From Campylobacteraceae bacterium (GTDB taxonomy: Bacteria > Campylobacterota > Campylobacteria > Campylobacterales > Sulfurovaceae), in assembly GCA_027014605.1 (NCBI GenBank), contig JALWDJ010000022.1, positions 1 through 46,688 of the forward strand: a stretch of DNA of 46,688 nt, read 5' to 3'. A program made the translations under genes and the position numbers. The first letter of the stretch is position 1, and every line of letters starts with the position of its first letter. Below are positions 1 through 46,688 of this stretch, piece by piece. The notes beneath the pieces are model-generated. The model worked only from the letters and a program-made list of their open reading frames with translations, was not told the origin of the DNA and searched no databases.

Positions 1-2
1 TT

Positions 3-86
3 AATAGTTTCTCAGAATATAAAACTAAAGATTTAAGAAAAGAATCTATAAAATATATTCTTGAAAACTATTACAGGGTTGCCTGA
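3..86 (+). CDS. C-terminal tail of an unidentified protein (5' end outside window)
   Basis: An open frame enters from the left edge and stops at TGA 84-86, giving about 27 residues rich in Lys, Glu and Tyr that end in ILENYYRVA. The composition is protein-like, but this length can also arise by chance in A/T-rich DNA. The family is not recognised. It converges on the toxin remnant, with an inverted repeat between the two stops that would suit a shared terminator. Confidence 0.35.
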   Translation, partial: NSFSEYKTKDLRKESIKYILENYYRVA

Positions 87-116
87 CTATAATTTTTTTT
101 TATAATTAATTATAGT
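86..116. terminator. Candidate bidirectional terminator between convergent genes
   Basis: ACTATAATT at 86-94 is exactly repeated in inverse at 108-116, giving a 9-bp stem around a T-rich 13-nt loop. It sits between the plus-strand gene tail and the end of the minus-strand toxin remnant. The stem is all A/T except one pair, so stability would be low. Confidence 0.35.
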
Positions 117-288
117 TACAGCTAGTGGATTGTCTGTTTTGTGCTAGTTTTGGTGACTCTTTATACTCTTTTGTAAGTTCCTCCCCATTTGCTAAAATAG
201 TAACAACTTTTTTAACTATCTCTTTATCTTGCATAGAGAGTTTTTTATAATCTTTTTTAAAACTATTTGTCCTAAAAATCTCATACAT
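106..288 (-). pseudogene. RelE/YafQ-type toxin, truncated
   Basis: The 60 codons begin immediately after the antitoxin stop (TAG then ATG). The N-terminal part, with FRTNSFKKDYKKL and a helix ending ANGEELTKEYKESPKL, matches the first half of YafQ/RelE-family mRNA interferases, which are normally about 90 residues. Members of the family continue with a Gly-rich strand and a basic His/Asp/Trp catalytic stretch (roughly R-E-x-H-I-x-P-D-W-x-L-I-Y). Here the frame instead runs out as AQNRQSTSCNYN and stops. No continuation of the missing half is visible in any minus frame down to the window edge. I infer that the toxin was broken by rearrangement at its 3' end and is probably inactive. The assignment rests on the N-terminal half and the antitoxin partner. 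Confidence 0.6.
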
Positions 289-540
289 CTACTTATCCAA
301 ATCAGCAAATAGATTATCTACATTTTTAAAACTTTTACCCTCTCTATTTTGTAACTCCATTAATGCTTTTTGTGTCGCTTTATTTGGAATTTTTACATCA
401 AAAGGTAACCCATTATTCATTACTATCATATTGTTAAAGACACTAATAGCTTGTGAATAGCTTAACCCTATTTTAGCTAAAATCTCTTTAGCTAATTGAT
501 AATTTAACTCATCTACACGAATGGTTGTTTGTGTTTTCAT
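289..540 (-). CDS. RelB/DinJ-family antitoxin
   Basis: This 83-residue protein would bind and neutralise a RelE/YafQ toxin and repress its own operon. The N-terminal segment TQTTIRVDELNYQLAKEIL is the ribbon-helix-helix DNA-binding part typical of DinJ/RelB, followed by the conserved GLSYSQAISVFNNMIV and LPFDVKIPN. The C-terminus is the toxin-wrapping tail. I chose ATG at 540 because GGAG lies 6 nt upstream of it. A longer reading from TTG at 552 would place that ribosome site inside the coding sequence. The toxin gene follows with no spacing, but is truncated, so this antitoxin may be an orphan kept for regulation or protection from related toxins. A -10-like TATAAT lies at 569-574 on the same strand. 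Confidence 0.8.
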   Translation of the reverse strand: MKTQTTIRVDELNYQLAKEILAKIGLSYSQAISVFNNMIVMNNGLPFDVKIPNKATQKALMELQNREGKSFKNVDNLFADLDK

Positions 541-568
541 GATTATCTCCAATATTAGTTATTAGATT

Positions 569-574
569 ATTATA
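569..574 (-). promoter_or_regulatory. -10-like box for the antitoxin-toxin operon
   Basis: TATAAT on the minus strand, 29 bases upstream of the antitoxin ATG at 540. No clear -35 is seen, which is common in Campylobacterota sigma-70 promoters. Confidence 0.4.
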
Positions 575-636
575 TCCCAAATCGTATATAGAACAGATGA
601 TAATTTAATATTTAAAAAGAAATTTTGGAGATTAAT

Positions 637-696
637 TAAGATAGAAAAACTTTAGTAATTCTATCTTATATATTCCCACGGAGAGACCGTGAGAAT
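637..696 (-). terminator. Two hairpins downstream of the RTX-like gene
   Basis: Reading the minus strand after the stop of the large secreted-protein gene, the first hairpin (696-672) pairs ATTCTCACGG with CCGTGGGAAT through one G-T wobble and a 5-nt loop. It is the most G/C-rich stem in the area. A second perfect 10-bp repeat follows (668-659 with 646-637; TAAGATAGAA and its complement). Together they should insulate the gene from the antitoxin operon. Confidence 0.65.
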
Positions 697-723
697 GAGT
701 AGAAAATTAAGCTAAGAGTTGGA

Positions 724-3375
724 CTAAGCTACAAAGTTATCATCATTAAAGTCACTTACATTGTCAATACCTGCAAGAACTACTATTAAATGACCATCTC
801 CATCATAAATACCAGTATCTGAGCCATCAGTATAAATATTATATTTACCTGTAGTCTGACCACTAACAGTTAATCCTATATTCTCTAAGACATCAGCTTT
901 ATCTTTATGTAGTTTAAAACTATCTTGAGAACTAGTTCCATTAGCTGTACCATCAGTAAGAATAATATTATCTCCACCTACACCTGCTGTAAAGTCTGTA
1001 ATAATTAAAGCTTTTGCATCTTTGATATTATCATCATTAAGATCTATACTACTATTTATTTTAATAGTATCTATACCATCACCAGCTGTAATTTTAATAG
1101 AGCCTCTATCCTCTTCATGACCATTTTTTAGACTCCCATCATTATTATACTCTGCTTGGGTACTATTTAAACTAGAAATAGATGATATATCTATAGTATC
1201 ATTTCCATCACCTGCATCAATAACTATTTTTGCCTTTTTACCAAGAGTAGTTTCAGCAGTAACAGTAGTAGTATCAGTATCAGTATCAAAAGTAATTGTA
1301 TCATTCCCTGTATTAGTTTTAATTCTATTTGATACTCCATCATTAACCATTAATGTATCATCACCTGTACCTGTTGTTACTGCTGTAGAAGCATTAGTAG
1401 CTGTTGAATCTGCAATTTTACTAAGGTCAAGATTAACACCTGCTGTTGTTCCACTTGCATCAACTGTTTTTATTGTATTACTTAAATAATCCTTTCCATT
1501 ATTATTAGAAATCTTTACATAAGTATCACTTTCAATATTTAAAGTAATTAATGCATCATCTGCTAATTTAGTAATTGCTAAACCAGCATCATCTACTCCA
1601 TCAGTACTAACAGTATCTTTACCAAGATTTTGTGTTTTAATATTTAAAGTTTCAATACCATTTGCTGTTAACTCATCTAAAGTTAACTGTTGATTATCTG
1701 CCATATTTACGGGTATTGGATTACCTGAGCTTTTGACACTTCCAAAATTGACATCTAATGAACTAACAGCATCAGCATCAGCTACTTTTAAAACAAGATT
1801 ATCAAAGTTAGTTGTATCTGTATTATCATGATTTACAAAATTTACACTTTTAATAGTTGAAGATACTTTTTTAACAGTAAGTGTATCAGCTCCATTATCT
1901 TGTGTATTTTCCATATAAATCTCTTCTAATTGAGTAGCACCATCTAAATTAACATTATAATCATCACCTGTACGGAAAGACATCTGCTCTATATTTTTTA
2001 GAGATGCAGCAGTATTAACATCTGCAGTTAAATCAATAGCAAGTAAATCTTTTCCATCGCCTAAATCAATTACATCATCTTTGTCAAAGTTTGTAATAAT
2101 AACTTTATCATCACCACTACCACCTGTAATATTAAGCTTATTTACTCCACCATTTCTTAGGTCTAAATCTAAGTCACCTGTAAATTCTGAAGCATCAACA
2201 GTTTTAAGTTTACTCATAGGGTTAGCACCATTAAGACTATCATCAAGACTTAAATCTTTATCACCAGTAATAACCATTTTAGTTGTACCATCAACTGCTG
2301 TACCACCTAAATCAACTTTATTATTAGCAGTTTTAGATACTATATTTAGTGTTTCAATAATATTAGAACTATCATGACTATCTAACTTTACTACTGCCTG
2401 ATTTGTAACATTTTCTAAAGTTAAAGTTGTGCTATCTGTTGTTGTACCATAAACAGTGCCATCAAATTCAATAGTTGTAGATTTACCATTAATATTTTTA
2501 ATACCTACATTCATCTCATTAGCACCAGTTACCCATAAATTATCTACTGAATTTTGATTTAGGAAATCTTTTACACCTGTAGTATTTGACATATCATAAG
2601 TAGTAGCATCAAATGCTGTAAATTTAATATTTTCTACATTAGAGACTGCACCACTTACACTCCCACCTGTTTCTTCAATAATTAAAGTATCATTACCTGT
2701 TCCACCATCAATTCTATCTTCACTTGTAAAAGTATTAACATTCAAACCATTAATCTTATTTTGAACTACAGAGCCATCAAATAGATCATCACCTGATGTT
2801 CCATGAAGATTATCTGGTTCAGGGGTTAGTACTTGTGCATTAGATGTTTGAACAATATCATCTATTATACTCTCTGCTGAAGTTACTGTTGAAGCATCAT
2901 TTGTTACAGTTAAATTAGCATTAAATCCAAGTTTGTTTTTATAGTCAGTTGGTGCTTTTTCAAGATGCTCTGCTGTATAGTTGGAGACTTCTACTCTATT
3001 CATAAATTGGTCATAAGCAGCTTTTGTAGTTGCATCTGTTGAATTTTTATAATCAGCTACTGCATTCACTAAAGCAGCTACTACCTCACCTTTTGATTTT
3101 CCTGAATCTAACTCTTTTACCCAATATGAGATACCATCTGGATCATCATTTGCAGTTTTATTTAATGTATTTTTATAAATCCACTCTACAAAATCTTTAT
3201 TTGTATTAAGACTATTTCCAAAATACTCTTTTGCATCAGGTGTATTTAACATAACATCTGCAGTTGTAGCCATATCAGGCTGATTTGTCTGCCAATATTT
3301 ATTACCCTCTCCCTCTGATGCTCTATTAAAAATAGCAACATACAATTCTGAAACTTCTGTTTGTGTTAACGCCAT
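724..3375 (-). CDS. Large secreted DUF4214/RTX-like surface protein
   Basis: This 883-residue acidic protein has no N-terminal signal peptide. The N-terminus (about residues 5-130) is a DUF4214-type helical region starting ALTQTEVSELYVAIFNRAS and containing YWVKELDSGKSKGEVVAALV. The rest is Asp/Thr/Asn-rich beta-structure with scattered calcium-binding-like nonapeptides such as GGTGNDTL, GGSGDD, GTGDDTL, GDGNDTID and GDGIDTI. It ends in a hydrophobic-acidic tail (VVLAGIDNVSDFNDDNFVA) like type I secretion signals. The overall architecture is that of S-layer-like or adhesin proteins common in Campylobacterota, exported by a type I system. No such system is in the window. A strong ribosome site (AAGGAG) precedes ATG 3375, and a double hairpin follows the stop. 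Its position beside glycan genes suggests, without proof, that it is a surface protein anchored to or modified by that glycan. Confidence 0.8.
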   Translation of the reverse strand: MALTQTEVSELYVAIFNRASEGEGNKYWQTNQPDMATTADVMLNTPDAKEYFGNSLNTNKDFVEWIYKNTLNKTANDDPDGISYWVKELDSGKSKGEVVAALVNAVADYKNSTDATTKAAYDQFMNRVEVSNYTAEHLEKAPTDYKNKLGFNANLTVTNDASTVTSAESIIDDIVQTSNAQVLTPEPDNLHGTSGDDLFDGSVVQNKINGLNVNTFTSEDRIDGGTGNDTLIIEETGGSVSGAVSNVENIKFTAFDATTYDMSNTTGVKDFLNQNSVDNLWVTGANEMNVGIKNINGKSTTIEFDGTVYGTTTDSTTLTLENVTNQAVVKLDSHDSSNIIETLNIVSKTANNKVDLGGTAVDGTTKMVITGDKDLSLDDSLNGANPMSKLKTVDASEFTGDLDLDLRNGGVNKLNITGGSGDDKVIITNFDKDDVIDLGDGKDLLAIDLTADVNTAASLKNIEQMSFRTGDDYNVNLDGATQLEEIYMENTQDNGADTLTVKKVSSTIKSVNFVNHDNTDTTNFDNLVLKVADADAVSSLDVNFGSVKSSGNPIPVNMADNQQLTLDELTANGIETLNIKTQNLGKDTVSTDGVDDAGLAITKLADDALITLNIESDTYVKISNNNGKDYLSNTIKTVDASGTTAGVNLDLSKIADSTATNASTAVTTGTGDDTLMVNDGVSNRIKTNTGNDTITFDTDTDTTTVTAETTLGKKAKIVIDAGDGNDTIDISSISSLNSTQAEYNNDGSLKNGHEEDRGSIKITAGDGIDTIKINSSIDLNDDNIKDAKALIITDFTAGVGGDNIILTDGTANGTSSQDSFKLHKDKADVLENIGLTVSGQTTGKYNIYTDGSDTGIYDGDGHLIVVLAGIDNVSDFNDDNFVA

Positions 3376-3494
3376 AATTTTTCTCCTTAGTTTATAAGAA
3401 ATTTTTCTTAGTATTCAAGTAAAAAACTTTACTCTGGCATTATTCTAACACAAAAATCTTAAAGCAATACTAAAAAATTTCAATTTTATTTAAA
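3376..3494 (-). promoter_or_regulatory. Intergenic region with likely promoter of the RTX-like gene
   Basis: A weak TAGAAT -10-like box lies on the minus strand at 3442-3447, preceded by a T-rich run and about 65 bases before ATG 3375. A small A/T inverted repeat (3474-3487) with a T run on the minus strand lies just after the acyltransferase stop and could end the glycan operon. Confidence 0.35.
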
Positions 3495-4445
3495 CTACAT
3501 TTTTTTTACACTTTTTTTTGAAATTTTTATTTTTTTTTCTAAAAACACCCCATTAAAAGAGATAAAGATAGTTAAAACTAGTATTAAAATAGTCTCTTTT
3601 TTATCTAAAAAATAGTCTATTATCCATATAGATAGAAAGTGGCTTAAAAATATGGCATAGGAGAGTGAACCGAAAAGAGAGTTAAATGGAAGTTTGATTT
3701 TTACCTTAGAGAGCATATATATTAATGGTATTCCAATTAAAATACCAATAGATGTTTCTCTTGCATAAGCTATTTTTTCTAAATTTAAATATATTAGAGT
3801 TGAGATTAATATTAGAGTTAAAATCCATATTAAAATTAAGGGTTTATATTTAGACTCTTGGATAAAAGTTCCTATTAGAAAGATAAAAAATATTCCAATA
3901 ATAAATCTATATCCAAAATAGTCAGGTTGTAGAATTGTGAAATTTGCTAAAGCATATACTGTAAAAGAGAAAAAGAGAGAAAAGTATCTAAATCTAAGAG
4001 ATATTAAAGCAAAAGGTAGTAATAGATATGCTTGAAGCTCTGTCCCAAGTGACCATGCAGGAGGTATTAGACACCAAGAGGGGTTTGTAAGTATGGTGCT
4101 GTCTATATACATATAGTAGTTTAGTGGAATAATCGTTATATTATAGAAAAGCTTTAGAATAGTAAAATTTGGATTTCCATAATGAGTTAATAGAAGAAAT
4201 ATTATAGTTAATATTAATATATATAGATATAGTGGAAATATCCTATTTATTCTATCTCTATAAAATAACAATATCTTATATTTTCTATTTGGAATAATAG
4301 AGCTATATAGATATGAGACTACAAATCCAGCTAAGATATAGAATATTGTAACTGCAAATACCCCCTGATTTAGGGTAAAAAATCTAATATTAAGATGGGA
4401 TAACATTACCAATATTGATAGAATAAAACGGAGGTAGCCAAACAT
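3495..4445 (-). CDS. Acyltransferase 3 family membrane protein
   Basis: This 316-residue protein is almost entirely membrane-embedded, with about ten hydrophobic segments. It starts MFGYLRFILSILVMLSHLNI, the usual opening of the OafA/YrhL acyltransferase family with its membrane-proximal conserved His. The internal PPAWSLGTELQAYLLLPF is the family's WSLGxExxxYLLxP motif. Such enzymes transfer acyl groups (often acetyl) from the cytoplasm onto sugars of O-antigens, capsules or glycans. It follows the triple glycosyltransferase by 7 bases in the same direction, so it probably decorates the polymer made by that operon. It is slightly shorter than typical members (330-380 residues), ending soon after the last membrane helix in a Lys-rich tail. 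The substrate cannot be read from sequence. Confidence 0.85.
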   Translation of the reverse strand: MFGYLRFILSILVMLSHLNIRFFTLNQGVFAVTIFYILAGFVVSYLYSSIIPNRKYKILLFYRDRINRIFPLYLYILILTIIFLLLTHYGNPNFTILKLFYNITIIPLNYYMYIDSTILTNPSWCLIPPAWSLGTELQAYLLLPFALISLRFRYFSLFFSFTVYALANFTILQPDYFGYRFIIGIFFIFLIGTFIQESKYKPLILIWILTLILISTLIYLNLEKIAYARETSIGILIGIPLIYMLSKVKIKLPFNSLFGSLSYAIFLSHFLSIWIIDYFLDKKETILILVLTIFISFNGVFLEKKIKISKKSVKKM

Positions 4446-4452
4446 TTTTTTA

Positions 4453-7400
4453 CTAATTAATTATAAATGATTGCAATTTTCTAGCTATATAACTCCAATC
4501 ATGCTCCTCTATCCACTCTTTTTGCCTATCTATTTTATTATATAATATATTTTGATTTTCTATTAGATATTTTATGGAATATGCCATCTCTTCAGGGTTA
4601 AACCCTTTTGTAAAATGGACAATATCAGATACATCATTAAATATAGGTTGAGGAGTGCAAACTATTGGTTTCATTGTAGATATTGCATATCTTACTGATG
4701 CACTTGATGACTCTTGTGTTTTTCTATATGGCATAATAACTAAATCACTACTATCTAATAGTTTAAATGACTCATGGTCTGTTAAAAAATCTGTATGCAT
4801 CTCTATACTATCATTTAATCTTAATTCCTCTATTTTCTGTTTACATAATTTATAGTACTCTTCAGACTCCGCTATTGGATATATTGCATTTATTAAAAGA
4901 AGTTTTAAATCTTTAAAATTCTCCTTTAAAATAGCAAAAGCCTCTATTAGCTCTAATACTCCTTTATGTGGAAGAAGAAATCCATAAGTTGCAATAGTTT
5001 TTATCTTTTTTATCTCTTCTATTTCTCTATCTCTATTTTGAATGCCATGAGGTAGAAGTGCCATATTGGATAATCTCATATTTTTAAAAAAATTCACATC
5101 ATCTATGGTATGAACTAAAAGATAATTAACCAATCTTAGACTATCTTTTATCTCTTTTAGAGATGCCTCTAATCCTTTAATAGTAATATCTGCTACACTA
5201 TGAAAAATTATTATAATCTTTAGTCCATTCTCAAATAATTCTTCTATCATATTTTTTAAGTTTTGTATTGAAAAGAAACTAAAATTAAAATTTATAACTA
5301 CTATCGATATATTTCTCTCCAATATATTATCGATTAACTCTTGATTGCTTATATCATTTCTACTCTTCCAACATCTAATAACTCTACTCTCTTTTGATTT
5401 TTCTATAACCTCATCTGAACTATTTGCAAAAATGGTTATATTAAATCTACTATTAAACTCTCTTAGTAAGAACTCCGAATATGTAGCAATTCCACATTTT
5501 GTATTATAGCTACTAATCCACCCAAGATTTATCTCTTGAGATGGAAATATCTCTTGATTATCCAATTGTTTAATAAACTCTTCTGTTTTATAGGCATAAT
5601 CTTCCCATCTAAAACTATTAGATATAAGCTTATACGCCTTTTCTGTTTTTAATCTCTTCTCTTCCTTAGATAGTGTTACAATCTTTTTTAAAATAGATTT
5701 TAAATCTTCTATATCAGGCTCTACCCAGTATGAGTTAAATAGATTTAGATGAGTTTTGGCTTTGGCAAAGGAGTAGTCTATTAACCACGCTGTATCTTCT
5801 CTACAGAAATCGACCTGTCCTCCAAAATTGGTAGTAATTACAGGCAGACTAAATAGCATAGCCTCTGCCATAGGTAGTCCAAACCCCTCTCCTCTACTTG
5901 GAGCAACAAGTGCATCACTATTTTGATATAACCATGCTATATTAGAGTCATCTAAATCTCTATTAATTAGTATAATCTCTGGAGAGTTAGGGTCTGATTG
6001 TATCTTTTTAACCTCATCTTCAATACTATTATGAGGATTTGGAAATGTTTTTATTATAAGTGTTACACTATCTTTTTTTGTATATATTTCTCTATAGGCT
6101 TTAAGTAGAATATCTATACCTTTTCTAGGAAAGCATGATGAGATATGTAAAAATTTAAATTTTTTAGTTGTATTTAACTCTATTGGTTTTAGAGTAACTT
6201 TTAATATATGATTAGCCCCTAATCCAACTACTTCTATTGGCACAGTAACTCCATTACTAATTAAAACAGATTTAACATACTCTGACATTACTGTTATGCC
6301 ATCTAAATTTTGATTAAACTGCTCTATGTATCTTCTTGGAAATCCAGACTCCTCCCAACCGTAGGAGTTTAAGATATTAAAATCTCCTCTCATTCCACTA
6401 ACTCTTGGAGGATATAGATTTCTTAACACAACTTTGGCATTTAATCCTTTTTGAGATTTTTTATAGATTTTCTCTATTTTTGGATTTGTTTTTAAAAACT
6501 CTCTATTTGGAAAATAATCTCCACTACCTTCAGTAGAGAATAGAGATACTCGATTAGAATATATCTTTTCAAATGTTAAAGCTGAATATCTATTTAAAAT
6601 AGCTAAAGAGTAGGAACTATCAAATGGACCTTCAAATTGATATTCAATTCTCTCACTTTTACTATATTTTATATTTTTCTGAACCTCAACTCCAATTGAG
6701 TTGAGATAATATATTAACTTATTTACAATATTTTGATGTTTATATATCTCTATTGCTCTCTTTTGAGTCTTTATAATCTCTCTCTTAAAGGCGTGATTTA
6801 CTCTAATCAGCTCTATAACTCCTGCAATCTCTTGAAAGGATTTTTTATTAACTAAAACTCCACCACCATTCATAGTATCTTTTATATTACTACTATTATA
6901 TGCAATCACGGGAACATTAAATAGCATAGCCTCAATTAAAGGAATACCAAATCCCTCATGCTCACTCATAGATAGAAATATATTTGAGGCTCTATAGTAG
7001 CTATATAACTCTTCATTAGGTATTTTTCCTGTTAATATAACGAAATCTTTTAAATTATATCTATCTATTAACTCCTCTAACTCCTTTTGATACTCTAAAT
7101 CGGTAACTCCTCCTATAATATATAACTTAAAATTAATATTAATTTTGCTATATATATTTGCTATTTCAATTAAATCTCTTTGAGCCTTATTTCTTGCAAT
7201 TCTTCCAATAAATATTATATTAAAATTATCTACTAAGTTATCAAATTTTTTATAGTCCCATTTAGCCTCTAAAATTCTATCTTTATCTATTAAAAATGGA
7301 ATAGTCTCTATATTTTTAAATCCACTCTCTCTTAACTCTTTGGAGTTTAATTTAGAATCTCCAATTGCACCCTCTACTTTAGATGAAAGCTTTGGTAGAT

Positions 7401-7749
7401 ACTCTACCCCTCTTTTACATAGATTATATAGTAAAGTATTTTTTTTAAAGAAATGGTATGGGGTAATATTATGATATATCATAATTTTTCGTAATTTTAA
7501 TCCATCTATCCATTTAGAAAAATCATAATATATTGAGTAGTGTATAAATAAAATTGAGTCTATGTCATCTTTAATCTTTTTATATGATATTACCTTTTTT
7601 TTAAGAGAGGGTTCAATATCTTCAGCATATATATTAGATTTAAATCCAAGCTCTCTTAATACCCTTTGTAGATAGAACATACCATTTCCAATTCCATCTC
7701 CACTAATAGCACTTGGGGAGAATTGATGAATTTCTATCTTTTGTCTCAT
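4453..7749 (-). CDS. Triple-domain GT4-type glycosyltransferase
   Basis: A 1098-residue cytoplasmic enzyme made of three consecutive GT-B (glycosyltransferase group 1) modules. Module 1 (about 1-350) has the nucleotide-sugar site SEHEGFGIPLIEAM with the E-x7-E pair E265/E273. Module 2 (about 370-735) has PSRGEGFGLPMAEAM with E621/E629. Module 3 (about 740-1098) opens LGWISSYNTKCGIATYSEF and has QESSSASVRYA, where the second Glu position is Tyr (1021). Multi-module GT4 proteins such as WbdA polymerise O-antigen repeat units, and I infer a similar role here. Its start overlaps the end of the methyltransferase gene by 4 bases (ATG at 7749 against a stop at 7746). The acyltransferase follows after 7 bases, so the genes form one operon. 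Sugar specificity is unknown. Module 3 may be inactive, structural, or a clade that uses other residues. Confidence 0.85.
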   Translation of the reverse strand: MRQKIEIHQFSPSAISGDGIGNGMFYLQRVLRELGFKSNIYAEDIEPSLKKKVISYKKIKDDIDSILFIHYSIYYDFSKWIDGLKLRKIMIYHNITPYHFFKKNTLLYNLCKRGVEYLPKLSSKVEGAIGDSKLNSKELRESGFKNIETIPFLIDKDRILEAKWDYKKFDNLVDNFNIIFIGRIARNKAQRDLIEIANIYSKININFKLYIIGGVTDLEYQKELEELIDRYNLKDFVILTGKIPNEELYSYYRASNIFLSMSEHEGFGIPLIEAMLFNVPVIAYNSSNIKDTMNGGGVLVNKKSFQEIAGVIELIRVNHAFKREIIKTQKRAIEIYKHQNIVNKLIYYLNSIGVEVQKNIKYSKSERIEYQFEGPFDSSYSLAILNRYSALTFEKIYSNRVSLFSTEGSGDYFPNREFLKTNPKIEKIYKKSQKGLNAKVVLRNLYPPRVSGMRGDFNILNSYGWEESGFPRRYIEQFNQNLDGITVMSEYVKSVLISNGVTVPIEVVGLGANHILKVTLKPIELNTTKKFKFLHISSCFPRKGIDILLKAYREIYTKKDSVTLIIKTFPNPHNSIEDEVKKIQSDPNSPEIILINRDLDDSNIAWLYQNSDALVAPSRGEGFGLPMAEAMLFSLPVITTNFGGQVDFCREDTAWLIDYSFAKAKTHLNLFNSYWVEPDIEDLKSILKKIVTLSKEEKRLKTEKAYKLISNSFRWEDYAYKTEEFIKQLDNQEIFPSQEINLGWISSYNTKCGIATYSEFLLREFNSRFNITIFANSSDEVIEKSKESRVIRCWKSRNDISNQELIDNILERNISIVVINFNFSFFSIQNLKNMIEELFENGLKIIIIFHSVADITIKGLEASLKEIKDSLRLVNYLLVHTIDDVNFFKNMRLSNMALLPHGIQNRDREIEEIKKIKTIATYGFLLPHKGVLELIEAFAILKENFKDLKLLLINAIYPIAESEEYYKLCKQKIEELRLNDSIEMHTDFLTDHESFKLLDSSDLVIMPYRKTQESSSASVRYAISTMKPIVCTPQPIFNDVSDIVHFTKGFNPEEMAYSIKYLIENQNILYNKIDRQKEWIEEHDWSYIARKLQSFIIN

Positions 7750-9218
7750 AATTTATATCCTATAATAGAGTAGTCTTGTGCCTTTGTTGAGGCAAAAATT
7801 AGATTATTAATATCTTGAGCATTTGGTATATCTATAAAAGATGGCTCTTTTATTGGGTGAAGTCTAACTATTTTAACTTTAGAAAATCCTCTATTTTGAG
7901 CTAAAAACTCTAAAGTAACTGGTGGAATGGGGTTAATATGGGTTGGGTCTGTATAAAATGTGGATGAACCAACTAAGATATTTTCAGGATTTGGAGTTTC
8001 AAAGATAACCATTCCCCCCTCCTTTAATACTCTATATGACTCATTCAATAGAGATATTAAAATCTCAAAAGGTAGATGCTCTACTATATGAAAACCTGTG
8101 ATTCCTCCAATAGAGTTATCTTTTTGAGATTTTAGATAACTGATTGCATCTTGACAGATAACCTTTAATCCCAATTTTTTTGACTCTTTAACCATTAACC
8201 TATTTAAATCAATACCTATAGAGTTAATACTATTCTCTTTTAAAAGCTCCAACCACTCACCTCTCCCAGAACCAATATCTACGATAATATCTCCCTCTTT
8301 AATTACCTCTTTAATAAAAGGGATATAATATTTCTGTCTATTTTTAATATCTTCTCTACTTCCTCTAAATCTGTCTTCAAATGATATATATAATTCATCT
8401 AATATACGACTCTTCTCTTTTTCTAAAAATTTAAGAGTCTTAGGATTATCTTTATTTTCTTTTATATTTTTAATAAAATTATCTAAATTACTCTCTAACT
8501 CTATTAAAGCCTCTTTTGCTCTTTTTATCTCTTTTATATAAAGTTCTAAATTTTTTATTTTACTATTTAGAGTTTTATCTATATTCTCTATTTTATTATT
8601 TAAACTCTTATCTATATCTTTTATTTTATTATTTAGAGTTTTATCTATATTCTCTATTTTACTATTTAAACTCTTATTTATATCTTCTATTTTACTATTT
8701 AGAGTCTTGTCTATATTTTCTATCTTACTATTCTGTTCTTGATTTACTATAAAATAGTGAGATTCAAAACGGTTTAATCTCTCTATTAATCTCGGAAGTG
8801 TGATGAGGTTTATTATTAATTTAAAAAAGTATCCTAAGATTGGAATCTTATATAGTATAGCTAAAATATATCTCTTTTTAATACCTAAGATTGGAACATT
8901 TTGCTCTCTTCCCTCTTTTGAAAATCTAATGAGGGCTAATATCTCACTCTTTGAGCGTTTCCCACCTCTTAAAAGTTCTAATTTATGTTTTAATCCTAAA
9001 TCATCAGGCTCCCTATTTAATACAACTTTATATATATTTTGTATAAATTCTATATCATAATATTTTGTAAAATCTTCTAATATATAAACTTTGTTTTTTT
9101 TATCGATTTTAGATATTTCTTTTCTCTTTTTTGGATGTTTTTCATAATAATCTAATATATAATTTATCTCTTTTTCTAAAATCTCTTTATCTATTTTTGA
9201 ACTATTTATCTCTATCAT
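7746..9218 (-). CDS. DUF4214-like / hendecad coiled coil / SAM methyltransferase (WbdD-like)
   Basis: This 490-residue protein has three parts. Residues about 55-105 (FIQNIYKVVLNREPDDLGL and SEILALIRFSKEG) resemble a DUF4214 unit. A hydrophobic stretch follows (116-143). Residues 163-222 are 11-residue repeats of the type SKIENIDKTLN, forming a long coiled coil that extends to about 275. The C-terminal third is a class I SAM-dependent methyltransferase: motif I VDIGSGRGEW (about 313-322), acidic end of strand 2 GIDLNR, then GFHIVEHLPF and GGMVIFETPNP. ATG 9218 is chosen because GGAGAGAG sits directly upstream; an in-frame ATG at 9260 would overlap the ABC gene by 59 bases. With a Wzt-type ATPase just upstream, the layout recalls WbdD, which methylates the growing glycan end and sets chain length through a coiled coil. 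No kinase domain like that of WbdD is seen. The substrate is inferred, not shown. Confidence 0.82.
   Translation of the reverse strand: MIEINSSKIDKEILEKEINYILDYYEKHPKKRKEISKIDKKNKVYILEDFTKYYDIEFIQNIYKVVLNREPDDLGLKHKLELLRGGKRSKSEILALIRFSKEGREQNVPILGIKKRYILAILYKIPILGYFFKLIINLITLPRLIERLNRFESHYFIVNQEQNSKIENIDKTLNSKIEDINKSLNSKIENIDKTLNNKIKDIDKSLNNKIENIDKTLNSKIKNLELYIKEIKRAKEALIELESNLDNFIKNIKENKDNPKTLKFLEKEKSRILDELYISFEDRFRGSREDIKNRQKYYIPFIKEVIKEGDIIVDIGSGRGEWLELLKENSINSIGIDLNRLMVKESKKLGLKVICQDAISYLKSQKDNSIGGITGFHIVEHLPFEILISLLNESYRVLKEGGMVIFETPNPENILVGSSTFYTDPTHINPIPPVTLEFLAQNRGFSKVKIVRLHPIKEPSFIDIPNAQDINNLIFASTKAQDYSIIGYKL
8554..8732. repeat. 33-bp tandem repeat (about 5.4 copies) inside the methyltransferase gene
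   Basis: Five 33-bp units begin at 8554, 8587, 8620, 8653 and 8686, with a partial sixth to 8732. Units alternate between two versions (TTTAGAGTTTTATCTATA and TTTAAACTCTTATCTATA cores), giving a 66-bp higher-order period. Each unit encodes 11 residues of the coiled coil (SKIENIDKTLN type), so copy-number change would stay in frame and alter rod length by whole units. Confidence 0.9.
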
Positions 9219-10449
9219 CTCTCTCCAATCTAATTTTAGGCTCAAGTCTCGATATCCCAATAAATTGATTTCCCTTAATTCCTGCTACTTCAAATTCAGA
9301 CGCATGGTCTAACCAGTGGGAGCAGTTTTCAAGATGTGTCTCTTTTGAGTGTATAGCTGTTGTTAGGCTATATTTGCCTACTCCTATATTTAGAGGCATA
9401 CTAAAGCTACAGATATACTCACTATCTTTTTGAAAATTTATATCTATATTATGGTAAAAGGTGTTTGTTCCAAAAATATCTTGACCAAACCTATCTCTAA
9501 TCATTATACCAACAGTCATATTTGATAAATCTTTTTTAGATTTTATTTTAAGTCTAATCTCAGTATTTTCTCCTGAACTGATTAGATTTGATTTTGAACT
9601 TTCACCTATTATATTAACCTCTACTATCTCTATGTCAAATGTTCCATAGGAGCTTTTAGACTCTTTAATGGTCATCTTCTCATCTCTATCATTTAGAGCC
9701 GATATTAAAAAATTATAACTATTTATTACATCTTCAGGCTCTCCAACTTTTGTTATTCTTCCATTATTCAATAAAATTACTCTATCACATAAAATCTTTA
9801 GTGAGTTTAAATCATGAGATACATATATAATAGACATATTCTCATCTTTCCTCTCTTTTAATGCTCTTGTGCATTTAGATGAGAAATGTGCATCTCCTAC
9901 ACTTAGAGCCTCATCTACAATTAATATTTGAGGTTCAGAGAATATTGCAATAGAGAAAGCCAATCTCATACTCATACCAGATGAGTAGGTCATAATAGGT
10001 TCATATATATAATCACCCAACTCACTAAAATCTATAATATCATCTATCTTTCTATCTATCTCTCTTTTTGTCATACCAATTAGAGTTCCATTTAGATAGA
10101 TATTATCATATCCACTCATCTCATGGTTAAATCCAGTTCCAAGTTCAAGTAGTGCAGTAACTCTACCACCTCTAATAATCTCTCCAGAGGTTGGCTCAAT
10201 TACACCTGCGATAATCTTTAAAATTGTCGATTTTCCAGCTCCATTAACTCCAATAATACCTAAAGTCTCCCCCTCAAACAGACTAAAGGAGATATTATCA
10301 TTTGCTATAAACTCTCTATGATAACTTTTTTTAAAAAAAATCTCTTTTAATCTATCAAAACTATTCTTATAGATTTTATATACTTTGGAGATATTTTTAA
10401 CCTCTAAAACTTTTCTCATTAAATTATATCTTTTTTCGTATATTAACAT
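9202..10449 (-). CDS. wzt: Wzt-like ABC transporter ATPase with C-terminal cargo-binding domain
   Basis: A 415-residue ATPase of polysaccharide export. The nucleotide-binding domain (about 14-250) has Walker A GVNGAGKST (67-75), signature YSSGM (155-159), Walker B ILIVDE (175-180) followed by ALSVGD, and the switch His in YVSHDLNSL. These details are characteristic of the KpsT/Wzt/TagH group. Residues about 265-400 form an added beta-sandwich like the Wzt C-terminal domain, which in O9a-type systems recognises the methyl-capped glycan before export. Its ATG shares one base with the histidine kinase stop (TAATG), and its end overlaps the methyltransferase start by 17 bases, so translation of the three is likely coupled. 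No ribosome site is clear at 10449; an in-frame ATG 30 bases inside (MRKVLEVKN) is an alternative start. The partner permease is not in this window. Confidence 0.85.
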   Translation of the reverse strand: MLIYEKRYNLMRKVLEVKNISKVYKIYKNSFDRLKEIFFKKSYHREFIANDNISFSLFEGETLGIIGVNGAGKSTILKIIAGVIEPTSGEIIRGGRVTALLELGTGFNHEMSGYDNIYLNGTLIGMTKREIDRKIDDIIDFSELGDYIYEPIMTYSSGMSMRLAFSIAIFSEPQILIVDEALSVGDAHFSSKCTRALKERKDENMSIIYVSHDLNSLKILCDRVILLNNGRITKVGEPEDVINSYNFLISALNDRDEKMTIKESKSSYGTFDIEIVEVNIIGESSKSNLISSGENTEIRLKIKSKKDLSNMTVGIMIRDRFGQDIFGTNTFYHNIDINFQKDSEYICSFSMPLNIGVGKYSLTTAIHSKETHLENCSHWLDHASEFEVAGIKGNQFIGISRLEPKIRLERDDRDK

Positions 10450-12638
10450 TAATTTTCTTCAATATTCAATATCTTTAATGCTACATCAAATTTATAACTT
10501 TTTACTAAAGTTTTAATTTTTGTAAATATCTCTATCTCTTCATCTGATAGATTATAACCCTCTATCTCTTGTATAACGCTATTACATCGCTTGGGTCTTC
10601 TGCTCTTTAGAGCATCTCTTAATTTATAGAATATTCTATTTTGTACAGTAATAGTAGATCTATTTATAGTACTAGGAGGTGTATATTTTAATATAGTTTC
10701 ATATAGTTCCTCTACATTTATTGGTTTATTTATATGTGAGTTCATTCCAGAATTTAGACTTTTAGCAATATCATCTTTCATTGCATTTGCTGTAATTGCA
10801 ATGATAGGAATATTTTTATCTTTTTGTCTAATAATTTTTGTAGCCTCATATCCATCCATAATTGGCATCTGTATATCCATAAGAATAAGTGTATATATAT
10901 TTGGTTTAAATCTATCTATTGCCTCTTTTCCATTAGATACAATATCTAATTCTATTTTAGAGTTCTCTAATAAACCCATAACTATCTCTTGATTTATCTC
11001 ATTATCATCAACAAGTAGTATTTTACATCCTCTAAGCATATTTATATTACATCGTAATTTTTTATCTCTACTTATAGGTACTATATATTTTATAGATTCT
11101 TTTTTCTCTTTCACCTCTTTTAATTCAATCTCAAATATAAAACTACTACCTACTCCATATTCACTCTCAACCCATATCTTACCATTCATAAGTTCAACAA
11201 GCTGTTTAGATATTGTAAGTCCTAAACCTGTACCACCATAATCTCTAGTTGTACTTCCATCAGCTTGAGAGAATGCTTTAAAAATTTTCTCTTGCTCCTT
11301 TTTAGTTAAACCAATACCTGTATCTTTTACTATAAATTTAAATCTATTTTTAGCTATTCTACTTACAGATAGAGTTATTTTACCTCCAGTTTGTGTAAAT
11401 TTTACAGCATTACTAAATAGATTATTTAGAATTTGAGATACTCTTAGGCTATCTCCATATAACTTTTTAGGAGTATTTTTATCATATTCTATTTTAATTT
11501 TTATTCTTTTTTTTCTGGCTTGAAACTTTATCAAGTCTAATGTATTTTCTATTAATTTATCTAAATTAAATTCAACCTTATCAATAATAAGTTTTCCTGA
11601 TTCTATCTTGGATAAATCTAATATATCATTAATGATAGATAGTAGTGATTTAGCAGAATTTTCAATCTTTTCTATATAGTTTCTCTGTTTAGTTGTAAGA
11701 TTTGTTTGAAGTACTAAATAACTCATACCAACAATACCATTAATAGGTGTTCTTATCTCATGTGACATATTTGCTAGAAATTCTGATTTGAGTTTAGATG
11801 TCTCTTCTGCTTTTATTTTAAGTCTATTTAGCCTAATAAAATCTCTCTCAAGTCTAGATTGTACTCTATTAAATCCATTAACAATCATACCTATCTCATC
11901 ATCTCTTTTAGGTATCATCTTTTTTGAAAAATCTGGCTTCTCTTTTATAAGATTATCTAAAGATTTATATACCTTTTCAAATCTACTTCTAATACTATAT
12001 ATTAGGTATAGAGCCATACTTATAATAACAATTAATCCTAAAACAGAGAGTATGAATGAGAGTTGAAAATATCTATGTGTATTTTCAGATATCTTTCTAA
12101 TTGATTTTTTTAAAATATTATAGGATTTTATCTTTTGATTTTCATATAAATCTCTTATTTTATCTCTAATATTCTGAAAAGATTTAATATATCTACTGTT
12201 TCCTTTGACTATAACATCTTTAGTTGTTTTTACTCCAATATTATAAAACTCTTGAAGCATATTTTTTTGTTTGTCTATTATATTACTATTATTATATTTA
12301 CTTAATTCATTTAATCTTTTATCAATTTCAATTTTACTCTTTTCTATCTTCTTTAATCCATCTATCTCTTTTGTTGTAGCAACATCATTAAATTGTGTAA
12401 TCATATTTTTTAAAATAGCTAGATTTTCTCTATCTAAAAAGGCAATTTGAGATTTTTTTAGTTCAATACTATTTAATTCATTAACACTATCTCTTGTGAA
12501 TTGATAACTTATTGATATATAGACTACAAAAAAGAGTAAAATAATTATAAATATAATACGAATTTTCTCAGTTATAGTAAAATTAAATATCTTGATATCT
12601 ATTTCCCCCTTATTTAAATCTTGAGGAAATGATATCAT
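10449..12638 (-). CDS. Hybrid sensor histidine kinase with receiver domain
   Basis: A 729-residue inner-membrane kinase. Transmembrane helices at about 26-45 and 192-215 flank a helical periplasmic sensor region. A HAMP linker (about 216-270) leads to the dimerisation domain with phospho-acceptor H293 in [11 protein letters not shown]. The ATPase domain has the N box [14 protein letters not shown]1 KDTGIGL and G2 GGTGLGL. A receiver follows (about 538-655, [10 protein letters not shown], with acceptor D588 in LMDIQMP and the KP motif INKPINV). The C-terminal 75 residues are unassigned helices, not an obvious HPt. A separate HPt-receiver protein and a lone receiver are encoded just upstream, so a multi-step phosphorelay is likely. 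A small PstS-like protein gene lies 14 bases upstream and could supply its periplasmic ligand sensor. Coupling to the Wzt gene is striking. Confidence 0.9.
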
Positions 12639-12652
12639 ATTTTAAGAAAAAA

Positions 12653-13036
12653 TTATCTAATAGTTATTAAGATTTTTCCTGTCAATTTATTTTTAGTATA
12701 AGATATAACTTTTGGATTTTGTTTTATTTTCTTTTCTATTTGAGAAGTTGATAATCTTTCTGGAGGCTGTTTATTTCCTCTATATATCTCTTTCATCCAA
12801 TATGCATGTAACTGTTTGGGTGTTTTTTTTATAACCTTTTTACAAAATTCATTATAACCATCTTTATTATCTATCGGTATCACCTTTATCCCATTAATAG
12901 TATCTATTTTTTTTAAATATACTTTAGCTAACTCTTCTATTGTAACTCCTTTAAGGGGATTTTTAGGGGATGTTATGATAGCAATATCTGCAAATGTAAA
13001 TATAGTAAGTATTATATATATTGCAAATACTCTCAT
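12653..13036 (-). CDS. Small PstS-like periplasmic substrate-binding protein
   Basis: A 127-residue exported protein with a short N-terminal signal (MRVFAIYIILTIFTFADIA). The mature part resembles the compact PstS-like family usually annotated as a phosphate ABC transporter substrate-binding protein: NPLKGVTIEELAKVYLKK, then IPIDNKDGYNEFCKKVIKKTPKQL, then YWMKEIYRGNKQPPERL and NPKVISYTKN. Full-length PstS is more than twice this length, so this is a single-lobe version. No transporter genes accompany it. It sits 14 bases upstream of a hybrid kinase, which argues for a sensory role in presenting a ligand to the kinase; this is inference. It has a strong ribosome site (AAAGGAGAG) and a TATAAT about 70 bases upstream on the same strand. 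Confidence 0.75.
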   Translation of the reverse strand: MRVFAIYIILTIFTFADIAIITSPKNPLKGVTIEELAKVYLKKIDTINGIKVIPIDNKDGYNEFCKKVIKKTPKQLHAYWMKEIYRGNKQPPERLSTSQIEKKIKQNPKVISYTKNKLTGKILITIR

Positions 13037-13108
13037 TGTCTCTCCTTTAATGTTAATATTAGAAGTATATCTCTTTAAATATTAAATTAAACTTAAAAAA
13101 TAATATTT

Positions 13109-13114
13109 ATTATA
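13109..13114 (-). promoter_or_regulatory. -10-like box ahead of the PBP-kinase-glycan operon
   Basis: TATAAT on the minus strand within CTTTATAATAAA, about 73 bases upstream of the PstS-like gene. It lies in the 104-base gap after the HPt-receiver gene and could start a transcript running through the kinase into the glycan genes. Confidence 0.4.
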
Positions 13115-13140
13115 AAGTATAAAGATTAACTTAAAATTAA

Positions 13141-13815
13141 TTAATTTAAGTATCTATCTATTTTATCTTCTAACTTTTTAATATTTATTGGTTTTAAAAT
13201 ATACTCAATGGAGTTGATATCGAAAATTTTATTAATATTTACTTTATTACTATCTTCAATAAGTAATATTATTGGTATTTTCATCTTTTTAATATAAGAA
13301 TATATTTCAAAAATATCTATATTATCTATAGTAGTATCTAATAGAACAATTGATATTGACTCCTCTTTTAAAGTGTCTAATGCACTATTATTATCTAATG
13401 CAACAACTACATCGTATTTATCATCAAAAACTTCAACTAAAATATCAATATCTATTATCTTATCACTCATAAGTAGAATAGTTCTATTTTTACTTTTTTC
13501 AAATACTAAAATTAATTCATTAATAACAATAGATAACTCTTTTGAAAAATCTTTTAATTTATCTATATTCTTATTATTATGAATAGTTGTTGCTACTTTA
13601 TTTAAATTTATCATACCAAGTGTAGAGGAGAGCCCTTTAATACCGTGTATCATATCTTTTGTTTCATTATCTTTTAATCTATCTATCTTTAAATCTCTAT
13701 AACGATGTAGGAAATTATTTAATATTTTAAGATATAATTTTTTGTTATTATTTAAATATTTTAAACCTATATTTGTATCTATATTCTGAAAGTATGGTAA
13801 CTGTATATTTTCCAT
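13141..13815 (-). CDS. HPt-receiver phosphorelay protein
   Basis: A 224-residue cytoplasmic protein. Residues about 10-105 are a histidine phosphotransfer helical bundle with acceptor H57 in IHGIKGLSSTLGM, matching the HPt consensus H-x-x-K-G-x-x-x-x-L-G. Residues about 112-224 are a receiver domain: TILLMSDK carries the first acidic residue, D160 in VLLDTTID is the likely acceptor, and ILKPINIKKL holds the invariant Lys-Pro. The usual second acidic residue of the receiver pocket is not obvious (MSD rather than DD), so magnesium binding and phosphorylation may be weak. Gene order suggests it relays phosphate between the hybrid kinase downstream and the lone receiver 24 bases upstream. It carries no output domain. 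Confidence 0.8.
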   Translation of the reverse strand: MENIQLPYFQNIDTNIGLKYLNNNKKLYLKILNNFLHRYRDLKIDRLKDNETKDMIHGIKGLSSTLGMINLNKVATTIHNNKNIDKLKDFSKELSIVINELILVFEKSKNRTILLMSDKIIDIDILVEVFDDKYDVVVALDNNSALDTLKEESISIVLLDTTIDNIDIFEIYSYIKKMKIPIILLIEDSNKVNINKIFDINSIEYILKPINIKKLEDKIDRYLN

Positions 13816-13839
13816 AATATTCCCCTCTATAAAAAAATA

Positions 13840-14205
13840 TTATATAATATATCTAAAAAATGTTTTATATAGCCTTTTAGGCTCTATTGGTTTAGAGAGA
13901 TACTCATTCATTCCTACCTCTCTACTTTTTTTTATTGCATAGCTATCGACATGTGCTGAAAGTGCTACAATAGGTATATTCTCATCTAATATTCTTATCT
14001 GTTCTGTGGCTTCATAACCATTCATTATAGGCATATCAATATCCATTAAAATTAGAGCATAATTAATATATTTGCATTTTTCTACAGCCTCTTTTCCATT
14101 ATTTGCAATATCTATTTCAAATTTACTATCTTCTAAAAGTCCTAATATAATATCTTGGTTAATTTTTTTATCTTCTGTTAGAAGTATTTTTATCTTTTTT
14201 ATCAT
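13840..14205 (-). CDS. Single-domain response regulator (CheY-like receiver)
   Basis: A 121-residue protein consisting only of a receiver: acidic pair ED at 11-12 in LLTEDKKIN, acceptor D55 in LMDIDMP, switch Ser in VALSAHV and KP in YLSKPIEP. It closely resembles the receiver of the nearby hybrid kinase (both have INQxIxxGLLExSKxExDI), so the two probably arose by duplication. With no DNA-binding domain it would act by protein contact or as an intermediate or phosphate sink in the relay. TAGGAAC upstream of ATG 14205 serves as ribosome site. It is the first gene of a pair with the HPt-receiver gene. Confidence 0.85.
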   Translation of the reverse strand: MIKKIKILLTEDKKINQDIILGLLEDSKFEIDIANNGKEAVEKCKYINYALILMDIDMPIMNGYEATEQIRILDENIPIVALSAHVDSYAIKKSREVGMNEYLSKPIEPKRLYKTFFRYII

Positions 14206-14279
14206 CTGTTCCTAATTTATATTTTATATTACATAGGAAAGAATATTATCAATATAGTTAGCAATAAAAATGAAATTAT

Positions 14280-15200
14280 TTATTTGTTTACTTTGAAATA
14301 GATAAGCATAGTAGATAAAAGAAAGTGTCCATTATTATCTGAAACCATTAGATATCTATCTTTTCCAACTCTAGCTAAACCTTCAAAATTGTTGTATCCT
14401 CCTCCATTATCACTATTAAATATCTCTAAAACTTCTGATTTACAATTTCTATATCTATCACATCTATTTAAATAAACCTTTTTTAGTGTAATATAGATAG
14501 GATAGGTTAATCCTTTATATGCTCTCTCTAATACTAAGATATTTCCATCATCCATTACCTCTAAAGCTGTAATGGCAGAGTTGGGATATGATTGAGCTTT
14601 AAAATGCCACTCTTTTCCATTTAGAGAGTATATTGTCTGATTTATATTTTTTTGTCTATTAATAGGATATTCAGAGGCTATTAATATTCCATATTTAGGG
14701 TGATATGCGACTGCTTCCAACATACTATTTCTACTTCTATAAATATGTCTATTTTGTAGTTTTTTAGGTATTTTATAGTTTATAACTAATCTTCCATCTT
14801 TAGTTATCTTTTTTACTCTTGGATACCTCTCAAATGAGGCTATAAGTTCGTCTCTGTTATTATGAGTTAATCCTTCAATATCTGGATGTATAACTTTACC
14901 ATTTAATGCTTTAATATGAAATGCATTTAAATATTTGAGCTTTTCTATCTTTCTATTAAATTTAGCGTAAAAAGAGTAGAAATATCCTCTATCTCCTATC
15001 ATATATAATCTATGCCTTTTTTTATCATAGGTTAAATCAGAGATACCTTCAAAAGGGATACCATTTCTATCTAAAAATATAAGACTTCTCTGGTCTAAGA
15101 TAGTAATTTTACTATTAATATTACCTCGTGCAATAAGAGGTGTTATAGTACAGCCTGTGAATATAAAATATATAATAATTAATATAATTCTGTTTTTCAT
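14280..15200 (-). CDS. Phytase-like-domain (esterase-like) lipoprotein
   Basis: A 306-residue protein with a lipoprotein signal (MKNRIILIIIYFIFTGC, lipobox FTGC, Cys 17), so it is anchored to a membrane facing the periplasm or exterior. The body resembles the domain called esterase-like activity of phytase family: FEGISDLTYDKKRHRLYMIGDRG near the start, HPDIEGLTHN, FERYPRVKKI, SMLEAVAYHPKYG, and near the end GGGYNNFEGLARVGKDRYLMVSDNNG. These are the characteristic beta-propeller blades. Enzymatic activity is poorly established for the family. It may deal with organic phosphate or simply be structural. It is divergent from minC and lies next to the signalling block, 74 bases upstream of the receiver gene. 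Confidence 0.75.
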   Translation of the reverse strand: MKNRIILIIIYFIFTGCTITPLIARGNINSKITILDQRSLIFLDRNGIPFEGISDLTYDKKRHRLYMIGDRGYFYSFYAKFNRKIEKLKYLNAFHIKALNGKVIHPDIEGLTHNNRDELIASFERYPRVKKITKDGRLVINYKIPKKLQNRHIYRSRNSMLEAVAYHPKYGILIASEYPINRQKNINQTIYSLNGKEWHFKAQSYPNSAITALEVMDDGNILVLERAYKGLTYPIYITLKKVYLNRCDRYRNCKSEVLEIFNSDNGGGYNNFEGLARVGKDRYLMVSDNNGHFLLSTMLIYFKVNK

Positions 15201-15334
15201 AATTAAGATTATATCAAAGATAATAAAAAATAATATAAAATTTTTTATATTTATATTCTATTTAATCACATTATCAATAGAAAAAAGATAAAATGGTAAT
15301 ATGTCATAGATTATAACATCTTAGGGAGTCTATC
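15201..15334. promoter_or_regulatory. Divergent promoter region, phytase-like lipoprotein / minC
   Basis: This A/T-rich 134-base gap separates divergent genes. On the plus strand, GATAAAAT at 15287-15294 has the form of a Campylobacterota -10 (TAAAAT), and the same octamer precedes tatB. AGGGAG at 15323-15328 is the minC ribosome site. No convincing box was found for the minus strand. Confidence 0.4.
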
Positions 15335-15967
15335 TTGCAAAGTAAACAGTATTCAATTAAGGTTTATGAGTGTAGTATTGACGATGAAGAGAAGTTTATC
15401 TCCTTTTTTAATACAAATTATACTCTTTTTAAGGATCATCTTATTGTTATAAATGGTTATTTAAGTCAAAATATTAAAAACTATCTAAACTCAAAATCTC
15501 TAATTTTTATTAATAATATAAAACTTCCAAAAGGAAGGTCAAGAAAGGCACTTGAAAAAGAGTTTTCTCTACAGAAGAGAGAGTGTGATATAGATAGAAT
15601 TATTGCTCAAACGGAGTTAGAAAAACTCTCAAATAGACTTCAAAATAATCTAAGAGTAATAGATGAAATAGTCCGTAGTGGTAGAGAGATAAATATAGAT
15701 GGAGATTTACTTCTTTTAAATCGTGTAAATAGTGGTGCTAAGATATATAGTAGTGGAAACTTAATTATTACAAAATTAGTTGAAGGCTCTATTAGGTGCG
15801 ATGGTAATTTTATGATAATAATGGCTTCACCTAAAGCAAATATAATATTTCATGGTGTTAAAATTGATAGTAAATTTTTAGAAGATAGATTAAACAGGGT
15901 AGAATTAAAAGGTGAAGAGATAGTTATTAACCCTGTTTTTAGAAAGGAGATAAATTGGGTATCGTAA
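15335..15967 (+). CDS. minC: Septum-site inhibitor MinC
   Basis: A 210-residue cell-division inhibitor that blocks FtsZ assembly away from midcell when recruited to the membrane by MinD. The C-terminal half (about 110-205) is the conserved MinC beta-helix: EIVRSGREINIDGDLLLLNRVNSGAKI, then GSIRCDGNFMIIMASPKANIIF. The N-terminal half (FINTNYTLFKDHLIVINGYLSQN region) is divergent, as usual. The start is TTG at 15335, supported by AGGGAG 6 bases upstream; no ATG fits. It overlaps minD by 13 bases and heads a minC-minD-minE operon. Confidence 0.88.
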   Translation: MQSKQYSIKVYECSIDDEEKFISFFNTNYTLFKDHLIVINGYLSQNIKNYLNSKSLIFINNIKLPKGRSRKALEKEFSLQKRECDIDRIIAQTELEKLSNRLQNNLRVIDEIVRSGREINIDGDLLLLNRVNSGAKIYSSGNLIITKLVEGSIRCDGNFMIIMASPKANIIFHGVKIDSKFLEDRLNRVELKGEEIVINPVFRKEINWVS

Positions 15968-16767
15968 TAGCAGTAATTAGTGGAAAAGGTGGAGTAGGAA
16001 AAACTACAGCAGTTGCTAATCTCGGTTTAGGTGTGGCTATGAATGGAAAAAGATGTGCTGTTGTTGATTTTGATATTGGACAGAGAAATTTAGATATGAT
16101 TTTAGGTTTGGAAAATCGTGTTGTATATGATATAGTCCAAGTTATGGATGGTGAAGCATCTCTAAAACAGGCTTTAATTAAGAGTAAAGTAAATGATAAT
16201 CTTCGTTTCTTAGCAGCTTCTCAGAGTAAAGATAAGAGAGTTTTAAACTCTAAAAAGGTTCAAAAATTAATAAAAGAGTTAAAAGAGAATTTTGATTATG
16301 TCATATTGGATTCTCCTGCTGGAATTGAGAGTGGATTTGAACATACAATAGAGTTTGCAGATGCAGCTATTATTGTCGTTAATCCAGAAGTATCATCAAT
16401 TAGAGATGCAGATAGAGCTATTGGGATATTAGATTCTAAGTCTCAAAAGGTTAAAGATGGTGGGGAAGTTGCTAAATATCTTATTATCAATAGAATTGTA
16501 CCAGATATGGTTCAGAGTGGTGAGATGTTAAAGAGTGATGATATTTTAGATATTCTAAATATTAAACTTGTGGGAAAAGTTCCTGAAGATAATGGTGTAA
16601 TTGATGCCTCAAATCAAGGAAAACCTGTAATATTAGATAAACATTCAATTGCAGGTCAAGCTTATAAGAGAATATCAGCTCGTCTATGTGGAAAGAAGAT
16701 TGATATGAAAGATGTTGAGGTCACAGATACTAGTATATTAAAAAAATTAGTGGGAATATTTAGATAA
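15955..16767 (+). CDS. minD: Septum-site ATPase MinD
   Basis: A 270-residue membrane-associated ATPase. It has the deviant Walker A GKGGVGKTT (about 10-18), switch I/II signatures DFDIGQRNLD and VILDSPAGIE, and a C-terminal amphipathic helix (SILKKLVGIFR) that inserts into the membrane in the ATP form. It recruits MinC, and MinE stimulates its ATPase to produce pole-to-pole patterning. The start is TTG 15955, preceded by AAGGAG at 15944-15949. The stop shares one base with the minE ATG. The related flagellar regulator FlhG is excluded by the amphipathic tail and the minC/minE context. Confidence 0.95.
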   Translation: MGIVIAVISGKGGVGKTTAVANLGLGVAMNGKRCAVVDFDIGQRNLDMILGLENRVVYDIVQVMDGEASLKQALIKSKVNDNLRFLAASQSKDKRVLNSKKVQKLIKELKENFDYVILDSPAGIESGFEHTIEFADAAIIVVNPEVSSIRDADRAIGILDSKSQKVKDGGEVAKYLIINRIVPDMVQSGEMLKSDDILDILNIKLVGKVPEDNGVIDASNQGKPVILDKHSIAGQAYKRISARLCGKKIDMKDVEVTDTSILKKLVGIFR

Positions 16768-17003
16768 TGTTTGATTTTTGGAGAAGAAGAAAAAGTGCAT
16801 CTGTAGCAAAAGATAGATTAAGTATTGCTATTATGTCCGATAGAGGGGTAAAAGATATATACCCTTTTATGGATAATCTAAAAAAAGAGATAGTTGAAGT
16901 TGTACGAAAATATGTTGGTGTTAGAGGAATTGAGATAAAAAAAGAGATTGATGGAAATTTTGAAGCAATCTCTATTGATGTTTTTCTAGAAAAAAATAGA
17001 TAG
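16767..17003 (+). CDS. minE: Cell-division topological factor MinE
   Basis: A 78-residue protein. The N-terminal amphipathic segment (MFDFWRRRKSASVAKDRLSIAIMSDR) contains the membrane-targeting and MinD-contact helix of MinE (the consensus A-K-x-R-L motif appears as AKDRLSIAI). The C-terminal half is the dimerisation domain. It stimulates MinD ATP hydrolysis and confines MinCD to the poles. It is translationally coupled to minD (TAATG) and followed by a hairpin that ends the operon. Confidence 0.93.
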   Translation: MFDFWRRRKSASVAKDRLSIAIMSDRGVKDIYPFMDNLKKEIVEVVRKYVGVRGIEIKKEIDGNFEAISIDVFLEKNR

Positions 17004-17010
17004 ATAAATC

Positions 17011-17030
17011 ACCCAAAATTGGGTAATTTT
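17011..17030. terminator. Bidirectional terminator between minE and the porin gene
   Basis: ACCCAA at 17011-17016 and TTGGGT at 17019-17024 form a compact hairpin flanked by A/T on both sides (AATTTT on the plus strand), between two convergent stops. Confidence 0.6.
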
Positions 17031-18213
17031 ACCATTCAACTTCTGCAGTTATCATAAAAGCATCTCTCTTTTGAGTGTCATTTAATTTATCCCCTCCCTC
17101 TTTAAGGTAGTTTAGAATAAATTCCACATTTTTGTTATATTCATAAGATAGACCAGCTATTGCTCTTTTTTTATCTCCAGAGTTATCATCCATATCAAAA
17201 TAGTCATATCTTCCTAATAGACTAAATTTAGACATAAATCTATACTCTCCATTTACAGAGTATCCTGTCCCCTTTTTAGAGGCAATTCCATCAGAGACAT
17301 CAATATATTCACCTGCTACTAAAAATAGAGGTTGATTATATACAGCATGTAGCCCCATCCAGTTTAAATCTTTATTTCCATGTTTATTACTTTTGCTATT
17401 TTGTTGTCCAAAAAATGATATATTTGCATAGGTTAGAGATTTTTTAGATTTCCTTTTACCAGTTCCTAAAATATGCCCTGTTAATCTCCACTCTTTACTT
17501 AACCCTCGACCATCCTCTTTATTATGGTATCCCTCACCATTAAATACTCCTAATTCACTTGAAAAGTAGTCTAATTTCGTTTTAAAATTAATACCTCTAT
17601 CAGCAGAGTTTGTAATATCAGCTCCATATTTAGCCTCTACTAGAGTTTTAGAGATTGAACGATAGAACCAACCATTATGCTCTTCATAATCAATCCAAGG
17701 TCTATGAGCCTGTCCAAACTCTACTCCTGTGTGTGGTAAAATATTATTTAAGAATAGATAAGCATATTTGAGTCTTATATTACTCTCTCCATCTTTTGTA
17801 TCATGAGTATCCATTGTAATTCTTACATAATCTTTTGGATTTTCTTTAAAGTATGCTTTAGCTTGGAAGTAGTTTCTTCTTGTCTCAAATTTATTTGTAC
17901 TATCTCCCTTTTTAGGTGAACTATTAACAAAACCTAAATAGTGTGTTCCATTTAATTTAATAACACCTGCATGAGATTTTATAGTAACTCCATGATGTTT
18001 AGGCTCTTTTTGTATAACTTTACTTTTAACCTCTATAGGTTTTCTATTTTCAAGTTTTGTAAGTTTATCCTTTACACGGCTAAGCTCCTCTTTTAGCATC
18101 TCTATATCTGCACTGTTATTATCACTATTTACATAACTAGATGGTTCTGTAATATCTCCTCCTGCAAATCCTATCGTTCCCATAACCACTGTTGATAGTA
18201 TAATTTTTTTCAT
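17029..18213 (-). CDS. OprO/OprP-family outer-membrane porin
   Basis: A 394-residue outer-membrane channel. It has a signal peptide (MKKIILSTVVMGTIGFAGG), then a periplasmic coiled coil (about 37-58, IEMLKEELSRVKDKLTKLEN), then a beta-barrel with alternating aromatic strands ending in Trp after TAEVE, the usual BAM recognition end. Segments such as FETRRNYFQAKAYFKEN, RLKYAYLFLNNILPHTGVEFGQAH and WFYRSISKTLVEAKYGADITN match phosphate-selective porins O and P. True anion or phosphate selectivity cannot be read with certainty, since the family is broad in Campylobacterota. A good ribosome site (AATAGGAG) precedes ATG 18213. Upstream lie three 11-bp-phased TGTAACT-like repeats with Pho-box geometry, which fits a phosphate-regulated porin. 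Confidence 0.82.
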   Translation of the reverse strand: MKKIILSTVVMGTIGFAGGDITEPSSYVNSDNNSADIEMLKEELSRVKDKLTKLENRKPIEVKSKVIQKEPKHHGVTIKSHAGVIKLNGTHYLGFVNSSPKKGDSTNKFETRRNYFQAKAYFKENPKDYVRITMDTHDTKDGESNIRLKYAYLFLNNILPHTGVEFGQAHRPWIDYEEHNGWFYRSISKTLVEAKYGADITNSADRGINFKTKLDYFSSELGVFNGEGYHNKEDGRGLSKEWRLTGHILGTGKRKSKKSLTYANISFFGQQNSKSNKHGNKDLNWMGLHAVYNQPLFLVAGEYIDVSDGIASKKGTGYSVNGEYRFMSKFSLLGRYDYFDMDDNSGDKKRAIAGLSYEYNKNVEFILNYLKEGGDKLNDTQKRDAFMITAEVEW

Positions 18214-18245
18214 AAAATACTCCTATTATTTTAATAATCAAATTG

Positions 18246-18251
18246 TATAAT
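18246..18251 (+). promoter_or_regulatory. -10-like box for the PhyH-family gene
   Basis: TATAAT in TGTATAAT, about 46 bases upstream of the dioxygenase ATG. It overlaps the porin promoter on the other strand, so the two genes probably compete for or share control by the adjacent 11-bp repeats. Confidence 0.45.
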
Positions 18252-18255
18252 AGTT

Positions 18256-18285
18256 TAGTTACATTTTAGTTACATTTTAGTTATA
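18256..18285 (-). promoter_or_regulatory. Pho-box-like 11-bp direct repeats upstream of the porin
   Basis: On the minus strand the order is TATAACT, AAAA, TGTAACT, AAAA, TGTAACT: 7-bp elements separated by 4-bp A tracts, exactly 11 bp apart (plus-strand unit starts 18256, 18267, 18278). This is the layout bound by OmpR/PhoB-type response regulators. The array sits about 43-72 bases before the porin ATG, just ahead of a TATTATACAAT stretch that could be its -10. Confidence 0.5.
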
Positions 18286-18297
18286 TAAAGGGTGGAT

Positions 18298-19080
18298 ATG
18301 AGATTAAATCAAAATGAACTTAACTTATTTAATCAAAATGGTTTTATAATATTAAAAGATTTTGCAGATAAAAGAGAGTGTAATGCTATCTTAGATATAG
18401 CTAAAATACATATAAAATATCAGATAGAACCAATAGAGAGAGAAGTTGAGTATCATAATCACTCTAAAGAGTATAGAACTAATGTTATTGATTATAATAG
18501 TACTCTAAATCAAGGTACTATTAGAAGATTAAGACAAGTATATAGTAGAGATACTATATTTAAAAATTGGATGGAAAATAGAAAAATTCGTCCTATTTTA
18601 GAACAGATTTTAGATGACCAAGTAGTAATTACCACAGCACATCACAACTCTATTATGACTAAAATGCCAGAAAAGAGTAGTGAGACTAATTGGCATCAAG
18701 ATATAAGATATTGGAGTTTTACAGATAGTAATTTAATAAGCATTTGGCTAGCTTTAGGGGATGAAAATAGTCAAAATGGTGCTTTAGAGTTTATCCCTAA
18801 GAGTCATAAAATGAGTTTTAGTAGCAATCAATTTGATAATAAAGATTATTTCAGAGATGATTATAAACAAAATATGTCACTTATAGAAACAAAAGTGTTA
18901 ACTGCTTTAAATAAGGGAGATATAGTTATTTTTCACTCTCGTCTTCTACATAGAGCAAATAGAAATAGTACAGATGAGCCTAAAATATCATTTGTATATA
19001 CCGTTAAAGGGGCATCAACTAAAGCTATAGATGGGAGTCGTTCTTTAGCATATCCAGAGATTTTACTAGATAGGACTTGA
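18298..19080 (+). CDS. PhyH-family Fe(II)/2-oxoglutarate dioxygenase
   Basis: A 260-residue cytoplasmic oxygenase of the phytanoyl-CoA dioxygenase family, which hydroxylates or otherwise oxidises small molecules with 2-oxoglutarate, O2 and Fe(II). The iron triad is visible: H133 and D135 in NWHQDIRYW and the distal His (about 218) in FHSRLLHRANRN. The 2-oxoglutarate-binding basic residue is probably in DEPKISFVYT. The fold core LNLFNQNGFIILKDF and GALEFIPKSHK are typical. ATG 18298 is preferred over GTG 18292 because AAGG lies 6 bases before it. The natural substrate is unknown. No pathway partners adjoin it; it lies between the porin and trxA, and an oxygenase is notable in an organism otherwise equipped for anaerobic sulfur respiration. 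Confidence 0.82.
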   Translation: MRLNQNELNLFNQNGFIILKDFADKRECNAILDIAKIHIKYQIEPIEREVEYHNHSKEYRTNVIDYNSTLNQGTIRRLRQVYSRDTIFKNWMENRKIRPILEQILDDQVVITTAHHNSIMTKMPEKSSETNWHQDIRYWSFTDSNLISIWLALGDENSQNGALEFIPKSHKMSFSSNQFDNKDYFRDDYKQNMSLIETKVLTALNKGDIVIFHSRLLHRANRNSTDEPKISFVYTVKGASTKAIDGSRSLAYPEILLDRT

Positions 19081-19105
19081 CAAATTAAAAAAGTTAAGTT
19101 ATAAA
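19077..19105 (+). promoter_or_regulatory. Consensus sigma-70 promoter for trxA
   Basis: TTGACA (19077-19082), a 17-bp spacer and TATAAA (19100-19105). The -35 overlaps the stop codon of the preceding gene. A second -10 match (TATAAT, 19156-19161, in ATGTATAAT) lies closer to trxA without a -35, so there may be two start points. Confidence 0.65.
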
Positions 19106-19203
19106 TTCAAGTTCTTAAACCAATAAGAAAAAATAGAGGTTTAAACGAATTAATGTATAATTTTGCATTAAAAAGAAAAATATAAACAAAAAGGATATGT
19201 AAT

Positions 19204-19521
19204 ATGGCAAAATATGTTGAATTAACAAAAAATAATTTTGATGCTACTGTAGCAAATGGTGTAACAATGGTGGATTTTTGGGCGCCTTGGTGTGGACCTT
19301 GTAGAATGATAGCTCCTGTAGTTGAAGAGTTAGCAGAAGATTTTGATGGAAGAGCAACAATAGCAAAAGTAAATACAGATGAAGAGCAGGAGTTGGCTGT
19401 TAAATACGGTATTCGCTCAATACCAGCAATTCTATTCTTTAAAGATGGGCAAGTTGTTGACCAAATGGTAGGTGCTGCTTCTAAAGATGCTTTTGCATCA
19501 AAAATTAATGCTATACTTTAA
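19204..19521 (+). CDS. trxA: Thioredoxin
   Basis: A 105-residue cytoplasmic disulfide reductant with the active site WCGPC (C30, C33) in FWAPWCGPCRMIAP, the cis-Pro loop SIPAILFF and the usual length. It supplies electrons to ribonucleotide reductase, peroxiredoxins and similar partners, and is itself reduced by TrxB encoded next. AAGGA lies upstream of ATG 19204. A consensus promoter precedes it. Confidence 0.97.
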   Translation: MAKYVELTKNNFDATVANGVTMVDFWAPWCGPCRMIAPVVEELAEDFDGRATIAKVNTDEEQELAVKYGIRSIPAILFFKDGQVVDQMVGAASKDAFASKINAIL

Positions 19522-19591
19522 TTTAATCTCTTAATTTTTTATGAGTCATTTTTGGCTCATACTACAATATTACAATATAAGGAATTTTTCA

Positions 19592-20533
19592 ATGTTAGAT
19601 TGTGCAATTATTGGTGGAGGTCCAGCAGGACTTACAGCAGGACTCTATACGACTCGTGGTGGACTTAAAAATGTAGTTATGTTTGAGATGGGAATGCCAG
19701 GAGGACAGATTACTCAGAGTAGTGAGATAGAGAACTATCCTGGATTTTATCAACATGGTAAAACTGGTATGGATTTTATGGAGACATGGCAAGAGCAGTG
19801 TTTTGCTTTTGGTTTAAAACATGAGATGAAAAAGGTAGAAAGAGTATCTAAAGAGAAAGAACACTTTGTAGTAACTTTAGAAGATGGTAACTCTATTGAG
19901 GCTAAAACAGTTATAGTTGGAACTGGTAGTACACCTAAAAGAACAGGAATTAAAGGTGAAGATGAGTTTTGGGGTAGGGGAGTTAGTACTTGTGCTACTT
20001 GTGATGGATTTTTTTATAAAGATAAAGAGGTAGCAGTTTTAGGTGGTGGAGATACTGCACTTGAAGAGGCACATTATCTATCTAATATCTGCTCAAAAGT
20101 TTATCTAATCCATAGAAGAGATAGTTTTAGAGCATCTCCTACAACAGTAGATAGAATAAAAAATATAGATAATATTGAAATTATCACTAATACTATTATT
20201 GAAGAGATAGAGGGTGATATGATGGGTGTAACTGGAGTAAGATTAAAAAATATAAAAACAGATGAAAAGTCAAATCTTAAAGTTCCAGGACTATTTATAT
20301 TTGTAGGACACAATGTAAATAATAGTGTATTAAAAGATGAAGGTGGTAATTTTATATGTGATATGAGTGATTGGGGACAAGTTGTTGTTGACCTTAGCAT
20401 GAGAACCTCTATTAAAGGGTTATATGCTACAGGAGATATGCGAATAGAAGCACCAAAACAGGTAGTATCTGCTGCTGGAGATGGAGCGGTAGCTGCACTT
20501 CAAGTTATCTCATATCTTCAAGAAGAGAGCTAA
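19592..20533 (+). CDS. trxB: Thioredoxin reductase
   Basis: A 313-residue flavoenzyme that reduces thioredoxin with NADPH. It has the FAD site [13 protein letters not shown] at the N-terminus, the redox pair C134/C137 in [10 protein letters not shown], the NADPH site [15 protein letters not shown] and the C-terminal FAD motif [12 protein letters not shown] 19592 is chosen because AAGGAA precedes it; an in-frame ATG at 19541 would add 17 unrelated residues. It is 70 bases after trxA in the same direction, so the pair is co-transcribed or separately boosted. Confidence 0.96.
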
Positions 20534-20540
20534 ATGAGTA

Positions 20541-20564
20541 AATTATACATTTTTTTGTATAATT
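20541..20564 (+). promoter_or_regulatory. Inverted repeat with -10 box before dapB
   Basis: AATTATAC (20541-20548) and GTATAATT (20557-20564) form an 8-bp palindrome around a T tract just after trxB. The right arm contains TATAAT (20558-20563), 30 bases before dapB. It may be a weak terminator, a promoter for dapB, or an operator; sequence alone does not decide. Confidence 0.4.
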
Positions 20565-20593
20565 ACATATAAACAAATTAGTAGGATTAAAAA

Positions 20594-21361
20594 ATGATAA
20601 AAGTAGGAATTGTAGGTAGTACAGGTAGAATGGGAGAGTATCTCATTAAAAATGTACTAGAAGATGATGCGTTAGAGTTAGCTATATTACATGTATTTGA
20701 TGAGTTAAAAGTATCTGTTCCTAAAAGTGTTATTATTACAAATAGTATGGAAGAGGTATTAAAGGAGAGTGATGTAGTTATAGACTTCTCTGCACCTATT
20801 GCAACTCAGGATTTATGTGAAAATGCACTTAAAAATCCTACTCCATTAGTAATTGCTACTACAGGTTTTAATGAACATCAACAAAATCTTTTACTAGAAG
20901 CCTCTAAAGAGATGCCAATATTGTACTCATCTAACATGTCAGCAGGTATTGCACTACTAAAACAGTTAGTAGAACAGGTATCTGCTACTCTTAGAGATTT
21001 TGATATAGAGATAGTTGAACAGCATCATAGATACAAAGTTGATGCACCAAGTGGAACAGCTCTTACTTTAGGTGAATTTGCAGCTAAAGGTAGGGGACTA
21101 GAGCTAGATAAAGTTCGTATCTCTGGTAGAGATGGACAGATTGGTGCAAGAAGCAAAGATGAGATAGCAGTTATGGCACTAAGAGGTGGTGATATTGTTG
21201 GACGACATACTGTTGGATTTTATGGTGATGGAGAATTTTTAGAGCTTAACCACACAGCAACTAGTAGAGAGACATTCTCTAAGGGTGCAATTAGAGCATC
21301 TAAATGGATTGTAGATAAGGAGAGTGGTTTTTATACAATAAATGACTGCTTAGGTATATAG
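20594..21361 (+). CDS. dapB: 4-Hydroxy-tetrahydrodipicolinate reductase
   Basis: A 255-residue enzyme of lysine and meso-diaminopimelate synthesis, reducing the DapA product with NAD(P)H. It has the Rossmann motif GIVGSTGRMG (6-15), the signature EIVEQHHRYKVDAPSGTAL with the catalytic His and Lys, and AVMALRGGDIVGRHTV and HTATSRETFSKGA near the end. Length and motifs are standard. Its stop lies one base before the purF ATG, so the two are probably co-translated despite serving different pathways. Confidence 0.96.
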   Translation: MIKVGIVGSTGRMGEYLIKNVLEDDALELAILHVFDELKVSVPKSVIITNSMEEVLKESDVVIDFSAPIATQDLCENALKNPTPLVIATTGFNEHQQNLLLEASKEMPILYSSNMSAGIALLKQLVEQVSATLRDFDIEIVEQHHRYKVDAPSGTALTLGEFAAKGRGLELDKVRISGRDGQIGARSKDEIAVMALRGGDIVGRHTVGFYGDGEFLELNHTATSRETFSKGAIRASKWIVDKESGFYTINDCLGI

Positions 21362-21362
21362 A

Positions 21363-22733
21363 ATGTGTGCTATTGTAGGTGTTTATGGTGATGAAGATGC
21401 AGTTAAGATTGCATACTATGCGCTATTTTCAATGCAACATCGTGGTCAAGAGTCAACAGGTATCTCATCTGCTGATGGCAAAAAAATTCGTCTTGTAAAA
21501 GATAGAGGATTAGTAACAGAGGTTTTCAATCAAGATATTCTAAAAAGATTAGAGGGTTGTTGTGCTATTGGACATAATAGGTACTCTACAGCAGGAGATG
21601 ATTCTATATTAGATGCACAACCAGTTTTTGCAAGATATAAATTGGGTGAAATATCTGTAGCACATAATGGAAATTTAGTTAATAAATATGAGGTTAGAAA
21701 TAGACTTATTAATAGAGGTGCTATATTTCAGACAGGAATGGATACTGAAAATATAGTACATCTCATTGCAAAAAGTCAAGAGGATAAACTAGAGGCTCGA
21801 ATTAAAGATATGCTAAAAAAAATTGAAGGTGCTTACTGTTTAGCTATTCAGAGTCGTAGTAAAATGTTTGTAATTAGAGATAGATTTGGGATTAGACCTC
21901 TTAGTTTAGGGAGACTTAAAAATGGTACATGGATAGTTGCTTCTGAGACATGTGCTTTTGATTTAGTTGGTGCTGAATTTATAAGAGATGTAAGACCTGG
22001 AGAGATGATTACCTTTGAGAAAGGAAAAGAGCCATTCTCAGAGCAGATTTTTAAACCAGATTATAGACCTTGTGCATTTGAGTATATCTATTTTGCAAGA
22101 CCTGATTCTATTATTGATGGTAAAAATGTATATGATATGCGTCTTAAAATGGGCAGACAACTAGCAAAAGAGCAACCTGCTGATATTGATTTGGTACTAC
22201 CTGTTCCAGATTCGGGTGTAGCTGCTGCTAGAGGATTTGCTGATGGACTTGGAGTTCCTTTTGAGATGGGAATTGTAAGAAATCACTATGTTGGAAGAAC
22301 TTTTATAGAGCCAACTCAAGAGATAAGAGAACTTAAGGTTAAACTAAAATTATCACCAATTAGAAGAGTTATTGAGGGTAAGAGAGTAGCTATTGTTGAT
22401 GACTCTTTAGTTAGAGGAACAACATCTAAACAGATAGTAAAAATGTTAAAAGATGCAGGAGCTACAGAGGTTCATATGAGAATAGCAGCACCAGAGATTA
22501 AATATCCATGTCGTTATGGGATTGATACTCCTACAAAAGAAGAGCTTATCTCTACAAAATATTCACCAAGTAAAATAGCTAAAAATATGGGTGCTGACTC
22601 ACTAGGATTTTTATCTATAGAAGGATTAAAAAAATCATTAGGAGATGATAGAAGATACTCTTTAGTTAGTTTTGATGGAGATTATTTTGCAGGTGGAAGT
22701 GCCAATACTCCTATTTGTAGTAGTTGTGATTAG
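21363..22733 (+). CDS. purF: Amidophosphoribosyltransferase
   Basis: A 456-residue enzyme catalysing the first committed step of purine synthesis (PRPP plus glutamine to phosphoribosylamine). The nucleophilic Cys directly follows the initiator Met (MCAIVGVYG), so no propeptide needs removal. The glutaminase domain has MQHRGQESTGI and HNRYSTAG. The PRPP site is VAIVDDSLVRGTTSKQIV. C-terminal Cys residues (APEIKYPCRYGID and NTPICSSCD), together with internal ones, suggest the Fe-S-containing Bacillus-type clade, though this is not certain. Confidence 0.96.
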   Translation: MCAIVGVYGDEDAVKIAYYALFSMQHRGQESTGISSADGKKIRLVKDRGLVTEVFNQDILKRLEGCCAIGHNRYSTAGDDSILDAQPVFARYKLGEISVAHNGNLVNKYEVRNRLINRGAIFQTGMDTENIVHLIAKSQEDKLEARIKDMLKKIEGAYCLAIQSRSKMFVIRDRFGIRPLSLGRLKNGTWIVASETCAFDLVGAEFIRDVRPGEMITFEKGKEPFSEQIFKPDYRPCAFEYIYFARPDSIIDGKNVYDMRLKMGRQLAKEQPADIDLVLPVPDSGVAAARGFADGLGVPFEMGIVRNHYVGRTFIEPTQEIRELKVKLKLSPIRRVIEGKRVAIVDDSLVRGTTSKQIVKMLKDAGATEVHMRIAAPEIKYPCRYGIDTPTKEELISTKYSPSKIAKNMGADSLGFLSIEGLKKSLGDDRRYSLVSFDGDYFAGGSANTPICSSCD

Positions 22734-22742
22734 GAAGATAAG

Positions 22743-23882
22743 ATAGATTTTCAAGATTTTTTAAAAAATAAACCTCTTTACTATAAAAAGATAGACCATA
22801 AAAGGGTACATAGAGCATACCGTATATTAAAACCTCATATTAAAAAGAGTTTAGTTATTCATATAGTAGGAACTAATGGAAAGGGTAGTACAGGTAGAAT
22901 TATGGCAACTCTTTTACATCTTCAAGGTATAAGAGTTGGACACTTCTCATCTCCACATATATTAAGATTTAATGAGAGAATATGGATAGATGGAGATGAT
23001 ATTGATAATAAATCACTAAATGTAGCCCATAAGAGACTCTACAGTATCTTAGGTAAAGATATGAGTGAGGCTTTGAGCTATTTTGAATATACTACTCTTT
23101 TAGCACTTGTAGCTATGGAGGAGCTTGATATTATAATATTAGAAGCTGGGCTTGGTGGTGAGTTTGATGCTACAAATGTAGTTAGTAAAGAGTTAAGTAT
23201 AATTACTCCTATTGGATTTGACCATCAAGAGTTTTTAGGTAACTCTATTAAAGAGATAGCTACAACTAAATTAAACTCCATAGAAAAAAAGGCTATTATA
23301 GGTTTTCAACCATATCAAGAGGTATATAGTATTGCAAAAAATATAAATGCAGATATATATTTTTTAGATGGAGAAAATAAGAGAGTTTTATCTTTGACTA
23401 AAAAGCTTAACTGGAGCTATTATTTATATGAAAATGCTTATTTAGCATTAAGTGCATTAGATATTTTAAATTTATCATATAGTATAAAAGATTTAAAATC
23501 TGTTAAACTGTTTGGTAGATTTTATCCTATCTCTTCGAATATCATTATTGATGTAGGGCATAATATTTTAGCCTCTAGGGCTATCTCTAAAGCTCTATAT
23601 GATAAATATGGAGATAGAAGGATAGTTTTAGTGTATAATGCCCTAAAAGATAAAGATTATAGTACTATATTGAGGATATTAAAGAAGCATATAAAGAGGG
23701 TCGAGATTATCCCAATAGATACTAAAAGGGCAGTAGATATTAAGCTTTTAAAAAAAGAGTTAAATAATTTATCTATAGAATTTAATATATTTGAAAATGT
23801 TAATAAAGATGAGATTTATCTTATTTTTGGCTCATTTTTTGTAGTTGAAAGCTTTATAAAAAAATATTTACCTCAAATATAA
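22743..23882 (+). CDS. folC: Folylpolyglutamate synthase / dihydrofolate synthase
   Basis: A 379-residue enzyme adding glutamate to dihydropteroate and folates. It has the ATP loop VGTNGKGSTG, SSPHILRFNERI, the EAGLGGEFDATN motif, TPIGFDHQEFLG, and DVGHN in the C-terminal ligase domain. The only canonical start in frame is ATG 22902, which would delete the N-terminus and the whole P-loop. The conserved reading continues upstream (DFQDFLKNKPLYYKKID) to an AUA codon at 22743, placed 5 bases after AGGAAG, which overlaps the purF stop. No ATG, GTG or TTG lies in frame between the purF stop and 22902. I therefore infer initiation at AUA, or a sequencing or assembly error here. Confidence 0.85.
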   Translation: MDFQDFLKNKPLYYKKIDHKRVHRAYRILKPHIKKSLVIHIVGTNGKGSTGRIMATLLHLQGIRVGHFSSPHILRFNERIWIDGDDIDNKSLNVAHKRLYSILGKDMSEALSYFEYTTLLALVAMEELDIIILEAGLGGEFDATNVVSKELSIITPIGFDHQEFLGNSIKEIATTKLNSIEKKAIIGFQPYQEVYSIAKNINADIYFLDGENKRVLSLTKKLNWSYYLYENAYLALSALDILNLSYSIKDLKSVKLFGRFYPISSNIIIDVGHNILASRAISKALYDKYGDRRIVLVYNALKDKDYSTILRILKKHIKRVEIIPIDTKRAVDIKLLKKELNNLSIEFNIFENVNKDEIYLIFGSFFVVESFIKKYLPQI

Positions 23883-23894
23883 ATAATAATTAGC

Positions 23895-23900
23895 TATAAT
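23895..23900 (+). promoter_or_regulatory. -10-like box for the bactofilin gene
   Basis: TATAAT within AGCTATAATATTC, 37 bases before the bactofilin ATG and just after the folC stop. Ribosome site AAGGAG follows at 23926-23931. Confidence 0.5.
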
Positions 23901-23936
23901 ATTCACTATTAAGTGAGTTTTTAATAAGGAGAATAG

Positions 23937-24353
23937 ATGGCTTTTTTTGGTAAAAAGAAGAAGAAAACAGGACGAGCAAACTCTGCTAGTATTATTACAC
24001 CTGGTACTGCAATTAAAGGTGAAATAAGGTGTGATGGAAATATACTAATAAATGGAGAGCTTGAGGGGAATATTTTATCTCGTAGTGAGGTAGTTGTTGG
24101 TAAAAGTGGAAGAGTTTTTGGGGATATTCAAGCACAAAAATTACTTGTATCGGGTGAATTTCATGGAAATTTCTTAGGTGAAGTTATAGATATTATGCCT
24201 TATGGTAAAGTCTATGGGGATGTGACTGTTAATAATATTGTAATTGAACCAAACGCAGTATTTGAGGGTGAGACAAAAATTGTATCTGGTAGAGTTATGC
24301 AAGAGAATATGACAGATGTACATGTAGTAAAACCTAAAAAACTAGGATATTAG
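23937..24353 (+). CDS. Bactofilin (polymer-forming cytoskeletal protein)
   Basis: A 138-residue protein with a short basic N-terminal tail (FFGKKKKKTGRA) that may bind membrane, followed by the bactofilin beta-helix: IITPGTAIKGEIRCDGNILINGELEGN, VVVGKSGRVFGDI, KLLVSGEFHGNF and MPYGKVYGDVTV. Bactofilins form non-nucleotide filaments. In Helicobacter the homologue CcmA helps set helical cell shape together with peptidoglycan hydrolases. No such hydrolase gene is adjacent here; mfd follows after 11 bases. Confidence 0.9.
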   Translation: MAFFGKKKKKTGRANSASIITPGTAIKGEIRCDGNILINGELEGNILSRSEVVVGKSGRVFGDIQAQKLLVSGEFHGNFLGEVIDIMPYGKVYGDVTVNNIVIEPNAVFEGETKIVSGRVMQENMTDVHVVKPKKLGY

Positions 24354-24364
24354 ATAGTTTATAG

Positions 24365-27346
24365 ATGAGTCAAAGTAATATATATGAGTATCTAAAAGAT
24401 ACTAAAGAGAGTCATCTAATTATTGCTAAAGATGATAAAGAAGCTCTTAGTATTGCTAATACAGCTACTTTTTTAGAGTATAGGGCATTTATATTACCAG
24501 ATTTAAGAGTCTCTTATGGTGATGATTTGCGTCCTTTTCAAGAGGAGTTATATGGACTAATCAATACTCTTCATAAATATTTTAATTATAGTTCTAAAAA
24601 GAAGCTATTAATATCTCCAATAAGAACACTTCTTTTTCCTCTACCTAAAGAGGAGTTTATATCTTCTATAGAACTTGAGTTTGCATCAACTATTAATTTA
24701 AATGAATTAAAAGAGAAATTATTATATTGGGGATACTCTACTGTTGATATTGTAACTCAAAAGGGTGAGGTCTCTTTTAGAGGGAATATTATAGATATTT
24801 CACCTATAAATAGTACTTTAGCTTATCGTATATCTCTATTTGATAATGAGATAGAGTCAATTAGAGAGTTTAATATAGATACACAAACAAGTATTCAAGA
24901 TGAGATTGAGATAATTAAAATTCCTCCTGCTTTTCTATCTTTAAATAAACAACAGTTTAATATTATAAAAAAGAGAGTGGAAAGTAGCAAATTAAATATA
25001 TTTGTAAAAGATATTCATAGTATAGGATTTTGGTATTTAGAAGATTTTGCTATAGACTATAAAAGTTATTTTAACTCAATATTTAGCTCAAATATGAGTT
25101 TAGAGTTAGATGAAATATATAGCTTAGATACTCCACTTCTCCCAAGAGAGAGTTTTAAAAATATAGGCATTATTCAAGAGGCTAAAGAGTATAGAGATTT
25201 AGAGGTTATTAATTTAAATGCAATAATTAAATCAAATATAGATAAAAAAATAAAAATTATTGCTAGACATAAATCTCTTATTAGAGGTAGTCAACTAGAG
25301 TCATTTAATAATTTAGAGTTTATATATAAAGATATTATAGTAAATTTAATATCTTCTAAAGAGGTTATTATCTCTTTAAATAGACCAATTAAATTAAAAA
25401 GAGTTAAAAAAGCCTCTATTATTTTAGATGAACTTAGAGTTGGAGATTTTATTGTTCATGAGAATTATGGTATTGGACTATTTAAAGGGATAGAGAAGAG
25501 AAAAGTATTAGGTTCAACTAGAGAATTTGTGGTTATTGAGTATCAAAATAGTGATATACTTTTAATTCCTGTAGAAAATTTGAATGTTATAGATAGATAT
25601 ATAGCAGATAGTGGAACTACTCCTATGTTAGATAAGATGGGTAGGGCTAGTTTTAAGAGATTAAAGGGTAAAGTTAAAGATAAACTATTTTCAATAGCTT
25701 CGAATATTATCAATCTATCTGCTCAAAGACATTTAAAAAGAGGAATTGTATTAAAAAGAGATTTTGTAGAGCATCAAATTTTTATGAGTCAATCAGGATT
25801 TATTCATACTCTAGACCAAGAAGAGGCAATAGAAGCTATTTTAGATGATATGGCAAGTGGTGTTATGATGGATAGATTACTATCTGCTGATGTTGGATTT
25901 GGAAAGACAGAGGTTGCTATGAATGGGGTATTTGTTGCATGGAAAAATGGTTATCAATCTATGGTTGTAGCACCAACTACTCTCTTAACAACTCAACACT
26001 TTAAGAGTTTTAAAGATAGATTTAGAGAGTATGATATAAATATAGCAAAGTTAGATAGATTTACAAAGACAAAAGAGAAAAATCAAATCTTAAAAGGGTT
26101 AGAGGAGGGTAAGATTGATGTTGTTATTGGAACTCATGCACTACTAAAAGCAAAATTTAAAAAATTAGCACTAATTATTATTGATGAAGAGCATAAATTT
26201 GGAGTAAAACAGAAAGAGGCTCTAAAAGAGATGGCTATTGATGTTCATCTTCTATCTATGTCTGCTACTCCAATCCCAAGAAGTTTAAATATGGCACTAT
26301 CTAAAATTAAGACATTCTCTGAAATTCTAACTCCACCAATAGATAGAGCAGGAGTTAGAACTTTTGTAAAAAATTATGATAAAAAGATTATAAAAGAGGC
26401 AATAACTAGAGAACTTAGAAGAGGTGGACAGATTTTTTATGTATTTAACTCAATAGCAGAGATAGAAGAGAAGGCAAGAGTATTAAAAGAGCTTCTTCCA
26501 AAGCTTAGAGTAGCAATTTTACACTCTAAAATAAAGCCATTGCAGATAGAAAAAGATATGCTACTATTTGAAGAGGGAGAGTATGATGTAATGTTATCAA
26601 CCTCTATAATTGAGTCAGGATTACATATTCCAAACGCAAATAGTATTATAGTTGATGGTGCAGATAGATTTGGAATTGCAGATTTACATCAATTAAGAGG
26701 TAGAGTTGGAAGAGGTGGAAAAGAGGGATATTGTTACTTTATGGTTGAAGATAGAGAGAGCTTAAGTGAAAATGCAAAAAAACGACTTCTAGCCTTAGAG
26801 TCACACTCTAAATTAGGTAGTGGTGCTGTTTTGGCATTTCATGATTTAGAGATAAGAGGTGGAGGAAATATTATTGGAGAGGCACAATCAGGACATATCA
26901 AACAGATAGGTTACTCACTCTATCTTAGAATGTTAGAAGATACAATAAGAGAACTTAGTGGTATAGATAAAGAGGAGAATTTTCAAGTTGATATCAAACT
27001 AACTGTTGATGCCTATTTAAGTGAGGAGCTAATATCTGAAGATAGATTACGATTAGAGCTATATAGAAGATTATCTCAATCTAACTCTATTGATGAAGTT
27101 TATAAGATAGAGAGTGAGATAGCAGATAGATTTGGAACATTAGATACTATCTCTTCTCAATTTATAGATATTATGGTTATAAAAGTTTTAGCAAAAGAAC
27201 AGGGAATTAAAAAGATAGTTAACTCTAATGAGAAGATATTTATTGAATTTAGGGATAATAGGGATAGAATTATGTTAAAATCATATAGTAGAGATGATGA
27301 TGATTTAATTGAGACAACTATTAACTACTTAAAATCTAACTCTTAA
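24365..27346 (+). CDS. mfd: Transcription-repair coupling factor Mfd
   Basis: A 993-residue translocase that removes RNA polymerase stalled at lesions and recruits UvrA. The N-terminal UvrB-like region is followed by the RNA-polymerase-interacting domain (ELRVGDFIVHENYGIGLFKGIEK) and the helicase core: Walker A in SADVGFGKTEVA, Walker B LIIIDEEHKFGVKQ, LSMSATPIPRS, and motif VI QLRGRVGRGGKEGY. The TRCF domain is C-terminal. It is about 150 residues shorter than the E. coli protein, as in other Campylobacterota. No clear ribosome site precedes ATG 24365, so expression may depend on the bactofilin gene upstream. Confidence 0.96.
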   Translation: MSQSNIYEYLKDTKESHLIIAKDDKEALSIANTATFLEYRAFILPDLRVSYGDDLRPFQEELYGLINTLHKYFNYSSKKKLLISPIRTLLFPLPKEEFISSIELEFASTINLNELKEKLLYWGYSTVDIVTQKGEVSFRGNIIDISPINSTLAYRISLFDNEIESIREFNIDTQTSIQDEIEIIKIPPAFLSLNKQQFNIIKKRVESSKLNIFVKDIHSIGFWYLEDFAIDYKSYFNSIFSSNMSLELDEIYSLDTPLLPRESFKNIGIIQEAKEYRDLEVINLNAIIKSNIDKKIKIIARHKSLIRGSQLESFNNLEFIYKDIIVNLISSKEVIISLNRPIKLKRVKKASIILDELRVGDFIVHENYGIGLFKGIEKRKVLGSTREFVVIEYQNSDILLIPVENLNVIDRYIADSGTTPMLDKMGRASFKRLKGKVKDKLFSIASNIINLSAQRHLKRGIVLKRDFVEHQIFMSQSGFIHTLDQEEAIEAILDDMASGVMMDRLLSADVGFGKTEVAMNGVFVAWKNGYQSMVVAPTTLLTTQHFKSFKDRFREYDINIAKLDRFTKTKEKNQILKGLEEGKIDVVIGTHALLKAKFKKLALIIIDEEHKFGVKQKEALKEMAIDVHLLSMSATPIPRSLNMALSKIKTFSEILTPPIDRAGVRTFVKNYDKKIIKEAITRELRRGGQIFYVFNSIAEIEEKARVLKELLPKLRVAILHSKIKPLQIEKDMLLFEEGEYDVMLSTSIIESGLHIPNANSIIVDGADRFGIADLHQLRGRVGRGGKEGYCYFMVEDRESLSENAKKRLLALESHSKLGSGAVLAFHDLEIRGGGNIIGEAQSGHIKQIGYSLYLRMLEDTIRELSGIDKEENFQVDIKLTVDAYLSEELISEDRLRLELYRRLSQSNSIDEVYKIESEIADRFGTLDTISSQFIDIMVIKVLAKEQGIKKIVNSNEKIFIEFRDNRDRIMLKSYSRDDDDLIETTINYLKSNS

Positions 27347-27356
27347 TCTTTTTAGA

Positions 27357-27362
27357 TAAAAT
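27357..27362 (+). promoter_or_regulatory. -10-like box for tatB
   Basis: TAAAAT within TTTTTAGATAAAATTAC, 27 bases before tatB. The octamer GATAAAAT is identical to that before minC. Confidence 0.4.
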
Positions 27363-27389
27363 TACAATAATTGAATATAAGGGAAACAG

Positions 27390-27764
27390 ATGTTTGGAAT
27401 GGGTTTTACTGAAATATTAATGATTGCAATTGTAGCAATACTATTTTTAGGACCAGATAAACTACCAGAAGCTATGGTAAAGGTGGCAAAATTTATAAAG
27501 GGTGCTAAAAATGCAATAACTGAAGCAAAGAGTGCAATAGATAGTGAGATAAAAATATCTGAATTAAAAGAGGAGGCTTTAAGCTATAAGGCAAAATTGG
27601 ATAAAGCATCAAGTGAACTTCAAGGTTTTAAAAATATAGATACTCTAAATGAGTCCCTAGATAAATTAACTTCAACAAAACAGGTTGAGCCTAAGCAAGA
27701 TGATAATATTCCTTTAAAAAAGAGAGAAGATAAAAAAGAGGAGAGGATAGCAAATAATGTTTGA
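27390..27764 (+). CDS. tatB: Twin-arginine translocase subunit TatB
   Basis: A 124-residue protein with one N-terminal transmembrane helix (FTEILMIAIVAILFLGPDKLP), the polar Glu in position 8, the hinge GPDKLPEAM and a long amphipathic helix, followed by a charged tail. The length and the tatC neighbour favour TatB over TatA, which usually has about 60-90 residues. TatBC form the receptor for folded proteins with RR signal peptides, such as the molybdoenzyme encoded at 29754. It overlaps tatC by 8 bases. Confidence 0.88.
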   Translation: MFGMGFTEILMIAIVAILFLGPDKLPEAMVKVAKFIKGAKNAITEAKSAIDSEIKISELKEEALSYKAKLDKASSELQGFKNIDTLNESLDKLTSTKQVEPKQDDNIPLKKREDKKEERIANNV

Positions 27765-28515
27765 AGATATTAAACCTCACTTAGTTGAGTTAAGAAAAAG
27801 ATTGGCTATATCTTTTGCTACTGTAATTATTTTTGCTTTTATTGCCTTTGGATTTAATCAACAGATAATATCTTTTGCAAAAGCACCTTTAGTGAATATA
27901 GTTCATGGAGACCCATTTATTGGGGGGATTGGAATATTTTTTATAGCTCTAAAAATTTCAGTCTTTACAGGGTTTCTATTTGCACTACCTGTTGTATTTT
28001 CTCAAATCTGGGCTTTTATTGCCCCTGGGTTATATGAGCATGAGAAAAAATATGTTATACCATTTGTAAGTGTATCAACTTTTATGTTTCTTCTTGGTTG
28101 TGCATTTGCATATTGGGTTGTTATCCCTTTTGGATTTCAATTTTTATGGATGTTTGCAGGAAATATTGTTAACTTCTTACAGACATTAGATGAATATATA
28201 GGGATTTTTACAAAGATACTATTTGGTTTTGGAGTTGCATTTGAATTGCCTGTTATTCTATTCTTTTTAGGAATGTTGGGTTTAGTTGATGATAAAAATC
28301 TAAGAGATTTTTTTGGATATGCAGTCTTGATTAGCTTTGTATTTGCGGCAATATTAACTCCACCAGATGTTATAACTCAACTTCTAATGGCAGGACCTCT
28401 TATTTTGCTATATGTTATATCTATTATTATTGTAAAGATAGTAAATCCATATAAAGATGATAGTGATGATGAGGAAGAGGAAGATATTACAGAGAAACCA
28501 AAACAGTTAAAGTAG
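27757..28515 (+). CDS. tatC: Twin-arginine translocase subunit TatC
   Basis: A 252-residue inner-membrane protein with six helices. It opens with the family signature (PHLVELRKRLAISF) and has FWAFIAPGLYEHEKKY-like sequence (QIWAFIAPGLYEHEKKYV), FGVAFELPVILFFL and AAILTPPDVITQLLMAGPLILLY. The C-terminal tail is strongly acidic and Lys-rich. It is the main receptor for twin-arginine signals. queA begins on the base after its stop; the tatB-tatC-queA order is also, from memory, that of Campylobacter. Confidence 0.96.
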   Translation: MFEDIKPHLVELRKRLAISFATVIIFAFIAFGFNQQIISFAKAPLVNIVHGDPFIGGIGIFFIALKISVFTGFLFALPVVFSQIWAFIAPGLYEHEKKYVIPFVSVSTFMFLLGCAFAYWVVIPFGFQFLWMFAGNIVNFLQTLDEYIGIFTKILFGFGVAFELPVILFFLGMLGLVDDKNLRDFFGYAVLISFVFAAILTPPDVITQLLMAGPLILLYVISIIIVKIVNPYKDDSDDEEEEDITEKPKQLK

Positions 28516-29541
28516 ATGAATAGTGATGAACTCTTAACTAATAGCTATAACTATGAGCTTCCACCTCATCTTATAGCTAAATATCCTGTAGAGCCTAGAG
28601 ATAGTGCTAAGTTATTAGTCTATAATAGAGAGAGTAATAGAGTTACACATACTATCTTTAGAAATCTATTAGATTTTATACCACAAGATACAAATATCTT
28701 TCTAAATGATACAAAAGTAATTAAGGCTAGAGTTTTTGGAAAAAAGAGTACAGGTGGAAAGATAGAGCTTCTATTTAATAGACCATTAGATGCTTTTAAC
28801 TCTTTAGTCCTAATTAGAGGTAGAGTAAAGAGAGATACAGAGATTTTTTTTGATGATAATCTAGTAGCTAAAGTGGTAGAGTTAAGAGATGATGGATTAA
28901 GAGTAGTTAAATTTACTCACAACTGTGTAGCTATTAGATTTGAAGAGTTAGTTATTATATTAGATAAGATAGGACATATCCCTCTACCTCCATATATTAA
29001 TAGAGAAGATACTATTGATGATGAAAAGAACTATCAGACTCTTTTTGCAAAATATGCAGGAGCAGTAGCAGCACCCACCGCATCTCTACACTTTACACCA
29101 GAACTATTTAGAGAGTTAAAAGATAGATTTAATACATATAGAGTTACACTCCATATTGGAGCAGGAACATTTAAACCTGTAGAGACAAAAAATATCTTAA
29201 ATCACCCAATGCATAGAGAGTATTTCTCTATTTCACCAGAGAGTGCCAATATTTTAAATAGCGATAAAAAAATATTAGCTATTGGTACAACTGTTACTAG
29301 AACAGTTGAGTATTTTATACGAACAGCAAAACTTAATGGAGAGTGTGATCTATTTCTAAATCCACTAAATAAGCCAATAAGAGTAAATCATCTACTTACA
29401 AATTTTCATCTTCCAAAAAGTACTCTAATTATGCTTGTATCTGCTTTTATTGGGCGAAAAAAGACGCTAGAGCTTTACCATGAGGCAATAGAAAAAGATT
29501 ATCGATTTTTCTCCTATGGAGATGCGATGTTAATTATTTAA
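28516..29541 (+). CDS. queA: S-adenosylmethionine:tRNA ribosyltransferase-isomerase
   Basis: A 341-residue cytoplasmic enzyme that transfers and isomerises the ribosyl part of SAM onto preQ1 in tRNA, forming epoxyqueuosine at the wobble position. Family motifs: YELPPHLIAKYPVEPRDSAKLL, LNDTKVIKARVFG, GHIPLPPYINR, AGAVAAPTASLHFTPEL, LHIGAGTFKPV and NFHLPKSTLIMLVSAF. It starts directly after the tatC TAG, so it is translationally linked to tatC. Confidence 0.97.
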   Translation: MNSDELLTNSYNYELPPHLIAKYPVEPRDSAKLLVYNRESNRVTHTIFRNLLDFIPQDTNIFLNDTKVIKARVFGKKSTGGKIELLFNRPLDAFNSLVLIRGRVKRDTEIFFDDNLVAKVVELRDDGLRVVKFTHNCVAIRFEELVIILDKIGHIPLPPYINREDTIDDEKNYQTLFAKYAGAVAAPTASLHFTPELFRELKDRFNTYRVTLHIGAGTFKPVETKNILNHPMHREYFSISPESANILNSDKKILAIGTTVTRTVEYFIRTAKLNGECDLFLNPLNKPIRVNHLLTNFHLPKSTLIMLVSAFIGRKKTLELYHEAIEKDYRFFSYGDAMLII

Positions 29542-29753
29542 AATAGAAGTGGATATGAAAAAAACATCTTTTATATTAAAAAAATGTGACAATAAGTAAT
29601 ATATATAATAATTATTATTTATTTTTATAGGCAAGATATAAAATAAAAGTTTTACATAAGATACTATTTTATAGAATATAAGGTGTTCTTATAAATAAGA
29701 GTTATTCACTCCTATTTATTAAACAACTATTTTAAGAAAAAGGAAGGTATGTA
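29542..29753 (+). promoter_or_regulatory. Upstream region of the psr operon with A/T palindrome
   Basis: A 212-base gap without an ORF. TAATAATTATTA at 29606-29617 is a perfect 12-bp palindrome (14 bp with one flanking base each side) and recurs upstream of sqr. A TTTACA (29651-29656) and TAGAAT (29672-29677) pair 15 bp apart is a weak promoter candidate, leaving a leader of about 70 bases. AAGGAAGG precedes the psrA ATG. Confidence 0.4.
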
Positions 29754-32150
29754 ATGCAGGTTGAAGTATCAAGAAGAAAATTTCTTCAAGGTAGCATATC
29801 GCTAAGTATCGTTGGGGCATCAGCAATTAGTGCAACTAATCTATTTGCAAATAATGATGAAGATAGTGGTGGGGGAAATAGCTCTATTCCAAAAACAATC
29901 ACAACAAAAACGGGTACAGGAAAAGCAGATGAAGTTCCAATATTATGTGGTATGTGTGTAAATAAATGTGCAGCTTTTGCAAGAGTTGAAGATGGTATTA
30001 TTACAAAACTCAATCCAAATCCATATTTCCCAAAAAGCCGTAATATGCTTTGTCCTAGAGGAAATGCAGGTATTCAAACAACATATGACCCAGACCGTTT
30101 GAAATATCCTATGATTCGTATTGGAAAGCGAGGAGATGGGAAATATAAGCGAGTTAGTTGGGAAGAGGCTTATGATGCTATAGTTAATGGTACAGATAAG
30201 TTTAAGGGTCTTAAACAGATACTTGATGAAGAGAAAGATAACCGTGCAACTATTGGATATTGTAATGGAGAAGGACTTTCTAAAGAGGGATTTGAAGTTC
30301 TTGTAGGTCAAAAGATAGGAACTCCAAACTATGTTGATGAGGTAAGTATCTGTTTAGAGACTGCTGGTGGTGGTTTCTTCTCTACTATTGGAACTTATCC
30401 AGAGATTGATTTTGAACATGCTGACTATTTAGTTATTGCAGGAGCTAACAGAGCTGAAGCAATTATTACTCCTGACACATTAGATATGTTTAAATATACA
30501 AAAGGGCGTGGTCTAAAAACTATCTGTATTGACCCTAGATTTACAAATACAGCGGCTAAATCAGATAAATGGCTTCCTATTAATCCTGGTACTGACTTAG
30601 CATTTGTTTTAGCTTTAACATGGGTTGTATTTAATGAAAATCTTCAAAATGAAGAGTTTATGAAAAAACATGGTGTTGGATATGAGGAGTATAAACAACA
30701 TATTTTATCTCATAAATATACACCAGAGTGGGCAGAACCTATTTGTGGTATTAAGGCTAAAGATATCTATACTATTGCTAGAGAGTTTATGAATGCTGAA
30801 AATCCTATCTATTATCCAGGGCGTAGAAGTGTTTTATCTCCTAATGATTATCAGTTGCGTCGAGCCATGGCTATATTCCAAGCATTAAGTGGAAATATGG
30901 ATAAAAAAGGTGGTTATATCTTTGGAAATCGTGGTCTTTTACCTGCTGAATATGTAAAACAACCTATTTATGAAAATACAAAAGAGCGTTTTGATACAGA
31001 GGGAATTGCTTTTCCTACATTAAAATCTGGTTCATGGATAGTATTTAGAAATATGATACTTGAAGGAAAAAATCCATATCCTGTAAGAGCTATGTTAATG
31101 CGTAAACATAACCCTATGATGAGTGTCCCAAATACGGCTAAAACAAGAGCTTTCTTAGAGAAGATGGATTTAAATGTTGTTATTGATATTTTACCAACCG
31201 ATACAGCAATGTTAGCTGATGTTATCTTACCTGAAGCTAGTTATTTAGAGCGTATGTCTCCTGTAAAATCTTATGGTTTCTTAGAACCTGCTGTAGTTAT
31301 GCGTAAAGCAGCTATAAAACCTCTATATGAAACAAAAACTCCTGAAGTTATCTTTAAAGAGTTGGGTGAAAAATTGAGTAAACCTCTTTTTGAAGTGAGT
31401 AAAAAGCATGATAAAGCTCTTCAGGAGTTAATTAAAGAGAAAGGTGAAAAGGTAGCTTTTGAAGAGGGTGGATACAATCTAGCTGAACCTTTTGAAAAAC
31501 CGATTGAAGAGAAAAATGAAGAGATTATTACTGAAGTCTTTGGTAAAAAAGCGTGGGAGATTATTGATGAAAAAGGTGTCTATTATCCTCATATAGAAGA
31601 GTATCATAAACAGCTTTCCCCAAATGATTTCCAATACTATCCTAAGAGTAAAAGAAAATATACTAGCAGAGGAGATAGCCTAAAAGTTATCTGTAAAAAT
31701 GATAGTCTAGCTAGTGGTGGAATTGATGTTATGCCTACTTGGCATGATGAGTGGAAGTTTTCAGTTCCAAAAGGAGAGTTTAGACTTATTACAGGTCGTC
31801 ATGCCCAATTTACTCAAAGTGGAACTCAAAACAATATGATGCTTAGAGATTTAATTCCTACTAACTTTGTTTGGATTAACCAACGAGTAGCAGATAAGAT
31901 GGGCATTAAATTTGCAGATAGAGTAGAGATTAAGAGTGAAGTAGGTGCTATTAGACTAAAAGCATATCCTACAGAGAAAATTGCACCTAATCAAATCTTT
32001 TTACTTCACGGATTTGGTAGTGAGAGCAAGGGTATGGAGTTTGCTTATGGTAATGGTGGTAATGATGCTACAATCATTAAAGATGATATAGAGCCGATGT
32101 ATGGTGCAGCAGTTATGCACAGTACAAATTGTAAAATTAGAAAGGTGTAA
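29754..32150 (+). CDS. psrA: Psr/Phs-type molybdopterin oxidoreductase, catalytic subunit
   Basis: A 798-residue periplasmic molybdoenzyme of the polysulfide/thiosulfate reductase branch. The twin-arginine signal SRRKFLQGSISLSIVGAS fits export by the TatBC encoded upstream. A [4Fe-4S] site follows (CGMCVNKC with a fourth Cys in MLCPRGNAG). The likely molybdenum-ligand Cys is in VSICLETAGG. The C-terminal dinucleotide-binding domain contains FRLITGRHAQFTQSGTQNN and HGFGSESKGMEF. It is followed in order by an Fe-S subunit and a NrfD-type membrane subunit, the classic arrangement for quinol-linked sulfur-compound reduction. Whether it uses polysulfide, thiosulfate or works in the oxidative direction cannot be told from sequence. 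Confidence 0.88.
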   Translation: MQVEVSRRKFLQGSISLSIVGASAISATNLFANNDEDSGGGNSSIPKTITTKTGTGKADEVPILCGMCVNKCAAFARVEDGIITKLNPNPYFPKSRNMLCPRGNAGIQTTYDPDRLKYPMIRIGKRGDGKYKRVSWEEAYDAIVNGTDKFKGLKQILDEEKDNRATIGYCNGEGLSKEGFEVLVGQKIGTPNYVDEVSICLETAGGGFFSTIGTYPEIDFEHADYLVIAGANRAEAIITPDTLDMFKYTKGRGLKTICIDPRFTNTAAKSDKWLPINPGTDLAFVLALTWVVFNENLQNEEFMKKHGVGYEEYKQHILSHKYTPEWAEPICGIKAKDIYTIAREFMNAENPIYYPGRRSVLSPNDYQLRRAMAIFQALSGNMDKKGGYIFGNRGLLPAEYVKQPIYENTKERFDTEGIAFPTLKSGSWIVFRNMILEGKNPYPVRAMLMRKHNPMMSVPNTAKTRAFLEKMDLNVVIDILPTDTAMLADVILPEASYLERMSPVKSYGFLEPAVVMRKAAIKPLYETKTPEVIFKELGEKLSKPLFEVSKKHDKALQELIKEKGEKVAFEEGGYNLAEPFEKPIEEKNEEIITEVFGKKAWEIIDEKGVYYPHIEEYHKQLSPNDFQYYPKSKRKYTSRGDSLKVICKNDSLASGGIDVMPTWHDEWKFSVPKGEFRLITGRHAQFTQSGTQNNMMLRDLIPTNFVWINQRVADKMGIKFADRVEIKSEVGAIRLKAYPTEKIAPNQIFLLHGFGSESKGMEFAYGNGGNDATIIKDDIEPMYGAAVMHSTNCKIRKV

Positions 32151-32152
32151 TC

Positions 32153-32716
32153 ATGGCAAGATATGGAATGGCATTAGATTATAAAAACTGTATTAACTGT
32201 AAGGCGTGTGAAGTTGCATGTAAAGAGGAGAATGGTGTAGAACTTGGTGCAGAGAAACACCGTATTTGGGTAGGAGGTAATAACCCTGAAGGGCAATGGC
32301 CATTTTTAGATATTGCTTCAGCTGCATTTATGCCAAGTCAGTGTCAACATTGTGAAGATGCTCCTTGTCAAGAGGTTTGTCCTACAAATGCAACATATTA
32401 TGATGAAAATCATGTTGTAAGAGTAGATAGTGACAAATGTATTTTATGTTCTTATTGTATGAATGCTTGTCCTTACGATGCAAGATATGTTGATGATAGA
32501 ACAATGACCGTAGATAAGTGTACTTTCTGTTCAGATACAAGATTAGCTCGTGGTGAAACTACTACTGCTTGTCAAAATACATGTCCAACAAAAGTAAGAA
32601 CATTTGGTGATTTAGATGACCCAAATAGTGAGATTAGCGAGTTGCTTAGAACTAGAGAACATTTTAGTTTAAAATCACACCTTGGTACTAATCCAAAATT
32701 ATTTTACCTAACATAA
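32153..32716 (+). CDS. psrB: Psr-type iron-sulfur electron-transfer subunit
   Basis: A 187-residue ferredoxin-like subunit with four [4Fe-4S] clusters, from the Cys groups CINCKACEVACK, CQHCEDAPCQEVCP, CILCSYCMNACP and CTFC with CQNTCP. It carries electrons between the membrane subunit and the molybdenum subunit. It lacks its own export signal and would be co-exported with the catalytic subunit by the Tat system. Spacing to the upstream gene is 2 bases, to the downstream gene 10. Confidence 0.93.
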   Translation: MARYGMALDYKNCINCKACEVACKEENGVELGAEKHRIWVGGNNPEGQWPFLDIASAAFMPSQCQHCEDAPCQEVCPTNATYYDENHVVRVDSDKCILCSYCMNACPYDARYVDDRTMTVDKCTFCSDTRLARGETTTACQNTCPTKVRTFGDLDDPNSEISELLRTREHFSLKSHLGTNPKLFYLT

Positions 32717-32726
32717 GGAGCAGAGA

Positions 32727-33911
32727 ATGAAAGTAGGTCCATTAAATATTCCAATTAAAGAGGATTTTTCACTTAAGTCTATTTTAGATTTTGAAAAGAC
32801 TCCTCTAAATATCTTCTTAGCAGTGTCTGTATTGACAATGTTGGCTATGTTTGCTATTGGCGTTATAACATATTTAATTCACGGTCACCATGCTTATGGT
32901 GTAACAAGAGAGCATCCATGGGGGCTTTTAATTGCTGTTTACATCTTCTTTGTTGTTAGTTCAACAGGATTTTGTATTGTAGGTTCACTTGGAGATGTTT
33001 TCGGATTTAAAAGATTTGAGATGATTTCTAAAAGGGCTATTTTTGGTTCAATCGTTACTATTATGGCTGGTTTTGCTGTTATTGCTTTTGAGATAGGACA
33101 CCCTGTTAGAATGATGATTTATAATGTACTAACACCAGGATTAACCTCTGCAATTTGGTGGATGGGTACACTATATGGTCTCTATTTAACATTTATGATT
33201 GTCGAGTTCTATTTCCTACTTAATGATGATATGAAAAGAGCAAAAATCTTTGGTTTAACAGGTCTGCTTGTAGGTCTTGCAGCACACTCTAACCTTGGTG
33301 GGGTATTTGGTTTCTTAAATGCTAGAACAATCTCTAATGGCGTTTACTATCCAACATATTTTATCTTAACAGCATTTATTACAGGTATCTATCTCTCTTT
33401 TATTGTTATGGGATTTAGATATAAATTAAACTTTGATGATAAAGTAAAAGATTTATTAGAAGGATTAGCTAAAATTCAAGGTCTATTAATTGCTATATTA
33501 TTCTTCTTTATGACATGGAAACTTCTAACAGACATGTATGGTGGTATGCCAAATCGTGCAGATGTTGCTCATCATATGTTACACACAGCACCATTTTGGG
33601 CAGAGGTAATCTTTGCAATGCTTATTCCATTTTTAGTTATATTAAAAGATTTTGGTAAAAGCCCTAAACTAATGTTCTTTGCTTCTCTTATAGGTATGGT
33701 TGGTATCTTCTTTATGAGATATAATCTTGTTCATGATACACAAGTTAAACCTCTACAGATGATGAAATTGACAGAGTATCAACTACCACCTGAGTGGGTT
33801 GAGTATTTCCCTAGTGCAACTGAAATTATGATTTCACTTGGTGGGCTTGGGCTTTGTATCCTTCTATATTATGTTGGAACAAAAGCATTTAATCTTGATG
33901 CAACTCATTAA
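32727..33911 (+). CDS. psrC: NrfD/PsrC-like quinone-reactive membrane subunit
   Basis: A 394-residue integral membrane protein that anchors the complex and exchanges electrons with the quinone pool. I count about ten hydrophobic helices, where Wolinella-type PsrC has eight; in length it is closer to ten-helix HybB-like relatives. Features include FEIGHPVRMMIYNVLTPGLTS, AIWWMGTLYGLYLTF, and conserved His/Arg residues in AHSNLGGVFGF and HHMLHTAPFWAEV. AAGGAG precedes the ATG. The gene for a small exported protein follows 15 bases later. Confidence 0.88.
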   Translation: MKVGPLNIPIKEDFSLKSILDFEKTPLNIFLAVSVLTMLAMFAIGVITYLIHGHHAYGVTREHPWGLLIAVYIFFVVSSTGFCIVGSLGDVFGFKRFEMISKRAIFGSIVTIMAGFAVIAFEIGHPVRMMIYNVLTPGLTSAIWWMGTLYGLYLTFMIVEFYFLLNDDMKRAKIFGLTGLLVGLAAHSNLGGVFGFLNARTISNGVYYPTYFILTAFITGIYLSFIVMGFRYKLNFDDKVKDLLEGLAKIQGLLIAILFFFMTWKLLTDMYGGMPNRADVAHHMLHTAPFWAEVIFAMLIPFLVILKDFGKSPKLMFFASLIGMVGIFFMRYNLVHDTQVKPLQMMKLTEYQLPPEWVEYFPSATEIMISLGGLGLCILLYYVGTKAFNLDATH

Positions 33912-33926
33912 TAAAAGGAGATAATT

Positions 33927-34250
33927 ATGAGAAACTTTACAAAAATTTTAGTAGTTACTCTACTGAGTATAATGTTTTTAAGTAGTAGTGCTTCTGCTGA
34001 TGCCTTTAAAGGTGGACGTATTTTAACAAATGCAATGCTTAAACATTGCCCTATGATACTTGCTGACCTTGCTGGTACTCATACAAAAGTAGAGTGGGCA
34101 GATATAGTTAAAGAGGGAAAATTAGAAGATGCTATTCATGCTTTTTGTCCAAAGACAGAGATTAAACCAATTCCCCAAAAAGATATGAAGGATGTTCTTG
34201 ATTTTCTTCAATACTATTCTAAAAATGGTGGGGCATTACCAAGTTGTTAA
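33927..34250 (+). CDS. Small exported cytochrome-like protein without a heme motif
   Basis: A 107-residue protein with a clean signal peptide (ILVVTLLSIMFLSSSASA), so the mature form of about 83 residues is periplasmic. The mature part (FKGGRILTNAMLKHCP, LAGTHTKVEWADIVKEGKLEDAIHAFCP, DVLDFLQYYSKNGGALPSC) has the spacing of small class I cytochrome-like proteins, yet contains no CxxCH. Three Cys remain, one at the C-terminus. The gene is the fourth in the psr operon (15 bases after psrC) with ribosome site AAAAGGAG. Possible roles are a sulfur carrier through its Cys residues, an assembly factor, or a degenerate cytochrome. The function is not known to me. Confidence 0.7.
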   Translation: MRNFTKILVVTLLSIMFLSSSASADAFKGGRILTNAMLKHCPMILADLAGTHTKVEWADIVKEGKLEDAIHAFCPKTEIKPIPQKDMKDVLDFLQYYSKNGGALPSC

Positions 34251-34257
34251 TATTTTT

Positions 34258-34283
34258 CGTTCATAAGCTAGAGCTTATGAACG
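34258..34283. terminator. Strong hairpin between the psr operon and mrp
   Basis: CGTTCATAAGCT (34258-34269) pairs with AGCTTATGAACG (34272-34283): 12 perfect complementary bases, realistically a 10-bp stem with a 6-nt loop. It lies between two convergent stops. A short T run (34293-34297) follows on the plus strand, so it may serve both directions. Confidence 0.65.
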
Positions 34284-34295
34284 ACTATAAACTTT

Positions 34296-35381
34296 TTAGA
34301 AAATAGTAGGTTGTATCTCTTCGTTACTAACTCCACCATTTTTATTTATCTCTAAAAGATAATCCCATAATTTTTCTGCTATTGATTTGTATCGTTTAGC
34401 TGTTTCACAATCTGGTGCTATAGAAATGATAGGTTGTCCACTATCTCCACCTTCACGAATAGCAGGTTCTATTGGCACTTCACCTAGGAGTTGTGTACTA
34501 TATGCTTTGATAAGAGGTTGAGTTGTCCCTTTTCCAAAAATATTATACTCTTTACCATTATCAGGACATATAAATCCACTCATATTCTCAACTATCCCAG
34601 CAATAGGAATTTTTAGATTTTTAAACATATCCATACTTCTAATAGTATCATCAAGAGCTACTTTTTGGGGTGTAGTTACACAGACACCTGCTGTTACAGG
34701 TAAGTTTTGAGCAAGTGCTAATTGTGCATCTCCTGTTCCAGGAGGCATATCAAATAGTAAAACATCTAAATCTCCCCATTTAATATCTTCTAACATCTGT
34801 TCAATAGCTTGAGTAACCATCGCCCCTTTCCATATAAGAGAAGCACCTCTCTCTACAAGAGAACCAATAGACATAACTTTTATGCCATGTGCATCAATCG
34901 GTTTAATAGTTTTACCTAAAAATATTGGTTGAATATCAGCAATTCCCATCATTCTTGGAATATTTGGACCATAGATATCTGCATCTAAAAGTCCTACTCT
35001 TTTACCCTGTTGTGCTAGAGCAATAGCAATATTTACTGTTGTAGTTGATTTACCAACTCCACCTTTGCCTGAACTCACCATAACAAAGTTTTGAATATTT
35101 GGTAAAACATTTCTTCCATTAGAGCTTGTCTCTCTAGGCATTTTAGGCTGTTTTATATATAAAACAACTTCTAAATTAAAAGATGTTGATAATCTTTTTA
35201 CAATCTCCTCTTTTAACTGTTTAGCTATGGCAGTAGATGCTGATGGTATATCTAAATTAATAGTTATCCTATTTTCCTCTATCTTAATATCTGTTACAAA
35301 ATTAAAATCTACAATGCTTTTAGAAAATCCTGGATATATAACCTTACTTAAGACTCGATTAATCTCTTTTTTCTCTATCAT
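34296..35381 (-). CDS. apbC: Mrp/ApbC/NBP35-type Fe-S cluster carrier ATPase
   Basis: A 361-residue cytoplasmic P-loop protein. The N-terminal MIP18-like domain (about 1-90) is followed by the deviant Walker A SSGKGGVGKSTTTVNIA, then LLDADIYGPNIPRMMG, LLFDMPPGTGDAQLALAQ, and the NMSGFICPDNGKEYNIFG segment. Mrp proteins normally have a conserved C-x-x-C after the NMS motif; here only one Cys is present in that stretch (ICPDNG), a noteworthy deviation. It holds and transfers Fe-S clusters to apo-proteins, fitting its position beside genes for Fe-S-rich enzymes. AAGGAAA precedes ATG 35381. Confidence 0.9.
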   Translation of the reverse strand: MIEKKEINRVLSKVIYPGFSKSIVDFNFVTDIKIEENRITINLDIPSASTAIAKQLKEEIVKRLSTSFNLEVVLYIKQPKMPRETSSNGRNVLPNIQNFVMVSSGKGGVGKSTTTVNIAIALAQQGKRVGLLDADIYGPNIPRMMGIADIQPIFLGKTIKPIDAHGIKVMSIGSLVERGASLIWKGAMVTQAIEQMLEDIKWGDLDVLLFDMPPGTGDAQLALAQNLPVTAGVCVTTPQKVALDDTIRSMDMFKNLKIPIAGIVENMSGFICPDNGKEYNIFGKGTTQPLIKAYSTQLLGEVPIEPAIREGGDSGQPIISIAPDCETAKRYKSIAEKLWDYLLEINKNGGVSNEEIQPTIF

Positions 35382-35475
35382 ACTAACTTTTTCCTTATAT
35401 AATAATAGTAGAGTAGATAGTAACTTATTAGAGCTAAAAAAAGATTAAATTATACAAATAGTTAAAGAGAAGATT

Positions 35476-35501
35476 AGAGGAGTATTGTAAACTACTCCTC
35501 T
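35476..35501 (-). terminator. Terminator after the sqr operon
   Basis: AGAGGAGTA (35476-35484) and TACTCCTCT (35493-35501) form a perfect 9-bp stem with an 8-nt loop, 11 bases after the stop of the 52-residue gene and followed on the minus strand by a T-rich stretch. Confidence 0.65.
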
Positions 35502-35511
35502 TTATTAAAGA

Positions 35512-35670
35512 TTAGTGACTTTTACTTACTACAACTAACATCTTAAGATTAATTACTATAAATCTAAATATTTGAAAAATAATACAAGTTCTCATTTTTT
35601 TTGCAAAGCCACCTGGTATCATAGTTAGTGCAAACTGATCATTTTTTTGAAAGTTCTTTTCGTGTTCCAT
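35512..35670 (-). CDS. 52-residue basic/hydrophobic protein downstream of sqr
   Basis: A short gene of 52 codons. It is supported by a near-perfect ribosome site (AAGGAGAG 5 bases before ATG 35670), its position 41 bases after the sqr stop on the same strand, and a terminator just past its TAA. The protein starts MEHEKNFQKNDQFALTMIPG. After residue 24 it becomes a basic, hydrophobic helix (KKMRTCIIFQIFRFIVINLK then MLVVV) that could lie on or cross the membrane. I recognise no family. As SQR is a peripheral membrane enzyme, a small membrane partner or anchor is plausible. This is inference from context only. Confidence 0.65.
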   Translation of the reverse strand: MEHEKNFQKNDQFALTMIPGGFAKKMRTCIIFQIFRFIVINLKMLVVVSKSH

Positions 35671-35711
35671 TGTCTCTCCTTATTATTTATTTTTTTATCT
35701 ATTTTTTATGT

Positions 35712-37184
35712 CTATTCTGGGATTAATGTCCAACCTGGATAAAGTTTTGCTTTATATATAAACATATAATGTAAAATATGTTTAATCCAGTGACCAGCAA
35801 GACCAACTTCTCCATAAGTATATGTTGTATCTCTACCTGTTCCTGGATATTTTTCAAAATCAGGTACAACAGGATAAACAGTCATAGCAGCAGCAGTACC
35901 ATCTAATACACCTTTACCTGCACTTGCAACACATGCTGCACCCATCTCAGCCATTGATGCTTCATGAAGTTTTGCATTTTCTCCATTTTTAATTAAATCA
36001 CAAACAGAGTGTGCTACAGCTTTTCCAATAATACCTGCTGGCATACCTGTTCTAGGTGGTGTAGGATTAATTGGTGTACCATTTACTGATTGTGCTGGTT
36101 TAGAGATAAGATGAGGAGGTGCAAAAGCAATACCCACTGCAAATATATTTTTATAGTCAGGATTTTGATATGTTCTTGGCCAATCAGATGCTTTCCAATT
36201 CTCATAAGAACCTGCATTATAGTTTGCATCAACTTTCATAAATCCATTTGGTGCAAATATTTTACTTGTAATATCTGAACCATCTTTAGCAAATGCTTTA
36301 AGTCCTACACCTGCAAATGGTGGAATAAGCATAGCAAAGTCAAACTCTTCAACACCTGTTGTTCCATCAAGAAGTTCATAATGAACTTTACCCTCTTCAA
36401 CTTTAGAAACATGAGCTCCAATAATCCATGGAACATTTCTCTCTGCAAATAGTGACTCTGCAAATAGATTTGAACTAACTACATATCCACCAACTTTCAT
36501 ATGAAGTCCACCCATACCAAAGTCACCAAGGAAAGACTCATTTGAAATCCATTTAATATCAATCATATCTCTTACACCAGCCTCTTTTGCTTCATGTTCA
36601 ATATTAAAGATATACTCAAATGCAGCACCTTGACAAGTACATAGACCATGACCAGTTCCAACAAGAATTTTTTGTCTCTCTCCAGCTTTTGCTTTATCAA
36701 AGATTTTTTGTAACTCTTCATTTGCATGAACAGCATGGTCAGCTGTACAAACTGAAACGGTATGTGAACCCATTTGTCCATTACCATCTCCAAGCCCTGG
36801 AGTTGCATCAAAATTAAGCTTTGGACCAGTTGCATTAATGAGGTAGTCATAAGTTAACTCATCTGTCTGTCCTTTTTTATTTTGCCCTGTATATTCAATA
36901 GTAATAAAAGGTGTATCATCATCCTCTTTTCCCTCAGGGTGAATAGATACTGCTTTTGCTTGTCTATAATCAATTCCAGCCTTTTCATAAACAGGAGCTA
37001 ATGGAAATATGACATCCTCTTTTTGCATCTCTCCCACACCAACCCATATATTAGATGGAATCCAGTTCCATTGTGAATTTGGTGTTACAACTACTACTTC
37101 GTGTTCCTTACCTAGCCATTTTTTTGCAAATGTTGCAGCAGTGTGTCCTGATACACCACCACCCATTACTACTAATCGTGCCAT
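35712..37184 (-). CDS. sqr: Sulfide:quinone oxidoreductase
   Basis: A 490-residue peripheral membrane flavoprotein oxidising sulfide to polysulfur and reducing quinone. It has the FAD-binding start RLVVMGGGVSGHTAATFA, redox-candidate Cys residues C146 (TVSVCTADH), C182/C184 (GLCTCQGA), C395 and C418, the FAD motif NIFAVGIAFAPP, and a C-terminal amphipathic, aromatic tail (HWIKHILHYMFIYKAKLYPGW) for membrane contact. It is longer than the classic SQR of about 430 residues, so it belongs to a divergent branch. Flavocytochrome c sulfide dehydrogenase is less likely, as no signal peptide or cytochrome partner is present. AAGGAAAG precedes ATG 37184. A TATAAT at 37219-37224 (minus strand) is a good -10. 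Confidence 0.87.
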   Translation of the reverse strand: MARLVVMGGGVSGHTAATFAKKWLGKEHEVVVVTPNSQWNWIPSNIWVGVGEMQKEDVIFPLAPVYEKAGIDYRQAKAVSIHPEGKEDDDTPFITIEYTGQNKKGQTDELTYDYLINATGPKLNFDATPGLGDGNGQMGSHTVSVCTADHAVHANEELQKIFDKAKAGERQKILVGTGHGLCTCQGAAFEYIFNIEHEAKEAGVRDMIDIKWISNESFLGDFGMGGLHMKVGGYVVSSNLFAESLFAERNVPWIIGAHVSKVEEGKVHYELLDGTTGVEEFDFAMLIPPFAGVGLKAFAKDGSDITSKIFAPNGFMKVDANYNAGSYENWKASDWPRTYQNPDYKNIFAVGIAFAPPHLISKPAQSVNGTPINPTPPRTGMPAGIIGKAVAHSVCDLIKNGENAKLHEASMAEMGAACVASAGKGVLDGTAAAMTVYPVVPDFEKYPGTGRDTTYTYGEVGLAGHWIKHILHYMFIYKAKLYPGWTLIPE

Positions 37185-37218
37185 AGCTTTCCTTTATTAA
37201 AGTGATTTTTATAGCTTT

Positions 37219-37224
37219 ATTATA
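37219..37224 (-). promoter_or_regulatory. -10-like box for sqr
   Basis: TATAAT within CCTATAATAAAG on the minus strand, 34 bases upstream of the sqr ATG, giving a leader of about 28 bases. Confidence 0.5.
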
Positions 37225-37300
37225 GGTAGAATAGTTTTAAATAAGAATTAAAAATATCAAAATATTTGGTTTTTAGATAAATAACAGACAATTAGATACA

Positions 37301-37337
37301 TGATAATAATTATTAATTATAATTATTATAAAATATC
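37301..37337. promoter_or_regulatory. Overlapping A/T palindromes between sqr and the solute-binding gene
   Basis: TAATAATTATTA (37304-37315), identical to the palindrome upstream of psrA, runs into a second palindrome AATTATAATT (37315-37324). The block resembles Fur-type GATAATxATTAT sites, but such strings also arise by chance in A/T-rich DNA. It lies about 120 bases upstream of sqr and about 110 bases before the divergent gene. Confidence 0.4.
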
Positions 37338-37434
37338 TTTTAAATAACTATTTTTCGGGGTTTTATATTAATTTTTAATGTTTATTAGTGTTGCTATATT
37401 CACACTTATAAAACCTTTTCAATAATTAAAAGTG

Positions 37435-37440
37435 TATAAT
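37435..37440 (+). promoter_or_regulatory. -10 box immediately before the solute-binding protein ATG
   Basis: TATAAT in GTGTATAATATAACT, ending 6 bases before ATG 37447, so transcription would begin at or next to the start codon. A second candidate, TATATT at 37395-37400 in TTGCTATATTC, would give a normal leader. Confidence 0.4.
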
Positions 37441-37446
37441 ATAACT

Positions 37447-39492
37447 ATGAAAAATATTTATAAAATTTTAATTCTACTTTTATCTATAAAAAATATTAGC
37501 TATGCAACAGTTTGGAATAGTCCATATAGTAATATTGGAAATAATACTCTATATAGCTCATTCTCTCTTACACCTAAACATCTTGACCCTGTAATCTCAT
37601 ATAGCTCTAATGAGTGGAGAATTATATCTCAAATATATGAACCACCTCTACAGTATAACTACATAAAAAAGCCTTATGAGCTAGAGCCTCTTACGCTAAA
37701 AGCTATGCCAACTATTAAATATTTAGATATAAATGGAACTATATACTCTAAATATATCTTAAAATTAAGAGATGATATAAAGTATCAAAACCACCCTGCA
37801 TTTGTTAAAGAGAACCGTTCTCTAAAAAATTTTAAAAATATAGAGACTATTAATGATTTAAAAAAAATTGCAACTAGAAATCTAAAAGCTATAGATTATG
37901 AGTATGCTATTAAGCGAATGGCTGTAAGAGAGTATAATTCACCAATATTAGATACCATAAAAGAGTATATAGTAGGATTAGATGAGTTCTCTAAAAAGAT
38001 TAGTAAAATAGCAAAAGATAAAAAAATATTAGATTTAAGAGATTATCATATTAAAGGTGTAGAGGTAATAGATGACTATACCCTATCTATATTAATAAAA
38101 GGGAAATATCCTCAATTTCTATATTGGCTTAGTATGAATTTTTTTGCACCAATTCCTTGGGAGGCTGACCTATTTTATCAACAAGATGGGTTAAAAAAGA
38201 AAAATATAACTCTAAATACATACCCCATTGGAACAGGAGCTTACTATCTAGCTAAGAATAGTCCAAATAGAGAGATGATACTAAAAGCTAATCCAAATTT
38301 TCATAGTGAGTTCTACCCATTGACTAAAGAGAGACTTCCTTTTATAAAAGAGATAGTATATTCATTAGAAAAAGAGTCAATTCCACTATGGAATAAATTT
38401 TTACAAGGATATTATGATGCCTCTAATATTAGTTCAGAGACTTTTGACCAAGCTGTTACCATCTCCTCTAATGGCTCAATGGGATTAAGTAGTGCTATGA
38501 AAAAGAGGGGGATTAAAATGAGTAGCTCAATTGCCCCTAGTATTTTTTATATGGCTTTTAATATGAGAGACCCTATAGTAGGAGGTTATAGCGAGTCAGC
38601 TAAAAAACTTAGACAAGCTATATCTATTGCTCAAAATGAGGAGGAGTATATATCTATATTTATGAATGGAAGGGGGATACCTGCTCAATCCCCAATACCA
38701 CCATCTATATTTGGATATATTAATGGAAAAGATGGGACAAATTTTGTTGTATATGATTGGATTAATGGAAAAAGGGTTAGAAAGTCTATTGAGTATGCTA
38801 AAAAACTTTTAGCTCAAGCAGGTTACCCTAATGGTGTATCTAAGAAAAGTGGAAAAAGATTAGTTCTATATTATGATACAACTTCAAGTGGAGCAGATGA
38901 TAGAGCATTAATGGATTGGAGAAGAAAACAGTTTGCAAAACTTGGAATTGAGCTTATTATTCGCTCAACTGACTATAACCGTTTTCAAGAGAAAGTAAGA
39001 AATGGTAAGGTTCAGATATTCTCTTGGGGATGGAATGCCGATTATCCTGACCCTGAAAATTTTCTATTTCTACTCTATGGTAAAAATAGTGTAGTAGATA
39101 CTAATGGAGCTGGAATAAATAGCTCAAATTATAAAAATCCAAAATATGATAAATTATTTGAGGAGATAAAAACCATGCAAAACTCTCCACTAAGATTAAA
39201 AAAAATTAGAGAGATGATAGAGATTTTACAAAATGATGCTCCTTGGGTTTGGGGAGTACATCCAAAATCATTAACTCTATATCACTCTTGGTTTTCAAAT
39301 ATAGTCTCTAATGCTATGGCAAATAATACTTTAAAGTACAAAAAAATAGATGGTAAACTTAGAAGTAGAAAGATAGAGAAGTGGAATAGACCTAATATTA
39401 TACCTTTAATAATATTTATTATGTTTTTAACATCTATAGGTTATTTTCTATATAGAGCCTATAAAAATAGGCAAAGTTACAAAGTTATCTAA
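37447..39492 (+). CDS. Family-5 extracellular solute-binding protein with C-terminal membrane anchor
   Basis: A 681-residue exported protein. The signal peptide (MKNIYKILILLLSIKNISYA) precedes a family 5 (oligopeptide/nickel type) solute-binding fold: SSFSLTPKHLDPVISYSSNEW, IISQIYEPPLQY, YILKLRDDIKYQNH, FFAPIPWE, YPIGTGAYYLAKN, then SWGWNADYPDPENFLFLLYG. Near the end a single helix (IIPLIIFIMFLTSIGYFLYRAY) would anchor it in the inner membrane. That anchor and the absence of permease or ATPase genes nearby are unusual for this family. ATG 37447 is chosen over GTG 37432, because the GTG lies on the -10 box and ATG opens the signal peptide. No Shine-Dalgarno is seen. The ligand is unknown, with peptides most likely. 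Confidence 0.82.
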   Translation: MKNIYKILILLLSIKNISYATVWNSPYSNIGNNTLYSSFSLTPKHLDPVISYSSNEWRIISQIYEPPLQYNYIKKPYELEPLTLKAMPTIKYLDINGTIYSKYILKLRDDIKYQNHPAFVKENRSLKNFKNIETINDLKKIATRNLKAIDYEYAIKRMAVREYNSPILDTIKEYIVGLDEFSKKISKIAKDKKILDLRDYHIKGVEVIDDYTLSILIKGKYPQFLYWLSMNFFAPIPWEADLFYQQDGLKKKNITLNTYPIGTGAYYLAKNSPNREMILKANPNFHSEFYPLTKERLPFIKEIVYSLEKESIPLWNKFLQGYYDASNISSETFDQAVTISSNGSMGLSSAMKKRGIKMSSSIAPSIFYMAFNMRDPIVGGYSESAKKLRQAISIAQNEEEYISIFMNGRGIPAQSPIPPSIFGYINGKDGTNFVVYDWINGKRVRKSIEYAKKLLAQAGYPNGVSKKSGKRLVLYYDTTSSGADDRALMDWRRKQFAKLGIELIIRSTDYNRFQEKVRNGKVQIFSWGWNADYPDPENFLFLLYGKNSVVDTNGAGINSSNYKNPKYDKLFEEIKTMQNSPLRLKKIREMIEILQNDAPWVWGVHPKSLTLYHSWFSNIVSNAMANNTLKYKKIDGKLRSRKIEKWNRPNIIPLIIFIMFLTSIGYFLYRAYKNRQSYKVI

Positions 39493-40685
39493 TTTAAGGA
39501 TTTTTTCAATACAAATTTAGTAAACAGTGGTCCTATAAATTCATGTACCATAGTAGTAGCAATGATTACATTTAATATAATAGGAGCTATCATTTCAAAA
39601 CCTGCTTCATTTTGTAGAGATAGAGCTAATCCAATAGCAATACCTGCTTGTGGAAAGAGAGCTATACCTAGATATCTTTTAATAATACCATTAGCTCCAG
39701 ATACTTTAGCTCCAACCCAAACTCCTATAATTTTTCCTAAAATTCTAAATATAATATATAAGATTATAACTATAGGCATTGTTATTAGAAAATAAATATT
39801 TAAATGCATAGCAGAGATAGTAAAAAATAGTAAAAATATAATATCTTTCAGATGATAATCAAACTCTTTTTTTACTAGATAGAACTCATTAGATAAGTTT
39901 GACATAACAATACCCATAATTAAAGATGATAAAAGAGGTTCTAATCCCCAATGTTTACTTAGAGTAAAAACTAAAAATATCATTCCTAAAGTAGAAGTTG
40001 TTTTTATACTACTATTATCTTTAAATATTCTATCAATTATCTCTGAGATAATAGCTCCACCAACTCCTACTAATATAGTTAATAATACTGTAGGTATTAT
40101 CATTAAAAATGTGACATATGAACAACTTCCAGAATTTATAATTGCACCTGCAACAATAATAATAAAACTAAACTGTATAAGAGATAGTGCATTATCCATA
40201 GCAACTACCCCTAATAGAAATGAGCTAAACCTATTTTTAATTTTTAATTCATGAATAATTGCTAAAATAGTAGCTGGTGCTGTAGCACTTGCTAAACCTC
40301 CAAATAGGATTGCAATAATTAATCTATATTCATTTTTAAGTCTAAAATCTAAAAGATCAAATAATAAATAAAATGAGATAGAGATAAATATAAATGTAAA
40401 AATAGCTTCAAATATGGATATTATTGCTATCTGTTTCCATACTGACTTTATAACATTATATTTTAGATTTGCACCAACTAAAACTGATATTAATGAGAGA
40501 GATAAATCTGTTATGACATGACTATCATCTATAAAATGTTGAGGTATAATATTTAAAACCTCTGGACCAATAATAATTCCTAAAATAAGATATCCAACTA
40601 CATTTAATATTTTAACCTTTTGACTAAAAGCTTTCATAAATGAACCTAGAACCATTATTAACCCAACAAAAAATAGTGTTTGCAT
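39489..40685 (-). CDS. Cation:proton antiporter (Na+/H+ exchanger family)
   Basis: A 398-residue inner-membrane protein with about twelve helices. LNVVGYLILGIIIGPEVLNIIP near the start and LASATAPATILAII plus VAMDNALSLIQF in the core are the monovalent cation:proton antiporter-2 hallmarks (an unwound helix with the ion-binding Asp in AMDNAL). GIALFPQAGIAIGLALSLQNEAGF is typical near the end. There is no C-terminal TrkA-N or universal-stress domain, so it is the short form. Whether it moves Na+ or K+ is open. Its stop overlaps the convergent solute-binding gene stop by 4 bases. AAAGGGAG precedes ATG 40685. Confidence 0.85.
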   Translation of the reverse strand: MQTLFFVGLIMVLGSFMKAFSQKVKILNVVGYLILGIIIGPEVLNIIPQHFIDDSHVITDLSLSLISVLVGANLKYNVIKSVWKQIAIISIFEAIFTFIFISISFYLLFDLLDFRLKNEYRLIIAILFGGLASATAPATILAIIHELKIKNRFSSFLLGVVAMDNALSLIQFSFIIIVAGAIINSGSCSYVTFLMIIPTVLLTILVGVGGAIISEIIDRIFKDNSSIKTTSTLGMIFLVFTLSKHWGLEPLLSSLIMGIVMSNLSNEFYLVKKEFDYHLKDIIFLLFFTISAMHLNIYFLITMPIVIILYIIFRILGKIIGVWVGAKVSGANGIIKRYLGIALFPQAGIAIGLALSLQNEAGFEMIAPIILNVIIATTMVHEFIGPLFTKFVLKKSLN

Positions 40686-40799
40686 AAAAAACTCCCTTTA
40701 AAAAATATTACTTATAATATAACAAGTTTATCTTGCGTTAACTATTAATTTTTGAGCTTTAACAGAAAAATTGATAATTAAAATATAAAAAAGTGTAGA

Positions 40800-40821
40800 T
40801 AGTAGTAATTTAAAACTACTA
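40800..40821 (-). terminator. Terminator downstream of the small membrane protein gene
   Basis: TAGTAGT (40800-40806) and ACTACTA (40815-40821) form a 7-bp stem around an A/T loop. On the minus strand the stem is followed after 8 bases by a run of six T. Confidence 0.5.
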
Positions 40822-40858
40822 TTTTCAATAGAAAATAAGTTATAATAATAGAGTATAA

Positions 40859-41065
40859 CTATTTTTTAACAAAAAAATCTTTGATTATAAGAATAAATGA
40901 GTAAATCCATAATATATCCATTATTTTATTGTGATTATAATCTAATCCATAATATAATATTGGTAATCCGATAACTATTGGATATTTAATATAATAGAAA
41001 AATATAATACCAGCTCCATAGAGCTTTTTAAAAAACAATTTCACTCTCTCCCTTTTATTACCCAT
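40859..41065 (-). CDS. Small two-helix membrane protein, unknown function
   Basis: A 68-residue basic protein with two hydrophobic stretches (AGIIFFYYIKYPIVIGLPILYYG and ILWIYSFILIIKDFF). No family is recognised. ATG 41065 lacks a ribosome site. Seven codons in, GTG 41044 follows AGGGAGAGA closely and TTG two codons later has better spacing, so the true protein may be about 59-61 residues. It lies 23 bases after the LysM-like gene and ahead of a terminator, so the two are probably co-transcribed. Confidence 0.55.
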   Translation of the reverse strand: MGNKRERVKLFFKKLYGAGIIFFYYIKYPIVIGLPILYYGLDYNHNKIMDILWIYSFILIIKDFFVKK

Positions 41066-41088
41066 CTAAAATTAGATGAGTATATAAT

Positions 41089-41400
41089 TTAATCATTCCA
41101 ACCTAATTTTTCAGGTTGGTCCCTAAATTTTGGAGTTATTGGAATTTTAATCTCCACATTTTTAGGAACTATGTGACTGCCTCCTAAAATTTTTTTATTA
41201 GCTTCTAAAATAAGTTTATAGTCACTCTTATCACCATAATATCTTTGAGCTAACTCCTCTACAGTAATATCATAAGTTACTCTTGTAGTAGTCCAAGATG
41301 GTGGTAAGATAACTTTCTCATTTGCAACAGCAATTGTATTTAAAAACAGTATTGATACTGTACTTAAACTCAAAGTAAATGTTAAAACTCTCTTTAGCAT
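41089..41400 (-). CDS. LysM-like exported protein
   Basis: A 103-residue protein with a signal peptide (RVLTFTLSLSTVSILFLNTIAVA) and one LysM-like domain: YDITVEELAQRYYGDKSDYKLILEANKKIL, then IVPKNVEIKIPI. LysM domains bind glycan strands, usually peptidoglycan, so it is likely a periplasmic wall-binding protein. The segment before the domain (LPPSWTTTRVTYDIT) replaces the usual first LysM strand, so the domain is slightly divergent. AAAAGGGG precedes ATG 41400. Its own promoter is suggested by TATAAT at 41435-41440. Confidence 0.75.
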   Translation of the reverse strand: MLKRVLTFTLSLSTVSILFLNTIAVANEKVILPPSWTTTRVTYDITVEELAQRYYGDKSDYKLILEANKKILGGSHIVPKNVEIKIPITPKFRDQPEKLGWND

Positions 41401-41434
41401 TTTCTAAATCCCCTTTTAAATTTTATAAGAAAGG

Positions 41435-41440
41435 ATTATA
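41435..41440 (-). promoter_or_regulatory. -10-like box for the LysM-like gene
   Basis: TATAAT in GTGCTATAATCC on the minus strand, 34 bases upstream of ATG 41400, within the 87-base gap that follows tpiA. Confidence 0.5.
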
Positions 41441-41487
41441 GCACTATTAAGCTTATAATTTTATTTAATTATTTATCACTAAAAATA

Positions 41488-42177
41488 TTAATGTAAAATT
41501 AATTTTAAAAAGTTATCTGCATTTAGTGATGCACCACCAACTAATACTCCATCAACACTATCTATTGAAGAGATTTCAGCTATATTTGTCTCTTTCACAC
41601 TTCCACCATAGAGTATTGGTCTATTACTTAACTCTTTTAATTTATTATGAGTAGCAATAATCTCTTCTACAGTTGCACTTCTTCCCGTTCCAATTGCCCA
41701 AATTGGCTCATATGCAATCATGAAATTACTATAATCTATATCAATTCCCATAAACTGCTTTTTTAAATATTCTATAACTCCATCTTGTCCTTTTTCTCTA
41801 ATCTCTAAAGGTTCACCAATACAATAAATTATCTCAAAACCTCTCTTTTTAAAAAAGTTAAATTTTTTAGAGACAAACTCTTGTGTTTCATTTAGTAACT
41901 CTCTTCTCTCACTATGTCCAATTAGAATAGTATTTATTTTAAACTCCTCTAGTTGAGCTGCTCCAACCTCACCTGTAACTGCACCACTCTCGATTGGGTA
42001 GGCATTTTGAACACCAAGAGTAAAATCACCTCTATAGAAATCTATTGCTGTTAATGGAGGAAAGATATATACCTTATCCTCCTCTTTTTTATCTTTTAAT
42101 CCAAAATTAAGCTCTTTAATATAGTCTATTGTACTACTTCTTGTATGATTTGTCTTAAAATTTCCTGCATATATCAT
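41488..42177 (-). CDS. tpiA: Triosephosphate isomerase
   Basis: A 229-residue cytoplasmic TIM-barrel enzyme interconverting dihydroxyacetone phosphate and glyceraldehyde 3-phosphate. Catalytic residues are visible: N6 and K8 in AGNFKTNHT, His in LIGHSERRE and Glu in AYEPIWAIGTG. The phosphate-binding ends are YGGSVKETN and VLVGGASL. It is about 25 residues shorter than the E. coli enzyme, as in other Campylobacterota. AAGGA precedes ATG 42177. It is the third gene of gap-pgk-tpiA. Confidence 0.96.
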   Translation of the reverse strand: MIYAGNFKTNHTRSSTIDYIKELNFGLKDKKEEDKVYIFPPLTAIDFYRGDFTLGVQNAYPIESGAVTGEVGAAQLEEFKINTILIGHSERRELLNETQEFVSKKFNFFKKRGFEIIYCIGEPLEIREKGQDGVIEYLKKQFMGIDIDYSNFMIAYEPIWAIGTGRSATVEEIIATHNKLKELSNRPILYGGSVKETNIAEISSIDSVDGVLVGGASLNADNFLKLILH

Positions 42178-42189
42178 ATATATCCTTAT

Positions 42190-43395
42190 TTAATTAGCTT
42201 GAAGTGCTGTAATTCCTGGTAGCTCTTTACCTTCTATAAGATTTAAACTAGCTCCACCACCTGTACTAACAAATGTCATCTCTTCAACATCACCAGCTCT
42301 CTGTGCAACATCTGCTGTATCTCCACCACCAACAATTGTAGTAGCATAACTATCTGCAATATTGTGTGACATCTTTAGACTTCCTTTAGCATATCTATCC
42401 ATCTCATAAACTCCCATAGGTCCATTCCATATAATTGTCTGTGCATCGTTTAATACCTCTCTAAAGAGTCTTGATGATGCTGGTCCAATATCTAATCCCA
42501 TCCAATCTTTTGGTATCTCTTGTGCAGGAATATATTTTATGGCACACTTTTCAGAAAATTCAGGAGCAATTACTACATCAATAGGTAGATAAAATTTAAC
42601 CTTTCTTTTTCTAGCTTTTATCATTACAGTTCTAGCTTCATCTAATAAATCATCTTCAACTAAAGATCTTCCAATCTCATATCCTTGTGCTTTTAGGAAT
42701 GTAAATGCCATTCCTCCACCAATAATAATCTTATCAACTTTCTCTATAAGTTGTCTGAGTGCTTCTAATTTTCCAGATACTTTAGAACCACCAATCACAG
42801 CTACAAATGGTCTCATAGGATTTTCTAGTGTTTTTTCAAAAAAGTTTACCTCTTTAGCTAGTAAAAATCCTGCTACTCTATTATCTTTAGTAAATAATCT
42901 AGGCATAGCTTCAACAGAGGCATGAGCTCTATGGCATACTCCAAAAGCATCATTAATATATATATCTGCCATACTAGCTAACTCTTTAGCAAACTCTAAA
43001 TCATTTTTAGTCTCACCCTCTTCATAACGAAGATTTTCAAGTATTAAAACCTCTTTTGTTTTAAGCTCTTTTAGTTTTGCCTTAGCATCATTGCCTATAA
43101 CATCTTTTGCTAGAGTAATCTTTTCAGCTATTTTTAAAAGAGTTTTAAGTCGTTTTGCCACTGCTCTCATAGAGTATTTCTCTTCATATACTCCTACCTT
43201 TGGACGACCTGCATGAGAAGCCAAAATTACTCTACAATCACGGTCTAAGCAGTATCTAATAGTCTGCAGTGCACCTCTAATTCTTCTATCGTCTGTAATA
43301 TTTCCATCTTCATCTTTGGGAACATTAAAATCACACCTTATAAAGACTCTTTTCCCCTCAATATTTTTATCATCTAAATTTTTAATGGTTCTCAA
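42190..43395 (-). CDS. pgk: Phosphoglycerate kinase
   Basis: A 401-residue enzyme making ATP from 1,3-bisphosphoglycerate, reversible for gluconeogenesis. Motifs: [85 protein letters not shown] and the C-terminal [10 protein letters not shown] and [13 protein letters not shown]. The start is TTG at 43395, with AAGGGAG 5 bases upstream; no ATG fits. It lies 10 bases after gap and 12 before tpiA. Confidence 0.97.
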
Positions 43396-43405
43396 AATAT
43401 CTCCC

Positions 43406-44398
43406 TTATTTACTAATGTGAACAGCCATATCTACCAATCTACAGGAATATCCCCACTCATTATCATACCAAGAGAGAACTTTTATCATATTGCCATTTA
43501 TTACTTGGATTGTATCCATAGCCACAACACTACTTCTACTCTCTCCTACAAAATCTTGAGATACTAAATACTCCTCATCAACTCCTAAAATTCCTCTATG
43601 TGACCCCTCACTAGCCTCTTTAAATGCTCTTTTAACCTCATCTAGTGTTACAGATTTTTCTACAGTTACAGTTAAATCTACTATAGATACATCAGGAGTT
43701 GGAACTCTAATAGCTTGACCATTTAATTTTCCTGCTAATTTTGGTAATACTTTGGAGATAGCTTTAGCTGCACCTGTGGTTGTTGGAACTAAATTTAAAG
43801 CACCAGAACGACCTTTTCTTGGGTCTTTTTTATGTTTAGCATCTAAAATTGGTTGTGAGCTTGTATATGAATGTATAGTTGTCATTAATCCAGAAATTAT
43901 TTTAAAGTTATCATCAAGAACTTTAGCAATAGGAGCTAATCCATTAGTAGTACAACTTGCATTTGATACTATATTTTCTCCATTATAATCATTCTCATTT
44001 GCACCAATAACAAATGTAGGCGTGTCATCTTTAGCAGGAGCAGAAAATAATACCTTTTTAATTCCATTATCAATATATGCTTTAGCTGAATCTTGAGTTA
44101 AAAATGCTCCTGTACACTCTAAAACTAACTCTGCACCAACTGATGCAAATGGTATATCTGCAGGATTTCTCTCTGAAAATAGTTTTGCTTTTGTAGAGCC
44201 AATATTGACAAATCCATCTTTTACACTAATATCTTCTCTCTTTCCATGAACAGAATCATATTTTAATCCATACTCAATAATATTTTCAGCTCCACTTGCA
44301 TTAACTGCAACCAACTCTATATCATCTCTATCAGCTATAATTTTAGCTACACATCTACCTATTCTACCTAGACCATTTATTGCAACTTTAATTGCCAT
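43406..44398 (-). CDS. gap: Glyceraldehyde-3-phosphate dehydrogenase
   Basis: A 330-residue NAD(P)-dependent enzyme with the Rossmann start [12 protein letters not shown], catalytic C149 in [13 protein letters not shown], catalytic His in [10 protein letters not shown] and the C-terminal [16 protein letters not shown]. It is the first gene of the gap-pgk-tpiA cluster, with AAGGAG before ATG 44398. In a sulfur-oxidising or respiring autotroph the set would mainly serve gluconeogenesis, which is inference. Confidence 0.97.
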
Positions 44399-44452
44399 CT
44401 GCTACTCCTTAATTATAATAAAAATTGGATTTATATTACAGAAACGAAGATT

Positions 44453-44483
44453 ACTATCTCTTTAAAATAGCATAAGAGATAGT
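44453..44483 (-). terminator. Hairpin between the YdgA-like gene and gap
   Basis: ACTATCTCTT (44453-44462) and AAGAGATAGT (44474-44483) form a perfect 10-bp stem with an 11-nt loop, about 28 bases past the stop of the upstream minus-strand gene. The tail is only moderately T-rich (AATCTTCGTTT). Confidence 0.55.
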
Positions 44484-44510
44484 TATAGTTTATAGTTGAG
44501 TTTCAACACT

Positions 44511-45839
44511 CTACATTAATGGTTTTCCATTTATTTTAATAGAGCCTTTCGTAAACTCAATATCATAATATTTTTTGCCATTTTTATCAATAGGTTGTAG
44601 AATCATCATTACAACCATGGCTCGTGGGTCACCTGATAATAGATTAATAATATCATTAGAGGCTTCAATATTGATTTTTGCATTTATAAAGTTAATTAAC
44701 ATTTCTGGATTATGCTCAACAACTTTTATATTAGACTTCTCATCTATATTTAAAGATGCTTTTATTTTAAATCCATCTATTGGCTTTTTATTTTTTATAA
44801 TTTTATCTATTGATATATTTGGGATATCTATAGATATATTAGATGAAAATATTCTTTTAATAATTGGAGTTATCTTCTTTAATCTCTCTTTATCACTCAT
44901 ATTATCTGTAGATATACTATTTAATTTAGAAAAAGCATCTATATCTATATTATTTATCTTCATAATAGCATTAATATTTTTTATTATAATACTCTCTTTA
45001 TTATCTGCATAATGAATTGTATTTATATTAAATTCACTTTTACTATTAATTAATTTACCTACTTTGCTATCTTTTGATGAACCTACAATATTTTCAACTT
45101 TTATGAACTCTTTTTTATCTTTTTTATTATCTATCTCTACGTTTTTTATACTATAGTTTGTAGTACTATTTTCACTCTTGTTCATTGGGTTTGTAATTGA
45201 GATTTCTAAATCTAATAATTTCGTACTAAACTCTTTTGGAATATCATATGATATCTGTTCTATTTTTTGATTTATCTTTGTTATTCTATTATCTTCAATA
45301 TCTCCATTAAATTTTATACCTTTTATTTTTAATTCTTTATCTATATCTTTAATATATCCATCAAAACCTGATAGAAACTTATTTACATTAATATGAATTA
45401 ATAGCTCTTTTTTACTAATCATATCCTCGATGGTTTTAATAGATTTTTTATCTTCAACAGTAATATTTTCATAGATAATATCTGGAAGTTTTATAGGATA
45501 TATATCTAGAGCTATAGCATCTTTAGTATTAGGATTATAATGGATATCTAAAGCTATCTTCATACCCTTTAAGATAGCTATATCCTCTTTTGTAATATCA
45601 CTATTTTGTCTTTTAAGATACTCTGCAATTTTTGTTGTATCATTAAAATCAATAATTAAATGCTCTTTATCCTCTTTTATCTCTCTATGTTTAATAGCAA
45701 AACCTGAAGATTTAAGTTGAATAATCTCCTTCTTTACCTCTTTTTTAATCTCTTTTACTATATATTTTGAGCCTACTGTCTCATAATATATAGCAACAAT
45801 AATAAATATAGCAAGAGTAGCTAATAGTATCTTTTTCAT
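44511..45839 (-). CDS. YdgA/DUF945-like exported protein
   Basis: A 442-residue protein with one N-terminal membrane segment (ILLATLAIFIIVAIYYETVG) and a long Lys/Ile/Asp-rich domain of beta strands facing the periplasm. The C-terminal pattern YYDIEFTKGSIKINGKPLM matches the end of the YdgA/DUF945 family (typically F-x-x-G-x-L-x-L-N-G-K-P-L), and earlier parts such as MISKKELLIHINVNKFLSGF are consistent with it. The family's role is poorly defined (envelope or AsmA-like lipid-handling proteins have been suggested). It is monocistronic here, between a cytochrome gene and gap, with a hairpin after its stop. Confidence 0.65.
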   Translation of the reverse strand: MKKILLATLAIFIIVAIYYETVGSKYIVKEIKKEVKKEIIQLKSSGFAIKHREIKEDKEHLIIDFNDTTKIAEYLKRQNSDITKEDIAILKGMKIALDIHYNPNTKDAIALDIYPIKLPDIIYENITVEDKKSIKTIEDMISKKELLIHINVNKFLSGFDGYIKDIDKELKIKGIKFNGDIEDNRITKINQKIEQISYDIPKEFSTKLLDLEISITNPMNKSENSTTNYSIKNVEIDNKKDKKEFIKVENIVGSSKDSKVGKLINSKSEFNINTIHYADNKESIIIKNINAIMKINNIDIDAFSKLNSISTDNMSDKERLKKITPIIKRIFSSNISIDIPNISIDKIIKNKKPIDGFKIKASLNIDEKSNIKVVEHNPEMLINFINAKINIEASNDIINLLSGDPRAMVVMMILQPIDKNGKKYYDIEFTKGSIKINGKPLM

Positions 45840-45908
45840 TAAAAATATCCTCTATTTTATTTTTTTCAAATATTACCATATTAAAGAAAATAGAAGATTA
45901 ATATCTTG

Positions 45909-46688
45909 CTATTTTTTATTTTTCTCCTCTTCATTCCAAGTTACCATTCCCCACTTATCTAAATCTTTTTGAAGAGTTTCTAATGTTTTATCTTTATGAC
46001 AAGCAAAACATGCATTAGTCTCTGGAGGCATACCATATAATTTTGTCTCAATTGGTGGAGTAAATTTAAATAGGTGAGTTCTAACAGTTAATGGAGATTT
46101 ACTTGTATGTCTTCCTGTTTTTGGCATATGACACTCAATACATCGAGAACCTTTAGATTTTGCTTTATGGTGAGTGTGAGCCTCTAGTGATTTTTGATGA
46201 GGTCCAATAATTGAGCCAAATGAGTGACATTTCATACAAGCTCTATTTCCTTCTGGTTTTTGAGCTGTATTTGTTAGTTTATGAGGATTATGACAATTTA
46301 TACATGTAATTCCATGTTTATACATCATAGAGTGAATATACTCATTTCCTTGAGTTCTATTTTTCTTAGCACTCCCATTCGCCCAAAACTCTTTTGTCTC
46401 TTTACCCAATGAGAATGGAGCTATCTTTTTATATTTAATAAGAGGTCTTCCTGCTTCATATCCTGCTGGATAATCTTTTGCTTTCATCCATAAAGATTGT
46501 GCTGTAGCATTTCTATCTAATCTCTTATCTCTATTTCTCATATGACACTGTAAACATACCTCATTTGTTCTTATTGGGTCAAATAGAGACGCTTTATAGA
46601 TTGGATTATCACTATCTTTTGCATGGTTACTTCCAGGTCCATGACAACTCTCACAAGCTATTGCTATCTCTATTCTCTTTCCACTAGA
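45909..46688 (-). CDS. Multiheme c-type cytochrome (5' end outside window)
   Basis: The frame is open to the right edge, giving the last 259 residues. Six heme motifs are visible: CESCH, CLQCH, CINCH, CMKCH, CIECH and CFACH, with extra His residues as distal ligands (HTHHKAKSKGSRCIECHMPKTGRHTSK). More hemes may lie beyond the edge. An internal ATG at 46541 begins inside the second heme motif region and is not a true start. The CHGPGSNH and CHNPHK segments resemble periplasmic multiheme cytochromes of the doubled-CXXCH type, involved in electron transfer to or from nitrogen, sulfur or metal substrates. The specific partner is unknown. It lies 69 bases upstream of the YdgA-like gene on the same strand but is separately organised. 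Confidence 0.85.
   Translation of the reverse strand, partial: SSGKRIEIAIACESCHGPGSNHAKDSDNPIYKASLFDPIRTNEVCLQCHMRNRDKRLDRNATAQSLWMKAKDYPAGYEAGRPLIKYKKIAPFSLGKETKEFWANGSAKKNRTQGNEYIHSMMYKHGITCINCHNPHKLTNTAQKPEGNRACMKCHSFGSIIGPHQKSLEAHTHHKAKSKGSRCIECHMPKTGRHTSKSPLTVRTHLFKFTPPIETKLYGMPPETNACFACHKDKTLETLQKDLDKWGMVTWNEEEKNKK

Follow-up and report, generated by a model that had tools for sequence, protein, structure and literature searches.

A probable Pho-type operator of 11-bp repeats before a porin gene of Campylobacterales

In Escherichia coli, the Pho box of phoA (CTGTCATAAAGTTGTCAC) is made of 11-bp direct repeats that stand in place of the −35 element, and 15 bp separate the G of the second TGTC from the TATAGT hexamer. 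A site for the PhosR regulator of Campylobacter jejuni was reportedly described by Wosten in 2006. PhosR, which belongs to the same order as the bacterium considered here, is a phosphate-responsive two-component regulator according to parts of PMC4415409 and PMC9449129, and a passage of the former states that the Pho box consensus differs among species. From Gram-positive bacteria a WalR/VicR box is also known, with the consensus TGTWAH-N5-TGTWAH (as given in a passage of PMC4168254).

We analysed a stretch of 46,688 nucleotides (the window) from a draft genome of 1.98 Mb in 97 contigs (Table 1). Between the porin ATG (18213) and the start of a divergent PhyH gene (GTG 18292 or ATG 18298), the minus strand carries TATAACT-AAAA-TGTAACT-AAAA-TGTAACT at 18285–18257. 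Direct reading and pattern search both gave an exact 11-bp period, confirming the three AAAA-separated 7-bp elements of the first-pass annotation. The predicted porin −10, TACAAT, has its first base 15 bp past the G of unit 3, the same distance as in phoA; counted back over a 17-bp spacer from this −10 (18247–18242), a −35 would fall at 18270–18265, inside the array, as had been proposed. With at most 3 mismatches allowed, the three-unit pattern matched the window twice, each time at the array site, and had no match in 100 dinucleotide shuffles of the window. A looser two-unit pattern with 3 mismatches was found 8 times in the whole window against 10.2 expected, not above chance: the excess is confined to the array site and is not window-wide. 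In close relatives that share the divergent PhyH gene, two units precede the porin, so that TATAACT is the extra unit.

Table 1. Features of the porin–PhyH intergenic region and box sites of the pst genes
Feature	Position or sequence	Strand	Basis
Outer-membrane porin, 394 aa, predicted 16-strand barrel; N-terminal coiled coil (may be)	17029..18213	-	Structure model, comparison
Porin ribosome-binding site, AGGAG	18220..18224	-	Read from sequence
Predicted porin −10, TACAAT	18242..18247	-	Slot conserved in 66 aligned promoters
Candidate PhyH −10, TATAAT, overlaps porin −10	18246..18251	+	Present in 3 other genomes with the gene pair
Box unit 3, TGTAACT, promoter-proximal	18257..18263	-	Sequence, pattern; conserved in porin homologues
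Box unit 2, TGTAACT	18268..18274	-	Sequence, pattern; conserved in porin homologues
Box unit 1, TATAACT, extra degenerate upstream unit	18279..18285	-	Sequence reading, pattern search
PhyH-family (PF05721) 2-oxoglutarate dioxygenase gene	18292..19080	+	Profile match
pstS box site, own genome	TGTTATCAATCTGTTAT		Exact, promoter-like
pstC box site, own genome	TGTTACCAAAATGTTAC		Exact, promoter-like

The porin array shares with phoA the 11-bp direct repeats and their place at the −35. Like the E. coli Pho box, the porin-type box also stands before pst genes. A gene for a PhoB-like regulator, whose best NCBIfam match is PhoB with a score below the cut-off, adjoins pstSCAB-phoU. The half-site is TGTWAYC here and CTGTCAT in E. 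coli, base four being A or T and not C; the earlier remark that TGTAACT is unlike the E. coli element thus holds. We did not take this mismatch as defining, because the consensus varies between species (as stated in part of PMC4415409). Half-site and 11-bp period of the array (TGTAAC-N5-TGTAAC) match the WalR/VicR box, as the latter appears in part of PMC4168254. Unlike WalR/VicR sites, those found here mark phosphate uptake genes and not the cell wall, and the regulator ranks PhoB above WalR. The Pho-type element is known, while its consensus and host group are new with respect to the open-access literature searched, where no description of the box was apparent; subscription papers lie mostly outside that literature, so one has possibly been published.

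Conservation of the box was examined before porin homologues. The porin is present in 20 of 34 genomes of the genus, and every locus with readable upstream sequence (17/17; L058, having none, was omitted) carried a GTWAY pair at 11 bp, 15 of the 17 with the stricter GTAAY pair. A scan of public genomes gave 80 porin loci in several genera, sampled from Sulfurovum, Sulfurimonas, Sulfuricurvum and other Campylobacterales MAGs. Three loci were dropped since their match begins at a contig edge (L263, L266, L326), one for lack of a start (L308) and three for short or masked upstream sequence (L274, L286, L301); the remaining ones and the window's own region formed a set of 74. A sense-strand GTAAY pair at spacing 11 occurred in 67 of these (antisense, 1), the regions without a pair being L256, L267, L273, L289, L296, L319 and L323. 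Spacings of 7–10, 12–15, 18 and 19 gave 0–1 pairs each, and spacings of 6, 16 and 17 gave 7–13. Shuffling of the 74 regions gave a mean of 0.03 at spacing 11 (maximum 1). Aligned on the box, 66 promoters show TGTAAYC-N4-TGTAAYC, followed by a −10 that starts 15 bp past the second G (T 95%, A 100%, T/C, A 97%, A/C, T 94%), and the box is kept down to ∼35–45% porin identity, with diverged flanks. The layout corresponds to that of an activator site substituting for a −35 element. In Sulfuricurvum, the porin promoters L276, L284, L293, L316 and L324 carry elaborated arrays of interleaved 11-bp GTAAY pairs, which possibly accommodate two regulator dimers; by eye, the counts at spacings 6, 16 and 17 come from this second, interleaved repeat.

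In the genome of origin, exact TGTAACT-N4-TGTAACT has one occurrence. By itself, this single occurrence would speak against a regulon, but the picture changed once A or T was allowed at base four. TGTWAY-N5-TGTWAY gave 7 exact sites, and three of them, before the porin, pstS and pstC, are promoter-like: the slot holds a hexamer resembling a −10 (TACAAT, TATAAT and TATTAT), and an ATG follows after 60–62 bp. The pstS and pstC sites are the other copies before phosphate genes on which the first-pass annotation had made its reading depend. The remaining four have no gene start downstream; one of them (C17), with TAGGTT at the slot, falls within a coding frame and is not followed by a start codon. 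The genome's phoB-like gene has a degenerate site (matrix score 2.7) and its PiT gene had no box in the upstream scan. Searches with mismatches were less selective: TGTAACT-N4-TGTAACT with 2 mismatches gave 29 sites against 5 for a reversed-pattern control, most of the 29 unconvincing by eye, and TGTWAY-N5-TGTWAY with 1 mismatch is uninformative (251 places; control, 203).

A phosphate-responsive neighbourhood including the nearby PstS-like (12653–13036) and phytase-like (14280–15200) genes, also suggested at first, is not supported: neither gene has a box, their upstream regions reaching at best 9 of 12 box positions, no better than their neighbours, and in the nearest relative (G008) the two are not beside the porin. 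The 127-aa PstS-like protein, whose label comes from the first-pass annotation, matched no Pfam or NCBIfam family. It lies in a minus-strand row at 10449–14205 of the window with a hybrid histidine kinase and two receiver-domain proteins, and no Pho-type box was found at this row.

In relatives, the box was also observed upstream of genes for PiT, PstS, a PlcP-like phosphoesterase and a second porin. As a held-out test, we trained a matrix on porin promoters only, among which the window's own box had the lowest score (15.2), and used it to score 474 genes from the retrieved loci. Median scores were 17.1 for PiT (n = 24), 12.2 for PlcP-like (n = 11) and 11.6 for PstS (n = 13), against −5.6 for other genes (n = 376) and −2.6 for PhoB of >55% identity (n = 33). 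Compared with the 376 other genes, scores were higher for PstS (p 1e-7), PiT (3e-9) and PlcP-like genes (6e-6), p-values that are too small since related sequences were treated as independent and the control genes came from loci fetched for the same question. A binary rule that asked for a GTWAY pair together with TANNNT in the −10 slot was positive for PstS in 10/13, PlcP-like in 9/11, porin in 6/6 and PiT in 15/24; for PhoB in 10/33 (22 of the 33 lacking the pair), lower-identity PhoB-like in 0/6, other regulators in 0/4 and PhyH in 0/1; and for other genes in 14/376. Those 14 include five pstC, one pstB and three genes of the second porin family, identified by sequence, as well as a glycosyltransferase beside a PlcP-like gene.

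A genus-wide scan with TTTGTAAYNANTTTGTAAY gave 59 places against 22 in the control. This pattern misses the porin of the genome of origin, whose flank differs, and its two places there have no downstream gene. Grouping of promoters gave 49 groups, without G009's porin site and a place in G018, neither of which lay in the scanned loci: PiT 10, PlcP-like 5, porin 5, second porin 5, PstS 1, other 10 and none 13. The second porin family (PF16930, Porin_5) carries the box in five relatives (L079, L092, L111, L116 and L117), and in G031 it adjoins phoB and PiT (L240:9058-10182). A boxed metallophosphoesterase was seen near phoB/pstS in L070, L101, L110, L112, L115 and L236:5271-7322; in G009 (L236) there is a second copy, oriented divergently to the gene of a family-4 glycosyltransferase that has a weak box itself. 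This recalls the pair of PlcP and a glycosyltransferase that serves lipid remodelling in marine bacteria, as presented in part of PMC4796936. The genome of origin gave only a weak metallophosphoesterase match.

In an order-wide draw, pstS was found in 70 of 149 genomes; 29 loci from the 69 other pstS-bearing genomes were examined and 26 of them parsed. An 11-bp GTWAY pair was present upstream in 20 of the 26, against a shuffle mean of 0.125. The antisense count (16/26) is no valid control for this loose pattern because GTWAC is self-complementary; spacing and shuffles were used instead. In L377, L379, L380 and L382 a GGTAAC repeat lies farther upstream of a promoter-proximal TGTAACC-N4-TGTATCC-like pair, which suggests double operators.

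Gene order also places the porin among phosphate genes. The porin, phoB and pstS form one row on one strand in G022; G023 has porin and phoB with the end of pstS beyond, G033 porin-pstS-pstC, G024 porin-pstS-PlcP-like and G009 PhoB-like gene-porin-pstS. In the clade of the genome of origin, PhyH adjoins the porin instead of phosphate genes, and the box still precedes the porin.

The name ‘phosphate-selective-type’ given to the porin at first stands in part. The structure model has 16 strands (pLDDT 76.8) and, at its N terminus, a helix that could form a coiled coil. OprP had the highest query TM-score among the matches listed (0.63), general porins scoring alike, and was the best of only three matches, a weak one (E 0.025), in a PDB profile search. 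The porin matched no Pfam or NCBIfam family; Pfam Porin_O_P (PF07396) was not reached by it and by just 1 of 28 homologues, at E 0.0097. As modelled, it is a porin that resembles trimeric porins in general, and we infer that it passes phosphate.

A PhoB-like gene (G000:C71) lies directly upstream of pstS; after pstS come pstC, the gene of another permease, an ABC ATPase gene and phoU. The genes pstA and pstB of this locus were named by position and sequence. The best NCBIfam match of the 227-aa product is PhoB TIGR02154, with 173 bits below the cut-off of 296.2, and it is 36% identical to E. coli PhoB. Among solved structures, E. coli PhoB is the best match of its DNA-binding domain and WalR/YycF the next. 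The recognition helix (KTINVTLNRLRKKI, versus RTVDVHIRRLRKAL in E. coli PhoB) carries R193K, H198T and R200N among other differences and, in the alignment with E. coli PhoB, retains T194, V197, R201 and R203; the compared residues of PhoB contact DNA. Our guess is that the altered helix caused the changed spelling of the box. As for the kinase, 14 proteins of the genome match TIGR02966 (PhoR), none above the cut-off, and the window's hybrid kinase (10449–12638) scores best without being singled out thereby. A PhoB match at E 1e-40 is missing in 6 of the 34 genus genomes, and boxed porins occur in some of the PhoB-less genomes (G024, G028 and G006, drafts 77–87% complete).

Other readings of the array were weighed against these data. 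The uniform AAAA spacer and the three near-identical units are what a functionless 11-bp tandem repeat, made by chance or slippage in AT-rich DNA, would show; conservation across genera down to distant porins, with no hit in the window shuffles and a mean of 0.03 of 74 in shuffled porin upstreams, makes us dismiss such an origin almost entirely. A role of the array for the divergent PhyH gene, with its place before the porin an accident, is also very improbable. The PhyH start is at most 40 bp from the array, whose GTWAC core is self-complementary, yet the −10 slot is on the porin side, and among all porin loci searched PhyH stands beside the porin in only 3 other genomes whereas 67 of 74 porins have the box.

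We find it unlikely, if less so, that a real operator is read here by another OmpR-family regulator, for envelope or other stress, as by CpxR or WalR elsewhere. The genome has 12 proteins with the OmpR-family DNA-binding domain (Trans_reg_C), and boxed promoters of relatives include genes that do not look phosphate-related (the 10 ‘other’ groups); against this, promoter-like exact sites in the genome are only those of porin, pstS and pstC, and the C71 DNA-binding domain is closest to E. coli PhoB, then WalR, its gene adjoining pstS.

Conservation, the other sites in the genome and in relatives and the gene neighbourhood all support the Pho-box-type operator first proposed: very probably, the array is a Pho operator that would be bound by a PhoB-family regulator at low phosphate and drive the porin. 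Points that speak against it are the box-less PiT gene and the degenerate phoB site of the genome, the many PhoB genes of relatives without a pair, the low score of the window's own box, the genus genomes lacking a PhoB match, some of them with boxed porins, and the scores below cut-off of the regulator and of all PhoR matches. From sequence comparison we infer PhoB as binder, low phosphate as signal and activation as effect. When phosphate is scarce, the phosphorylated PhoB-family regulator (C71) would bind the direct repeats head to tail, substitute for the −35 element and recruit RNA polymerase to the −10 at 18247–18242, so that the porin would be made together with the Pst transporter. Should TATAAT be the −10 of PhyH, transcription of that gene would begin within the box, and the bound regulator would block it.

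A wider proposal, which we hold to be somewhat likelier wrong than right, is that Campylobacterales outside Campylobacter share a WalR-like Pho code, TGTWAYC-N4-TGTWAYC, read by a PhoB with an altered helix; that in some Sulfurovum lineages the programme includes phospholipid replacement by the PlcP-like enzyme and glycosyltransferase; and that the window's site is a two-way switch, porin on and PhyH off. With the operator consensus and the promoter geometry, the Pho regulons of sulphur-oxidising Campylobacterales would become predictable from sequence. The operator would also give a likely role to a porin family unnamed in Pfam and NCBIfam, and would be a case of PhoB- and WalR-type sites converging in sequence.
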